Virus record (IMG/VR): IMGVR_UViG_3300020172_002194
Coordinates: 1-41,189 of that record
Reading direction: 5' to 3' (one strand)
Length of the DNA stretch: 41,189 nucleotides
Source: a virus
This document shows positions 1 through 41,189 of this stretch, piece after piece (positions within the stretch are counted from its first letter, which is position 1; each line of letters begins with the position of its first letter). The notes below the pieces were generated by a model. It was given only the letters and a program-made list of their open reading frames with translations, searched no databases and had not been told where the DNA came from. Position numbers and translations under genes: made by a program.

Positions 1-419
1 AAGTAATCAAAATTATAATCATTTTCGTGATTAATTACCGAATCAATATTACTTGGTCCGTAAGACTCTACAATTTCCATCAACCTATCATTAATAACAC
101 CTTCTACGTGTAATGTGTGCATAGTATCAGAAAAACTTTCAGAAGTCTCTTTGTGGTATGAAGATATTGCAACTGAAGACGCTAATCTTGAATAGTCGTG
201 ATGACTTCCAGTATACGCCGCAGCAATCTCATAAATAAGTTTGTCTAACTCTTTTGTTGTAATTAAACCTTCAGTTGGTACTGAGGTAATTACTTTAATA
301 AAAATCTCGTCAGAATTTACATTCAATCCTTTAGCTGAACGTTTAATTCTTTGGTAAATTTTTTGTGGATTAAAGGACGCGTCCTCTCCATTTCTTTTTT
401 GTATTCTTAATGACATCAT
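1..419 (-). CDS. nrdA: Ribonucleotide reductase large subunit (NrdA), N-terminal part, cut by window edge
   Basis: About 139 codons of the 5' end are present; the rest lies beyond position 1. The protein opens MMSLRIQKRNGED and continues with FNPQKIYQRIKR, the signature of the ATP-cone regulatory domain that senses dATP/ATP in class I reductases. Next come a GLITTKELDKLIYE stretch and an AAAYTGSHHDYSRLA stretch, as at the start of class Ia R1 proteins. The enzyme would reduce ribonucleoside diphosphates to deoxy forms together with the small subunit just upstream. Two tandem ATG codons (417-419 and 414-416) can serve as start; the leader is A-rich with no clear Shine-Dalgarno. The gap to nrdB is only 18 bp, so the two are surely cotranscribed. 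Order nrdB then nrdA is the reverse of many bacterial operons. The active-site cysteines cannot be checked here. Confidence 0.93.
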   Translation of the reverse strand, partial: MMSLRIQKRNGEDASFNPQKIYQRIKRSAKGLNVNSDEIFIKVITSVPTEGLITTKELDKLIYEIAAAYTGSHHDYSRLASSVAISSYHKETSESFSDTMHTLHVEGVINDRLMEIVESYGPSNIDSVINHENDYNFDY

Positions 420-437
420 AGTTTTTTTTCTTTTTAA

Positions 438-1385
438 TTAAAAATCATCGGTAAATGTTAATGATTCTCCCAATTTAGCCTTTTGGTATTCAACCGTTCT
501 TGACTCAAAGAAATTACCTTTAGTCTCAACTGCAATTTGTTCCATAAACTTAAATGGTTGTTCAACATTAAATTCCTTACTACACCCTAATTTAACTAAT
601 AAACCATCAACAACAAACTCAAGATATTGTTTCATAAGATTAGAGTTCATACCGATTAAAGACACTGGTAATGATTCTGTTATAAATTCTTTCTCAATTT
701 CAAGTGCCGATAATAAAATTTCTTTAATTCTTTTTTCACTTGGTTTGTTTTCAATATGATTATTTAATAAGTGTATTGCAAAATCACAATGTAAATTTTC
801 ATCTTTAAAAATAAGTGAATTAGCATTACATAACCCTTGCATAATCCCTCTTGATTTTAACCAAAAAATTGAACAAAATGAGCCTGAGAAGAAGATACCT
901 TCAACCGCCGCAAAAGCAATTAGTCTTTCTTGGAAAGATGCGTTTTCAATCCAATCTAATGCCCATTTAGCTTTCTTTTGAACCGCAGGTAATCTATCAA
1001 TAGCGTTGAAACATTCGTCTTTTTCTTGAGGATTTGAAACATAAGTATCAATCAATAATGAGTACATTAATGAGTGAATGTTTTCCATCATAAGTTGGAA
1101 CCCGTAGAAAAATTTAGCCTCAGGGTATTGAACCTCTTTTAAGAAATTTTCTGCAAGATTTTCATTAACAATACCATCAGAAGCCGCAAAAAATGATAAT
1201 ACATTTTTAATAAAATATTTTTCGTTTTCTGAAAGGTTTTCCCAATCACGTATATCATTAGTTAAGTCTATTTCTTCTGCAGTCCAAAAAGCTGCTTGGT
1301 GTTGTTTGTAATACTCCCAAATATCATTATACTGAATTGGGAAGATGACGAATCTGTTCGGATTTTCTACCAAAATTTTTTCCAT
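438..1385 (-). CDS. nrdB: Ribonucleotide reductase class I small subunit (NrdB)
   Basis: This 315-aa protein is the radical-generating R2 subunit that supplies deoxynucleotides for phage replication. All diiron ligands can be placed: D40 (AEEIDL), E101 and H104 (ENIH), E162 (VEGIFF), E196 and H199 (DENLH). The radical tyrosine is Y108, in the [12 protein letters not shown] context typical of eukaryotic-like R2 proteins. The C-terminal tail ending LTFTDDF matches the flexible peptide with which R2 docks on R1. Length is close to short viral R2s and below T4 NrdB (about 388 aa). It lies 17 bp after the helicase gene and 18 bp before nrdA in one minus-strand unit. The start has an A/T-rich leader without Shine-Dalgarno. 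Assignment is secure; only the metal type (Fe or Mn) cannot be read from sequence. Confidence 0.97.
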
Positions 1386-1402
1386 TGTTAATTAATTTTT
1401 TT

Positions 1403-2797
1403 TTAAGATTGTTTTTGTTTTTGTTGTTGCTCTCTTTCTTTTCTTTTTTCAAGAAGTTCTTTAACTCTATCTCTTTTTTGTTCTTCTTTCTGTTCTTCAA
1501 ACCCTAAGAAAGTTACTGAACTTTCAGTATCAATCTCAAGTAATTCATTATCGAACTTACAGTTTTCAAATACCACACCATCAGAACCAATACGAGATTT
1601 AGTTATCGCAATCGTAGCAAGTTTCATTTCTTTTTGTTGTAAAGTTTTAGCCACGGAAATGATAACGTGTCCAACTTGTGCTTTCTTAATAGAACCACCC
1701 ATCTGGTCGGTGGTAACCACTTCTGATGAAATGGATGAACGATTACCCTGAGTTGCAGTCCAACCTACAATATCCAATTCGTGGCACATAGCCTCAAATC
1801 CTCTCATAACGGAACCTTCACTTTTCCATTCATCACCAAGATTTTTATCAGGTACTACACAATCAATATAATCTAAAAGAATCATATCAATTTTATTTCC
1901 CTCAGCAATCATTTTTCTAACTTGATTTTTAATTTGCATCATAGTTAGAGTATCGGAAGGTAATTTTTTAAGGACTAACTTATTTGACATAGTTTCCTTA
2001 ATATCAGTAATTTTATTCATTACCTCCTCCTTCTTAGTAGCCAAATCATCAGGGGCAATTCCTGTCCAAAGAGTAAAATGTTTTCTTTGAATAATCTTTG
2101 GGTTATCTTCAAAGAATATTTGTAACACGCTATAACCTAAGTTAAATGCGTGATTACTTATTTTTGTTAATAATGTTGATTTACCAACACCTGTTGGAGC
2201 TAATATAACTCCAATCTCACCTTTAGCCAACCCACCTTTTAATAGTCTATCTATTCCAGGTATACCCATAGGGATTGGATGTCTAAAGTCATCGTTTAAA
2301 ACTTCGTCAAGATTATGGAAAACGTCTTCAGTTCCCCTATCGACCTCACCGACTTGCAAAGCTTTGCTAACCATCTCTTCAAGTGTATCATAGTTTTCAA
2401 ACTCACCACCATCAATGATTTTTTGAGCCTTAGTCATAACCTTCTGTAACTCTTGTTGTTTACAGAATTTTAAAGCCTTTTCTTGAACATAATTACTACC
2501 TTCTAATGGCGAATCCTGCACTTTCTTCAAAGTATCGATAACGATTTTTGCTGCTAACTCTTGTTGAATTTCAGATTTTGTAATTTGTAATAATGTCTCA
2601 TAAGACGGACTTGATTCATACTTCTTATAGTATTCCTTAATCATTTGAATTAAGATTTTGAAATACTTGTTTTCGAAGTAATTTGGTTCAATAACATCAA
2701 TGATTGAGCGAGCGAATTCTTTGTCTACAATGATTTGGTTAAGAAGTTGTAATTGGAAAGTTTCTCCCAAATAATTAAAATTTTTGTCTGAATTCAT
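1403..2797 (-). CDS. 41: Replicative DNA helicase, DnaB/T4 gp41 type
   Basis: A 464-aa DnaB-family hexameric helicase that would unwind DNA at the phage fork. Residues 1-150 look like the helical DnaB N-terminal domain. The RecA-like core starts near residue 175 (PMGIPGIDRLLKGGL), with Walker A APTGVGKST at 200-208, Walker B DMILLDY at 304-310 and a TQGN sensor at 349-352. The SRIGSDG segment near 401-407 sits where the DnaB arginine-finger loop is expected. The tail is rich in Lys, Glu and Gln (about 435-464). Length is close to T4 gp41 (475 aa). Neighbours downstream are nrdB/nrdA, upstream an unknown small gene, RNase H and uvsX, so this is a replication-nucleotide block. A TATTTAT element lies 25 nt before the start. 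No primase gene is visible in the window. Confidence 0.93.
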   Translation of the reverse strand: MNSDKNFNYLGETFQLQLLNQIIVDKEFARSIIDVIEPNYFENKYFKILIQMIKEYYKKYESSPSYETLLQITKSEIQQELAAKIVIDTLKKVQDSPLEGSNYVQEKALKFCKQQELQKVMTKAQKIIDGGEFENYDTLEEMVSKALQVGEVDRGTEDVFHNLDEVLNDDFRHPIPMGIPGIDRLLKGGLAKGEIGVILAPTGVGKSTLLTKISNHAFNLGYSVLQIFFEDNPKIIQRKHFTLWTGIAPDDLATKKEEVMNKITDIKETMSNKLVLKKLPSDTLTMMQIKNQVRKMIAEGNKIDMILLDYIDCVVPDKNLGDEWKSEGSVMRGFEAMCHELDIVGWTATQGNRSSISSEVVTTDQMGGSIKKAQVGHVIISVAKTLQQKEMKLATIAITKSRIGSDGVVFENCKFDNELLEIDTESSVTFLGFEEQKEEQKRDRVKELLEKRKEREQQQKQKQS

Positions 2798-2821
2798 ACT
2801 CTAAAATTGTTCTTGTAATTG

Positions 2822-2828
2822 ATAAATA
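2822..2828 (-). promoter_or_regulatory. TATTTAT element upstream of helicase gene
   Basis: On the sense strand the heptamer reads TATTTAT, 25 nt before the helicase start and just after the stop of the preceding gene. It matches the recurring element before the structural genes. Here it may be a chance match, since the gene is a replication gene and the region is very AT-rich. Confidence 0.3.
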
Positions 2829-3281
2829 TTAAACCGAAAGTGGAAGTCCCATATACTCGTAAGTTAAATTTTCACCTGAAAAAATGTCAGTAAGACCTTT
2901 TAGAATGTTTTTTAGGTATGGGCGTACGTCAACGGTATATCTTACCTTAGGTGGGTATAATTTAGCATCAAATTGTCTATGACAAAGTGTCTGTTCACCT
3001 AATTTAATATAGATGTTAAAATATTCTGGACCATTAGTCATAGAAGTGTCTAATACAGATTCATCTTCCATAATTTGATTCATATTATCCATCATATAAA
3101 TCACTGTTTTAGTTTTTAAATCGTAAGATAACTCTTCTTTAACTTCATACAAAAAGTCATACAACTCGATAGAGTTTTTTGAAGTTGGGTTATACCCTTT
3201 TACGTTGTAAAATCTTTGGACGATGATTTTGTCGTTTAGAGTTAAAAGTAACTCCATCTTTGTGATTTCTTGTTCTTTCAT
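2829..3281 (-). CDS. Unknown 150-aa protein in the replication operon
   Basis: No family is recognised. The protein is mixed alpha/beta in character, slightly acidic, with no signal peptide or membrane segment. Visible features are a YDFLYEVKEELSYDL helix near 42-56, a MMDNMNQIMEDE segment near 63-74 and a LCHRQFDAKLYPP segment near 99-111. It sits between RNase H (3 bp upstream on the minus strand) and the replicative helicase (31 bp downstream), so it is almost certainly cotranslated with replication proteins. A role as helicase loader, fork accessory or nuclease partner is possible from position alone, but it does not resemble T4 gp59 in an obvious way. The start at 3281 is the only ATG consistent with the tight spacing. 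Confidence 0.75.
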   Translation of the reverse strand: MKEQEITKMELLLTLNDKIIVQRFYNVKGYNPTSKNSIELYDFLYEVKEELSYDLKTKTVIYMMDNMNQIMEDESVLDTSMTNGPEYFNIYIKLGEQTLCHRQFDAKLYPPKVRYTVDVRPYLKNILKGLTDIFSGENLTYEYMGLPLSV

Positions 3282-3284
3282 AAT

Positions 3285-4292
3285 TTATTTGTTTGTTTGA
3301 TAATTTCTTTTTTCTTTTCTTGTTAATTTCATAAATGGTTTAATAAAGTTCACCCAAGCATCATCTCCTTTTGGTAGGTATTTGAAAAATCCATTCTCCA
3401 TCATCATCTTAATAAGATTTTTATAACCTCTACCATCGGGGTCCAAAGTTTCTCTATAATATAACTCTACAAGTTCTTTAGCATCATCTGTTATTAAAGG
3501 ATTTGACAAATCTACAATTTTTTCATTGATTTCAAAAAATTCATTACCGTAAATTCCACTTTTAGTCTTACCCGTTAGTAAGTTTTTAAGTGCGGTATTA
3601 TTTTTATCAGTCTCAAACATTAGTTCTGCCTTTGTTAAAATATCGGAAACATTTACCGTATTTTCAAGTAGCTCAGGAAATAATTTAACTAAAGTCTTTT
3701 CACCTAAATAATAAATTCCATCAATATTATCAGATTTGTCTCCCGATAATATTTTATAAGTTTTAATATTTTGATGCGGAAATTCATAGTGATAAATTTT
3801 AATTTTATCACCATTATTGTACATTGTTTTTGTATTTGGAGAATAGATTGATACTTTTTCAGATATCAATTGAGTAAGGTCTCTGTCAGATGAAAATATA
3901 GTTTTATTCTCATCATTTGATATTTGACAATAATAGGCTATTAAATCATCCGCCTCATTATTGTCAATATCAATCTGTCTAACAAACATCTCTTCCAAAT
4001 ATTGTTTAACTCTTTCTTTCTGTTGAGTGAAAGAATCTTCTTTATAAACATTGGAATCTGTACGTCTGTTTTCTTTATATTGTGGGTATAGTATTTTTCT
4101 TGAGGAAGAACTTCCTTCTCCGTCCCAAAATACAACCACTTTATCGTAGTTATATTCTTCAATGAATTTACGTAGGGTATTAATGAAGTGCCAAATAGCA
4201 CCAACGTGTTCCCCTTTATGGTAAAAATCTTTTACCCCGTGAAATCCTATTTTTAGTAAATTGTTACCGTCAACTAATAATGTTTTGGTCAC
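3285..4292 (-). CDS. rnh: 5'-3' exonuclease / flap endonuclease (T4 RNase H type)
   Basis: A 335-aa FEN-1/5'-3' exonuclease family protein that would remove RNA primers and flaps on the lagging strand. The acidic metal-binding residues are all in place: D8 in LLVDGNN, D57 in VVFWDGE, E113 with D115 and D116 in NNEADDL, D136 and D138 in FSSDRDL, and D185 and D188 in SGDKSDNI, which begins the helix-hairpin-helix DNA-binding region. SSSSRKILYPQYKENR near 61-76 is the conserved basic motif after the second acidic site. Length is slightly above T4 RNase H (305 aa). It lies 18 bp after uvsX and 3 bp before the unknown 150-aa gene. Confidence in family is very high. Confidence 0.94.
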   Translation of the reverse strand: MTKTLLVDGNNLLKIGFHGVKDFYHKGEHVGAIWHFINTLRKFIEEYNYDKVVVFWDGEGSSSSRKILYPQYKENRRTDSNVYKEDSFTQQKERVKQYLEEMFVRQIDIDNNEADDLIAYYCQISNDENKTIFSSDRDLTQLISEKVSIYSPNTKTMYNNGDKIKIYHYEFPHQNIKTYKILSGDKSDNIDGIYYLGEKTLVKLFPELLENTVNVSDILTKAELMFETDKNNTALKNLLTGKTKSGIYGNEFFEINEKIVDLSNPLITDDAKELVELYYRETLDPDGRGYKNLIKMMMENGFFKYLPKGDDAWVNFIKPFMKLTRKEKRNYQTNK

Positions 4293-4310
4293 TTAAGTTT
4301 ATTTAAAATG

Positions 4311-5312
4311 TTACGACTCTTTTTCTTCTCTTAAATCAAAATCACCATCGGTTCCGATTATCTCTTTCCAATAGTCAGCATATTCTTTCTTGTATTTTTC
4401 AATAGATGCCTTTTCTTCCGAAGCTTCTTTACCTGCAATAAATCCGTGTGGTGTTACTATAATTTTACCATCTTCATAACCCAAACCATTAATGTGATTT
4501 TTCATTACAGACACCTTAGTTCTTGACGCAAACTTAATAGTTCGTTTGTCTTTTGTTGCAGTAATCTTAGTAGTACCAGCACCTTTTTGATTTCCAAATA
4601 AAAATACTAAAGATGAATTTAACCAAATTGCTTCACCACCTTTAGCTTTAATTTTAGGTTGTCCAAACGGATTGTCAGGTAACTCAACCCAAGGTTGGTT
4701 TACAATGATTAAAGTATTTTCATATTTAGAATCCGCTTTACGTGAACCTGAAATACGTTGATTGATACCCATACCAATTTTATCGGCTAATGTTGATGCG
4801 TTATGTTGTTTACCACCCTTACCTTCAAACGTCATTTTACAAGGAACTGAACCAACAGAATCCCACATAAAACATAAACTATAATCCAACTCACCTTTTT
4901 CTTGAGCGTCCAATAATGAATTGATGTAGTCAGTAATTTGTTCAATATAGTCAAAGTTATTGTTAAAGATGTAAAAACCATCCCAATCTAATTCTCCAGT
5001 TGTTTCATCAACAACTTCTTCACACTCAAACCCCATAAGTTTTGCGTGTTCAAAAGACCATTTTTGTTCCGTAATAATGAATACAGGTAAAATACCTTTT
5101 TTCTGAGCGTCAACCGCAGTTTTAACTAATGCAGTTGTTTTTCCTGTATCTGAGTGACCTAAAAACATATTCAAGTGACCTATTGCAGGACCTGGTAATC
5201 CTACCGCGTCCAAAAAATCAGCCCCCAAATCAAAAAATCTTTGTGGTTTATATTTTGCAGATGTTGAGAACTTATCTTTAATTGATTTAAAATCGTTTTT
5301 TTTGATTGCCAT
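4311..5312 (-). CDS. uvsX: UvsX/RecA-type recombinase
   Basis: A 333-aa RecA-family strand-exchange protein of the T4 UvsX branch, used in recombination-dependent replication. The core shows HLNMFLGHSDTGKTT with Walker A at 52-59, the catalytic-glutamate region IITEQKW at 79-85, Walker B CFMWDSVGS near 147-154 with D151, and a NQPWVELPDNPFG loop near 205-217 resembling the UvsX segment after the L1/L2 loops. IKAKGGEAIWLNSSLVFLF follows, as in UvsX proteins. It is shorter than T4 UvsX (about 391 aa), mostly at the C-terminus. The gene lies between gp32 and RNase H. A possible sigma70-like promoter (5345-5372) overlaps a hairpin in the 87-bp gap upstream, so uvsX may have its own transcript as well as readthrough from gp32. 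Confidence 0.95.
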   Translation of the reverse strand: MAIKKNDFKSIKDKFSTSAKYKPQRFFDLGADFLDAVGLPGPAIGHLNMFLGHSDTGKTTALVKTAVDAQKKGILPVFIITEQKWSFEHAKLMGFECEEVVDETTGELDWDGFYIFNNNFDYIEQITDYINSLLDAQEKGELDYSLCFMWDSVGSVPCKMTFEGKGGKQHNASTLADKIGMGINQRISGSRKADSKYENTLIIVNQPWVELPDNPFGQPKIKAKGGEAIWLNSSLVFLFGNQKGAGTTKITATKDKRTIKFASRTKVSVMKNHINGLGYEDGKIIVTPHGFIAGKEASEEKASIEKYKKEYADYWKEIIGTDGDFDLREEKES

Positions 5313-5344
5313 ATATGTCTATGTTATTGTTTCTTTTTATTTAA

Positions 5345-5372
5345 AATATAAAGAACTTGGACACCTTGTCTA
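5345..5372 (-). promoter_or_regulatory. Possible sigma70-like promoter for uvsX
   Basis: On the minus strand TAGACA (5372-5367) is followed after 16 nt by TATATT (5350-5345). The -10 hexamer equals those before gp32 and gp43. The -35 box lies within the loop of the gp32 terminator-like hairpin, so one element may end the gp32 message and the other start the uvsX message. Confidence 0.4.
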
Positions 5373-5389
5373 AGTAGATGTCCAAGTTC
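5353..5389 (-). terminator. Hairpin after gp32, possible terminator
   Basis: An 11-bp perfect inverted repeat (5353-5363 with 5379-5389, GAACTTGGACA paired with TGTCCAAGTTC) encloses a 15-nt loop. It begins 11 bp after the gp32 stop. The following sense bases are T/A-rich (TTTATATTTTAA) rather than a pure U-run, so termination is probably partial. The structure could also protect the 3' end of the abundant gp32 message. Confidence 0.6.
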
Positions 5390-5399
5390 AGTTGTATTC

Positions 5400-6254
5400 T
5401 TAGAATGGCATATCCTCATCAGGTTCAGCATTCGCTTGTGGGTCTACATATGATGGTGTACTTGTTCCACCACCCATACTCATTTCTGATGTAGAACTAT
5501 CACCATATACATACTTACCTGCGTCTGAATCCCATCTTGGAGTTTCTCCTCTTGCGATTGCTTCTAAATAATCTTCAGGTTTTTTAGAATACACGTCTCT
5601 CCAAGATAACTCATCATTAATCCAAGTATCCATAGTGTCTTTTTCCTCGTGAACAGGAGACGGGTCATCATACATAACCGTTTGGATAATAGTGTAGTCT
5701 TTACCTTTAGGTGTTTTAGCCTTCGCTAATTCGATAATTAAATCACGACCTTTTTCAGGGTCTGTAATATCTCCTTTAGCTCTCCAAATTGGAATGATTT
5801 TGTCAAGAACACCTTCGTTCTTATAGTTGTGTTTGAAACGCCAGAATTTAACACCGTCTTCAGGTTTATCTCTGTCGATTACTTTAACGATATAAAATTT
5901 TCGTGATTTGTATTGTTTTGCAAGTTCTTTGTCAGATTCCTTACCTGTTGAGATAAGTTCTTCATAAACTTCATTTAAAGGTGAACGTTCATTGTCGTTC
6001 TTTGATGGGTCATAAAGTTTGTTCCATTGACCACCAACTTGTACTTCGTGAAACCAAGCCTCAACAAATGGTGAACCACCATCTTTTGTAGGGAGGATAC
6101 GAATACGTTTTTGTGCTGAGTTTTGTCCTTGAGGAAGAATCGCTGCGAAGTATTTCTTCATACGCTCATCCATTGACATTCTGTTGCCGCCTGAAGTACC
6201 TGACTGTTGTGCTTTCTCGTACTGTGCTAAGACTGAATCTAGTGTTGACATCAT
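5400..6254 (-). CDS. 32: Single-stranded DNA-binding protein, T4 gp32 type
   Basis: A 284-aa gp32-like protein that coats single-stranded DNA and organises the replication and recombination machinery. The order fits gp32 (301 aa in T4): a basic N-terminal region with MDERMKKYFAAILPQG near 27-42 for cooperative binding, an OB-fold core (IRILPTKDGGSPFVEAWFHEV near 50-72; FYIVKVIDRDKPEDGVKFWRF near 119-139), and a Gly/Ser-rich linker with an acidic tail ending EPDEDMPF that binds partners. The protein contains no cysteine, so the zinc module of T4 gp32 is absent. Two tandem ATGs mark the start. A strong sigma70-like promoter lies 43 nt upstream and a terminator-like hairpin follows the gene, so it is probably made as its own abundant message. 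Confidence 0.9.
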   Translation of the reverse strand: MMSTLDSVLAQYEKAQQSGTSGGNRMSMDERMKKYFAAILPQGQNSAQKRIRILPTKDGGSPFVEAWFHEVQVGGQWNKLYDPSKNDNERSPLNEVYEELISTGKESDKELAKQYKSRKFYIVKVIDRDKPEDGVKFWRFKHNYKNEGVLDKIIPIWRAKGDITDPEKGRDLIIELAKAKTPKGKDYTIIQTVMYDDPSPVHEEKDTMDTWINDELSWRDVYSKKPEDYLEAIARGETPRWDSDAGKYVYGDSSTSEMSMGGGTSTPSYVDPQANAEPDEDMPF

Positions 6255-6296
6255 AATAGTTTGTTTTTTAAATTTTTAATTACTTATTGTAACCAA

Positions 6297-6325
6297 AATA
6301 TAACACTAACAAACCGCTTTGTCAA
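6297..6325 (-). promoter_or_regulatory. Sigma70-like promoter of gp32
   Basis: Minus strand TTGACA (6325-6320), a 17-nt spacer and TATATT (6302-6297) give a near-consensus host sigma70-type promoter. The expected start of transcription is near 6290, leaving a leader of about 35 nt before the tandem ATGs. The -35 box begins 3 bp after the stop of the upstream gene. It is not the Bacteroidota TTTG/TAnnTTTG type. Confidence 0.7.
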
Positions 6326-6327
6326 AC

Positions 6328-7011
6328 TTAAATTCCAAAATTCTTTTGTTGTTCAGGATTGAATGATGTTCTAATTTCTGAAGGTGTAAAATTCTCAACT
6401 TCGTCAGTTGTTAGAATATATTCATTTTTACCTGATTTCTCCATATCCCCTTCTTTATCAATAAAAAAATCAGATAGTTTTTGATTATAAGGACCTGAAT
6501 CCAAACTTCTTAATTCTAATTTTTCTTGTGGGGTTTTTGGTCTATATTTTTCTAATTTAGCTTCTAATGAATTAACTTTATTCATAAGCTCATCCATCTC
6601 ACCTAATTTATTTTCTAAATTTTCTAAATGTTTAAATAAATTTTCAAAATACTCATCTTGTTTGTCAGAAATTTTATTTTGACTGTCAACTAAGTCAGTA
6701 ATATCTAATTCTTCAGTATCACTTTCTTCTGTTTCCCCTTCAGGTTCTCCCTCACTATCAAGTTTTTCAACATCAGGGTCAGTTGTTGTATCAATAACTT
6801 CAGGTGTTGCCGCAGCATCAGGAGTTACAGGTGCCTCAGGAGCTCCAGGGGCAGGTGCCGCTGCTGGGTCTTCAGGTGCTGGTGGTACTCCCCCTAAATC
6901 AAGTGTAGGGTCTGCAGGTGGTACCTCTTGTTCAGTAATATACTTATTGATACCTTGGTATCTTCTAATTTCTTCTAGTATTTTTTTATCGATTGACATA
7001 TTATTAACCAT
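6328..7011 (-). CDS. Probable internal capsid protein with N-terminal targeting peptide
   Basis: A 227-aa acidic protein (start 7011, or 6999 at the second ATG, MSIDKKI). The first 25-30 residues form a basic amphipathic helix (KKILEEIRRYQGINKY) ending in ITEQE. That resembles T4 capsid-targeting sequences, which the prohead protease gp21 cuts after (I/L)-x-E. A long Pro/Ala-rich low-complexity linker (about 30-75), a Glu/Asp/Thr-rich stretch (about 75-105) and a coiled coil (about 110-155, LFKHLENLENKLGEMDELMNKVNSL split by short loops) follow. The C-terminal 60 residues look globular. No enzyme motif is seen. It overlaps the 74-aa gene by 8 bp. A head-packaged or scaffold role is inferred from the peptide; other explanations remain open. 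Confidence 0.7.
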   Translation of the reverse strand: MVNNMSIDKKILEEIRRYQGINKYITEQEVPPADPTLDLGGVPPAPEDPAAAPAPGAPEAPVTPDAAATPEVIDTTTDPDVEKLDSEGEPEGETEESDTEELDITDLVDSQNKISDKQDEYFENLFKHLENLENKLGEMDELMNKVNSLEAKLEKYRPKTPQEKLELRSLDSGPYNQKLSDFFIDKEGDMEKSGKNEYILTTDEVENFTPSEIRTSFNPEQQKNFGI

Positions 7012-7228
7012 TTAATAATTGTTTAACACCGTGAGATGTTTCAACTTGAATTTTTTTATTTGTTGTTTTGGTATTATCCACTCTTTCAATTAAACCGTCT
7101 TTCATTCTAACAGTATAACACTCATTAGTTTCTAAATCACAAACTTCTTTATCTCCGTTTCCGATTTCTTTTTCCGAATATCTTCCTTTCTTATTTAAGA
7201 AGGTGTTTAAGGCATTGTTTACGTTCAT
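7004..7228 (-). CDS. Small unknown protein, 74 aa
   Basis: A small basic/polar protein with no recognised family. It contains a CDLETNEC segment (two Cys six residues apart, about 30-37) which could form a disulfide or half a metal site, and reads like a short beta-rich fold (YTVRMKDGLIERVDN). It starts just after a TATTTAT element and overlaps the next gene by 8 bp, so the two are translationally coupled. Being the first gene after the hub gene and coupled to a probable internal capsid protein, it may be a small virion protein, but this is position-based only. Confidence 0.65.
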   Translation of the reverse strand: MNVNNALNTFLNKKGRYSEKEIGNGDKEVCDLETNECYTVRMKDGLIERVDNTKTTNKKIQVETSHGVKQLLNG

Positions 7229-7244
7229 AACTTTATTTTTATAT

Positions 7245-7251
7245 ATAAATA
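7245..7251 (-). promoter_or_regulatory. TATTTAT late-type element
   Basis: Sense strand GATATTTATATATAAAAA; TATTTAT lies 17 nt before the start of the 74-aa gene, in the 48-bp gap after the hub gene. It matches the recurring element seen before tail genes. Confidence 0.45.
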
Positions 7252-7276
7252 TCTTCAGTTTATTAAAATTATCATT

Positions 7277-10200
7277 TTATTGTAATCCAAGTGCAGATGC
7301 CATTGTTACCGCTTGTCTTACTTTATCCAATAAATTATTATATTCAACACTTTGATTAGCAATATATGAATTATATTGTGACGGGGTAACCATTCTACTC
7401 CATTTAGTAATCCAAGCTTTTGTTAAATTTTCAGGGGTTAACGAATTAATACCAGTGGCAATTGGTGTCCATCTAGCACCTAAAAATTTAAAATGATTTT
7501 CAGGTGATGAGAAAACTGCGAAAGGTAATTCAATTCCATTAGCATTTGATTGACAAATATATTCTTTATTAAAGAATGTCGATAAATTACCCGACCAAAC
7601 ATAATCCAATGTCGCCCCACCGTAATTATTATTCCAACAAATAAATTGATTGTTTTGATATGACTCTAAATAACAAGTAACAAACGCCAAATATTTCGCA
7701 ATTAACAAAGCGTTTGGTGTTGACGCTTGGGTAATATTGGCCATAATACCATCAATAACTTGTTTAACTGTCAATTCACTCTGAGATTGAGTTCCAAAAG
7801 TATACGATTGTTTTTCGTAGAACTCTTTAAGTGAGTCTTTACAATTTTGACTATTATTAATAACAAATGTATTACTACTTAATTCATTTGAAGTATTTGT
7901 ATTATTGTTTGATGTTGTAGTTGTTGTAGTTACGTTACCAGAAGCATTTAATTTTTGATTTAATCCTGAAATAACCTCATCAAGAATTTTTGCAGTTAGT
8001 GTTTGTATATAACTTTCTAACTTAGGTAAAGCAAATACTTGTTGTCTTGTACCAGTAAATGTTGTTTCAAACTTACCAGGTGTTATATTATGTTTAACAT
8101 CAGTAATATAATACGGACCTGTGAACATAGGTACGTGTCTTAAATTAAAATACATAGTAGGTTGAATCATCGCATTACCTAACGTTTGAACTCGACATTG
8201 GTAAGCTCTATTTCTATAGAAGTTCCAAAGAGAAACGTTTTGAGTTGAGGTTGTTTTACCATTAGATTGTCTAATTAAATCATCTGTAGCGGTTAAAGAT
8301 TCTGTAGTTTCTTTCCCTAAATCTTGAGACACGTCAAAATGATAAAATATATTTTGATTTGTAATTCCAATATCTACATTAAATCCAACAACTCTATTAG
8401 ATAATCCCCAATCAGTCTTACCATCTAATTTATCGGTCAAAGGCATATCACTAACTCTAGTTAAATCAAATGCGTCTGATTTAAACCTATAGTTACTATT
8501 TTTACCCATTTCAGGATGTTTACTTGGTTCTGCGGCGTAAGTACATACCAATTTTGGAGAAGCTTTTCTAGCATCAACATTTAAATAAGTTCCAAATAAC
8601 GTATTACCAAACTCTAAAGTACCTTCTATTTTAGGAACACTATTTTGTTGAACTTCCTGAACATTATAATAATTGATGTAAGCAGGGTGCATCATACATA
8701 TGAAATGATGAACATTTAATACAGATTCCAAATATGTGTACACACTTGAACTTTCATTAACTTCCGAAAATAAATTAAGTACTTTTTTAGGGTCAATTAA
8801 AATATCGTCTCCAATGTTTCTATTTGCTCTATCTAAAAATAACACATCTTCTAAAAATGTTGTCTCAGTATAATCGTAACCCGCAATCCAAGTGTCGTTA
8901 AGACCTTTAAATGCTTCATATATATCTAATTTGGTTTGTTCCCCTTGAATGGCAGTTTCCGTAAATTTTTCTTTAACTTCCTCAACATTTGGTAAACCTG
9001 TATTTAACTTTTGAGTTAATTGGTTGAAAACTAAATCACTAAAAGATTTATTACCTGCAATATATTGATTAATTAAATTAATAAACTTAATTCGATTCAT
9101 AGTTGGGTCTAACTTTTTCTGAGTCGCATATATTCTAATAAGTGTCGCAAGCTCAGTTACCGAATCAGGTGCGAATTGGATGTTCATATCAACAAAGAAG
9201 TCAGTAATATAAGAACCGTTATTGGTGTATGTATAACCTGATTCAGTCGGGTTACCAATATAAGTTCTTAAATTTTTCCAAGACTGTGGGTACGCAGCTT
9301 CAGATTGTGCTAATGTGGTTGTACCTCCAGATGTTGGTAATGTATTTTGTATATAAGGAGGATAAGTTAATTTATCCTCGATAAATGTAGTAGTTGAGAA
9401 ACTATCAAAAAGTTTTCTACTATAGTTAGAAGGATTACCATATTTTAATACAACGTCATATTCTAAAAATTGTTGTATTGTTGAAATTGATTTGGATAAC
9501 TGTCTACTTTGAACTTCATTAGTATATGAAGTAGAATTAGTTTCTGTAACTTTTTCAATAGACATCATTTCTCTCATTAATAATTGGAAATTTCGATAAA
9601 TTCCGTCACTATTAATTGCAAGTTTATCAACTTGTATCTTAGTAGTAACTTGACTACCTACTTGAACTGAAGAATACTCATATAATGATTTTGTGAACTT
9701 TAAAAATTCACCTTCCATTATATCCATAATTTCTCTATTGAATACAGATAAAACTTCTTCATTAGTTGTGTAAGCAGTAGAATTACCTAATAAAAATGAT
9801 TGTTGTTGAGTCTCACCTGTTAGTATTTGTTTAAAATATTGTTCGGGTGTTGGGACATCTATTTTTGTTGTATCAAAATACCCATAGTTTGGTAATGACC
9901 AAAAAGTTCTAACAGAACCATTAAATACTGCGGGACTAAATTTAACAGGTTGTATTAATTTGTTACTATTATTAAAACATTCACCATTAATCTGATTAAC
10001 AGTACTAACACCGAATGAAGGTACCACATAACTTAGTTTTTTACTGTCATCATTAAGTACGCAACTCCAAGGTTTAATGTTTAATATATCATTAACATCA
10101 TTAGCATCATAACCTTTATCTTTATTAATAATAGAATCAGAATTTAATGTTAAAGTAACTCCATTAGGTGATGTTAATTTAGATTGTATTTCCGAATCGG

Positions 10201-13200
10201 TGTAAGCACTAAAAACATCATACCCTCTATAGAAAGTTGAGAAGTCATTTATTAATTGTGGGTAGAAACCGATATTCATTTGAGTTAAGGTGTCTGAACC
10301 AACTAATGTAGTATTTTGTAGTGTAATTGCTTGGTTATTACCGTCAATAACTAAATTATATGTTTTAGCAGGATTATTAGTTATAGGGTCAAAATTATAT
10401 GTAGACTGAAAGTCTGTTAACACATTTGATAAAATATCAACACCTGTTTCAGTCCAAGTTTTATATCTGTGCCAAATAGAACCGTATTTTAAAACCCAAG
10501 CATATGGTATCCTATGAATTGCACCAAATTTTTTAAATGTTGCGAAGATATAATCTAAATCAGTTGTTGAGGCTCCGTTATATGTTTTATACTTCTCTCT
10601 AAGGGTGGCTAAAGGTAAACTATTCAAGAATAAGAAAGCTGATGATTTAAATGGTGTAGTACTACCAGTTAAAAAATCTTTAACCCCTTCCTGTATTGAA
10701 TTAATAAAAAACGGGGTATTCAACATAGATGTAGTTTGATTTGCCACCACATTACCACTATAATCAGTATAATGTAAATTACCTTCAGTAGGTAATTGTT
10801 TGTCATTTGTTCTTGACGTATAAAAGGCACTTAACCCTACAGTAGGTTCTGGTGTTGAGACATCATAAAAATTAAAATTAGTAATAGGTCTAATTTCTTT
10901 TTTACTACTACCTGTTTCAAAATTAGTAATCATTTTTTTGTCATTATTAACAAATAATGTATTAGTAGTATTAAAAACATCTAAATTACTTGACGCACCT
11001 TTGGATAAATTACCTAAATACCAATCAGTTGAATTGTATGGGAAAGTATCAACAAATTGGAAAGTGTTTGTTTGAGTACTTTTTAAATAAGTTTTTAATT
11101 TATCAATTTGAGTTGGGACTGGTTTTACAACAGTATTACCAGGTGTTATCAAAGAAGTATCTGTTATTACAAAACTATTATCAACTTCTTGTTGTATGTA
11201 CGGTGTTGCGAAATCCCCTCTAATATATTTTTGCCAACTTTCTCCAATACCTCCACTTGATATATGAGCTAAAAATGGTACAATATTATTTGAATTTAAA
11301 CCATATTGTTTTAATTTACCAACTAAATACGGACTATCATTTTCTAATGAATTTTTAATATTTAAAAATTCTGATTCGGCAATAACATCTGATATTTGAT
11401 TTTCTGAACCAGGTTTGTAATATCTTTGATAGCTAGATGACAACAATACTCTTTCATACATTTCGTATAAAAATTTAGCTTCTTGTTTGTTACCAAAAAT
11501 ATTATTTCCTGTTGGAAAATCTAACGCATATAACGATACTCGATTGATGTCTTGGGCTGTATTTTGTAATGGACCATAATCAGGTAAAGGATTTTTTCTT
11601 TGGGTATATCCTTTTAGAAACTCTTCAACAAATTCAATTTCAGGCCAAACGTTATATAAAAAACCTTTAGTTTTAGAAATTACTTTAGGGTCACCAGGAT
11701 AAGTTAATTCAAACTTTTCACCTTTATCATTATTTGTTTCAACAAAATATTGAGGCCAAGGATATATTGGAATTAAATTACCACTATCTGTTTGGGTTGA
11801 ATCTTTAGAATCCGTTGATGGGGTTGATTTATCGTTACCAAGAATCGCATTAACTCTATTCTTATCTTCTCTAACATCCCAAGCGGTTTGATGAACATCG
11901 TCCATCAGTCTTAAAAAGGCTTCGGCGTTAGACAATAATACCGCCAACACATTTTTAATAGTTGGTTTAAACCCTAAACCACCATCTTTTGCAGCTAACC
12001 TACTTGATAAAATATCAGCAAGTTTTTTTTGTATCTCTTGAGCTTTAGTGTTTAATTCATTTTGGGCTAATTGGATTAATTTACTAAACGACCCTTCACC
12101 TTCAAAATAAAACCAATTATTTACTTGTTTACCATCTTTATCAAAAGTTACTGAATTAAAAATAGGTTGTAATTTAGTTTTAAATTGTGCCAATTCATCT
12201 GTAGTCGGGGTCTTATTATTTTGTAATACATATGATTTATTATAGTCAATAGATTCAGGATTTATAGTAAGTCCGCTAATTGTATCGGCTTTAATAGTTG
12301 ACCATACATCTATTTGTGAAACAGTTTCTTTTTTACCAATAACATACTTACCACCCTCACCAAAAGTTTTATTTTCTTTCAATAAGGTATTGTATTTTGA
12401 AATTATTCTTAATAAGTCACTTTGTGATGTACCAACATCTAAACCATTTAAACCTTGTCTAACTTCTTTTTTATATGTGTATATATTGGTACCACCTTTA
12501 TCAGAAGTAAAATAAGGTGCGGTAGTGTCCATATATTTATAAAACCAAGATTCACCTCTCCATAGTAAAATTTCTTGTTCGTATTTGTTTAAAGTATCTC
12601 TAAAGTTTTCAACATCCGTTAATGGTGTTAAATCGGCCTTTGTAAAAGTTTCAGAAATATATGTTTCTAATTTTTTTAATCTTTCGGTTAATTCAGTAAG
12701 AGTAATTTCAGGAAAATCAGAATCAATTAATCCTTTGTTTTTATATTCAGAATATACCTCTTTGATTTTTTGTCTACCTTTTGACGTTGGTATTGTTGTA
12801 ACCCCTTGTGGTCCTGTTGGTGCGGGAGTAACACCTGTATTATTAACAGGACTAATGTTGTAATTAGTTCTATACATATACGGAAGTGCTTGTAGATACT
12901 TCATAGGTATTTGTGTTAGAACATTAAATTTGTAAGCGTAAAATTTTACAGTAATTTTAAAATTACCTGAACCTGTGTCAAAGGTTGCGTTAAAATTTCT
13001 TAAAGCTAATTGATATTTTACCGCTTTACCAAGATATCCTTTAATTGTTAAAAAGAACATTGGGTATGGATAATTGAAGAATACTGCATATGGAGAGTTT
13101 TCACCTTTTTCAAATAGAGCTCGTCCCCTTACATCTTCCATTTGAATAGTTACTTCAGGAAATAAACTTAAATTAGTATCAATTGATATCTGAGTAATCC

Positions 13201-13615
13201 CTAAAAGTTCAGTATCAACATTATTTCTAACCGTTTGTGATAAAAAAATTTCTTTGTTTTTATCGTCTTTTTCAATATTTCTTTGAATTTGGTTAGTACC
13301 TTTTCCATTAATACTATCTAAACCAGTTAATTCATCTAAATAATCATTAGTTAAAAATTCTTTGTTTCCTGGTTTTAAAAAATTAACAGTTGCTATGGAT
13401 ACTTTTTCATTATTAAAATAACCATTAGGTCCTGCGGCTAATCTAGTTCTTGGGAATAACGTACATTCTAAATTGGCATAATAAACCAAGTCTTCGTGTC
13501 TCAGAAGTCTTTCTTTAACATTACCTTGACCATCAATAGTTTTATTTGGGTCTACTAAAACTATGTTTTGATAGTCAAATTCTACCAATATATTTTCATT
13601 ATTGTTACCTACCAT
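7277..13615 (-). CDS. Giant baseplate hub protein with C-terminal glucosaminidase-like domain
   Basis: A 2112-aa protein. The first ~230 residues (FDYQNIVLVDP, LLGITQISIDTNLSLFPEVTIQMEDVRG) look like a phage baseplate module. Near 1798-1865, RVQTLGNAMIQPTMYFNLRHV, then YYITDVKHNITPGKFETTF, resembles the barrel of gp27/gpD/VgrG-type hubs. A Thr/Asn-rich linker (about 1890-1915) leads to residues 1925-2112, which carry the pattern of GH73-like glucosaminidases: a Glu in CYLESYQNN (about 1980), NNNYGG (about 1993) and PFAVFSSPENHFKFL (about 2030). This would make a local hole in the host cell wall, the job done by gp5 lysozyme in T4. The middle 1500 residues are unassigned. The start overlaps the LysM protein by 11 bp. 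Function as hub is likely; the enzyme domain is inferred from spacing of motifs. Confidence 0.8.
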   Translation of the reverse strand: MVGNNNENILVEFDYQNIVLVDPNKTIDGQGNVKERLLRHEDLVYYANLECTLFPRTRLAAGPNGYFNNEKVSIATVNFLKPGNKEFLTNDYLDELTGLDSINGKGTNQIQRNIEKDDKNKEIFLSQTVRNNVDTELLGITQISIDTNLSLFPEVTIQMEDVRGRALFEKGENSPYAVFFNYPYPMFFLTIKGYLGKAVKYQLALRNFNATFDTGSGNFKITVKFYAYKFNVLTQIPMKYLQALPYMYRTNYNISPVNNTGVTPAPTGPQGVTTIPTSKGRQKIKEVYSEYKNKGLIDSDFPEITLTELTERLKKLETYISETFTKADLTPLTDVENFRDTLNKYEQEILLWRGESWFYKYMDTTAPYFTSDKGGTNIYTYKKEVRQGLNGLDVGTSQSDLLRIISKYNTLLKENKTFGEGGKYVIGKKETVSQIDVWSTIKADTISGLTINPESIDYNKSYVLQNNKTPTTDELAQFKTKLQPIFNSVTFDKDGKQVNNWFYFEGEGSFSKLIQLAQNELNTKAQEIQKKLADILSSRLAAKDGGLGFKPTIKNVLAVLLSNAEAFLRLMDDVHQTAWDVREDKNRVNAILGNDKSTPSTDSKDSTQTDSGNLIPIYPWPQYFVETNNDKGEKFELTYPGDPKVISKTKGFLYNVWPEIEFVEEFLKGYTQRKNPLPDYGPLQNTAQDINRVSLYALDFPTGNNIFGNKQEAKFLYEMYERVLLSSSYQRYYKPGSENQISDVIAESEFLNIKNSLENDSPYLVGKLKQYGLNSNNIVPFLAHISSGGIGESWQKYIRGDFATPYIQQEVDNSFVITDTSLITPGNTVVKPVPTQIDKLKTYLKSTQTNTFQFVDTFPYNSTDWYLGNLSKGASSNLDVFNTTNTLFVNNDKKMITNFETGSSKKEIRPITNFNFYDVSTPEPTVGLSAFYTSRTNDKQLPTEGNLHYTDYSGNVVANQTTSMLNTPFFINSIQEGVKDFLTGSTTPFKSSAFLFLNSLPLATLREKYKTYNGASTTDLDYIFATFKKFGAIHRIPYAWVLKYGSIWHRYKTWTETGVDILSNVLTDFQSTYNFDPITNNPAKTYNLVIDGNNQAITLQNTTLVGSDTLTQMNIGFYPQLINDFSTFYRGYDVFSAYTDSEIQSKLTSPNGVTLTLNSDSIINKDKGYDANDVNDILNIKPWSCVLNDDSKKLSYVVPSFGVSTVNQINGECFNNSNKLIQPVKFSPAVFNGSVRTFWSLPNYGYFDTTKIDVPTPEQYFKQILTGETQQQSFLLGNSTAYTTNEEVLSVFNREIMDIMEGEFLKFTKSLYEYSSVQVGSQVTTKIQVDKLAINSDGIYRNFQLLMREMMSIEKVTETNSTSYTNEVQSRQLSKSISTIQQFLEYDVVLKYGNPSNYSRKLFDSFSTTTFIEDKLTYPPYIQNTLPTSGGTTTLAQSEAAYPQSWKNLRTYIGNPTESGYTYTNNGSYITDFFVDMNIQFAPDSVTELATLIRIYATQKKLDPTMNRIKFINLINQYIAGNKSFSDLVFNQLTQKLNTGLPNVEEVKEKFTETAIQGEQTKLDIYEAFKGLNDTWIAGYDYTETTFLEDVLFLDRANRNIGDDILIDPKKVLNLFSEVNESSSVYTYLESVLNVHHFICMMHPAYINYYNVQEVQQNSVPKIEGTLEFGNTLFGTYLNVDARKASPKLVCTYAAEPSKHPEMGKNSNYRFKSDAFDLTRVSDMPLTDKLDGKTDWGLSNRVVGFNVDIGITNQNIFYHFDVSQDLGKETTESLTATDDLIRQSNGKTTSTQNVSLWNFYRNRAYQCRVQTLGNAMIQPTMYFNLRHVPMFTGPYYITDVKHNITPGKFETTFTGTRQQVFALPKLESYIQTLTAKILDEVISGLNQKLNASGNVTTTTTTSNNNTNTSNELSSNTFVINNSQNCKDSLKEFYEKQSYTFGTQSQSELTVKQVIDGIMANITQASTPNALLIAKYLAFVTCYLESYQNNQFICWNNNYGGATLDYVWSGNLSTFFNKEYICQSNANGIELPFAVFSSPENHFKFLGARWTPIATGINSLTPENLTKAWITKWSRMVTPSQYNSYIANQSVEYNNLLDKVRQAVTMASALGLQ

Positions 13616-13928
13616 AATAGAAGAAATAATTATTTAATGCCGCTTCATAATCTTGGACCGACGCAATTAATGGAAATGGTATTGTTAATATTCCATTATC
13701 AGGAATATTCCATTCTAACCCTCCATATTGTGGATTAGCAAGCATAATTACCCACCCAAAAAAAGGACTGCCGTAATATTCTTGACTTATTTTGTCCAAT
13801 CTACTAACACCCATTTTATAAAAATATCTCTTATCTGTAGATTTTAAAGGTAGTTTAACAAAAGGCACCACGGTTTGTTGACCATTAATCAAGAAATTAT
13901 AATATCTATCGAAATATAAATCAGCCAT
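13605..13928 (-). CDS. LysM-like baseplate wedge protein (gp53-like)
   Basis: A 107-aa protein with a LysM-like core: YFYKMGVSRLDKISQEYYGS (about 35-54) followed by FFGWVIMLANPQYGGLEWNIPDNGILTIPFP with short loops (about 55-85). Small LysM proteins of this shape are T4 gp53 baseplate wedge subunits or gpX-type tail proteins, which bind the baseplate or hub rather than free peptidoglycan. The gene overlaps the hub gene (11 bp) and its ATG shares a base with the stop of the 1647-aa gene (TAATG), so all three are translated together. The YYGSPFFGWVIMLAN motif is strong; whether it is the gp53 or gpX equivalent is not settled. Confidence 0.75.
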   Translation of the reverse strand: MADLYFDRYYNFLINGQQTVVPFVKLPLKSTDKRYFYKMGVSRLDKISQEYYGSPFFGWVIMLANPQYGGLEWNIPDNGILTIPFPLIASVQDYEAALNNYFFYYGR

Positions 13929-16900
13929 TAGTTAAATTTATTTTTTCCGTTAAATGTTTTAACATCCGTATTTGAGTTACCATTCTTATATAAGTTTTGA
14001 ATTTGGGTAGATTGTGTTTGTGTAGTTGGTACATAATTGGTAAATGTAAATTTTCTAACTTTCTTATCTTTGAATGGTGTCCAAGGTTTATATTTTTTAG
14101 TTTGTGGTGATTCATAAACAGTTGCTTTAAAATCACCTATTGATTTTATCTCAGCTTCGTGTTCAGTTTTATAGAAATTATTTATTCTATTACTAAACAG
14201 TTGATTAAATTTAGAACCCAATGTTGGTCCTCCAGATTGTACATCAACAATATCAGGAGTAATAACCGCCCCACTGAAAGATTGGTAAGTATTATTATCT
14301 AAAACAACTTTACTCATTGCGGTATAAAATCTTTTTTCCGCATCAGCCCAAACTTCAGAATTAGTTCCAAATCCGTTAGGTTTTAAAAGTTTAATGTCAT
14401 CCAAATCAACTTTAGTATCAACAAATCCCGCAGATTTAAAATCAGTATAAAATGAATATAACAAATCAACTGCAGAATTGTAGTCAAACACTAACTCATC
14501 GTAAGTATTACTTTGTTGTGAACCTGTTTGTACTTCAGTTGTGGCACTTAAATTATAAGCCATAACATTTTGGTCACTTTTAATATACCCATCAGTCTTA
14601 GTATCAATTACGTCTAATTTTCTAAATGTTTTTACTAAATTTTGTTGGTTTGTAGTAATTTCTTGATTTACAGAAGTTAATGAAGTAATCATTGTTTGTC
14701 TAGCCAAATTAACTTGGTTAACCATTTGTGATTTAACTTTTCTCATCACAGTATTACTAAACTTCTGATAATATAATTCTCTAATAACATCAAAACCAGC
14801 ATCGTTTTCACTATTAACACTATTAATGTCACTAACTACTTTATCAAACAATTCATTAATTCTTTTTTCAACATTTTCAGGTTTACCATAAATCACTAAA
14901 TTTTTAGGTGTTGTAAATTCTCTAGTAGTACCACTAGAATAATTAACACTACTACTAAATAATTGTAACGTAGGTAGATTAAAATCTTTAATAATTTGTT
15001 CAGTTTTATTAACTGCAGAATCCATATAACTTTGACCTTGCGGAATAATTGAATCCATTATTTTTTCATAACTTGTAGAACCGCTAGTTCCCGCATCAGA
15101 TTCAATCTTATCTAATATGGTTCCAATAGTGTCTCCACCTTCGTTAGGTATACTATTTTGAATATTATTTATACCGACAACAGGCGAATCGTCAAGAATA
15201 GCTTTGACTAACGCTTCATCAATTTTCTTATATGAATCATCAGTAGCATCCGCTCTATCATCATACATTTCAGTATTACCATAATAGTTAAATGACAACG
15301 CGTTTTGTAATTTATCGATTGGTTCTTTTAACCCTTGTCCTCCAACAAAATTAAAATTTAAACTTATTTTGGCAATCATTGGTTGAACACCAATTCCTTC
15401 AGGGTTCATATCAAAAACTAAAGGGTCATAAGATATCTGTAATCCTGTTGGGATTATCTTAGTATGATAAAAATCCCCTACTCTTAAAACAAGAACAGGT
15501 GGGGCTCCGAAGCTAGTGTTGACCGAACTATTATATTTTGGTTTACCATCAGTACCAATAACTGGTATAGTATCACCAGGTCTCATACATTGTTGTAAGA
15601 AAGTTAATCTTGAATTTAAACCTTCAGGTGTTATTGAGTGGAATGTCGGACTAAAATATTTAATCTGTTGTTTTATTGAATCATAAAACATAGGATTACT
15701 TTGTTCTATCATTTCAAAATAATCGCACTCTGATAATAAATTTCTTAAGATTTTTTTACTAATACCATCTTTAATTTTTTGGGTAGTAGTAATTGTTGGG
15801 GGTACTGGTGTTGCCCCAAAAAATGGTGTTCCATTATCATCATTGTTGGCAGGACTTGAAGTTGTATTGTTTGTTGGTGTTGTTGGTGTTGTTGGAATTG
15901 GGTCAACGGTTAATTCTCTAATAACAACCCTTCTACAAGCCATTGCGTTTGGAGAATATATTTTATCATATTCAGTTTTATTTGTATCAGAATCTGTACA
16001 AGTATAACCTGACGATGGTCCTACGGAATTATTAGTACCTGATTTAGGTATTACTATTGCCTCTTCACCTAAAAAGTCTTGGGTTACAATAAGTTTTTGG
16101 TCGTTTAAGTAATTAGCCAAAACACCTCCATTAACTTTTCTTAAATATTTAATAACCGAATCAACTCTTCTTTGTGATAATATTTTATTATAAGATTTAG
16201 TATTTGGTGCAGAAGCACTACCTGCTAAAACTATTCTTATTGTTGCGGCAGTACCTTTGCCGTCAGTAGTTTTATTACTTTCAAATATTTTCTGAATTTC
16301 AGAAACCATTTGTTTATTTTTATCAAAATTACCTTCAATAACTTCCTTAAAGAATGAACTAATTGATTGTTTATTTTGAGTAGTAGCGGCATTACTTTGA
16401 TATCTTTGTAAAGTAGAACTAGATGTATAGGTGTTATACGTTGCATCATACGCGGTTGATGAAACAGTGTTTCTTGTATTAGGGTCAGGAATATCGTTAT
16501 CAAAATAATATGCGATACCAACGTATGGTGTTAAATCAGGTTGTGGTGTAGTTGCAGGAGTTTTAGTTTCTTCAACGACTGGTGGATTTTCTTTAACAAC
16601 TTGTTTAAAATCTTCTTGAGTAACTCTAGGTTGACTAATTATTTGTTGTAATTCAAACAAATCACTTTTGTTAAAAGTGTTCCATCTTCTCGCTAATTCA
16701 TAGATGTCGTATTTTAAACAACCAGCAAAAAACGAATCTACAATTTTATTCATTTCTTGAGGGGCAATATTCTTTAACTGTTTATTAACAATTAAATTTA
16801 ACACTGATGGATGGTCAACAATTATAGACCAACTTAAACTACCACTTCTTTTAGTATTTTGGTAAGTATATATTGGCTCAGGTCTACCTAAAAAATTATT

Positions 16901-18871
16901 TTCAGAAAAATGTGGACTAACACTTTCATTGAAAGTTATGTTATATGGTGGGAACCACATAATTCTACCCCCATTTGGTCCTTTTTCACATTCAGGTAAT
17001 TCATCATAAGTAAATCCAGGTCTATTTGATGTTCTCCAAGCAAGATTTTCAAGTGAAAACATATATTTTTTAACTTTACCGTCAACTATGTTAGACGAAC
17101 CAGGATTTTTAAATGGTGCAATGTTTAAATTATATGTATTATCTAAAACAGAATACGTGAACTTTCTATGATTACCATCTGTTTTTTGTAAATCATCAAA
17201 AGTTAAGTATGGTGTGTCTTTTGTAAAAATTCTACAATATTCGTTACCAACTACAACTCCATTGGTGTCAACATAAGAAACAACTCTAGAACCTTTAGTT
17301 ATTTCTTTGTAACCATCATTAAAGACCTTACTTAATTGATTAATAGCATTACCAACGTGAGATAATCTTTTAGCTCCTCTTGGTGTTGAGTCGACTAATC
17401 TTTGAGTGTTACTTAATATTGTGTCTTCAGTAAATGTATAATCAGTACTTAAAATAGAATCTACTTTTGATTTTACTTCATTAAATGAAGGAGCTTCACT
17501 ACCTTGGTCTCCACCGATTAAAGCTCTGTAACCAGCATTACTATATTTTGGTGATGTCCAAACTAAACCGTCCCCAACTCCAAATCCGTCAGTAAATGAA
17601 CCACTATTAAATCCAATTTTTAAATTATTTGCAGCATTGTTTTCAAAAAGGTTAGACATTTCTGTAGGACCATAAACAATTGCTTGAGTGTCTCTCCCTA
17701 AACTATCATAAGGAACCTCACCAAGTGGTGATGAAATATATGTTGGGTCTTGTACTGATGAACCAACATAATAATTGGTTGGGACATCAATTTGACTTGA
17801 AACTCCTAATACGTTAAGAGCCCCTTGGGCAATATCCTGTAATAAATTTCTCTTATAATTTGGTTTGTACTTATTATAATTTAAACTTCTAAATAATGCA
17901 GATGCAGTACCTGAACCAGTGTTTAATAATAATCTTTCAGAAGGAGTTTTAGTCCTAATAACTTTAGGACCTAAGTATTGTTGTATTGGACCTAATACAC
18001 TACTTACATTTAACGCATTGGCTATTTGACCCGCAACGGCAGGATATCTTGAATTAAGTTCATCTTGAAAGTAATCCCCTGGTATTGGAGATGTTGGACT
18101 ATAAGCCCCTGAAATTCTTTGAATGAAATTACCGTTAATATCATCAGGTCCATTCGTGATGGTTATCTTAGCAGTAGTGTTTAAAAGGTTAGTATTACCT
18201 CTTAATAAGTCAGTCGCTTGAGCAAAAATCCCTTGACTAACACTCGCATTTTGATTCTGTAAATTACTTAAAGTAACAGTAGAGGCTCTATCTTTTAATA
18301 ACTTTTTTAAATTACTAGCTCCTAATTGACTGATATAAGAGTCTTGGGACAAAGTACCATCACTACCTTGTGGATTAGAATCCATTAAAATTTGATACGG
18401 AGTATAAGTTGACGGTATAAAACTTAATGGGTCTGAATATTGTATAAAAGTAGGTACCGATTGTATATTATTAATTGATACAAGTTGTATAGGATTGTCT
18501 GAAGAATATTTGTTTTGTGTAGGTATTGTTAACTCAATAGGAGCACTAAGTTGTGGTAATTTAGCATCCATAAAATCGTATGGACCTAAATTAGATTGAG
18601 TATTCGCTAATCCACCTATATTAATGTTCTTGTTGTACCCACCATTCGGACCATAAGCGTTTAATGGATATAATAAATCCGCAAATGGGTCAGTGGCAAT
18701 TAAGTTGTCATCAGAATTAAAAATCCCTTCATCTCTTAAAATAGTCTCGTGAACAATACTACTTTGTGATTGTGACACATAACTACCAGGCACAGTGTAT
18801 GGTGATAAATTTCTAGCTAATAATTTATCTCTAAATCCTGCGGTTGATGGGAATGTTAAAGTACTTGGCAT
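13928..18871 (-). CDS. Large baseplate/tail protein with internal OmpA-like peptidoglycan-binding domain
   Basis: A 1647-aa structural protein between the tape measure and the LysM/hub genes. Residues around 640-700 (FPPYNITFNESVSPHFSE, then IYTYQNTKRSGSLSWSIIVDHP) and around 1150-1200 (VGDFYHTKIIPTGLQISYDP, PMIAKISLNFNFVGGQGL) look like tail-tube/tube-initiator type beta folds, comparable to T4 gp48/gp54 in position. Residues about 875-990 form an OmpA C-terminal-like domain: IRIVLAGSASAPN, LSQRRVDSVIKYL, GEEAIV and, at its end, ACRRVVIREL. Such domains bind diaminopimelate-type peptidoglycan. A Pro/Thr/Asn linker (about 990-1020) follows it. The long C-terminus is Ser/Asn-rich. A TATTTAT element lies 14 nt before the start. 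Exact T4 counterpart not recognised. Confidence 0.8.
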   Translation of the reverse strand: MPSTLTFPSTAGFRDKLLARNLSPYTVPGSYVSQSQSSIVHETILRDEGIFNSDDNLIATDPFADLLYPLNAYGPNGGYNKNINIGGLANTQSNLGPYDFMDAKLPQLSAPIELTIPTQNKYSSDNPIQLVSINNIQSVPTFIQYSDPLSFIPSTYTPYQILMDSNPQGSDGTLSQDSYISQLGASNLKKLLKDRASTVTLSNLQNQNASVSQGIFAQATDLLRGNTNLLNTTAKITITNGPDDINGNFIQRISGAYSPTSPIPGDYFQDELNSRYPAVAGQIANALNVSSVLGPIQQYLGPKVIRTKTPSERLLLNTGSGTASALFRSLNYNKYKPNYKRNLLQDIAQGALNVLGVSSQIDVPTNYYVGSSVQDPTYISSPLGEVPYDSLGRDTQAIVYGPTEMSNLFENNAANNLKIGFNSGSFTDGFGVGDGLVWTSPKYSNAGYRALIGGDQGSEAPSFNEVKSKVDSILSTDYTFTEDTILSNTQRLVDSTPRGAKRLSHVGNAINQLSKVFNDGYKEITKGSRVVSYVDTNGVVVGNEYCRIFTKDTPYLTFDDLQKTDGNHRKFTYSVLDNTYNLNIAPFKNPGSSNIVDGKVKKYMFSLENLAWRTSNRPGFTYDELPECEKGPNGGRIMWFPPYNITFNESVSPHFSENNFLGRPEPIYTYQNTKRSGSLSWSIIVDHPSVLNLIVNKQLKNIAPQEMNKIVDSFFAGCLKYDIYELARRWNTFNKSDLFELQQIISQPRVTQEDFKQVVKENPPVVEETKTPATTPQPDLTPYVGIAYYFDNDIPDPNTRNTVSSTAYDATYNTYTSSSTLQRYQSNAATTQNKQSISSFFKEVIEGNFDKNKQMVSEIQKIFESNKTTDGKGTAATIRIVLAGSASAPNTKSYNKILSQRRVDSVIKYLRKVNGGVLANYLNDQKLIVTQDFLGEEAIVIPKSGTNNSVGPSSGYTCTDSDTNKTEYDKIYSPNAMACRRVVIRELTVDPIPTTPTTPTNNTTSSPANNDDNGTPFFGATPVPPTITTTQKIKDGISKKILRNLLSECDYFEMIEQSNPMFYDSIKQQIKYFSPTFHSITPEGLNSRLTFLQQCMRPGDTIPVIGTDGKPKYNSSVNTSFGAPPVLVLRVGDFYHTKIIPTGLQISYDPLVFDMNPEGIGVQPMIAKISLNFNFVGGQGLKEPIDKLQNALSFNYYGNTEMYDDRADATDDSYKKIDEALVKAILDDSPVVGINNIQNSIPNEGGDTIGTILDKIESDAGTSGSTSYEKIMDSIIPQGQSYMDSAVNKTEQIIKDFNLPTLQLFSSSVNYSSGTTREFTTPKNLVIYGKPENVEKRINELFDKVVSDINSVNSENDAGFDVIRELYYQKFSNTVMRKVKSQMVNQVNLARQTMITSLTSVNQEITTNQQNLVKTFRKLDVIDTKTDGYIKSDQNVMAYNLSATTEVQTGSQQSNTYDELVFDYNSAVDLLYSFYTDFKSAGFVDTKVDLDDIKLLKPNGFGTNSEVWADAEKRFYTAMSKVVLDNNTYQSFSGAVITPDIVDVQSGGPTLGSKFNQLFSNRINNFYKTEHEAEIKSIGDFKATVYESPQTKKYKPWTPFKDKKVRKFTFTNYVPTTQTQSTQIQNLYKNGNSNTDVKTFNGKNKFN

Positions 18872-18884
18872 TTATGTTTTACTA

Positions 18885-18891
18885 ATAAATA
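18885..18891 (-). promoter_or_regulatory. TATTTAT late-type element
   Basis: Sense strand CTATTTATTAGTAAAAC; TATTTAT lies 14 nt before the start of the 1647-aa baseplate gene, in the 36-bp gap after the tape-measure gene. Confidence 0.4.
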
Positions 18892-18907
18892 GATTTATGT
18901 TTAATTT

Positions 18908-20887
18908 TTATCTTCCTGTTCGAAGTGCAACATTTGGTCTTGCCCCACCTCTCATAGAATTCCTATCTTTTTCGGCTTTAGCCACCATATCAGCAATTTT
19001 GTCAGAAACATTACTTGTTCTAAGTGCATCTAATACACTATTTTGTAAATCTTTAGGATTAACATTAATATTAACGGTAAGTTCATTATTTGTAGGGTTG
19101 GTCTGTTGTTGTGTATTAGTAGGTACGGTTGCAGGTTGTGTTCCAGGTAACGTTAATGGAGTTCCAGGCGATAATCTTGTTGGAGGAGTCACGGGTGTCG
19201 GTGCGGTAAATGTACCATTAGTTTGACCTGTCTGTGGGGTTATACCCGCTGAAGTAGTTAGTGAACCAACTTTTGAAATTAATTTATCATATTGTTCAGG
19301 AGTTAAAAATTCTTTAGGGGCGGCAATTAATTGTTGTAATGTAGTACCCATTCCAGTTTTAAACTCATTAGCAATATCTTTAAAGGCCTCATCTTTAGTT
19401 TTAGTACCTTCAAATAAACCTTTTAAATTTGAAGATAAAACACTTTCATATTGTCTAACATTTTCTCTTAAGGCATCATTTGTTAATACCCCTTTTTCAT
19501 TTCTTTCTAAACCAAGTGGTTTATTAAAACTTTCAACAACTTTAGTTTGTTTTTCTTCAGCAACTTGTAAAACTCTATCAATAGTATTTGACGCAGCAAT
19601 TTGTTGTGGGACCACACCCTTTCTAGCTTTAAGAGCGTTATCCATATTCCTCAAGTGACCATTTGCAATTTTTTGTAAATCAATAGCACTTTTGGCAGGT
19701 TCGTTCATTTTTTCAAGGTCTTTTCTATTTGACTCACTTAAATCACTAACCGCTTTAGTTACTGACCTTGTCATTTCATTACCTTGTTCATCTTTAACAG
19801 TTTCGTCAAAAGTAACAACATATGTCCCACCACTTAATTGGGCCATATTTGCCAACATTTGTTTATCTTTTTCGTTAGCAAAATCGGTTGGGAATCTAAT
19901 TTCTTTTAATTTTCTATCTAAATCACCCGCATTTAAAGCCATCTTAGCCATTTCCTCATTACTAAGACCCATTACCTTAGCCAATTCCCTCATTTGTCCT
20001 TGAGCACCAGGTAAAATTGACATTTTTTGATTTTTCTCGTCAAAATAAACTAAAGATTTTGTGGCTTCAATTATAGATTCTTGTAATTTGGCAGGGTCAT
20101 TTCTCGCCATATCCATTAACTTATATGGGTCAAGTAAAGATTGCACTTGTACACCTAACCTTTGGAAAGATGCTGCGGTTTCAATTGCCGCCTCAGGTTC
20201 AAATAACTTATCAGCAAACCCTAAGGTCTTACTCATATCAATTCTTAATCCCGCGGCTTGTGCTGCCATTTTAGCCATACCCTCAACACCATTCTGAAAA
20301 TTATATAAGGCTAACTTATCAATACTTTTACTTAATTGTGAGTATGTTGCAGACGCACTAACACCTACTTCTCTAGCGGTGTTTAAGACTTTAGTCATTT
20401 CACCACCTATGTTATATAAACCATAACCCGCATCTACAAACTTTCGAGTCATTTCTTCCGCAGATTGAGCAGAAGTTTTTGTACCGTCACTAACTAATTC
20501 ACCTACGGCAAATAACTCAGCATAAGCATCTTTTGATAAAATAACTTGAGTATCTAAAGCGGCGACGACACCTTTTTGGATGTCCATTACATTTTGAATA
20601 CCACCACCAAGTTCAGTAACACTTGGTATTGCTCCCGCAATAGCCTCTTTAATTGATTGGGATAAATCTCTGGTACCACCAAAAGTAGTTGCTAAACGAC
20701 CTACTTGGTCTTCCATTTTTTCAAAAGTAGTTAGAACAGATTCTAAACTAGTTTTTGATAATAAAATATTTGAATTAAAAACACCTAAAACATCTACGGC
20801 ACCTTTAAGGGTATCCCCTAGTTTAAAGGGGTCTTTGGTATTTTTACCTGTTTCATCCGCAGATGGTGTAGTTTGTTGAAATAACAT
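18908..20887 (-). CDS. 29: Tail tape-measure protein (gp29-like)
   Basis: A 659-aa mostly alpha-helical protein rich in Ala, Lys and Glu, with no transmembrane stretch. Position decides the call: it follows tail tube and the gp26-like chaperone and precedes the baseplate genes, exactly where tape-measure genes lie. Length is near T4 gp29 (590 aa), which predicts a T4-like tail of similar or slightly greater length. Repetitive helical segments include FEKMEDQVGRLATTFGG (about 56-72), long amphipathic helices to about 480 and a Pro/Thr-rich linker (about 545-600, TFTAPTPVTPP) followed by a short helical C-terminus. A TATTTATATAATAAA element is 21 nt upstream of the ATG. Confidence 0.8.
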   Translation of the reverse strand: MLFQQTTPSADETGKNTKDPFKLGDTLKGAVDVLGVFNSNILLSKTSLESVLTTFEKMEDQVGRLATTFGGTRDLSQSIKEAIAGAIPSVTELGGGIQNVMDIQKGVVAALDTQVILSKDAYAELFAVGELVSDGTKTSAQSAEEMTRKFVDAGYGLYNIGGEMTKVLNTAREVGVSASATYSQLSKSIDKLALYNFQNGVEGMAKMAAQAAGLRIDMSKTLGFADKLFEPEAAIETAASFQRLGVQVQSLLDPYKLMDMARNDPAKLQESIIEATKSLVYFDEKNQKMSILPGAQGQMRELAKVMGLSNEEMAKMALNAGDLDRKLKEIRFPTDFANEKDKQMLANMAQLSGGTYVVTFDETVKDEQGNEMTRSVTKAVSDLSESNRKDLEKMNEPAKSAIDLQKIANGHLRNMDNALKARKGVVPQQIAASNTIDRVLQVAEEKQTKVVESFNKPLGLERNEKGVLTNDALRENVRQYESVLSSNLKGLFEGTKTKDEAFKDIANEFKTGMGTTLQQLIAAPKEFLTPEQYDKLISKVGSLTTSAGITPQTGQTNGTFTAPTPVTPPTRLSPGTPLTLPGTQPATVPTNTQQQTNPTNNELTVNINVNPKDLQNSVLDALRTSNVSDKIADMVAKAEKDRNSMRGGARPNVALRTGR

Positions 20888-20907
20888 AGTGTTGTTTTAT
20901 TTATTAT

Positions 20908-20914
20908 ATAAATA
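20908..20914 (-). promoter_or_regulatory. TATTTAT late-type element before tape measure
   Basis: Sense strand TTGGTATTTATATAATAAA; the element lies 21 nt before the tape-measure ATG and 9 nt after the stop of the frameshifted chaperone extension. It nearly repeats the element before the tail tube gene (GTAGTATTTATATAATATAA). Confidence 0.5.
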
Positions 20915-20922
20915 CCAACACA

Positions 20923-21102
20923 TTAGTTTTCCTCAGGATTTTTTTCCTTAACTAGTTGGTCAATAATATATCTTCGTAGATATATGGGCATATTAATAAA
21001 ATCTGTATACGAAACATTTAAATGTCTTGTACAGATAAAATATTCCCAAGATTGTACTTCTCTGTAATTAGAAGAAAGGGCGAAAAAACTCCACCCCAAA
21101 GC
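20923..21102 (-). CDS. Out-of-frame tail-chaperone extension, likely made by frameshift
   Basis: An open frame of 59 codons lies in the +1 frame relative to the end of the gp26-like gene and has no ATG before its conserved-looking core. It reads ALSSNYREVQSWEYFICTRH and then LNVSYTDFINMPIYLRRY, ending KEKNPEEN. The W-(F/Y)-C...NMP pattern is like the second halves of tail assembly chaperones. Only a TTG (21097-21099) could start it independently, and no ribosome site is seen. A run of six T then C in the overlap (21088-21082) lets tRNA-Phe slip +1 (or -2), giving a fused product of 247 zero-frame residues plus 52. Placement between tail tube and tape measure is the classical site of lambda G/GT-type frameshifts. 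Strong inference, untested. Confidence 0.65.
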   Translation of the reverse strand, partial: ALGWSFFALSSNYREVQSWEYFICTRHLNVSYTDFINMPIYLRRYIIDQLVKEKNPEEN

Positions 21103-21823
21103 TTACACCAACGGTGAGCTCTTTACCTGACGGGGCGTAAATTTTTCTTGTTAAGTCTAAAGAAGGTTCGTTTTCTTCAACAAATCTTCTGATATATTTT
21201 GCATCTGCAATAGGTAAAGATTCTATAACTTGTACAATGTGACCAGGGTCTCCATTACCGTCAACCTCAACAACCATTTTATTTAATTTCCAAGTTTGTT
21301 TTGGAGCTACTCTACCTACAGGATAAGTTTCTGCCATCTTATCCAATTCATTTAATTCACCATATGATAATGGTTTTAATTTTACACTTAAATTAGATTT
21401 TGGTAAAATTGTAGTAAAAGTACCATCTTCATTTGGTTGAACCTCTGTTTTTCTAATAAACAATTCTTCTAAACTAATTGTAGTTTCAAAAGATTTATTA
21501 GTTTCAGGGTCATTAAGAGTTAAAGTATAATCAGAACCAAAGGCAGTGTTTCTTAAAAATATTAAAATTGCTTGAATATCTCCTTGAAGTAATTCATCTG
21601 GTCTAATATCAGGTTCGTAAATTTTACTTCTTAATAATGACATAATAATACCGTCTTTCGGCATATCAGAACCTGCCAATAATAAATTTTCATCAGAAGC
21701 GGTTAAATAACCAACCTTTAATGACTTTTTCTTTGATTTATAAAATAATCCACCTGAAGGAAGTTTAACCACATCGTGTGGTAAACTAAAATTTTGTTGT
21801 GCGTATTGTTGTGTTGCGTCCAT
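21068..21823 (-). CDS. 26: Baseplate hub assembly/tail chaperone protein, gp26-like
   Basis: A 251-aa protein (T4 gp26 is 208 aa). The N-terminus has the gp26-like HDVVKLPSGGLFY (about 16-28), followed by LKVGYLTASDENLLL (about 35-49) and a central YTLTLNDPETNKSFETTI beta region. The C-terminal half (LKPLSYGELNELDKM, LPIADAKYIRRFVEE) is helical. The zero frame ends SFGVEFFRPFF; a second frame continues past the stop (see the extension entry). Located between tail tube and tape measure, it would assist hub assembly or coat the tape measure before tube polymerisation. Its ATG lies directly after the U-run of the tail tube terminator, so its supply may depend on readthrough. Confidence 0.8.
   Translation of the reverse strand: MDATQQYAQQNFSLPHDVVKLPSGGLFYKSKKKSLKVGYLTASDENLLLAGSDMPKDGIIMSLLRSKIYEPDIRPDELLQGDIQAILIFLRNTAFGSDYTLTLNDPETNKSFETTISLEELFIRKTEVQPNEDGTFTTILPKSNLSVKLKPLSYGELNELDKMAETYPVGRVAPKQTWKLNKMVVEVDGNGDPGHIVQVIESLPIADAKYIRRFVEENEPSLDLTRKIYAPSGKELTVGVSFGVEFFRPFF
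21082..21088 (-). other. Putative programmed frameshift site (TTTTTTC)
   Basis: Zero-frame codons are GAG TTT TTT CGC CCT TTC TTC TAA. Phe-tRNA on the second TTT can re-pair with TTC after a +1 slip (next codon GCC), or with TTT after a -2 slip. CGC following the site is likely a rare, slow codon in this AT-rich genome. The zero-frame stop is five codons after the second TTT. The -1 frame gives only a short peptide without the W-E-Y-F core. Confidence 0.6.
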
Positions 21824-21826
21824 AAT

Positions 21827-21868
21827 AAAAAAAATAACCGTAGAGAGTTTATAGTGTCCCTACGGTTA
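21827..21868 (-). terminator. Strong intrinsic terminator after tail tube gene
   Basis: A 9-bp perfect stem (TAACCGTAG at 21835-21843 with CTACGGTTA at 21860-21868) with a 16-nt loop is followed on the sense strand by eight U (21834-21827). It lies 34 bp after the tail tube stop and ends 3 bp before the gp26-like ATG. It should set high tube expression against low chaperone expression. Confidence 0.8.
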
Positions 21869-21901
21869 AATATAATTAAAGTGTTTTTTTTATCAATAGT
21901 A

Positions 21902-22390
21902 TTAGTATACCAAGATACATCTATCCATACGAAGTGATGCGGTAATTTGTGCGATACCATCGTTAGAGTAAGCTAACTCACCAAAACTAACGTCAGTTAA
22001 GAAAGTTCCTTCTAAAATCCATTTCTCAACAACCACACCTGTAGGGTCTAACATCTCAAGGTCAATGTTTTTCTTGTAACCTGCAGCATAACCCATACGA
22101 CCTGTAACTGATTCTGCGTGTAGACGAACCCACTCCATAAGAGCTTGAGCCGCTGAAGGTCCAATTGGGTCTCTAAATTTAACACTAATTGGGTCCCAAG
22201 TAAATCTACCTGCAACATATGTTGACGTATTTAAGAATTGAATTTCAGTAGAATTAATTTTAATGTGTGGTCTAGAAGTTGATTCTACAAACCATTCGTT
22301 AATACCTAATGTAGATGGAAACCTAAGAATGAATCGGTTCATTCTTTTTGGTTCATACGGTATCGGCATTTTCATCAATAAATCAGCCAT
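21902..22390 (-). CDS. 19: Tail tube protein (gp19)
   Basis: At 162 aa it is nearly the exact size of T4 gp19 (163 aa). It shows the tube-protein pattern throughout: NRFILRFPSTLGINEWFVES near the start, FTWDPISVKFRDPIGPSAAQ in the middle, EWVRLHAESVTGRMGYAAGY and DLEMLDPTGVVVEKWILEG, then the conserved end ITASLRMDRCILVY. The protein polymerises into the inner tube around the tape measure. It is flanked by a strong terminator downstream and a 152-bp promoter-bearing gap upstream, so it is probably transcribed alone at high level. Leader is A-rich, no Shine-Dalgarno. Confidence 0.95.
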   Translation of the reverse strand: MADLLMKMPIPYEPKRMNRFILRFPSTLGINEWFVESTSRPHIKINSTEIQFLNTSTYVAGRFTWDPISVKFRDPIGPSAAQALMEWVRLHAESVTGRMGYAAGYKKNIDLEMLDPTGVVVEKWILEGTFLTDVSFGELAYSNDGIAQITASLRMDRCILVY

Positions 22391-22428
22391 AATATTTTCT
22401 TTTTAAATTTTTTTTTATTTTATATTAT

Positions 22429-22435
22429 ATAAATA
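22429..22435 (-). promoter_or_regulatory. TATTTAT late-type element before tail tube
   Basis: Sense strand GTAGTATTTATATAATATAA, 39 nt before the ATG. The 152-bp gap (22391-22542) otherwise contains long A/T runs and a palindrome TAACTAGTTA (22507-22516); no gene is seen in it. Confidence 0.5.
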
Positions 22436-22542
22436 CTACAAACTTCAAAATTCTTGTATTTACTTTTTGTTTTTATTTTTTTACTCTTATACTAGAATTA
22501 CTTATATAACTAGTTAATTATTATTATTTATTAAATATTTTA

Positions 22543-23358
22543 TTAGTATTTAGTTTTTTTGCCTCCAGATGTAGAATAAGTTTGTATTATGTTATCTGGG
22601 TCATCTTCAAAATGTTTCTTAATCGCCTCAACATTTCTAATATCATCATCGGAGAACCCTATTGTTGGTATGAAATTATTACTAACGTCATTTTTAAGGT
22701 ACGCCTTTTTATTTAATTGATTTGACAAATCTTTAATATAACTCACAAAACCTTTTAACGCTTTTACTTTTTCTTCTTCAGGATTGGCTTCAGCACCTGT
22801 TCCAAATGATACAGGATAAAATTTACATAAATCAAGATACGTTTTAATTAATTCCATATCGTTTAAGTCTTCCTCGTCTGAAAAACTTCTAAATTTTTTT
22901 AAATTTTTAACAAGTTCTTTTTTGTCAATTCCGTTGAAACCTGAAATAATATAATTATAAACCGCCTCTTTTAAAGTGTTTGGGTTATGACCCCTCGCAG
23001 TTATTATCGAAAAAATCGAACCGTTGTTGATTGCTTCCACAAAATCGTCCCAAGCAGGACCTGGTTTTGCTAACATTGAGTCAACTAAAAATGATTTATC
23101 ACCTTCAGTTCTGAAGTTTCTAAATGGATTCTCCGCAAAACCAATAATAGTTTTACCATTATACTCAAAATCTTCCTTACCTATTTGTGTTCTATAATGA
23201 GCAAAATCTTCAGTAGTCATCCCAACTTCATCACCGTCTTTATCTTTTAACATAATTCTGGTTGGCATTGTTGCAATGTTATCATCCCAATCAAAAGCGT
23301 AGTACTTTAAATCAGGTGTACCTTCTTGTGTGAATCCTTCTTTTATATTTCTTTTCAT
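22543..23358 (-). CDS. HAD-superfamily phosphatase inserted between sheath and tube genes
   Basis: A 271-aa protein with the haloacid-dehalogenase motifs: motif I FDWDDN with nucleophile D23 and acid/base D25, motif II SIITARGH with T120, and motif IV GFSDDD with D237-D239. A lysine for motif III is probably in the KKAYLKND region (about 217-224). A helical cap lies between motifs I and II. Known phage HAD enzymes include polynucleotide 3'-phosphatases and nucleotidases; substrate cannot be read here. In T4 sheath and tube genes are adjacent, so this is an insertion into a conserved late block. A hairpin separates it from the sheath gene. It could act on the nucleotide pool, RNA ends or sugar phosphates. 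Confidence 0.85.
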   Translation of the reverse strand: MKRNIKEGFTQEGTPDLKYYAFDWDDNIATMPTRIMLKDKDGDEVGMTTEDFAHYRTQIGKEDFEYNGKTIIGFAENPFRNFRTEGDKSFLVDSMLAKPGPAWDDFVEAINNGSIFSIITARGHNPNTLKEAVYNYIISGFNGIDKKELVKNLKKFRSFSDEEDLNDMELIKTYLDLCKFYPVSFGTGAEANPEEEKVKALKGFVSYIKDLSNQLNKKAYLKNDVSNNFIPTIGFSDDDIRNVEAIKKHFEDDPDNIIQTYSTSGGKKTKY

Positions 23359-23368
23359 CTTGGCTATA

Positions 23369-23394
23369 AAGAGTGGGGATTTGACCCCACTCTT
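23369..23394 (-). terminator. Hairpin between sheath and HAD genes
   Basis: A 10-bp perfect stem (AAGAGTGGGG with CCCCACTCTT) and 6-nt loop starts 11 bp after the sheath stop; the downstream sense bases are TATAGCC, so there is no proper U-run. It likely attenuates or protects the sheath message rather than fully stopping it. Confidence 0.6.
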
Positions 23395-23405
23395 ATTAAT
23401 AATTA

Positions 23406-26400
23406 TTAGATATTATCAAATGATGCTCCTGTTGGAGTAATTAAAAATTCGATATCGATAAATTCTAATGCTTTAGTTGGTTTAATATAAATTTTACCTA
23501 CTAATTGGTTTTTATCTAAGTCCTCAGTTGAAGACGAAACAGTTACACGGAAATCGTATAAACCTCTGTCTCTTCTGATAGCATCTAAGATAGGATTAAC
23601 CGCATCTAAGAAATCTTGTCTTACTTTTTCATCGTTTTGTTCGAATAACAATCTTACTGCTACTGCTGAAATCAACTTACGAGCTTGTAATAACAATCTT
23701 CTTACGTTAATTCTATCAAGAGCAGATTCTCTAACTTGTAAAGTTTTATTACCCCAAATTACAGTTCCTACGTCAGAGAATGTTGCAATTGGATTAATTC
23801 TACCAACATAAAGAGTGTCTCTATCTTCTTGAGTCAGTTTACGTCTTGCTTTGATTGCATTTACTAAACCTCTTGTATAACCCGCTGATGCGAACCAAGG
23901 GAATGCGATATTATCAGTTAACGCTAAGTTTCTTGTAACCTCAGCAGTTGCTGGAATATAAATCTGAGTGTTGTTAACAGTATCTCTTGTTAATACCCAA
24001 GGGTAGTAAGTTGCGGTGTAGTTTGAGTCGATTCCAGTGTTTTCTAAGTTATCAACTGCCTCAGTCGGATAAATAAAATCTTCTTGGTTAGTTGTTGTTG
24101 GTACAAACATATTAAAGTCAGGTGTTGTACAAATGTACAATGAATCTGCTCTGTCATTTTCTACCATATCAACCGCATCCTCGATTAGATTACTATTATT
24201 AACATAATCAATACCAGGTGTTACAAATACATTGATATTAACCGCTTCAGGGTTAACAAATGTTTTTTGTCCTAATAAGTAAGCGTAATAGTCAGTGTTT
24301 GCCCAATCATTTGAGTTATCACCAACTGTTATTCTTGAGAATAATCCGTCACCTGTCGCGTTTGTATATCTATCATCCGCACAAGCTCCTGCTAAATAAC
24401 CTGACTGACCTAATACGAATCTATCAGTATTTGTTCTTGATTCTCTGTAGATATCCCATCCGTCAAAACCACCTCCTACAAATAAAGTATATTTTCTTGA
24501 ATATAATCTGTAGTATGGACTATCAGTGTTTGTTGGTTCACTATTAAATGGTGCATCACCTACTGCAAATGCAGTTTGACCTGAAGTAGTATATCCATCA
24601 GGAATTGTTACAACTGTTGCTCCTGAGTCCATATGGAAACCTTTAGTAATGTACGGCCAATTTTGTAAAGCTGGTGTACACATAGTACCTAAATTTTGTT
24701 TACCAACATATTGGAAGAAATCTAAATCGTAACCAATTGATGTTGACAATCCTAAATAAGTACGTCTAACATTATCACCTGAAGATACTGCAGGGTCATC
24801 ATTACCTGATGAGTATCCAAACGGTGGGTTATAAATAACTTCACCAGGGTAGTCGTATTTAGTTTTATAGATTGGGAATGGAGAATTAACACCGTCATAC
24901 AATCTAAAATTATAACCTTCATAACCACAAGGTAATGAATCAATAGGTGCGTCTTCATTAATTTCAACCATAATGAATTTAGAATTTAATGAAAATTCAC
25001 CATCAGAAGAACCAATCTTTTTACCTACGAAATTATTTTGACCTGGGTCCATTGAACAATTTGTGAATTTTTCAATCACAACAGGTGCATCGTCAGTATC
25101 GTAAAAATCACGTACAATAACATCAAAGGTTGAGTTATTAAACGATATGTTTGCAATAGATATTTTTAATTGGTCGTTTGCACTATTACCGTCAGCAATA
25201 GATATAAATTTAAACAACTTATAAACTTGACTACCTCTTAATTCAGAAACTAACCAAGGTGATTCAGGTGTTTGATATTTTTCAACATAAAACGCAATAT
25301 TGTCTAATTCTTCACTTCTTGCAGAATCTAATTTAACTAAATTTTGTCTTAAACCTCTAATATAACCTTTCTTATAAGCCCAATTTAATAAACTTGAGAA
25401 TCTTTCTTCTAAGAATAAAGGAACTTCTGTTCTTGGTTTAGAGAAATTACCTAAACCAAATACTTTTGAAACGTATGTTGAGTCAGAACTTTGTAATGAA
25501 GTTTTGAATACATAAGACTTTCCATCATCATTAGTTACATTAACCGCAAATGGTGTAAAAGGATTTTTAGTTACCGCACTATAGCTACCGCTAAAATCTA
25601 AAGTAACCGCACTTAATTGACTAACTTCATAATCAGGTCCTTTTTGTGTTGAGTTATAATTTGAAATACCTCTTGAACGTAAAGTTGCAACTACTAAATT
25701 ATTGTAATCACTATAAGCTGAACCTGAATAATAATAAATCTTACCGTGTACTGTTCCTGAGAAACAATCAGGTTGAGTTGTTGTAGTTGTACTTACAGGA
25801 ATTGTTGTAGTTGTAGTATTACAAGGGTTTTGAGTTGTACTTGTTGTTGTTATAGGTGCAAATGTTGTTGTTGTAGTTGTTGTTTTTGGTAACATAGTTA
25901 AGTTTGAAACTACAGTCCAAAAAGAATAACCTGAATAACTATTACCTGAGTAGTTGTCAAATAAAGCGTAATACCAAGGGTCATTATATGATGATGTAAA
26001 ATCTGTGGTTGCTTCATTAACACTTGGTACTCCAAGTACGTTATTTGGGTTAGTAAACACAGGTGATAAAATATCATAATCGATATTATCAATACTACCC
26101 CAATAATTAATTGATGTTGCACTTAAACTTGGTTGTGCAAATACACCCAATAATTGGTCTTTAATATCTTGAGATAACGATGAAGTTCCACCGTCAAATT
26201 GAGTATATTCGTTTGTTAATATGTTTTGAATTTCAGCTGGGAAATTAGTTAAGAAAGTAATCGAACCATCTTGGTTACTACATCCCGTAAACTCAACGTC
26301 AAAACTAAGTGATACTCCAGTACAAGTTAAATCACAAGTATTGTCGTTATAGTTTGGTACACTAGAACAAACCTCGTCCATTTTTAGAGTTGTAGGGTCT

Positions 26401-26747
26401 AAGTTGGCAATAGTTTGAATTGACCAAGAAGGACCCGCATCATAACCTGATAAACCTAATACTCTTGTAACAAACAATTGATTTGATTGTTGAAGGTATG
26501 ATTTAGCGATGTAAGACGCCTCATATTTTGGGATTTGCGTGTTTATAAATTTCTCAGGGTTAGTTCCCCCGAAATAAGCTTGGAACTCATCATAGTTAGT
26601 AATGAAAATAGGTTCGAACGCAGGACCTCTTAAAGTCTCACCCACAATACCTAAAGTTGTTACCCCAACACTCTGAGCTACAAAGCTTAAGTCTCTTTCA
26701 GAAGTGTACACACCTGGTGACACGAATACTTTACTGTTTGTTGCCAT
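23406..26747 (-). CDS. 18: Tail sheath protein (gp18), very long form
   Basis: The N-terminus FVSPGVYTSERDLSFVAQSV and GIVGETLRGPAFEPIFI, and the C-terminal third (TRDTVNNTQIYIPATAEVTRN split by loops, FPWFASAGYTRGLV, KLTQEDRDTLYVGRINPI, WGNKTLQVRESALDRINVRR), are textbook contractile sheath. The C-terminal RVTVSSSTEDLDKNQLVGKI and FIDIEFLITP complete the polymerising domain. At 1113 aa it is far longer than T4 gp18 (659 aa). The excess is in the middle (about 110-800), which would form surface domains. It includes a Thr-repeat linker (about 285-330) and Cys-containing segments (CSSVPNYNDNTCDLTC, CNQDG region). A TATTTAT element lies 35 nt upstream and a hairpin follows the stop. Confidence 0.95.
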   Translation of the reverse strand: MATNSKVFVSPGVYTSERDLSFVAQSVGVTTLGIVGETLRGPAFEPIFITNYDEFQAYFGGTNPEKFINTQIPKYEASYIAKSYLQQSNQLFVTRVLGLSGYDAGPSWSIQTIANLDPTTLKMDEVCSSVPNYNDNTCDLTCTGVSLSFDVEFTGCSNQDGSITFLTNFPAEIQNILTNEYTQFDGGTSSLSQDIKDQLLGVFAQPSLSATSINYWGSIDNIDYDILSPVFTNPNNVLGVPSVNEATTDFTSSYNDPWYYALFDNYSGNSYSGYSFWTVVSNLTMLPKTTTTTTTFAPITTTSTTQNPCNTTTTTIPVSTTTTTQPDCFSGTVHGKIYYYSGSAYSDYNNLVVATLRSRGISNYNSTQKGPDYEVSQLSAVTLDFSGSYSAVTKNPFTPFAVNVTNDDGKSYVFKTSLQSSDSTYVSKVFGLGNFSKPRTEVPLFLEERFSSLLNWAYKKGYIRGLRQNLVKLDSARSEELDNIAFYVEKYQTPESPWLVSELRGSQVYKLFKFISIADGNSANDQLKISIANISFNNSTFDVIVRDFYDTDDAPVVIEKFTNCSMDPGQNNFVGKKIGSSDGEFSLNSKFIMVEINEDAPIDSLPCGYEGYNFRLYDGVNSPFPIYKTKYDYPGEVIYNPPFGYSSGNDDPAVSSGDNVRRTYLGLSTSIGYDLDFFQYVGKQNLGTMCTPALQNWPYITKGFHMDSGATVVTIPDGYTTSGQTAFAVGDAPFNSEPTNTDSPYYRLYSRKYTLFVGGGFDGWDIYRESRTNTDRFVLGQSGYLAGACADDRYTNATGDGLFSRITVGDNSNDWANTDYYAYLLGQKTFVNPEAVNINVFVTPGIDYVNNSNLIEDAVDMVENDRADSLYICTTPDFNMFVPTTTNQEDFIYPTEAVDNLENTGIDSNYTATYYPWVLTRDTVNNTQIYIPATAEVTRNLALTDNIAFPWFASAGYTRGLVNAIKARRKLTQEDRDTLYVGRINPIATFSDVGTVIWGNKTLQVRESALDRINVRRLLLQARKLISAVAVRLLFEQNDEKVRQDFLDAVNPILDAIRRDRGLYDFRVTVSSSTEDLDKNQLVGKIYIKPTKALEFIDIEFLITPTGASFDNI
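25755..25890 (-). repeat. Thr-codon trinucleotide repeat tract in sheath gene
   Basis: Tandem ACA/ACT-type codons (read as GTT/AGT on the plus strand) encode three or more runs of 4-8 Thr separated by Pro/Asn/Cys segments, such as TTTTTTTFAPITTTSTTQNP. The unit length is three bases, so slippage changes linker length without breaking the frame. Shorter similar tracts occur in the hub (about 7905-7935) and the 1647-aa protein (about 15835-15900). Confidence 0.75.
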
Positions 26748-26772
26748 TATTTTTTAAATTTCTGTTCAGTTT

Positions 26773-26788
26773 TATTTATTCATAAATA
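26773..26788. promoter_or_regulatory. Divergent pair of TATTTAT elements
   Basis: TATTTAT on the plus strand (26773-26779) and on the minus strand (26782-26788) stand back to back with 2 bp between them. The minus copy is 35 nt before the sheath ATG. The plus copy points to the ribbon-helix-helix gene; another plus-strand TATTTAT is at 26826-26832, 42 nt before its ATG. Confidence 0.45.
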
Positions 26789-26837
26789 TTCGTTTTTAGA
26801 TGAAAAAACTTTACTTTTAAAAACATATTTATATTCT

Positions 26838-26861
26838 GGCAGACTTTTTTCTGCCTTTTTT
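26838..26861 (+). terminator. Terminator-like hairpin in the leader of the small plus-strand gene
   Basis: GGCAGA (26838-26843) pairs with TCTGCC (26850-26855) around a six-base loop, followed by TTTTTT, giving an intrinsic terminator read on the plus strand. No plus-strand gene precedes it, and it stands 13 bp before the next ATG. It could attenuate that gene or stop antisense transcription leaving the sheath promoter region. Confidence 0.65.
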
Positions 26862-26873
26862 CTACTTATTAAT

Positions 26874-27038
26874 ATGGAAGAACCTGTCAAAAAGATTAAA
26901 AATCTTAAAATTTCGGTAGAATCACACGATATCCTAAAAAAATATTGTGATAAGAGGGGAATTAAAATTTATAAGTTTATTGAAAATTTAATCATTGAAA
27001 CTTGTAAAGAAAAGAAGGATATCTACGGAGAAAGTTAA
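26874..27038 (+). CDS. Small ribbon-helix-helix DNA-binding protein
   Basis: A 54-aa protein starting MEEPVKKIKNLKISVESHD, then ILKKYCDKRGIKIYKFIENL. The pattern fits the ribbon-helix-helix fold: a short strand (KNLKISV, about 9-15) for major-groove contact, helix 1 (HDILKKYCDKRG, about 18-29) and helix 2 (KIYKFIENLIIETCKE, about 31-46). Such small proteins act as dimeric repressors or antitoxins. It lies on the opposite strand to both neighbours, in the gap between the sheath and gp15 genes, and its stop shares TTAA with the gp15 stop (4-bp convergent overlap). No toxin gene is adjacent. A late-gene regulator is the simplest guess. Start chosen at the only ATG giving the complete fold. Confidence 0.75.
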   Translation: MEEPVKKIKNLKISVESHDILKKYCDKRGIKIYKFIENLIIETCKEKKDIYGES

Positions 27039-28075
27039 ACTAATGTCGCTTCAAATGTTATTGTTGATGTTTGATTAGAGAATTCTTTTTCAATTTCAAA
27101 CTTAACAACATCATTTCCATTTACTTGTATTTTCGTCGGATTTCTACCATAATATTGATTATCAATATACACATCATAGTTGGTAACGTTATTTGTTTTA
27201 ATTAACGTTAAATCAACTTTATCATAAAATCTTTGTACAACTAAAGAATTCTCATCAATAAATTCAATAACAACAGGATAATTTCTTGGGTTTTCTAATG
27301 CAGGTCTCTTTTTCTTTCTATTACCTCCGTCTTGAACTTCATATATTTGAAAAACTCTTTCGACACCAGGTTTAACCTCAAACTCATCTTCATCTATTAA
27401 AAACCCTAACATAGTAAAGTCGTAAGTTTGTATATAGTACTTTCGTTTTTCAAGGTCCATTACTGATTCGTCAGAAACATTATCCATTATTATTGGAATA
27501 TAATGACCTTTAATGTTTGTATAGGCTTGTCTTGAAGAAAATTTTTGTAATATTGTTTTATTCAATGAGTTTAATTCTCTCATTCGATTACAAATTATTT
27601 TAATTGAGTATTTGATATCAACAGGAACTGGTTGTGGTATCTTATAAACATCCACGTTTATTCTATCACCATCAAAACTAGGAACTGAAGCGTAATAATA
27701 TTGTCTTCTATTTGGTATTGTATATAGTAATGAGGGATTAGACCCGTATTTTATTTCAGGTGCTCTAACAACACTTATAAATGGTGGTGAAACGTTTTTA
27801 TCTAAATCTTGGAAATTCCAAGTTTGAGTAAATTGAGCCCAATTTTGGGTTGTGATAATAATATCAATATTTGGGATAACTTTTCCTTCTGAAACTACTC
27901 TTAAATCATTTTTAACAAAATCTAAAAACCCTCTATCTAAATCGGCGTGCAAAATAGATTTAGGTAAAAAAGTACCGTGTTCATTTATTTTATCTAACAA
28001 CTCAACTCTTCTTGGGTATAGAGTTCTGTGAGGTGTTAAACTAATATCTTTTTTTATTTTTTTAGGAAATCCCAT
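27035..28075 (-). CDS. 15: Tail terminator / sheath stabiliser, gp15-like
   Basis: A 346-aa protein directly before the sheath gene in transcription order, as gp15 stands relative to gp18 in T4 (272 aa). The centre is the best match in type: RRQYYYASVPSFDGDRINVD, KIPQPVPVDIKYSIKIICNR, then GHYIPIIMDNVSDESVMDLE and KRKYYIQTYDFTMLGFLIDE, which parallels the gp15 segments that end in a hydrophobic strand. The N-terminus (LTPHRTLYPRRVELLDKI) is probably an arm. The last ~90 residues (about 255-346) are an extra beta-rich domain, perhaps Ig-like, absent from T4 gp15. The protein would cap the tail tube and sheath. Its ATG shares a base with the zinc-ribbon stop (TAATG). Confidence 0.75.
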   Translation of the reverse strand: MGFPKKIKKDISLTPHRTLYPRRVELLDKINEHGTFLPKSILHADLDRGFLDFVKNDLRVVSEGKVIPNIDIIITTQNWAQFTQTWNFQDLDKNVSPPFISVVRAPEIKYGSNPSLLYTIPNRRQYYYASVPSFDGDRINVDVYKIPQPVPVDIKYSIKIICNRMRELNSLNKTILQKFSSRQAYTNIKGHYIPIIMDNVSDESVMDLEKRKYYIQTYDFTMLGFLIDEDEFEVKPGVERVFQIYEVQDGGNRKKKRPALENPRNYPVVIEFIDENSLVVQRFYDKVDLTLIKTNNVTNYDVYIDNQYYGRNPTKIQVNGNDVVKFEIEKEFSNQTSTITFEATLV

Positions 28076-28620
28076 TACTTTCTTATTTCATTAATTACAA
28101 ATAATTTATTTTTTTTGTTAATCATATCAACTTCTTTTGCAGTATATACAGGTTTCTCATTTGATTTATAAACAAAACTATCGTATTTGTAAGGGTTATA
28201 CGTTACAATATTATCATTAGATTCTTCAGGTATGTTAGGGCAAGGATATTGACAATAATCAACTAAAGTACCAATAACAAATGCGTGGACATTTTTACTT
28301 TTATCAGTTCTAACTTTTTCTTTACCCCCTTGTCTAACTCTAAACTCAACATCACTTAATTTTACAAAATCAGCGTGTAAGATTACTTTTGATTTATATG
28401 TCACCGAAAATGTATGTTTATGTAAGTTATAATAAACCATAACTCGTTTACCAATAAATTCATCTTCAGCGTTGTCGTGACCACATTTGTGACAAATATA
28501 TGGGTCATCACCGCCCTCAATTAATTTCCAAGACCATCCACAAGAATCACAAACAACTTCACCATCATTAACAGACTCAAATATTAAATTTTTTTGTCTT
28601 TCCGTAATTATAATTTTCAT
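28075..28620 (-). CDS. Zinc-ribbon protein with N-terminal ITERQ peptide
   Basis: A 181-aa protein with three parts. Residues 1-16 (MKIIITERQKNLIFES) are a short peptide with ITE|R, similar to capsid-targeting ends. Residues 24-46 form a zinc ribbon, CDSCGWSW then ICHKCGHDN (C24, C27, C43, C46). Residues 55-120 hold NLHKHTFSVTYKSKVILHAD and KNVHAFVIGTLV, a pattern I associate with a small conserved phage/bacterial domain of unknown function. It sits between gp14 and gp15 with TAATG overlaps on both sides, so it is made together with neck proteins, yet T4 has nothing here. It may be packaged or bind nucleic acid. Function not known. Confidence 0.8.
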   Translation of the reverse strand: MKIIITERQKNLIFESVNDGEVVCDSCGWSWKLIEGGDDPYICHKCGHDNAEDEFIGKRVMVYYNLHKHTFSVTYKSKVILHADFVKLSDVEFRVRQGGKEKVRTDKSKNVHAFVIGTLVDYCQYPCPNIPEESNDNIVTYNPYKYDSFVYKSNEKPVYTAKEVDMINKKNKLFVINEIRK

Positions 28621-29135
28621 TATAAACCTCTAAATTCATTTTCACTTACAGGCGTCGCTATTATAGTCCTATAAAATGGTTTATAACCACCGTAAGTATG
28701 TTTATTGTCAGATACAACCCTACCATCATTAGCTACAACATAATATCTAACTCTTGTCTCTGTTTCATAGTACCCAATGTAGTCCCCATATTCAATATCT
28801 ATATCTAATTCTTCTAAATGAGATTGATAAACAGATATTCTAACATTACCAGGTTCAAACTGTTCTATTTTAGAATTACCTAAATTTTTATTTTCAGGTG
28901 CCATAACTTGGACAAAGGCTTTAAACTCTACAGGAGTTCTAAACTTAATACCATCAGAAACAGTTTCACCATAAACATCATCAGTTTTAGTTTTATATCT
29001 ATCAACTCGATATAATACTAATGTGAAGTTCATATCACCTTCTAACCACTCTCTACCCATCTCAACATCTAATGCGTAGTCTTCGGCTCCAAAGAATTTT
29101 CCTAATCTTGTAATTGGTACTTTATTTTGACTCAT
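28620..29135 (-). CDS. 14: Neck protein, gp14-like
   Basis: Start taken at the ATG at 29135 (MSQNKVPITRLGKFFG), which follows a TATTTAT element by 34 nt; an upstream extension of the frame would begin at a hydrophobic stretch not typical of neck proteins. The 171-aa protein shows the gp14 plan: VLYRVDRYKTKTDDVYGET (about 37-55), a strand-rich middle with VRISVYQSHLEELDIDIEYG and DYIGYYETETRVRYYVVA, as in T4 gp14 (YVSPDLIFGED, GDLIYFP). T4 gp14 is longer (256 aa). It would join head and tail with gp13. First of three tightly coupled genes (gp14, zinc ribbon, gp15). Confidence 0.7.
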   Translation of the reverse strand: MSQNKVPITRLGKFFGAEDYALDVEMGREWLEGDMNFTLVLYRVDRYKTKTDDVYGETVSDGIKFRTPVEFKAFVQVMAPENKNLGNSKIEQFEPGNVRISVYQSHLEELDIDIEYGDYIGYYETETRVRYYVVANDGRVVSDNKHTYGGYKPFYRTIIATPVSENEFRGL

Positions 29136-29168
29136 ATTGATAAATATCCAAAAATTTATTATCATTAC

Positions 29169-29175
29169 ATAAATA
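29169..29175 (-). promoter_or_regulatory. TATTTAT element before gp14
   Basis: Sense strand CATTATTTATGTAATGATAA, 34 nt upstream of the gp14 ATG, within the 47-bp divergent gap to the SNF2 helicase gene. A second copy at 29140-29146 is only 5 nt from the ATG and is probably chance. Confidence 0.45.
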
Positions 29176-29182
29176 ATGTACT

Positions 29183-30964
29183 TTGGAAAATAACAACCGA
29201 GAAATAAGTCAATTATTAGAACAAAAAGCACTCAACATCCTTGAGTCGTATTCTGGTGCAAACAATTATTTACTAAGGTTAAAAAGACAACAAGAACTTA
29301 ATAAAAAGTTTTATCCTACAAGAGCACAATCTGAATATATTGTAAATTTTCATAATGTAGTTCCTAAAATAGCTAAAAAGTGGGTAGATTTAGACCCGTA
29401 TTTTGCTAAGAAAATTGCCGACGAAAAATTATACACCAAAATACCTGAACAAGTTTGGATTGAAAAATTATTAGTTGAGAAAGATAAATCATATCACATT
29501 TGGGGAAAAATTTTTGAGAATGAGGATTTACACGAATTTTGGTTACCAAAAGGTGCGGTCATAAAAACTCATAAAGTTGAGAAAGTTGAAATAGATTATT
29601 CCAAATATGGACATAGACCACCTTTACAACATCAGAAAGAAGCTATTGAAAAATTAGTTGGTTGTAAAAAATTTATTTTGGCTGATGATATGGGGTTAGG
29701 TAAAACTACTTCAACAATTATTGCCGCGTTAGAAACAGGTTCTAAAAAAGTTTTAATCGTGTGCCCCGCATCTTTAAAGATAAATTGGATGAGAGAGATT
29801 CAAAATTACACTGATAGAAGTGTTTATATTTGTGAAGGTAAAAATTACTCAACGGAACACGACTTTGTTATAATAAATTACGATATACTTAAGAATTTTC
29901 ATACAACAGAAAAAAAAGAAAGACAAGATTCTTTAATTTTAAAATCAAAGTTTGATTTAGTTATTTTAGATGAAGCTCACGCGGTTAGTAATTCACAAGC
30001 ACAAAGAACTAAATTAGTTAACGATTTTGCAAAGACCATTGATAAAATTTGGTTGTTATCAGGTACACCTATGACATCACGACCAATGAATTATTATAAT
30101 TTATTAAATTTAATTGATAGTCCTGTTGCTCAAAATTGGATGGCTTATGCAATTAGATATTGTGAAGGATATCAATTTAAAGTTGGTAATAGGAAAATTT
30201 GGAAAACCACAGGAGCGTCTAATCTTGAGGAACTAAGAGACAGGACATCTATACAATTCTTAAGAAGATTAAAAGAGGATGTTTTAGATTTACCTGATAA
30301 AATCATAACTCCCGTATACCTAAGATTACGTTCAAAATTATATGAAGAATTAATGGGTGAGTATTATGATTGGTATGATAAAAAAGAAGAAGAATCATCA
30401 TCCCTAACCTTACAATTTTCAAAACTAATGAAAGTTCGTCAAATAATTGCCGAAGAAAAATTACAATCAACCTTTGAATTAGCTGAAAATATTTTAGAAC
30501 AAGGTAAAAAAGTTATAATCTTTACCAATTTTACAGACACGTTAAAAAAGATTGTTGAGAAATTTGGAAAAGAATGTGTATATCTTGATGGTAGTTGTTC
30601 TCCAGTTCAAAGACAATATGCGGTGGATGAATTTCAAACTAATAATAAAATTAAAATATTTGTAGGGAATCTTAAAGCCGCTGGAGTTGGTTTAACCCTT
30701 ACTGCCGCTGAAGCGGTTATTATGAATGACTTGTCTTTTGTACCTGCAGAACACAGTCAAGCTGAAGACCGAGCGTATAGATACGGTCAAAAATCAAATG
30801 TGTCCGTATTTTATCCGATTTTTGAAAATACTATCGAAGGTGTTATCTACGACATACTTTCTAAGAAAAAACAAATTATTAGTGTTGTTATGGGGGATAA
30901 TGTTAACTCAGACCCTGCAGATGTTGTTGAAGAAATCCTTAAGATGATTCAAAACAGTAGATAA
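29183..30964 (+). CDS. SNF2/SMARCAL1-type DNA helicase
   Basis: A 593-aa SWI2/SNF2 ATPase. Motif I ADDMGLGKTT (about 167-176), Ia CPASLKINW, motif II DEAH (about 262), motif III LLSGTPMTSRP, and motifs V-VI AAGVGLTLTAAEAVI with EDRAYRYGQ near the C-terminus are all present. The compact layout, without a long SNF2 insertion, resembles SMARCAL1/HARP-type annealing helicases, which remodel forks; T4 UvsW may be the functional equivalent though it is another helicase branch. The start must be TTG (29183), because an in-frame stop lies at 29174-29176 and no ATG occurs before the conserved core. Its plus-strand position starts a block with the SOD fusion and gp13. Confidence 0.9.
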   Translation: MENNNREISQLLEQKALNILESYSGANNYLLRLKRQQELNKKFYPTRAQSEYIVNFHNVVPKIAKKWVDLDPYFAKKIADEKLYTKIPEQVWIEKLLVEKDKSYHIWGKIFENEDLHEFWLPKGAVIKTHKVEKVEIDYSKYGHRPPLQHQKEAIEKLVGCKKFILADDMGLGKTTSTIIAALETGSKKVLIVCPASLKINWMREIQNYTDRSVYICEGKNYSTEHDFVIINYDILKNFHTTEKKERQDSLILKSKFDLVILDEAHAVSNSQAQRTKLVNDFAKTIDKIWLLSGTPMTSRPMNYYNLLNLIDSPVAQNWMAYAIRYCEGYQFKVGNRKIWKTTGASNLEELRDRTSIQFLRRLKEDVLDLPDKIITPVYLRLRSKLYEELMGEYYDWYDKKEEESSSLTLQFSKLMKVRQIIAEEKLQSTFELAENILEQGKKVIIFTNFTDTLKKIVEKFGKECVYLDGSCSPVQRQYAVDEFQTNNKIKIFVGNLKAAGVGLTLTAAEAVIMNDLSFVPAEHSQAEDRAYRYGQKSNVSVFYPIFENTIEGVIYDILSKKKQIISVVMGDNVNSDPADVVEEILKMIQNSR

Positions 30965-30979
30965 ATTTATAATTCTTGT

Positions 30980-30986
30980 TATTTAT
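30980..30986 (+). promoter_or_regulatory. TATTTAT element before SOD-nuclease fusion
   Basis: On the plus strand GTTATTTATTAGATAAATAA lies in the 45-bp gap after the SNF2 gene; TATTTAT ends 24 nt before the ATG. This is a case where the element follows the gene onto the other strand. Confidence 0.45.
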
Positions 30987-31009
30987 TAGATAAATAAAAG
31001 CCTTAAAAT

Positions 31010-32677
31010 ATGAAAAATCTAGTAAATAAGATTGAAACGTTAGAAGAGGAAGTTCAAAAAAATGAAAAAGACTTCGCAAAAAAATTCTTCATCAACGAAA
31101 TGAAAAAAATAGGTATTGAAAAATTACCTTACTCGTATAGTTCCCTTAAAAGATTTATAGACCCCGAAACAATGGATGTCCATTATAATAAACATTATAA
31201 AGGATACGTAGAAAAATTAAATTTAGCTTTAGATAAGAAAAAATTCGGGGATTTAGATTTAGAACAGATTGTTAAAACAATAAGTAGATTTAATAGTACG
31301 GTTAGAAATAACGCAGGTGGGGCCTATAACCACGCATTATTTTGGAAAATGTTATCTCCAAGAACTCAAAAACCAAAAGGGTTAATTTTAAAACGTATTG
31401 AAAAAGAATATGAAACTTTTGGTAATTTTAAAAAGAAGTTTGAAGAAATTGCCAAAGAAAGATTTGGGTCTGGTTGGGTTTGGTTAGTTGTAACAAAAAC
31501 TAATAATCTAAAAATAATGTCAACCCCAAATCAAGACAACCCGTTAATGAACGATATTAAAAACGGTGGTTACCCGATTTTAGGATTAGATTTATGGGAA
31601 CACGCATATTATCTAAAATATCGAAATAAAAGAGATGAATATATCAAAAACTTTTGGGACGCGGTTAATTGGGATTTTGTTGAGAAGTTGTACAAAATGA
31701 AAATTGAAACTCGTATTGACGAGGATATTGTGATGCAACAACTTATGAACGCATCAAATAAAGATATTATTACAGAACAAGAGGCTAAATCTCAAAGTTG
31801 TTCTCACGGAGAAGAAATTAAGTTTAAACAATTATTATTCCCTTCTTCAGATTTAAAACAAAGAACAACTCTATATTCAAGATTTAAACAAGACTATGTT
31901 AAAGGATGGATGGATATTTTAAAAAAATCTTACCCTGAAAATTGGAAAGAAAAAAATTCATTGTTTGTAGGTCACGAATCTGGATTATATAACAAAGAAA
32001 ATGTTAGGTCATTATTAATGAATTTAACCTCATCATATTCCGCTTTTTGTATTATTCATAAAGATGTTAACCAATATTTAACTCAGAATAATCAATCCCC
32101 TATTGAATATACTAATGACCCAAAACATAATTTAAATGAATTAAGAAGATTTTTTTCTATTTTAGACGGAATTCGTTCCATCATTTTTAACAGAGAAAAA
32201 CAATCAAACACTTTAAAACAAATCGGGGGTATTCTTAAAAAGACCGATTGTCTTGGTAAAAGAAACGAAGACGCCGCTTGTAAGATAATTAATCAAAACT
32301 TAGGAGATGGTTCTTGTAAAATAGAATCAGGGGCTGGTCACTCTAATGATATGTTATCAGGTATCGACGCAACTTTAAATTTGGAAGGTAAAAATTTAAC
32401 CGCACAAATAAAACCTTATAAAACTATTGTAGTGTCTGATAACTTTATTGCAATACAAGGTTCATCAAGTACACAAGAATATAAAAAAGTAGACACCATT
32501 ATTTTTGTTAATGTTAAATCATTGTCTGTAAAAATATTTAAAACCAATAATATTAAAATTGAGAAAGGTAATTTTTTAATTCCAAAAGAAAATGAAATTA
32601 TGTCAATTGTTGGGACAGGTGAAATTGAATTAATTGATTGTAACAAATATTTATCAGAAAACGCAATATGGGAATAA
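31010..32677 (+). CDS. Fe/Mn superoxide dismutase fused to a PD-(D/E)XK nuclease-like domain
   Basis: A 555-aa two-domain protein. Residues about 38-230 are a complete Fe/Mn superoxide dismutase: LPYSYSSLKRFIDPETMDVH with H58, NNAGGAYNHALFW with H108, GSGWVWLV, and DLWEHAYYL with D194 and H198, the four metal ligands. This would disproportionate superoxide. A linker with IITEQE (253-258) leads to residues about 265-555. This part holds NEDAACKIINQN (E420), GAGHSNDMLSGIDATL (D453) and LTAQIKPY (Q466, K468), the pattern of a restriction-type PD-(D/E)XK fold in which E is replaced by Q. I cannot tell whether that half is active. Reading frame is continuous. Its last bases overlap gp13 by 10 bp, so it is coupled to a neck gene. 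A bacterial-type SOD of normal length is about 200 aa. Confidence 0.88.
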   Translation: MKNLVNKIETLEEEVQKNEKDFAKKFFINEMKKIGIEKLPYSYSSLKRFIDPETMDVHYNKHYKGYVEKLNLALDKKKFGDLDLEQIVKTISRFNSTVRNNAGGAYNHALFWKMLSPRTQKPKGLILKRIEKEYETFGNFKKKFEEIAKERFGSGWVWLVVTKTNNLKIMSTPNQDNPLMNDIKNGGYPILGLDLWEHAYYLKYRNKRDEYIKNFWDAVNWDFVEKLYKMKIETRIDEDIVMQQLMNASNKDIITEQEAKSQSCSHGEEIKFKQLLFPSSDLKQRTTLYSRFKQDYVKGWMDILKKSYPENWKEKNSLFVGHESGLYNKENVRSLLMNLTSSYSAFCIIHKDVNQYLTQNNQSPIEYTNDPKHNLNELRRFFSILDGIRSIIFNREKQSNTLKQIGGILKKTDCLGKRNEDAACKIINQNLGDGSCKIESGAGHSNDMLSGIDATLNLEGKNLTAQIKPYKTIVVSDNFIAIQGSSSTQEYKKVDTIIFVNVKSLSVKIFKTNNIKIEKGNFLIPKENEIMSIVGTGEIELIDCNKYLSENAIWE

Positions 32678-33780
32678 TAGCAGAACCACATAGGTCAAAA
32701 TTATATACAAGAGTAAAACATCTTTTAGGTGCACCGATAAGAAGTGTAGAATTAGAAGACGAAATGTTAGACTCATTGTTAGAATTAGCAATTGGAGACT
32801 ATTCACAATACATTCAAGATTGGTTAATTGAATCTCAATGGTCTTCATTACAAAACTTAAATTTAGATGAACAATCTTTATCAAGAGCGTTTGTAACAAG
32901 AAGTTTAGATTATGAAACTCGTTATAGTTACGCATATTCTAAAATTGTAGGTTTACAAGCTGGAGGTGATTGGGTTTTGAAAAAAGATTTTATAGAATTA
33001 AAGAAAGGTCAACAATTATATGAGATACCTAAAGGTAGGGAAATTAATGAACTACTTTGGTTTACACCTGCAGAATTAAGTAATATCTTGTTTGACCCTT
33101 GGTCATTTGGGGTTATGGGGGGTCCTGGTCTTGGAGGACCTGGAGGTTACTCTCAATTAGGGTATAGTGGTTCTTATTTCTTAATGCCAGCGTTTGATAT
33201 GTTATTAAGAATGCAAGAAATTAACATACAAAGAAGAATTATATCATCTGAATTAACATATAGAATTACCGCTTTACCTGATGGTAAAAAAATGGTTCAT
33301 CTAATGAACACCCCTGGAGGTAAATTTGATTTTGGAAACTCTAACTTTCATAGTGGTAAAGTTTGGTATTGGTATTACGATGTTGATGGTCCTGATAGAG
33401 ATAAGTGTTTAGCAGAAAATCCTGATATTATTAAACTACCTTCAGATGTACCGTTTGACGAAATTTCTTGGATTGAATTAAATAATCCTGCACAACAATG
33501 GGTTAGAAGATGGTTCATTGCTCTTTGTAAAGAAACTTTAGGTAGAGTTAGAGGAAAATACAGTGGTAATTTAAAGACACCTGATAGTGAGTTAACTATG
33601 GATTACCAAAGTTTATTGACGGAAGGTAAGGATGAAAAATCTAAATTAGAGGAAGAACTTAAATTGAGATTAGAAAGAATGAGACCTGAAAAGATGATGG
33701 AAAAAGAGGCTTTAACGGCAGAAAATTTAAATAAGGCAATGAAGTTTAGAGCAATGCCTCGACAAATATACGTAATTTAA
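32668..33780 (+). CDS. 13: Neck protein, gp13-like
   Basis: A 370-aa protein (T4 gp13 is 309 aa). The N-terminus, RVKHLLGAPIRSVELEDEML then IGDYSQYIQDWLIESQW, is like the neck-protein helices of T4-type phages. The segment CKETLGRVRGKYSG (about 291-305), followed by DYQSLLTEGKDEKSKLEEEL (about 311-330), is the other conserved block. Between lie a Gly-rich loop (GVMGGPGLGGPGG, about 148-160) and beta strands. gp13 and gp14 close the head portal and join it to the tail. Gene 13 is on the plus strand while gp14 and gp15 are on the minus strand about 3.5 kb away, so the T4 order 13-14-15 is broken by an inversion or insertion. The ATG overlaps the end of the SOD fusion gene. Confidence 0.75.
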   Translation: MGIIAEPHRSKLYTRVKHLLGAPIRSVELEDEMLDSLLELAIGDYSQYIQDWLIESQWSSLQNLNLDEQSLSRAFVTRSLDYETRYSYAYSKIVGLQAGGDWVLKKDFIELKKGQQLYEIPKGREINELLWFTPAELSNILFDPWSFGVMGGPGLGGPGGYSQLGYSGSYFLMPAFDMLLRMQEINIQRRIISSELTYRITALPDGKKMVHLMNTPGGKFDFGNSNFHSGKVWYWYYDVDGPDRDKCLAENPDIIKLPSDVPFDEISWIELNNPAQQWVRRWFIALCKETLGRVRGKYSGNLKTPDSELTMDYQSLLTEGKDEKSKLEEELKLRLERMRPEKMMEKEALTAENLNKAMKFRAMPRQIYVI

Positions 33781-33784
33781 TTAT

Positions 33785-34120
33785 ATGGGAATAATAAGAA
33801 ACACACCTTCAGAAAGAATAGTACAAGGTAAATTAGTGGTATCATCAGAACAAGTAATTGTATCCGATTCCCAATTTAAAACAAGAGGTGAAGGTGTAGT
33901 AATTATAAAAGGTATTGATAATTGTAAAGTTATTTTAGACCATACAACAACTGATAGAGTAGTTGTTAAAGCTTTAACAAAAGTATTAATAATACCAATG
34001 AATGGTAGAATTGACGATGAATATGATGAACTTTTATTAGATAAAGGTTCTTGTGTAGAATTCTCATATTGTATTGGGAATTGGTACATATTAAGTTCGG
34101 ATGGTTTAAAAATGAGTTAA
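33785..34120 (+). CDS. Unknown small beta-rich virion-type protein, 111 aa
   Basis: The protein begins MGIIRNTPSERIVQGKLVVS and is dominated by short alternating strands (VIVSDSQF, GVVIIKGIDNCKVILDH, RVVVKALTKVLIIP) with a C-terminal GNWYILSSDGLKMS. Such an all-beta pattern is common in phage decoration or fibre-associated proteins. No family is recognised. It follows gp13 by 4 bp in the same unit and precedes the bidirectional terminator, so it is the last gene of the plus-strand block. A head, neck or whisker-type structural role is plausible from position only. Confidence 0.7.
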   Translation: MGIIRNTPSERIVQGKLVVSSEQVIVSDSQFKTRGEGVVIIKGIDNCKVILDHTTTDRVVVKALTKVLIIPMNGRIDDEYDELLLDKGSCVEFSYCIGNWYILSSDGLKMS

Positions 34121-34123
34121 AAT

Positions 34124-34149
34124 AAAAAGGGGGTTCTAACCCCCTTTTT
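34124..34149. terminator. Bidirectional intrinsic terminator
   Basis: AAAAAGGGGG (34124-34133), loop TTCTAA, CCCCCTTTTT (34140-34149) plus one more T: a 10-bp stem with U-runs on both strands. It lies between the convergent gp13-block and gp43, ending both transcripts. The gp43 stop begins in its last bases. Confidence 0.9.
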
Positions 34150-36863
34150 TAATTAATATGTTCTTCCCATCCTTCATCCGCCAACTCATACATATAGTCA
34201 GGACTTAATCCTCTTTTTTCCCAATACTTTAATTCAGGTTCAGAAATATCTAAAACATCTTCTTGTAATCTATCTTGTCCTGAAGGGTCAAAAGGTTTAC
34301 CGTTAATCAATTCACATTGTTCTTTAGTAAATAGACCTCTCTTTTCAGGGTCCATTACTAATAAACCATCTCTAACTTCGTCTTTAAAAACAACAAGAAG
34401 AGGCTCAATCCTTTTATTGAAAGTTGTAATTGCTCTAGGTACATTATAGTCACCTGTTAAATCAGGGTTGTTTTCTAATTCTTTAGAATCTAAAATATAA
34501 CAATTTAAAACAGTATCATTACCTTTCTTTTGAACATCACCGTGAGATGCTTTAGTTCCATTATTAACATAAAATATTACATCACCTAAGTTAATATTCA
34601 TACCGTGTTTGATAGCTAATTCCATATGAGCCATCTTACTCATAGAACCACCTGATTTAGTTTTTTGAGTACTTCTAAAATTATAATCATCTAAAGAAAG
34701 TTTAACTTTAGCTCTTTGAGCGATTTGCATTAAAGGTATCTTTTTATCAAAGATTCTTTGTAGATACTCATAGTACCATTCAACAAATTCTTGACCCTTA
34801 CCTTCAAGTAAAAGTTTAACTCCTTTATCCAAAAACGCCTCAATATATAATGGTAATTTTTTAGATTTAATAGTGTTACCTGTTAATTTTACTTTACCCT
34901 TAGCATCCATAACCGCATAATTCTTACGTGCTAAATTAATACAGGATGGCCAAGTACCGTCAGTATCTAACGCCATTTCACCTCTCATAAATAAATCATT
35001 AAACTCAGCAACGTCGGCGTCGTCACCAGTATATTCTTTACCTTCTTTTACTTTCCAATTTAACCCCTTACCAATATATCTCCTGTCTTCCCAACCATCA
35101 GGTTTAGAGAAGTTAACACCGTCCGTATCCATTACAAGAGGTGTGTACCCACGTTTCATAAAAAACTTAATCATCATACGAAGATATTGTCTACCTGTAC
35201 AAGTAATTTGTTCGCCCATATACATATCTCCCCAAGCAAATACTTGTGGTGCGGATAACGCACCGAACATTGAGTTGATGAAGATTTTAATTGGTAATTG
35301 TTTACGGTCATATGATAATGATTTTTTAGGGTCTGTTTTTTCAAACTGTCCTGCCAAATTTTTATATAAGATACGTGTATCTCGGAAATATTTTAACATC
35401 GCTTTCATACCTCCTGTAACGTCACATTGAGGGAACACGTCGTGAACTAATTGAATTGACGGATATAGTGAACTAAAGTCAAGTTTCAAAACATTACGAG
35501 AATATCCCACTTTAAGTAGTCGAGATAAACCTCCAACAAACTCGGTTTTTTCTTGTTTTTGAGGTATTGCTAATTTGAATTTATATGACCAAGCCAACAT
35601 CAACATTTTCCATAATGTTGCGGTACCCATAGTTGAAACTCTTTCGTATGTGGTTGGAATCATTGCCGCCAACAAAAATGAACCTTGGTTGAATTCATCA
35701 TCCACTAATAAAGTTTCTTCTAAGTCATCGTCAAGATATCTTTCTACAATATCATCACCTGTTGTTTTAACATAAACTCCAGGGAACCTTTTATCTAAAT
35801 CATTAAACGATGGGTTATCGGTTCTTTTATATTTTCCATTAGTTAAATTTAACCAATATTCTTCTTTTTTAGCATACATAGACCCAATATCTTCGTGGGC
35901 AATATACACACGGTCGGCAGCTTCAGCTTCAATGTATTGAGTAATATATTTCAATCCTGCTGATTTGATAGATGAGTTAATTGCTTGGGCTCGTCTAACT
36001 GAGTGGATAATATCAATTACGTTGTACCCCCAAATAGACACTTGATTATACCTTTCAACTTCATTTGCAAGTTTTAACATATTCTCTCTTTGAGATATTG
36101 TTCTTGCAGGATTCAATGAACGACATACTTTTTTAATATCTAAATTAAGTGCCTGACATCTTTCAAAAATCCAATACCAGTCGAAGTTTGCGGAATTGTA
36201 CCCACCAATAATACTTGGTTTTAGTTCATCAATAATATTAAAGAATTGAACTAACCCTTGTCTTTCTTGTTCTTCTGTGGCACATTCAATAACCTTTTGA
36301 TATCCTTTATTGGTTTTAATTCCAATCATAAAAATACGACCGTCTTTTGGTTCAAGAGCAGTCGTCTCCAAGTCAAATACAAGTCGAGTAACATCGTTGT
36401 ATTCTTCATAACCTTTAAATAATCGTTTTTCTCTTTGGATTAAGTATTGTTCAACGGGAGGTAAAATCATAACCAAATCTTTGGCTCTATCACTCCAAGG
36501 GTCTAATCCCCCATCTCTGAAGAACTGAATCAATGACCTATAACCTTTTAAAGATTTAACAATATATTTTAAACCCTTTTCAAGTCGGTCATCACCTCTT
36601 GTCTCTAATTTTTCAATAACAATACCATACTTTGACATATACTCTTTTTGAGCACCTTTAGAATTTTGATAAAAATTCAAACCTCTAAGGTCTCCAACCC
36701 AAGCAAATGCAATAAAATTGTCTTTTTGAATTACTTTACCCTGACCAGGGATTTCTTTAATTTTATAAACTGAATCTGACACATAATCAAATTCGACCGC
36801 GACAATAAATTCTTCGGGGTCATTACCTTCTAAAAAGGATTTAATTTCTTCTTGACTAATCAT
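34149..36863 (-). CDS. 43: Family B DNA polymerase (gp43)
   Basis: At 904 aa it matches T4 gp43 (898 aa). The proofreading exonuclease has LVFDLETTAL with D164 and E166 (Exo I) and GGYNSANFDWYW (Exo II) near residue 220. Polymerase motif A KLDFSSLYPS lies near 458-467, motif B KIFINSMFGALS near 523-532 and motif C MDTDGVNF near 577-583. In motif B the usual Tyr is Phe, and motif C has DTDG instead of DTDS. These are tolerated variants in viral polymerases. It replicates the genome with gp41, gp32 and UvsX. A 16-codon leader ORF ends within its ATG (ATGA), under a sigma70-like promoter, so expression probably needs translational coupling. Confidence 0.97.
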   Translation of the reverse strand: MISQEEIKSFLEGNDPEEFIVAVEFDYVSDSVYKIKEIPGQGKVIQKDNFIAFAWVGDLRGLNFYQNSKGAQKEYMSKYGIVIEKLETRGDDRLEKGLKYIVKSLKGYRSLIQFFRDGGLDPWSDRAKDLVMILPPVEQYLIQREKRLFKGYEEYNDVTRLVFDLETTALEPKDGRIFMIGIKTNKGYQKVIECATEEQERQGLVQFFNIIDELKPSIIGGYNSANFDWYWIFERCQALNLDIKKVCRSLNPARTISQRENMLKLANEVERYNQVSIWGYNVIDIIHSVRRAQAINSSIKSAGLKYITQYIEAEAADRVYIAHEDIGSMYAKKEEYWLNLTNGKYKRTDNPSFNDLDKRFPGVYVKTTGDDIVERYLDDDLEETLLVDDEFNQGSFLLAAMIPTTYERVSTMGTATLWKMLMLAWSYKFKLAIPQKQEKTEFVGGLSRLLKVGYSRNVLKLDFSSLYPSIQLVHDVFPQCDVTGGMKAMLKYFRDTRILYKNLAGQFEKTDPKKSLSYDRKQLPIKIFINSMFGALSAPQVFAWGDMYMGEQITCTGRQYLRMMIKFFMKRGYTPLVMDTDGVNFSKPDGWEDRRYIGKGLNWKVKEGKEYTGDDADVAEFNDLFMRGEMALDTDGTWPSCINLARKNYAVMDAKGKVKLTGNTIKSKKLPLYIEAFLDKGVKLLLEGKGQEFVEWYYEYLQRIFDKKIPLMQIAQRAKVKLSLDDYNFRSTQKTKSGGSMSKMAHMELAIKHGMNINLGDVIFYVNNGTKASHGDVQKKGNDTVLNCYILDSKELENNPDLTGDYNVPRAITTFNKRIEPLLVVFKDEVRDGLLVMDPEKRGLFTKEQCELINGKPFDPSGQDRLQEDVLDISEPELKYWEKRGLSPDYMYELADEGWEEHIN

Positions 36864-36910
36864 TTATATATTTTTTTAAGTGGTTCATTAGCTGCCGTAT
36901 TAAACGACAT
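36860..36910 (-). CDS. Leader mini-ORF coupled to gp43
   Basis: A 16-codon ORF (MSFNTAANEPLKKIYK) with the best Shine-Dalgarno-like run in the window, AAGGTAAGGTGA, directly before its ATG. Its TGA overlaps the polymerase ATG (ATGA). gp43 itself has only an A/T-rich site, so ribosomes ending the mini-ORF would restart on gp43. T4 gp43 represses its own translation by binding its leader RNA; this leader may be the place for a similar control, although no strong hairpin was noted. It is too short to be a conserved protein. Confidence 0.6.
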   Translation of the reverse strand: MSFNTAANEPLKKIYK

Positions 36911-36926
36911 TCACCTTACCTTATTA

Positions 36927-36955
36927 AATATAAAAATTTTAAAATCGTAAGTCAA
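36927..36955 (-). promoter_or_regulatory. Sigma70-like promoter of gp43
   Basis: Minus strand TTGACT (36955-36950), 17-nt spacer, TATATT (36932-36927). Same spacing and same -10 as the gp32 promoter. The predicted start of transcription near 36920 falls directly before the Shine-Dalgarno-like run of the leader ORF. The -35 box abuts the stop of the BppU-like gene, whose last codons precede it. Confidence 0.65.
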
Positions 36956-37336
36956 TTAGCAACAAGCGTTATCTGAAATAAAACTGTCTTGGATATTAAT
37001 GAACAGTCTTTCTCTTATTGGTACGATTAAGTCACCTTGTTCGTTTTTTAACATAAATTGACCTTCATATCTACCAACTTTATTTGTATCTCTTTTGTTA
37101 AATCTAAAATAAATGTAATATTCTGTTGGCGTATTTGGGTCTACAAATGTCTTAGATACAAATCCCGCAGATTTACCTGTTATTTTGGGAATTCCAGTCT
37201 CAACATCAACCATTGTAAAAATAATTGCAGATGATTCTATTAAGTCCATAAAATTATGGTAATCACTTCTACCATCTTTTACAACCTGCATTTTTAATAC
37301 TGGGAGAGTTGCGTTTTTTTTAATAAAAAATTCCAT
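36956..37336 (-). CDS. BppU-like baseplate/tail accessory protein
   Basis: Start chosen at the ATG at 37336 (MEFFIKKNATLPVLKMQVVK); a TTG 24 nt upstream also keeps the frame open but lies in the promoter-like element. The 126-aa protein has the beta-sandwich pattern of BppU-type upper baseplate N-terminal domains: SAIIFTMVDVETGIPKITGK (about 36-55), EYYIYFRFNKRDTNKVGRYE (about 73-92) with the GRYEGQFML motif, and a terminal VPIRERLFINIQDSFI. It ends in two cysteines (DNACC). Such proteins sit on the baseplate and hold fibres. It is placed between the glycosyltransferases and the polymerase, away from the tail block, with its own TATTTAT element. Confidence 0.65.
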   Translation of the reverse strand: MEFFIKKNATLPVLKMQVVKDGRSDYHNFMDLIESSAIIFTMVDVETGIPKITGKSAGFVSKTFVDPNTPTEYYIYFRFNKRDTNKVGRYEGQFMLKNEQGDLIVPIRERLFINIQDSFISDNACC

Positions 37337-37349
37337 TAAAGTTTTTATT

Positions 37350-37356
37350 ATAAATA
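37350..37356 (-). promoter_or_regulatory. TATTTAT late-type element
   Basis: Sense strand TTGGTATTTATAATAAAAAC, 14 nt before the ATG at 37336. A 9-bp inverted repeat (CAAATTGTT at 37358-37366, AACAATTTG at 37388-37396) stands directly upstream, across the end of the GT34 gene, and might end that transcript, although no U-run follows. Confidence 0.45.
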
Positions 37357-37384
37357 CCAAATTGTTCAGAATAATTACAAACTA

Positions 37385-39088
37385 TCAAACAATTTGTGTC
37401 CAATCAAATTCGTTAAACCAATTATACGAATGATATATTTTTAGATTATCTAAATTATAAAACTCAAAAGAACCTGAATACTCACTATTAAAATCAATTT
37501 GTCTTTTAATATTATTTTCTTCAATTCTAAATGAATGACTTAGGTTTTCAATATTAAGCTTGGTAAAATCCCAAGTGTATTTTAAAATATACAATTCTCC
37601 TTCTTTGAAAATCCTAAAATTTAAAACCGCATCTTTTTCTTTAAATGTTACAGGAATTAATGATTCTTTAACTAAAACACCTTTTGTCTGATTAGATAAC
37701 GATTCTATATAACTTTTAATCGAAACATCATTAGAACCTTCTCCAACAAAATGACATATAAAATTTTGTTTTTTATGAGAAATTCTAAATTTATTTAAAA
37801 TTTCACTATTAACTATTTTATAATCTTTATCATTTGATTTAGAAAGAATTATATGTATTGGACCTTGTTCAAACGGCCAATAATCATATGTAAACTGATG
37901 ATTGTTAATTTCTTGGTGAGAAAATTCAAACCCTCTATTTGTATTACTCTTAGTTTCCCACACATTATTTAAAAAATCTATAGACCATTTATCATTTTTT
38001 AATATAAAAACACCTGTGTTAATAATCCTTAGGTTGTGTAATTCTAAATAATCTAAATTTGGGTTTAAAGTTTTTGTGTTTCTATAGTTATCCTCGGAAG
38101 CAATAATTAATTTAATATCGGGATTAGTGTTACAAATAAAATCAAATCTAATTTCAGGGTTAGTTATGTAAGCATCATTATCTACCCAAACAACGTAATC
38201 GTATAAATTAGACTCTAAAACTTCTTTTAAAATTATTATTTTATCCCAACCAGGATGTCTATTACTTAATCTACCTTTATGATATTTGAAATAGTAATTG
38301 TGTTTTTTAGAATAATCTTCTTTATTAGGAATAGTAATGTTAGCAACATTAGTTATATTTTCTGTAAAATGAGAAACTAAACAAATTTTCAACTTCTTAA
38401 GTTCAATTAATTTAGTGGTTTCTGTTTCATCAATTCCTAACTTATCATTAATCTTTTTTACCGAAGTAATAAAGTTTTCTAAATGTGATTCTGATTGTCT
38501 ACTACCCATATAGTGAATAATAAAAGTTTTATCATTCGATGAATTTGGATGTGAGTTAAATTCTGTAGATGGAAATATTTTAAATTTTTTAGTATTCTCT
38601 CTAGTTAAGATTTCACACATTTTACCTTGTTCGTGAGGAAAACCATCATAAGAGTGTTTTTCTAATTTATCTAAACTGTAGTTAGGAACACTATTCCACA
38701 CTTTATTTAATAAACTTGAAGACCATTCGGTATTTTTAAAAATCATCACACCTGTGTTTACCATAAGATGAGTTACTCCTTCGGCATAACAAACATCGCT
38801 ACAGAATAACGCGTCAAAATCAGTATTGTCTGAAATTAATTTATTTAATGAGATTTCAAAATTATTAAATACGGTGTCACTATCCATCCATATTACATAA
38901 TCATATTCAGGTAATGTTTGAATTAAACATTGGATTTTATCCCACTGAGCGTGTCTCTCAGACGCTCTACCAAAATAAAATCTGTAATCAATACCATATT
39001 TTTCACAATATTTTTTTTTATTTAACGTTGATAGTCTTGACTCCGTTTCAATTTCTTCTGTGAATAAACTAACTACACAAATTTTCAT
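37385..39088 (-). CDS. Tandem-domain glycosyltransferase (two GT34-like domains plus beta C-terminus)
   Basis: A 567-aa protein containing the same domain twice. Copy 1 (about 1-215) starts MKICVVSLFTEE and has HAQWDKIQCLIQTLPEYDYV and WMDSDTVF with DSD at 69-71. Copy 2 (about 232-470) starts LKICLVSHFTEN and has HPGWDKIIILKEVL and WVDNDAYI with DND at 302-304. Both have the later NTGV(M/F)I(F/L)K block and an EQG segment near a His, all as in GT34 galactosyl/xylosyl-type (GMA12/MNN10) retaining transferases. The last 100 residues look like a separate beta domain. Each half keeps its metal-binding DxD, so two sugars could be added. It ends the transferase group, 3 bp after the GT60-type gene. 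Confidence 0.85.
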   Translation of the reverse strand: MKICVVSLFTEEIETESRLSTLNKKKYCEKYGIDYRFYFGRASERHAQWDKIQCLIQTLPEYDYVIWMDSDTVFNNFEISLNKLISDNTDFDALFCSDVCYAEGVTHLMVNTGVMIFKNTEWSSSLLNKVWNSVPNYSLDKLEKHSYDGFPHEQGKMCEILTRENTKKFKIFPSTEFNSHPNSSNDKTFIIHYMGSRQSESHLENFITSVKKINDKLGIDETETTKLIELKKLKICLVSHFTENITNVANITIPNKEDYSKKHNYYFKYHKGRLSNRHPGWDKIIILKEVLESNLYDYVVWVDNDAYITNPEIRFDFICNTNPDIKLIIASEDNYRNTKTLNPNLDYLELHNLRIINTGVFILKNDKWSIDFLNNVWETKSNTNRGFEFSHQEINNHQFTYDYWPFEQGPIHIILSKSNDKDYKIVNSEILNKFRISHKKQNFICHFVGEGSNDVSIKSYIESLSNQTKGVLVKESLIPVTFKEKDAVLNFRIFKEGELYILKYTWDFTKLNIENLSHSFRIEENNIKRQIDFNSEYSGSFEFYNLDNLKIYHSYNWFNEFDWTQIV

Positions 39089-39091
39089 ATA

Positions 39092-40342
39092 TTAAAGTTT
39101 TCCTTCTATTTTATCACACCATCCTTTAGATTCTGAATGGGGCCAAACAATCCAATATGAAGGTTTTTCTGCGGTTGAGAATTCTCTCCATATTTTACAA
39201 TATCCGTCCTTGTCGTTCTTTAAACGATTAATTTCACTTTTATCGGCATCTTTTCTATATAATGTTTCACCACCTTCTCTATGAAACGCAACCACCCAAA
39301 AATCATAATCAGTTTCAGGTACTTGTCCCATATTAATGTCGATACAATGTTTAAATATTTGAGAAAAACTATTAATCCAATCTTCCTCAGTTTTAAAATT
39401 ATAAGTATTTGGAGGATATTTTTTATCTAAAGTTTCTTGTTGTACCGCTCTTTTATTAAATAAAATTCCAGAATATTTCTCATAATCCCTAAGAGTTCTT
39501 TCATCCCCAAAACCAAAAATACCAAATTCTTCAGGATTATAAGTTTCACCATCCATACTAAATAACCTTCTATTTTTGGAGTGTGAAAATTTATTTTTTT
39601 CACCCCAAGTTTTATCATCATCCCATTGTTTAGTTCTCCCTTTACGAGTATATTCGTGCCAACAAATAATTCTATGAGGATGAAATAAATCATAACCGTG
39701 GGTATATGCTCTTGCAGCAATTGATATTTCTTCACCGTGAAAGTAAAACTCTGGGTCGTGTTGTACTTCTTTTGTAAACAAACCTAATGTAAATGCAAAA
39801 TGAGCGGAATAAAATCTACTTGGTACTGGCTCAGTTAAATCTTTCCAATTAGGTATAGTTTCAGGTAAAAAGAAAATAGCACCTTCGGGAATAAACCTAT
39901 CAAAAGACATTCTCCAAGGAACCATAACTCTACCATTTGGGTCATTTTCAGGGTCAAATGAAGAAACATAACCTGTTAGTAATGGTTTTTTATAACCTTT
40001 TTCTTGTAATTGTTTAACCATATTAATAGATATCTCATCCCAATCCTGTTCAAATCTCATATGGGAGTCAATCTGTAAAGTGTATTCCTCCCCTTCATAT
40101 AATTGTTGAGTTAAATTTCTAGCCCAACAAACGCCTTTAGATTCTTCATAAGGGATGTTTAAAATTCTAAATCTATCATCATTTTCAAATTTAGATAAAT
40201 CATCAAATTTATCATCAATGTGGAATTGTCTAGCAATTGAGAATACTAAATTTTCAGGATTCTTTGCTTTGTCTAAAGCATCTTTAACTGTTAATATTAA
40301 TTGTGGGTCTCTATAAGACGCGATTTGAATAAAAATTTTCAT
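39092..40342 (-). CDS. GT60-type GlcNAc transferase
   Basis: A 416-aa protein with the signature of the GlcNAc (PF11397, GT60) family: FIQIASYRDPQLILTVKDAL (5-24), ARQFHID, then GVCWARNLTQQLYEGEEYTL and QIDSHMRFEQDWD, with IDSH (91-94) as the DxD-like metal motif. Later blocks include PGR-like NDPNGRVMVPWRM, FYSAHFAFTLG and HGEEISIAARAYTHGYDLFHP. The family includes Skp1 hydroxyproline GlcNAc-transferase Gnt1. The last ~90 residues (YDFWVVAFHREGGETLYRKD) are extra and unassigned. It follows the dioxygenase by 78 bp that contain the dioxygenase terminator, and its start has no Shine-Dalgarno. A TATATTTTAG box lies about 35 nt upstream. Confidence 0.85.
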   Translation of the reverse strand: MKIFIQIASYRDPQLILTVKDALDKAKNPENLVFSIARQFHIDDKFDDLSKFENDDRFRILNIPYEESKGVCWARNLTQQLYEGEEYTLQIDSHMRFEQDWDEISINMVKQLQEKGYKKPLLTGYVSSFDPENDPNGRVMVPWRMSFDRFIPEGAIFFLPETIPNWKDLTEPVPSRFYSAHFAFTLGLFTKEVQHDPEFYFHGEEISIAARAYTHGYDLFHPHRIICWHEYTRKGRTKQWDDDKTWGEKNKFSHSKNRRLFSMDGETYNPEEFGIFGFGDERTLRDYEKYSGILFNKRAVQQETLDKKYPPNTYNFKTEEDWINSFSQIFKHCIDINMGQVPETDYDFWVVAFHREGGETLYRKDADKSEINRLKNDKDGYCKIWREFSTAEKPSYWIVWPHSESKGWCDKIEGKL

Positions 40343-40390
40343 ACTACTATTTTAGATACTAAAATATAAGAAACAAAAAAACAATATAAA

Positions 40391-40421
40391 CAAAAAATCC
40401 CCCAAACAATGTTGGAGGATT
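40391..40421 (-). terminator. Intrinsic terminator after dioxygenase gene
   Basis: A 10-bp stem with one C/A mismatch (AATCCTCCAA, 40421-40412, with TTGGGGGATT, 40405-40396) is followed on the sense strand by TTTTTT (40397-40392). It overlaps the last base pairs of the dioxygenase stop codon. Confidence 0.8.
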
Positions 40422-41055
40422 ATTTTAATTTATTTTGAAAATAATTTTCAATCCTACGGCTTAATCTAATTCTTGGGTCATTTTCATTTCTACCTAAAAC
40501 ATTATATGGTACCAAAAACCCAAAACTTAAAAAAACTCTTCTTGAGTTAAACTCCTCCGTCCAATGTTTATATAGTGAAGCTTCAAAACAATATAAGTCT
40601 TTTTGTTCTATCACAGGTGAAGAACCGTCTATAAAAATTTTATAATCTTCTGATAACACACTTATGTTACACTTATAATTTATGTAACCATAAAGTGACG
40701 CATCATAGTGGGGTTGTATTCTACCACCTTTTTTCATATCGACCGCTTGAATAAAGATATTATTGAGAGGTAGGTTATTCTCTTCAGATATCCTTTTAAA
40801 AATAGTTTTGATAATTTGGGGTATCTCTTGATTTGAAACTTTGGAAACTGATTGAAAATTTGTAATATAGTTTGTAAGTTCCGTGTTTGAGATATCTATA
40901 ATACAGGATTTCCCCTTTAGTGTTTTTGAAATTTCACTTAAGTGGTAATTCGGGTCTCCCTCTTCAGGATTTAATGAATCAACCCAATCTACAATTAGTT
41001 TAACCTCATCATCACTGATGAAATTTTTTACTATTTTATAATTTTTAAATTCCAT
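40420..41055 (-). CDS. 2-oxoglutarate/Fe(II) dioxygenase, prolyl-4-hydroxylase type
   Basis: A 211-aa protein with the double-stranded beta-helix motifs: GGRIQPHYDAS with iron ligands H116 and D118, an FIDGSSPV/DLYCFEA core, then YKHWTEEFNSRRVFLSFGF with distal H164 and the 2-oxoglutarate-binding Arg at R172 or R173. This is the layout of P4H-type oxygenases that hydroxylate Pro or Asp/Asn side chains in proteins. The remaining N-terminal 100 residues are an alpha/beta lead-in. The gene overlaps the upstream cut gene by 25 bp. Together with the next two transferases it suggests hydroxylation followed by glycosylation. A nucleic-acid substrate cannot be ruled out. Confidence 0.88.
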   Translation of the reverse strand: MEFKNYKIVKNFISDDEVKLIVDWVDSLNPEEGDPNYHLSEISKTLKGKSCIIDISNTELTNYITNFQSVSKVSNQEIPQIIKTIFKRISEENNLPLNNIFIQAVDMKKGGRIQPHYDASLYGYINYKCNISVLSEDYKIFIDGSSPVIEQKDLYCFEASLYKHWTEEFNSRRVFLSFGFLVPYNVLGRNENDPRIRLSRRIENYFQNKLK

Positions 41056-41189
41056 TTATTAAGAAATTCTTTTGGACCAATTTCTAGTTCCATTATAGAT
41101 AAGTTTTTCTTGGCGTAAATAGAGTTCATTTTTTCCTCAGACCCAGCCATTGTACAAAACCAATGAGTTGCAGGTTCTTCTCCTGTTGG
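41031..41189 (-). CDS. Unknown protein, 3' part, cut by window edge
   Basis: The last 52 codons of a gene that enters from the right. They read PTGEEPATHWFCTMAGSEEK, then MNSIYAKKNLSIMELEIGPK and EFLNKWNLKIIK. No family is recognised. The end is polar, with an ATHWFC segment that could be a strand with a Cys. The stop (41031-41033) lies inside the dioxygenase gene, so the two overlap by 25 bp and are translationally coupled. The cut gene is probably part of the same modification unit. No more can be said from this fragment. Confidence 0.7.
   Translation of the reverse strand, partial: PTGEEPATHWFCTMAGSEEKMNSIYAKKNLSIMELEIGPKEFLNKWNLKIIK

Follow-up and report, generated by a model that had tools for sequence, protein, structure and literature searches.

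Tail assembly chaperones that are produced by frameshifting are a known kind of phage protein, and the shift is usually in the −1 direction. In phage lambda, G and GT are a short and a long chaperone from one gene, placed between the tail tube and tape measure genes, with a −1 shift close to where the first frame ends (PMC5009743); other −1 cases are given in PMC5009743 and PMC12846349. The hub assembly chaperones of T4 are gp26 and gp51, of which gp51 is missing from the particle (PMC3004832). They are encoded by two divergent separate genes, both of which match PF12322, and there is no +1 extension after gp26. Slippage of +1 in the P site is found in the RF2 gene (prfB), where the slow A-site codon is the stop UGA and an SD-like element stands three bases 5′ of the P-site codon (AGGAGG-UAU-CUU-UGA); this site is common in Bacteroidia, whose ribosomes otherwise ignore SD sequences (PMC8710568). 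UUU followed by a codon that begins with a pyrimidine (UUU-Ynn) is described as particularly liable to shift +1 (Atkins et al. 2016, PMC5009743), and a +1 slip on UUU before a CGN codon occurs in influenza A PA-X (UCC_UUU_CGU; PMC5009743).

The gene described here lies in a stretch of viral DNA of 41,189 nucleotides, referred to below as the window (Table 1). The layout resembles lambda G/GT: a single gene, flanked by those for tail tube and tape measure, would yield a short and a long chaperone through a shift shortly before the zero frame ends. In contrast to lambda, the protein belongs to the T4 gp26 type, and the shift would go +1, at a UUU-C whose C opens a very rare Arg codon. It is likely, with a probability of about 0.88, that tRNA-Phe slips from UUU to UUC before the rare CGC or CGG codon and that this yields the long form, TAC-NC. 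The majority of ribosomes would terminate at TAA and give TAC-N, and a minority would pause while UUU is paired with peptidyl-tRNA-Phe and the A site presents CGC, which is very rare (relatives mostly have CGG there); the tRNA would then move one base forward, and translation would resume at GCC CTT TCT TCT to produce a TAC-NC of ~299 aa. By analogy with lambda G/GT, TAC-N may serve as a coat for the tape measure protein, and TAC-NC may use its additional domain to recruit tail tube subunits. A P-site +1 slip, a slow A-site codon and an SD-like element three bases 5′ would be shared with RF2, although the A-site codon here is a very rare sense codon and not the stop UGA, and autoregulation is not implied. 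In the case of PA-X only the sites are alike, since the gene is unrelated and the system eukaryotic.

Table 1. Position of the chaperone gene, its putative shift signals and its neighbours in the window
Feature	Position	Strand	Family match
Zero-frame gene, gp26-like tail assembly chaperone, short form (TAC-N), 251 aa	21068..21823	(-)	PF12322, phrog_150
+1-frame extension, 52 codons + stop, predicted C-terminal domain of the long form (TAC-NC)	20923..21081	(-)	
Putative shift site TTT TTT CGC; P-site UUU -> UUC, A-site CGC	21080..21088	(-)	
SD-like GGGGTGGAG, ends 3 nt 5′ of the P-site codon; possible stimulator	21089..21097	(-)	
Zero-frame stop TAA ending TAC-N	21068..21070	(-)	
Tail tube protein, upstream neighbour	21902..22390	(-)	phrog_4542 1.5e-25
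Downstream neighbour, 659 aa, tape-measure candidate by position	18908..20887	(-)	

In the window the zero frame ends with GGG GTG GAG TTT TTT CGC CCT TTC TTC TAA, with the T6 run at 21083-21088 and the following C at 21082 on the minus strand, and the +1 frame reads ALSSNYREVQSWEYFICTRHLNVSYTDFINMPIYLRRYIIDQLVKEKNPEEN for 52 codons to a stop at 20923-20925. An earlier note on this DNA had pointed out the 52-residue continuation in another frame; its sequence and coordinates hold, as does the absence of an ATG from the extension, and its sole start-like codon is a TTG inside the overlap. Viral contigs were scanned for relatives, and of the 28 loci obtained, 27 cover the end of the gene (67-100% amino acid identity); statistics for this close group were computed on 17 distinct sequences, and the comparison as a whole took in ~90 other phage sequences. 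Alignment of relatives had been proposed as a check on the persistence of the second frame, and it is present in every close relative: all 27 loci keep a zero-frame FG(V/A)EFFRPFF-stop together with an open +1 extension, the zero-frame stop position being occupied by TAA or TGA throughout. Among the 17 distinct sequences, the +1 frame is free of stops over the extension except for one ragged C-terminal end, and the remaining two frames have 1-7 stops each. The dN/dS of the extension is about 0.13, with 1491/844/2618 pairwise differences at the three codon positions. In the zero frame, synonymous divergence is 0.083 in the last six codons compared with 0.386 in the rest of the gene, a dip that is the lowest among 97 windows (permutation P 2e-5). 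Comparative sequence evidence thus confirms the +1 extension as an evolved, conserved, protein-coding feature rather than a chance one; both frames are under protein-level selection and the second has no conserved independent start.

An assembly indel or a pseudogene, meaning one ORF that is broken by an error, has next to no probability. Nothing speaks for it except the frame change itself, and the same change is found in dozens of independent contigs and in seven deposited phage records with a zero-frame stop, with selection acting on both frames; no relative with one continuous frame was found. One contig of another record carries 956 identical bases over the gene and what follows. The sequencing error that the earlier note considered is therefore excluded by many independent contigs. 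Another explanation, which we regard as highly improbable, makes the extension a small gene in its own right that starts from a weak codon (TTG or other), maybe by coupling to termination of the first gene. The +1-frame TTG upstream of the shift site in the window is consistent with this, and so is the homologous domain in two distant loci (L128 and L134), which is a separate ORF with its own ATG. However, no ATG is conserved within the close group, and in two relatives (L007 and L022) a +1-frame TAG stands two codons after the TTG and three codons 5′ of the shift site. Synonymous constraint also falls on the overlap and on the P-site TTT, and a separate start would require neither UUU-CGG nor its rare codon. 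The TAG in these two relatives means that the frames can be joined only between GAG and the zero-frame stop, which confines the join to GAG-TTT-TTT-CGG-CCT-TTC-TTC-TRA, or about eight codons.

Within this segment the P-site TTT is invariant (17/17), the preceding Phe codon is TTT in 13 sequences and TTC in 4, and the A-site codon is CGG in 16/17, the window having CGC. A P-site UUU that is followed by a pyrimidine and a slow A-site codon, as in UUU-Ynn sites, is thus found in 17/17 close sequences as TTT-CGG/CGC. With no CGG and three CGC among 12,573 window codons, these are the rarest codons of the window, rarity being judged here from the codons of the phage, and for the window group only. 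An in-frame TTT-CGN has a single occurrence in the window, at the shift site, and in 19/26 relatives CGG is found once within the ORFs of the fetched stretch, again at the shift site. AGG is used 33 times in the window, yet never at this site, where it would preserve both the Arg and the +1 Gly but abolish re-pairing on UUC; its avoidance fits a requirement for a pyrimidine after UUU. The +1 slip of tRNA-Phe from TTT to TTC beside CGC that the earlier note suggested is favoured by these data, and the rarity of the codon strengthens the case, with the correction that most relatives have CGG.

The same note had offered −2 slippage as an alternative, in which UUU re-pairs two bases back in the T6 run and gives the identical frame with one extra Phe. 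In the window, T6 would permit tRNA-Phe to re-pair at −2, but we regard this explanation as very unlikely. In five loci from two relative groups (L008/L010/L011 and L023/L025), TTC TTT C stands in place of T6C, and in GAG TTC TTT CGG a −2 move would set tRNA-Phe on UCU, where it is unable to re-pair, while the +1 move from UUU to UUC is workable in all relatives. The more distant LR756508-like phages, described below, also have TTC TTT TGG. These variants speak against a requirement for T6, as they do against both −2 and transcriptional slippage; the latter was rejected, the run being only T6 and interrupted (TTCTTT) in two relative groups. What remains of the T6C site as proposed is that the join is always at TTT-C; the T6 itself is not conserved. 

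It is probable that the SD-like GGGGUGGAG upstream of the site favours this slippage, as in the RF2 gene. Its 3′ end is three bases from the P-site codon, which is the spacing of the prfB site. The Gly codon before the site is GGG in 17/17, compared with at most 3/17 at eight other invariant Gly columns, and the Glu codon is GAG in 16/17; some relatives have a weaker version of the element (GAA in L015). These GGG and GAG codons are retained against codon bias despite few SD-led gene starts, a 4-base SD match being found at just 2/23 gene starts in the window. We infer a Bacteroidota host for this phage. Codons −19 and −17 from the end of the gp26-like gene, ~40 nt 5′ of the shift site, are also kept against codon bias, as GGA (16/17) and GAG (17/17). 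A stimulatory RNA hairpin ~47 nt downstream (20970-21079) was considered and not counted. Most of the sequences that were folded give a z of −2.4 to −3, but the hairpin is absent in L026, its covariation is hardly above shuffles, and it lies within conserved coding sequence of the extension, far from the shift site.

The zero-frame gene matches PF12322 T4_baseplate (gp26/gp51; E 1.4e-8, 35.1 bits against a cut-off of 24.5) and phrog_150 (1.1e-11). A sequence search for solved relatives of the two parts found none (best E 0.045 and 0.61). Each of the two frames was modelled as a chain of its own. The AlphaFold2 model of the zero frame has a pLDDT of 86.7 and a pTM of 0.82, and the best of 989 PDB chains is the HK97 tail assembly chaperone 2OB9 (Z 6.1, 79 residues, rmsd 3.3), followed by YqbN 3KLU (Z 5.9), both Z values being middling and below 8. 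Its matches in a viral structure library include T4-like hub assembly proteins. The extension is modelled as three helices (pLDDT 83.9), for which Foldseek found no PDB match at E <= 0.001. Searched alone against PHROG (window group), the extension had no match; as a profile it resembles the gp51 C-terminus and phrog_634-type cyanophage small ORFs (E 3.8e-5, probability 71%). PF12322 is matched once in the window and once in each of seven related records (65-192 kb), as would be expected if a single gene gives both products; no second PF12322 gene was found in these eight, with the limit that the records may be incomplete and that a very divergent copy could be missed. The gene stands between tail tube and tape measure, the latter being assigned by position in the window: the downstream neighbour has no family match of its own among PF and PHROG profiles, and a tape measure gene is annotated at the corresponding place in Flavobacterium phage immuto and Listeria phage LIS04. 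The tail chaperone role given in the earlier note is thus supported by position and synteny, by PF12322/phrog_150, by the fold matches to tail chaperones at middling Z and by the gp51-like extension, and the gene would encode a tail assembly chaperone pair, TAC-N/TAC-NC.

Outside the close group, loci like that of Flavobacterium phage immuto and LR756508-like loci contributed 69 distinct junctions, and 66 of these have a long +1 extension of ~60-100 codons. The +1 sites are TTT CTT TGG CCT (27), TTT TTT TGG CCT (26), TTC TTT TGG CCT (9), TTT CTA TGG CCT (3) and TTT CTT TAC CCT (1), so that the 66 junctions in this second group are also of the UUU-Ynn type (TTT-CTT/CTA/TTT/TGG). A +1 extension is also present in seven deposited phage records; it is seen in phages of Streptococcus, Listeria, Streptomyces, Microcystis, Flavobacterium and Pseudomonas and in one uncultured 484-kb phage, with a less clear slip codon in the Listeria and Pseudomonas phages. 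Another set of phages has the homologous gene followed by a similar small domain in the −1 frame, near TTT-TTC: the cyanophages P-TIM68, syn9 and Sf-FS3 as well as ValKK3 (Vibrio), Mendera (Stenotrophomonas) and IC12 (Rhizobium). Here TTT TTC immediately precedes the stop and, in contrast to the window, the site would be T_TTT_TTC (IC12 aside), sometimes with an ATG of its own for the second frame. In L128 and L134 the homologous extension is a separate ATG ORF right after the zero-frame stop, which makes a third arrangement besides +1 and −1. The statement that such a shift is not standard for T4 gp26 is correct for T4 itself, where there is no second frame, but relatives carry the domain in +1 or −1. 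We lean towards the view that gp26-type chaperones have a homologous site that is used by group as +1 (UUU-Ynn), as −1 (U_UUU_UUC) or as separate genes, the direction having been switched with both products kept. The +1 variant of the window group would combine a genome-avoided codon with an RF2-like internal SD.

The literature searched describes no conserved UUU-Ynn +1 site for gp26-type chaperones, although priority is uncertain, since some of these points may have been made in a 2022 paper on the tail chaperones of T4-like phages (Vladimirov, Gautam and Davidson, Virology 566:9-15). In no examined isolate record with a +1 extension does the annotation fuse the two frames, and the long chaperone of these phages is missed by routine annotation. 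A large T4-related group would keep two apparent products through one UUU-C +1 site, and this arrangement lends support to gp26 being the short chaperone and gp51 the long one. The site would amount to a minimal, naturally occurring +1 shift on a sense codon that is almost absent from the window, in a phage with SD rare on its genes, and so allows a direct test of what codon hunger and rRNA pairing contribute to +1 shifting.

Some other genes of the window are worth noting. A very long tail sheath of 1113 aa is encoded at 23406-26747 (-), where a Thr-rich insert separates the N-terminal part from the conserved C-terminal domains. A phage gene of 555 aa at 31010-32677 (+) has an Fe/Mn superoxide dismutase as its first 226 residues (PF02777 1.2e-38, PF00081 5.6e-22), the other ~320 residues being without a family match, and a phage protein at 37385-39088 (-) has two galactosyltransferase GT34 matches (PF05637 3.9e-24).

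What the first reader, a model, noticed from the sequence alone, without database searches (positions are those of the whole stretch)
31010..32677. Superoxide dismutase fused to a nuclease-like domain in one phage ORF
The first ~230 residues keep all four metal ligands of an Fe/Mn superoxide dismutase. The last ~290 show an E...D-x12-QxK pattern like PD-(D/E)XK nucleases. I know of no named family with this fusion. It is coupled by a 10-bp overlap to gp13 and could be a virion-borne or late-expressed anti-oxidative or DNA-targeting factor. One idea: superoxide bursts as a host defence, with SOD as the counter; another: redox-linked control of the nuclease.
Basis: partly seen in the sequence, partly recalled or inferred. 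Interest (0 to 1): 0.8.

Follow-up and report, generated by a model that had tools for sequence, protein, structure and literature searches.

The report
Phage superoxide dismutase–nuclease fusion protein
Many uncultured T4-like phages carry one gene that joins an apparently intact superoxide dismutase to a nuclease-like domain, and conserved cut sites between the parts suggest that both are packed into the virus head, cut apart there and injected into the host, which has not been tested in the laboratory.

Summary
Window ORF 31010-32677 is real, conserved and under purifying selection. Residues 36-232 are an Fe/Mn superoxide dismutase of Mn type. Residues 264-535 carry a predicted PD-(D/E)XK nuclease fold with invariant E420, D453, Q466 and K468. 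I found 108 fused ORFs with distinct C-domains; the catalytic residues of both halves are kept in 108 of 108.

My main addition is a mechanism: a self-splitting head cargo. The T4 prohead protease cuts after (L/I)-x-E. That motif sits at the N-helix/SOD boundary (53 of 57) and at least twice in the otherwise variable SOD-nuclease linker (53 of 58; shuffled linkers average 11). Of 14 long related contigs, 10 encode the protease; 11 of 11 gp23 leaders read LINE|A. One contig carries SOD and nuclease as two genes, each with its own leader and site. Most stand-alone nucleases nest inside the fused clade, so SOD was lost there.

Predicted precursor: leader 1-30 | SOD 31-238 | spacer | nuclease 257-555. 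Packaging, cleavage, injection and both activities are inferred; there is no virion proteomics. The fusion already has a UniProt entry named only 'superoxide dismutase'. I rate it a new variant of a known kind.

The parts
31010..32677 (+). SOD-nuclease fusion ORF, 555 aa
30980..30986 (+). TATTTAT element, candidate late promoter, 23 nt before the ATG
31010..31099 (+). N-terminal helix, residues 1-30, candidate capsid-targeting leader (inferred)
31091..31099 (+). predicted prohead-protease site 1, I28-N29-E30
   Evidence: E30 invariant in 49 of 49, L/I at P3 in 45 of 49
31115..31705 (+). Mn-type superoxide dismutase domain, residues 36-232; ligands H58, H108, D194, H198
31715..31723 (+). predicted prohead-protease site 2, I236-D237-E238
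   Evidence: E238 kept in 108 of 108; L/I at P3 in 44 of 49
31769..31777 (+). predicted prohead-protease site 3, I254-T255-E256
31778..32674 (+). C-terminal module, residues 257-555, with the PD-(D/E)XK-like core at about residues 410-535 (E420, D447, D453, Q466, K468)
32648..32654 (+). TATTTAT element 13 nt before the gp13-like gene, inside the 3' end of the fusion ORF
32668..33780 (+). neighbour: gp13-like neck / head-tail adaptor
29183..30964 (+). neighbour: SNF2-like helicase

Best explanation
The ORF encodes the precursor of two head-packaged enzymes of a T4-like phage, probably of Bacteroidota. The N-terminal helix (1-30) brings the precursor into the prohead core, as the capsid-targeting sequence of T4 internal proteins does. 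The gp21-type prohead protease then cuts after E30, E238 and E256. This frees a normal-sized Mn-type SOD (31-238) and a PD-(D/E)XK nuclease-like protein (257-555). Both leave the head with the DNA. The SOD would remove superoxide around the entering genome and in the newly infected cell before phage genes are expressed. The nuclease would act on host DNA or on host defence. Shown by sequence: the fusion, the intact catalytic residues, the nuclease fold (predicted model), the conserved (L/I)xE sites, the protease gene and gp23 site in relatives, an upstream element shared with tail genes, and natural fission and SOD loss. Inferred: packaging, cleavage, injection, both enzyme activities and the biological targets.
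For: (1) Sites. In 58 fused proteins below 90% identity the 29-39 aa linker has at least two (L/I)xE in 53, one in 5, none in 0; shuffled linkers give a mean of 11.1, max 21 of 2000; random segments of the same proteins give 0.7 (SOD) and 2.6 (C-domain). In the 31 linkers of the 29-aa class the pattern is (L/I)-N-E|S and (L/I)-(S/T)-E|(G/S), with E at 31 of 31 and 30 of 31. The N-boundary site is in 53 of 57 scored. (2) The review PMC9026906 (passages) gives L/I-X-E as the gp21 motif and says foreign proteins joined to the targeting sequence are packaged and delivered. (3) Of 14 long related contigs that I picked, 10 carry the protease family PF03420 and 11 carry gp23 PF07068; the gp23 leader reads LINE|A in 11 of 11. 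The contig of the 97% relative (L007, G014) has both. (4) L325 has SOD (241 aa, leader ending LITE|M, no site at its C-end, KINNLKK-stop) and nuclease (278 aa, leader MKTVETSPYLILLTE|K) as two genes. (5) A nuclease paralogue behind an unrelated partner in L018, L042 and L162 again has two (L/I)xE in the linker. (6) TATTTAT precedes the ORF, the gp13-like gene, tail sheath and tail tube in the window and gp21 in G002 and G006. (7) A clade of 19 stand-alone nucleases is nested inside fused forms; 20 of 26 listed stand-alone rows keep a site just before Cys264.
Against: No virion proteomics. Neither protease nor gp23 was found on the window record or on the 67-kb contig with the identical protein (G001); both are fragments. 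P1' of site 1 is Met in 39 of 49, whereas the other sites mostly have S, T, G, A or Q. A conserved Glu with L/I at P3 is not rare: 9 of 48 such columns in three neighbour proteins; E197 in the SOD active site (48 of 49) and E377 in the C-domain (29 of 43) also fit. Six of 26 stand-alone rows I do not count as having the site: L321, L331, L370 and L379 lack it, L378 has only I-L-E at its very start, and L083's match lies inside the domain. The N-helix does not resemble the ITES-type tags of the same phages. Five of 58 linkers have V or M at P3 of one site or lack one; four of 57 N-boundaries lack the motif. The TATTTAT element is missing before gp23 in G002, G006 and G008 and before the baseplate wedge and hub genes of the window, and stands before the DnaB-like helicase.
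Confidence: 0.62

Rival explanations
1. An ordinary auxiliary metabolic gene: the SOD works in the infected cell's cytoplasm against superoxide, the nuclease-like half works there too (or anchors the SOD to DNA), and nothing is packaged or cut.
For: SODs are reported among ROS-defence genes of freshwater phages (PMC6802176, passages). SOD residues are intact.
Against: It does not explain the paired (L/I)xE in a variable linker, the leaders on both halves when they are split, or the upstream element shared with sheath, tube and the gp13-like gene.
Confidence: 0.2
2. A late-acting assembly nuclease: the PD-(D/E)XK half trims or resolves DNA at packaging or head completion (it sits beside the gp13-like neck gene, and Holliday junction resolvases are among its nearest folds), and the SOD is a passenger protecting packaged DNA.
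For: Nearest folds are Hjc, I-Ssp6803I and NhoI. It is next to the gp13-like gene in the window, L018 and L117. The nuclease half is kept where SOD is lost.
Against: Synteny alone does not give function; fold Z of 7-8 is shared by many PD-(D/E)XK enzymes; it does not explain the sites.
Confidence: 0.11
3. One permanently bifunctional, redox-controlled nuclease, with the conserved pair C264/C347 as switch.
For: C264 and C347 are kept in 108 of 108 fused ORFs; in 20 stand-alone rows C264 is kept in 20 and C347 in 15.
Against: The halves exist as separate genes in L325; SOD is lost in a clade and again in L333; predicted cut sites lie between the halves.
Confidence: 0.05
4. Assembly artefact or pseudogene.
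For: A few contigs show frameshifts between or within the halves (L098, L101, L149, L160, L145).
Against: 108 fused ORFs with distinct C-domains among 241 partly overlapping loci, dN/dS well below 1, catalytic conservation.
Confidence: 0.01

Closest known systems
T4 internal (ejection) proteins IPI-IPIII and Alt, with capsid targeting sequences cut by gp21
   Same: N-terminal leader ending (L/I)-x-E; protease and gp23 genes in related phages; the review describes enzymes fused to the leader being packaged and delivered (PMC9026906, passages)
   Different: Two enzyme domains in series with further predicted cut sites between them; likeness to T4 internal proteins was not tested; presence in the virion not shown
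Bacterial Mn superoxide dismutase (SodA type)
   Same: Fold, ligands, G104 and Q175 as in Mn enzymes (residue roles recalled); of the 80 bacterial loci kept, the best are 52% identical, and 68 of 80 rows are Bacteroidota
   Different: Carries an N-terminal helix and a C-terminal nuclease-like module; 46 phage SODs (45 of 69 fused rows plus the window) lie on one side of a branch against the 80 bacterial ones
Chlorovirus PBCV-1 Cu/Zn SOD (A245R)
   Same: Late gene and SOD packaged in the virion, with less superoxide in cells infected by PBCV-1 than by a relative lacking the gene (PMC7019647, passages)
   Different: Different SOD family, algal virus; no fusion mentioned in the passages seen
PD-(D/E)XK nucleases (Hjc, I-Ssp6803I, NhoI)
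   Same: Alpha-beta core with E, D and QxK in the expected order; best fold matches
   Different: No credible sequence-family match; the N-terminal helical region matched nothing convincing; activity untested
UniProt A0A6J5L953, 'superoxide dismutase [uncultured Caudovirales phage]', 501 aa
   Same: Aligned over 511 columns at 43% identity by Foldseek, so the same fusion appears to be in the databases already
   Different: Its name mentions only SOD; I could not read the record

Membership tests
Fe/Mn superoxide dismutase | Both Pfam domains above cut-off | tested here: met
   131.7 vs 20.9 bits and 78.5 vs 27 bits
Fe/Mn superoxide dismutase | His-His-Asp-His metal ligands | tested here: met
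   H58, H108, D194, H198 in 108 of 108
Fe/Mn superoxide dismutase | Mn-type Gly/Gln second-shell residues (recalled: G77, Q146 of E. coli MnSOD) | tested here: met
   G104 and Q175 in 108 of 108; top PDB relatives are mostly Mn SODs
Fe/Mn superoxide dismutase | NCBIfam SOD equivalog cut-off | tested here: not met
   195.7 bits vs cut-off 363 for the best Mn model; these are narrow equivalog models, so this does not remove it from the wider Pfam family
Fe/Mn superoxide dismutase | Superoxide dismutation | not testable with these tools
   needs an enzyme assay
PD-(D/E)XK nuclease superfamily | Core fold | tested here: met
   AlphaFold2 model pLDDT 89, pTM 0.85; Foldseek ranks 1-10 and VIA-align ranks 1-33 are nucleases of this kind by title and my recall; best Foldseek E 4.2e-3 (none below 0.001), best Z 7.9, a middling value
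PD-(D/E)XK nuclease superfamily | E / D / (E or Q)xK catalytic residues conserved | tested here: met
   E420, D453, Q466, K468 in 108 of 108 and in 90 of 90 rows of A5
PD-(D/E)XK nuclease superfamily | Match to a known sequence family of the superfamily | tested here: not met
   No credible Pfam, PHROG, NCBIfam or PDB-sequence match to the C-half
PD-(D/E)XK nuclease superfamily | DNA cleavage | not testable with these tools
   needs an enzyme assay
T4-type capsid-targeted internal protein | Leader ending (L/I)-x-E | tested here: met
   45 of 49; 53 of 57
T4-type capsid-targeted internal protein | Cognate gp21 protease encoded by the phage | tested here: inconclusive
   10 of 14 related contigs; not found on the window record or on G001, both fragments
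T4-type capsid-targeted internal protein | Late expression | tested here: inconclusive
   TATTTAT element shared with some tail genes and the gp13-like gene, but not exclusive to late genes; no expression data
T4-type capsid-targeted internal protein | Present and processed in mature virion, ejected into host | not testable with these tools
   needs virion proteomics
T4-type capsid-targeted internal protein | Sequence likeness to T4 leaders | not tested
   no comparison run

The most novel reading that the evidence does not exclude
These phages pack a superoxide dismutase and a nuclease into their heads as one self-splitting precursor. The same phages use shared N-terminal tags (MK..ITES.., MKK..LTESDL..) and (L/I)xE linkers as a general code for loading many unknown proteins into the head for injection, so that dozens of uncharacterised phage proteins could be recognised as injected cargo from sequence alone.
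Probability: 0.4. Interest if true: 0.85.

Novelty: new variant of a known kind. Interest (0 to 1): 0.72.

Why it matters
If true, a phage delivers a ready-made antioxidant enzyme with its genome. That implies that superoxide in the first minutes of infection is a real barrier, which becomes directly testable. It would be a natural counterpart of the engineered T4 trick of loading enzymes through a targeting leader. It would also give a sequence rule, a leader plus (L/I)xE sites at domain borders, for finding injected cargo in uncultured T4-like phages.

Tried and rejected
Sequence searches of the C-domain against Pfam, PHROGs, NCBIfam and PDB sequences gave nothing credible; PADLOC gave one weak SduA/DUF4263 match, E 0.0033, for a stand-alone form. 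The full-length model was poor in domain arrangement (pTM 0.49) and the 50 PDB rows shown for it were SODs, so the C-half was modelled alone.

Considered and rejected: assembly artefact; coupling with gp13 as a conserved feature. An internal start at M31 giving free SOD is not obligatory, since Met is at P1' in 39 of 49 only. The per-site argument 'a conserved Glu with L/I at P3' alone is weak (9 of 48 in neighbours); the case rests on pairs of sites in a variable linker at domain borders and on the two-gene form. The tag census is uneven: 31 of 374 ORFs in G008 (internal windows mean 8.2, max 15 of 200 draws), 13 of 195 in G002 (5.0, max 12), but only 7 of 197 in G006 (3.8, max 10) and 1 of 28 in the window (0.7, max 5). 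Pfam and PHROG scans of ten tagged proteins gave no clear function.

Literature searches for a fused or virion-borne phage SOD (seen as listings, cut at 15 papers) showed none; this covers only open-licence PMC papers. A search on superoxide in phage defence gave nothing usable. Passages of PMC3012670 and PMC9875498 were seen; the latter was not relevant.

Full report
WHAT IS THERE. The ORF at 31010-32677 (+) has an ATG start and encodes 555 aa. Pfam finds both Fe/Mn SOD domains over residues 36-226 and nothing credible over the C-half. A profile of 49 sequences matches 162 distinct PDB sequences at E <= 0.001; the 60 shown are all SODs, mostly Mn enzymes at the top. The metal ligands H58, H108, D194 and H198 and the Mn-type residues G104 and Q175 are kept in 108 of 108 fused ORFs with distinct C-domains (residue roles recalled from E. 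coli MnSOD).

HOW WIDESPREAD. One scan of IMG/VR with the window protein found 232 stretches, 229 of which encode a relative; 79 distinct loci were kept. Over 241 partly overlapping loci (count), 141 ORFs with distinct C-domains were sorted into 108 SOD-fused, 30 without SOD in the same ORF and 3 minus-strand paralogues. The scans favour relatives of their queries, so these are not frequencies in nature. Of the 30, four (L098, L101, L149, L160) are frameshift splits with SOD upstream and one (L325) is a true two-gene form. Among the 30 matching records of the phage collection none covers 80% of the query: 28 match the SOD part and two (LR756501, LR756503) the C-half. Foldseek against BFVD found A0A6J5L953, 501 aa, named 'superoxide dismutase', aligned over 511 columns, so the fusion is not new to databases.

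SELECTION AND ORIGIN. Simple dN/dS against six relatives is 0.03-0.07 for SOD and 0.02-0.25 for the C-domain, with silent sites near saturation. The phage SODs (46 rows: 45 of the 69 non-redundant fused rows plus the window) are separated from 80 bacterial SODs by one branch (SH-aLRT 99, quick tree, unrooted). The 80 bacterial loci kept are at best 52% identical, and 68 of 80 rows are Bacteroidota by record title. A Bacteroidota host is an inference from this.

THE C-HALF. AlphaFold2 on 90 aligned C-halves gave pLDDT 89 and pTM 0.85. Foldseek's best PDB matches are I-Ssp6803I (E 4.2e-3), then Hjc resolvases; none has E <= 0.001. VIA-align 2 ranks Hjc (Z 7.9), I-Ssp6803I (7.3), NhoI (7.0) and SPARDA (6.9) first; ranks 1-33 are nucleases that I recognise as PD-(D/E)XK by title. 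These Z values are middling by the tool's own note; the uniformity of the list and the invariant E420, D453, Q466 and K468 (90 of 90) carry the argument. That QxK is compatible with activity is recalled (Mrr, I-Ssp6803I). Activity is not shown.

THE SPLITTING SIGNAL. The T4 prohead protease cuts after L/I-X-E (PMC9026906, passages). In 49 non-redundant fused proteins E30 is invariant with L/I two residues before in 45 of 49; E238 is invariant with 44 of 49; the third site has 39 of 47. In the window the third site is E256, two residues before the aligned column, and several of the misses are of that kind. In 58 proteins below 90% identity, 53 linkers have two or more such motifs, 5 have one and none has zero. 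Shuffled linkers average 11.1 (max 21 of 2000), random SOD segments 0.7 (max 4 of 500) and C-domain segments 2.6 (max 8 of 500). The N-boundary motif is in 53 of 57; L099 could not be scored. Much of the rest of the linker is variable. As cautions, 9 of 48 conserved Glu columns in the neighbouring helicase, gp13-like protein and polymerase also have L/I there, and so do E197 and, partly, E377 of the protein itself.

THE MACHINERY. Of 14 related records chosen for length, 10 encode a Peptidase_S77 prohead protease and 11 a gp23. All 11 gp23 leaders read LINE|A. The 41-kb window record has no match to either, nor has the 67-kb contig with the identical protein (G001), but the contig of its 97% relative has both (G014).

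NATURAL EXPERIMENTS. In L325 the SOD is a gene of its own (241 aa): it keeps the N-helix and LITE|M, and its end reads KINNLKK-stop where fused forms have the second site. The nuclease follows as its own gene (278 aa) with the leader MKTVETSPYLILLTE|K. The SOD is 81% identical to that of the fused L066, while the nuclease groups with stand-alone forms, so recombination is likely. On the C-domain tree (95 rows), 19 stand-alone nucleases form one clade (100/100) inside fused forms, and L333 is a separate loss that still shows the scar INEMKKIEIEKL...SIISEGKSERC. Reading this as loss assumes a root near the paralogues or L083, the stand-alone form of a 735-kb phage, which lie outside. Of 26 stand-alone rows, 20 keep a site just before Cys264; L321, L331, L370 and L379 do not, and I do not count L378 and L083, whose motif hits lie elsewhere. 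PF02777 was found in 1 of 8 records picked for stand-alone forms, that of L325. A paralogue of the nuclease in L018, L042 and L162 follows an unrelated domain through a linker with two (L/I)xE again.

EXPRESSION. TATTTAT occurs within 60 nt upstream of 54 of 206, 52 of 204 and 100 of 389 ORFs in G002, G006 and G008, against 4, 3 and 6 at a control place inside genes; on the opposite strand of the same upstream stretches the counts are 20, 28 and 41. In the window it precedes the fusion, the gp13-like gene, tail sheath, tail tube, two large unassigned ORFs in the tail-gene region and also the DnaB-like helicase; it is absent before the recombinase, SSB and polymerase genes but also before the baseplate wedge and hub genes, and before gp23 in the three contigs looked at. 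It is a candidate late promoter, not proven.

MECHANISM. I commit to a head-packaged precursor cut into SOD and nuclease and injected (0.62). Virion SOD has a precedent in chlorovirus PBCV-1 (PMC7019647, passages). Freshwater phage SODs have been proposed as protection from reactive oxygen in infected or grazed cells (PMC6802176, passages); the packaging model moves that protection to the moment of entry.

Noticed in passing
G002, G006, G008 (L188-L221); window 28075-28620 (-): Unrelated, mostly unknown proteins share short N-terminal tags MK..ITES(Q/K/R) or MKK..LTESDL; ORFs with such tags more often have TATTTAT upstream (18 of 35 vs 188 of 764; Fisher p 8e-4, chosen after seeing the data). 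Possible capsid-targeting tags. The window ORF starts MKIIITER.
   Followed up: partly
L018:2118-3623 (-), L042:1832-3337 (-), L162:414-1907 (-): A 495-501 aa protein: tag-like start, zinc-ribbon-like Cys motifs, a stretch resembling the window's phrog_586 ORF by eye, a linker with two (L/I)xE, then the same nuclease module.
   Followed up: partly
window 6328-7011 (-): Pro- and acid-rich 227-aa ORF whose start ...INKYITEQ also holds an (L/I)xE; no PHROG match.
   Followed up: no
C264 and C347 of the window protein (31799-31801 and 32048-32050): Cysteine pair kept in 108 of 108 fused ORFs; C347 is replaced in 5 of 20 stand-alone rows.
   Followed up: no
L098, L101, L149, L160, L145: Frameshifts between or within the SOD and nuclease parts, one next to an A-run; sequencing error or gene decay not decided.
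   Followed up: partly
window 22543-23358 (-): Conserved protein starting MKRNIKEGFTQEGTPDLKYYAFDWDDN beside the tail sheath gene, with relatives in G002, G006 and G008; no PHROG match. It looks HAD-like to me (recalled, not tested).
   Followed up: no
window 29183-30964 (+) and 28620-29231 (-): The SNF2-like helicase ORF (TTG start in the list) overlaps the start of the opposite-strand ORF by 49 bp, so one of the starts may be wrong.
   Followed up: no

Follow-up and report, generated by a model that had tools for sequence, protein, structure and literature searches.

The GT60 glycosyltransferase gene and the tandem GT34-like gene behind it most likely belong to a phage-encoded system for mucin-type O-glycosylation of Pro-Thr proteins in the fibre/baseplate region, the former as its initiating and the latter as its extending enzyme; we give this reading a probability of roughly 70%. 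It is based on computed protein families and folds, on motifs, and on the order of the genes and their link to mucin-like ones. The position of GT60 in related phages, beside giant mucin-like genes of the tail-fibre region, suggests that these viruses may coat their own fibres with sugars. The window, i.e., the whole stretch of 41,189 nt that was analysed, carries the following relevant features:

41031..41189, minus strand: 82-aa protein, C-terminal part only, clipped at the window edge (conservation in relatives)
40420..41055, minus strand: 2OG/Fe(II) dioxygenase with prolyl-hydroxylase/AlkB-like fold, 211 aa (motifs, homologues, AlphaFold fold matches)
39092..40342, minus strand: GT60 (PF11397) polypeptide HexNAc-transferase-like priming enzyme, 416 aa, DxH (profile, fold, motifs)
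37385..39088, minus strand: tandem GT34-like glycosyltransferase, 567 aa, two GT-A domains, DSD and DND (profile, motifs)
36956..37336, minus strand: 126-aa "baseplate-type" protein (conserved upstream of the DNA polymerase in relatives)
25764..25889, minus strand: Thr-rich stretch in the putative tail sheath protein (PKTTTTTTTFAPITTTSTTQNPCNTTTTTIPVSTTTTTQPDC), a possible minor O-glycosylation target within the window

An earlier sequence-only reading had listed the dioxygenase, GT60 and tandem GT34 genes in transcription order, and all three open reading frames were found where it placed them on the minus strand. The same reading combined them into one pathway, in which a proline is hydroxylated, primed with a sugar and then extended. 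The priming by GT60 followed by extension, probably on a virion protein, was retained, whereas the hydroxylation step was not.

The identity of GT60, already proposed from the sequence, was confirmed by a Pfam profile search, in which PF11397 was matched with 230.6 bits (E=5.1e-68; curated cut-off 21 bits). The motifs CWAR and IDSH noticed before are present as well, with CWAR at residue 72 and DSH (DxH) at residue 92, and both are invariant or almost so among homologues. In the AlphaFold model (mean pLDDT 93.7) the protein adopts a GT-A fold, which together with the DxH metal motif resembles polypeptide HexNAc-transferases. The 43 best PDB matches of this model are polypeptide GalNAc-transferases (E=1e-10 to 3e-8), with moderate TM-scores of about 0.5. 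The model points to a putative priming HexNAc-transferase acting on a polypeptide.

The gene that follows encodes a protein matching PF05637 (GT34) with E=3.9e-24 in the Pfam search and xyloglucan xylosyltransferases with E=9e-6 in phmmer. Its two halves align over 232 columns with 33% identity (E=9e-39) and therefore represent a true tandem duplication. Each half retains one intact DxD site (DSD at 69, DND at 303), in agreement with the tandem enzyme with two DxD sites described earlier. In relatives the slot downstream of GT60 holds one to six genes and varies between phages, with members of GT25, GT10, GT34, GT2, Gly_transf_sug and methyltransferase families and also a carbamoyltransferase. 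The tandem GT34 would be the glycan-extending enzyme that occupies this variable slot of the cassette.

The last gene of the cassette in relatives is the small 126-aa gene. The earlier description of a baseplate-type gene proved sound, as the open reading frame is real and kept just upstream of the DNA polymerase, and the protein shows kinship with domains of larger fibre-region proteins. It had also been named as the nearest substrate; it lacks a Pro-Thr repeat and is retained as a fibre-region gene only.

Pro/Thr-rich linkers within the window had been considered as further substrates. This idea was nearly right; the evident acceptors, however, are giant Pro-Thr proteins whose genes lie beyond the window, and a search of the window found no Pro-Thr repeat. 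In relatives the gene upstream of GT60 lies on the same strand in 80 of 80 cases, with a median gap of 65 bp. Among 42 non-redundant cases the directly upstream gene encodes a (PT)n protein 25 times, compared to 14% of other genes (p=4e-11, a value that overstates independence because the records are related). These proteins reach 1776 aa, and in the one of that length Thr makes up 37% and Pro 19% of the residues. When the records were collapsed at 85% GT60 identity, 14 of the 19 resulting lineages had a PT-rich gene within 6 kb upstream and 4/19 had one downstream; about a quarter of the non-redundant lineages showed none in the 6 kb read upstream. PT repeats occur in nearly all GT60 records (29/30 in one set, 21/21 in another), and all four Thr codons are found within the PT blocks.

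For the phage of the window a longer contig of 67 kb, 99.9-100% identical to the window, encodes three PT proteins (963, 594 and 257 aa) and one collagen-like protein. An example of its Pro-Thr sequence is PTPTITETPTPTPTITE. Here the PT proteins are located on the opposite contig arm and not directly beside GT60, because the two assemblies stop a short way upstream of the 82-aa gene.

The linkage might be a by-product of a shared fibre-region neighbourhood within one clade, with GT60 acting on another fibre protein, e.g., a collagen-like protein or the Thr-rich sheath. The records are indeed related, and in the close relatives G002 and G003 the gene directly adjoining GT60 is collagen-like and Gly/Ser/Thr-rich rather than PT-rich. 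However, sampling in the reverse direction, starting from PT repeats, detected GT60 in 17 of 50 viral contigs and in none of 37 random contigs (p=2e-5, again overstating independence as the records are related; about 1.8 Mb of random versus 4.2 Mb of PT-repeat sequence). GT60 was absent from the other 33 PT-repeat contigs, and many of these contigs are fragments. In addition, PT-rich genes lie near more distant GT60 loci as well, those of bacterial genomes and of the phages XacN1 and RAS14. We therefore regard a mere neighbourhood effect as rather unlikely.

The families GT25, GT10, methyltransferase and carbamoyltransferase are common in surface glycan loci. Their presence in the cassettes, including LPS-type GT25 and GT10 fucosyltransferases, would fit the synthesis of a polysaccharide or an alteration of host-surface sugars (receptor masking or superinfection exclusion) instead of modification of a phage protein. 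This is unlikely in our view, since GT60 enzymes and their fold neighbours act on polypeptides and GT60 is strongly linked to mucin-like open reading frames. The cassette also directly follows fibre-region genes and ends at the 126-aa gene before the DNA polymerase, and it is not located in a host-takeover region.

The dioxygenase has the residues H116-x-D118, H164 and RR172-173. The metal triad, recognized before, and both arginines are invariant across 37 homologues with identities down to 49%. Short "M"-start open reading frames in some homologues were discarded as artefacts of non-ATG starts, as tblastn gave full-length matches. No Pfam family, including 2OG, and no PHROG family was matched above threshold. 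The AlphaFold model (mean pLDDT 89.5) is in line with the P4H-like nature proposed earlier: its top fold matches are the Pseudomonas putida P4H (E=5.5e-8), a Dictyostelium PHD (1.1e-7) and PHD2. Prolyl hydroxylases rank first, and interspersed AlkB enzymes score nearly as high; the sequence profile match to the Chlamydomonas reinhardtii P4H is weak (E=0.066). Relatives were not found among annotated phage genomes, and thus the substrate cannot be read from known phages.

In the originally proposed cassette this enzyme hydroxylates Pro, GT60 adds the priming GlcNAc to the hydroxyproline, as happens on Skp1, and the glycan is then extended by GT34 on a virion or host protein. All three genes are consecutive on one strand, the fold matches include the Dictyostelium PHD, Pro-Thr repeats supply many prolines and the Skp1 initiator is GT60-type too (PMC8724618). 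Against this, co-occurrence in three samples, selected by GT60, dioxygenase or polymerase, ruled out the dioxygenase as an obligatory pathway step. The dioxygenase is present in 5/40 GT60-selected records and GT60 in 21/43 dioxygenase-selected records. With the polymerase as marker, 30/39 records carry GT60, a near-core gene, and 5/39 carry the dioxygenase, an accessory one, without significant association (Fisher p=0.32). The two genes are separable, and one hydroxylate-prime-extend unit is not supported; the absence of linkage in relatives, which the earlier reading had named as a refutation, applies to this pair, while the failure of the GT60 match that it had also named does not apply. The dioxygenase was also found in phage records of 100-226 kb in which GT60 and PT repeats are both missing, and it was seen directly beside GT60 only in the phage of the window.

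Its steady partner is the 82-aa protein, whose gene precedes that of the dioxygenase in most relatives. This protein carries the motif S-x-T-G-x-x-P-A-T-H-x-x-C and matches neither a Pfam or PHROG family nor any annotated phage. The Skp1 model also disagrees with the enzyme families: GT60 comprises mainly initiators of mucin-type αGlcNAc on Thr and counts the cytosolic Skp1-Hyp enzyme as one of its members, and the Skp1 extenders belong to GT2/GT74 (PMC8724618), where GT34 is found here. The hydroxyproline pathway is accordingly improbable, and the dioxygenase is probably a separate fibre-linked gene. Hypermodification of phage DNA by a hydroxylated base and sugars, for which virus-encoded glycosyltransferases are known elsewhere (Pyle et al., 2024, as cited in PMC12619734) and AlkB-family structures among the dioxygenase fold matches could be adduced, is very improbable, as GT60 resembles polypeptide GalNAc-transferases, most GT60 phages lack the dioxygenase and the Pfam scan gave no TET/JBP-type match for it.

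For the mucin-type system we infer the donor sugar, Thr as acceptor, the modified protein and the biological role as follows. GT60 would use a UDP-sugar to place HexNAc, most likely GlcNAc, on Thr of Pro-Thr-repeat proteins. These targets would be mucin-like virion proteins of the fibre/baseplate region, modified in the host cytosol during their synthesis, and lineage-specific extenders, here the tandem GT34, would lengthen or cap the glycan. The outcome could be a glycan bristle that stiffens and protects the fibres and varies their surface. The P4H-like dioxygenase would modify another fibre-region target and merely happen to abut GT60 in this lineage.

A literature search, whose coverage is incomplete, found no publication that links phages to GT60 or describes mucin-type O-glycosylation encoded by phages, and nothing direct on phage mucins. 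If the reading is true, the mucin-type O-glycosylation of animals and protists has a phage counterpart with enzyme and mucin genes side by side, which would make mucin-initiating enzymes available for study and glycoengineering from a simple cytosolic source and give a reason for the abundance of glycosyltransferases in large aquatic phages. That exchangeable fibre glycan coats let phages alter their surface properties is a testable idea. The chances seem evenly balanced that several tailed-phage lineages carry a complete system of a ppGalNAcT-like GT60, giant Pro-Thr mucins encoded beside it and rapidly swapped extenders, each with a custom fibre glycan coat, and that such enzymes may share ancestry with, or have been donors of, the eukaryotic mucin-initiating family; this would bear on the origin of the eukaryotic GT60/GT27 initiators.

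Among known systems, the protist pp-αGlcNAcTs (Dictyostelium Gnt2, Trypanosoma cruzi TcOGNT-2) belong to the same family (PF11397/GT60) and would perform the same initiating step as the phage enzyme. In Dictyostelium and T. cruzi, CAZy GT60 enzymes attach the first sugar of mucin-type O-glycans to Thr (PMC8724618, PMC3769586). Thr-rich mucin-like acceptors and extension by further transferases, including galactosyltransferases, are likewise described there (PMC8724618, PMC3769586). However, the protist enzymes work in the Golgi, whereas a phage-encoded GT60 would work in the bacterial cytosol, with its acceptor encoded beside it and an extender slot that differs between phages. Animal polypeptide GalNAc-transferases (GT27) are the best structural matches and have the DxH in common, but sequence identity is only 9-16%, and the phage GT60 has no lectin-domain family match and differs in a C-terminal region of some 90 residues. 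With the Skp1 pathway (PhyA, Gnt1, PgtA) the window shares a GT60-type initiator and a P4H-like dioxygenase close by; unlike there, the dioxygenase is unlinked to GT60 in relatives, the gene next to the window GT60 is by Pfam a GT34 and not a PgtA-like GT2/GT74 extender, and no substrate resembling Skp1 was found.

The GT60 homologues of Xanthomonas phage XacN1 (ORF334) and of Stenotrophomonas phage RAS14/CM1 are 45-47% identical and lie in the fibre region with a PT-rich protein nearby, which in XacN1 is ORF325 and is encoded after the baseplate genes. In contrast to the window, the next gene is a carbamoyltransferase and not GT34, and the PT repeats are much shorter. XacN1 virions contain at least two glycoproteins according to proteomics (PMC5852040), the glycosylated protein not being tied to ORF334. 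In mycobacteriophages, phage transferases decorate the phage's own structural proteins (Freeman et al., 2023, as cited in PMC12619734), as proposed here. In that account the glycans are placed at the C-termini of capsid and tail-tube subunits, whereas in the phages studied here mucin-like repeat proteins are combined with a GT60 initiator.

The gene series at the window end runs from the dioxygenase through the GT60, the tandem GT34 and a 126-aa protein to the DNA polymerase:

40420-41055, minus strand: dioxygenase with invariant HxD...H...RR core, structure modelled
39092-40342, minus strand: GT60, putative priming transferase (PF11397, E=5e-68)
37385-39088, minus strand: tandem GT34, two halves, each with a DxD
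36956-37336: 126-aa protein, after the GT34 in gene order
34149-36863: DNA polymerase, after the 126-aa protein in gene order

The first three genes were confirmed as the sequence-only reading had described them. By its profile match the GT60 belongs to its family beyond doubt, and the two halves of the GT34 protein, 33% identical, mark it as a true duplication within one gene. The dioxygenase gave no match above threshold in Pfam. Its core is invariant across 37 homologues and its confident structure model has prolyl hydroxylases, mixed with AlkB enzymes, as nearest solved structures. A P4H-like reaction is plausible.

The GT60 is repeatedly paired with genes for Pro-Thr repeat proteins. Its upstream neighbour is co-stranded in all 80 of 80 relatives, usually with a gap of tens of bases, and carries Pro-Thr repeats (e.g., NTPTPTQTPTNTPTPT) in 25/42 non-redundant cases compared to 14% among other genes (p=4e-11), reaching 1776 aa and 37% Thr. 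The GT60 lineages are mutually related and the records are fragments. When relatives were collapsed at 85% GT60 identity, 19 lineages had 3 kb or more of sequence upstream of the gene; a Pro-Thr protein is encoded within the 6 kb upstream in 14/19, and downstream in 4/19. In the reverse test, viral contigs were chosen solely by a (TPTx)3 codon pattern and thus independently of the GT60. Here the GT60 was present in 17 of 50 contigs (about 4.2 Mb) versus 0 of 37 random contigs (about 1.8 Mb; p=2e-5), the repeats being found also in contigs without GT60. Pro-Thr repeats occur in 29/30 GT60 records and in 21/21 of another set, and the pairing reappears among distant homologues, at several loci of bacterial genomes as well as in two cultured phages, Xanthomonas phage XacN1 and Stenotrophomonas phage RAS14. 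The repeat blocks use several synonymous codons, including all four for Thr, so what is conserved is the protein sequence, not a simple DNA repetition.

A longer assembly of the window's phage, record IMGVR_UViG_3300020161_002440, matches the entire window at 99.9-100% identity and adds 26 kb. After long structural-looking genes it encodes three successive mucin-like proteins of 963, 594 and 257 aa (PTITETPTPTPTITE...), and at its end a collagen-like protein rich in Thr, Ser and Gly. Ahead of the GT60 in G003, a close relative, lie genes for a Pro-Thr-rich protein of 1188 aa, a 682-aa fibre-region protein and a collagen-like protein, all co-directional with the GT60.

The earlier proposal of a hydroxyproline cassette, in which the dioxygenase hydroxylates, the GT60 primes and the GT34 extends, was not borne out as one linked unit. 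Relatives were taken from viral contigs (80 for GT60, 79 for the dioxygenase, 80 for the DNA polymerase as marker), and co-occurrence was searched in the longer records among them. The dioxygenase was found in 5/40 GT60 records, and the GT60 in 21 of the 43 dioxygenase records. In the polymerase sample, which is biased toward seeing the GT60 because the polymerase sits near it, the GT60 was present in 30/39 and the dioxygenase in 5/39 records, with no significant association (p=0.32). Among the records examined, the two genes abut in the window's own phage only; they lie on the same strand about 4 kb apart in relative G068 and about 10 kb apart in G030 and G035, and are separated in the other records with both. 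Records with one gene alone are many, and some dioxygenase records of 100-226 kb contain neither GT60 nor Pro-Thr repeats. What constantly accompanies the dioxygenase, in unrelated phages too, is an 82-aa protein encoded immediately upstream, in which Thr, His and Cys positions are invariant. We therefore regard the dioxygenase as probably a fibre-region gene in its own right.

The 82-aa protein (window 41031-41189, partial; locus L085, 289-537) stands at this position in about 60 loci, unrelated phages included, with an invariant S-x-T-G-x-x-P-A-T-H-x-x-C motif; a search for a family match found none. It may serve the dioxygenase as substrate or partner. The sequence immediately upstream of its gene is absent from both assemblies of the window's phage, as expected if this stretch is repetitive. 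Large Asn/Asp-rich fibre-region proteins upstream of the dioxygenase (L104:2157-4544 and similar) are built from N-x-I-G-x-x-F-x-x-N repeats, and Asn/Asp hydroxylation in these would be an alternative target. Also encoded near the dioxygenase is a 358-aa fibre-region protein (L086:102-1178, G006:58808-59884) whose beta-carbonic anhydrase domain is of the LCIB type (PF18599, E=9e-28). Its cluster occurs in 20 dioxygenase loci. It would be unusual for a carbonic anhydrase to be associated with the virion.

In relatives the GT60 is followed downstream by 1-6 genes, drawn in varying combination from GT25, GT10, GT34, GT2, Gly_transf_sug and methyltransferases. An invariable primer with changing extenders is the layout of a glycan-diversifying cassette, and the window's tandem GT34 is an occupant of the variable extender slot. 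The last cassette position in most relatives is taken by an HtrL/YibB-family protein (PF09612) of about 558 aa (L070:10693-12369 and similar), a gene absent from the window's phage. A GT60 domain at G144:C1:15212-15970 (L319 record) lies within an 820-aa open frame and is possibly fused to another enzyme.

The 43 best PDB matches of the phage GT60 model are all polypeptide GalNAc-transferases, at moderate TM-scores of about 0.5, and the protein has a DxH motif like that of the GalNAc-transferases (GT27). Thr is the presumed acceptor of the phage GT60, whose donor sugar and biological role we likewise infer. The XacN1 GT60 is 47% identical to that of the window, and ORF325 of this phage (3313 aa), directly after the baseplate wedge genes, carries PT-rich segments. 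Proteomics of XacN1 detected at least two glycoproteins, attributed by the authors to the two glycosyltransferases of the phage (PMC5852040). In Dictyostelium and T. cruzi, GT60 enzymes are polypeptide alphaGlcNAc-transferases initiating mucin-type O-glycans on Thr, and the enzyme acting on Skp1 hydroxyproline is their cytosolic relative (PMC8724618, PMC3769586).
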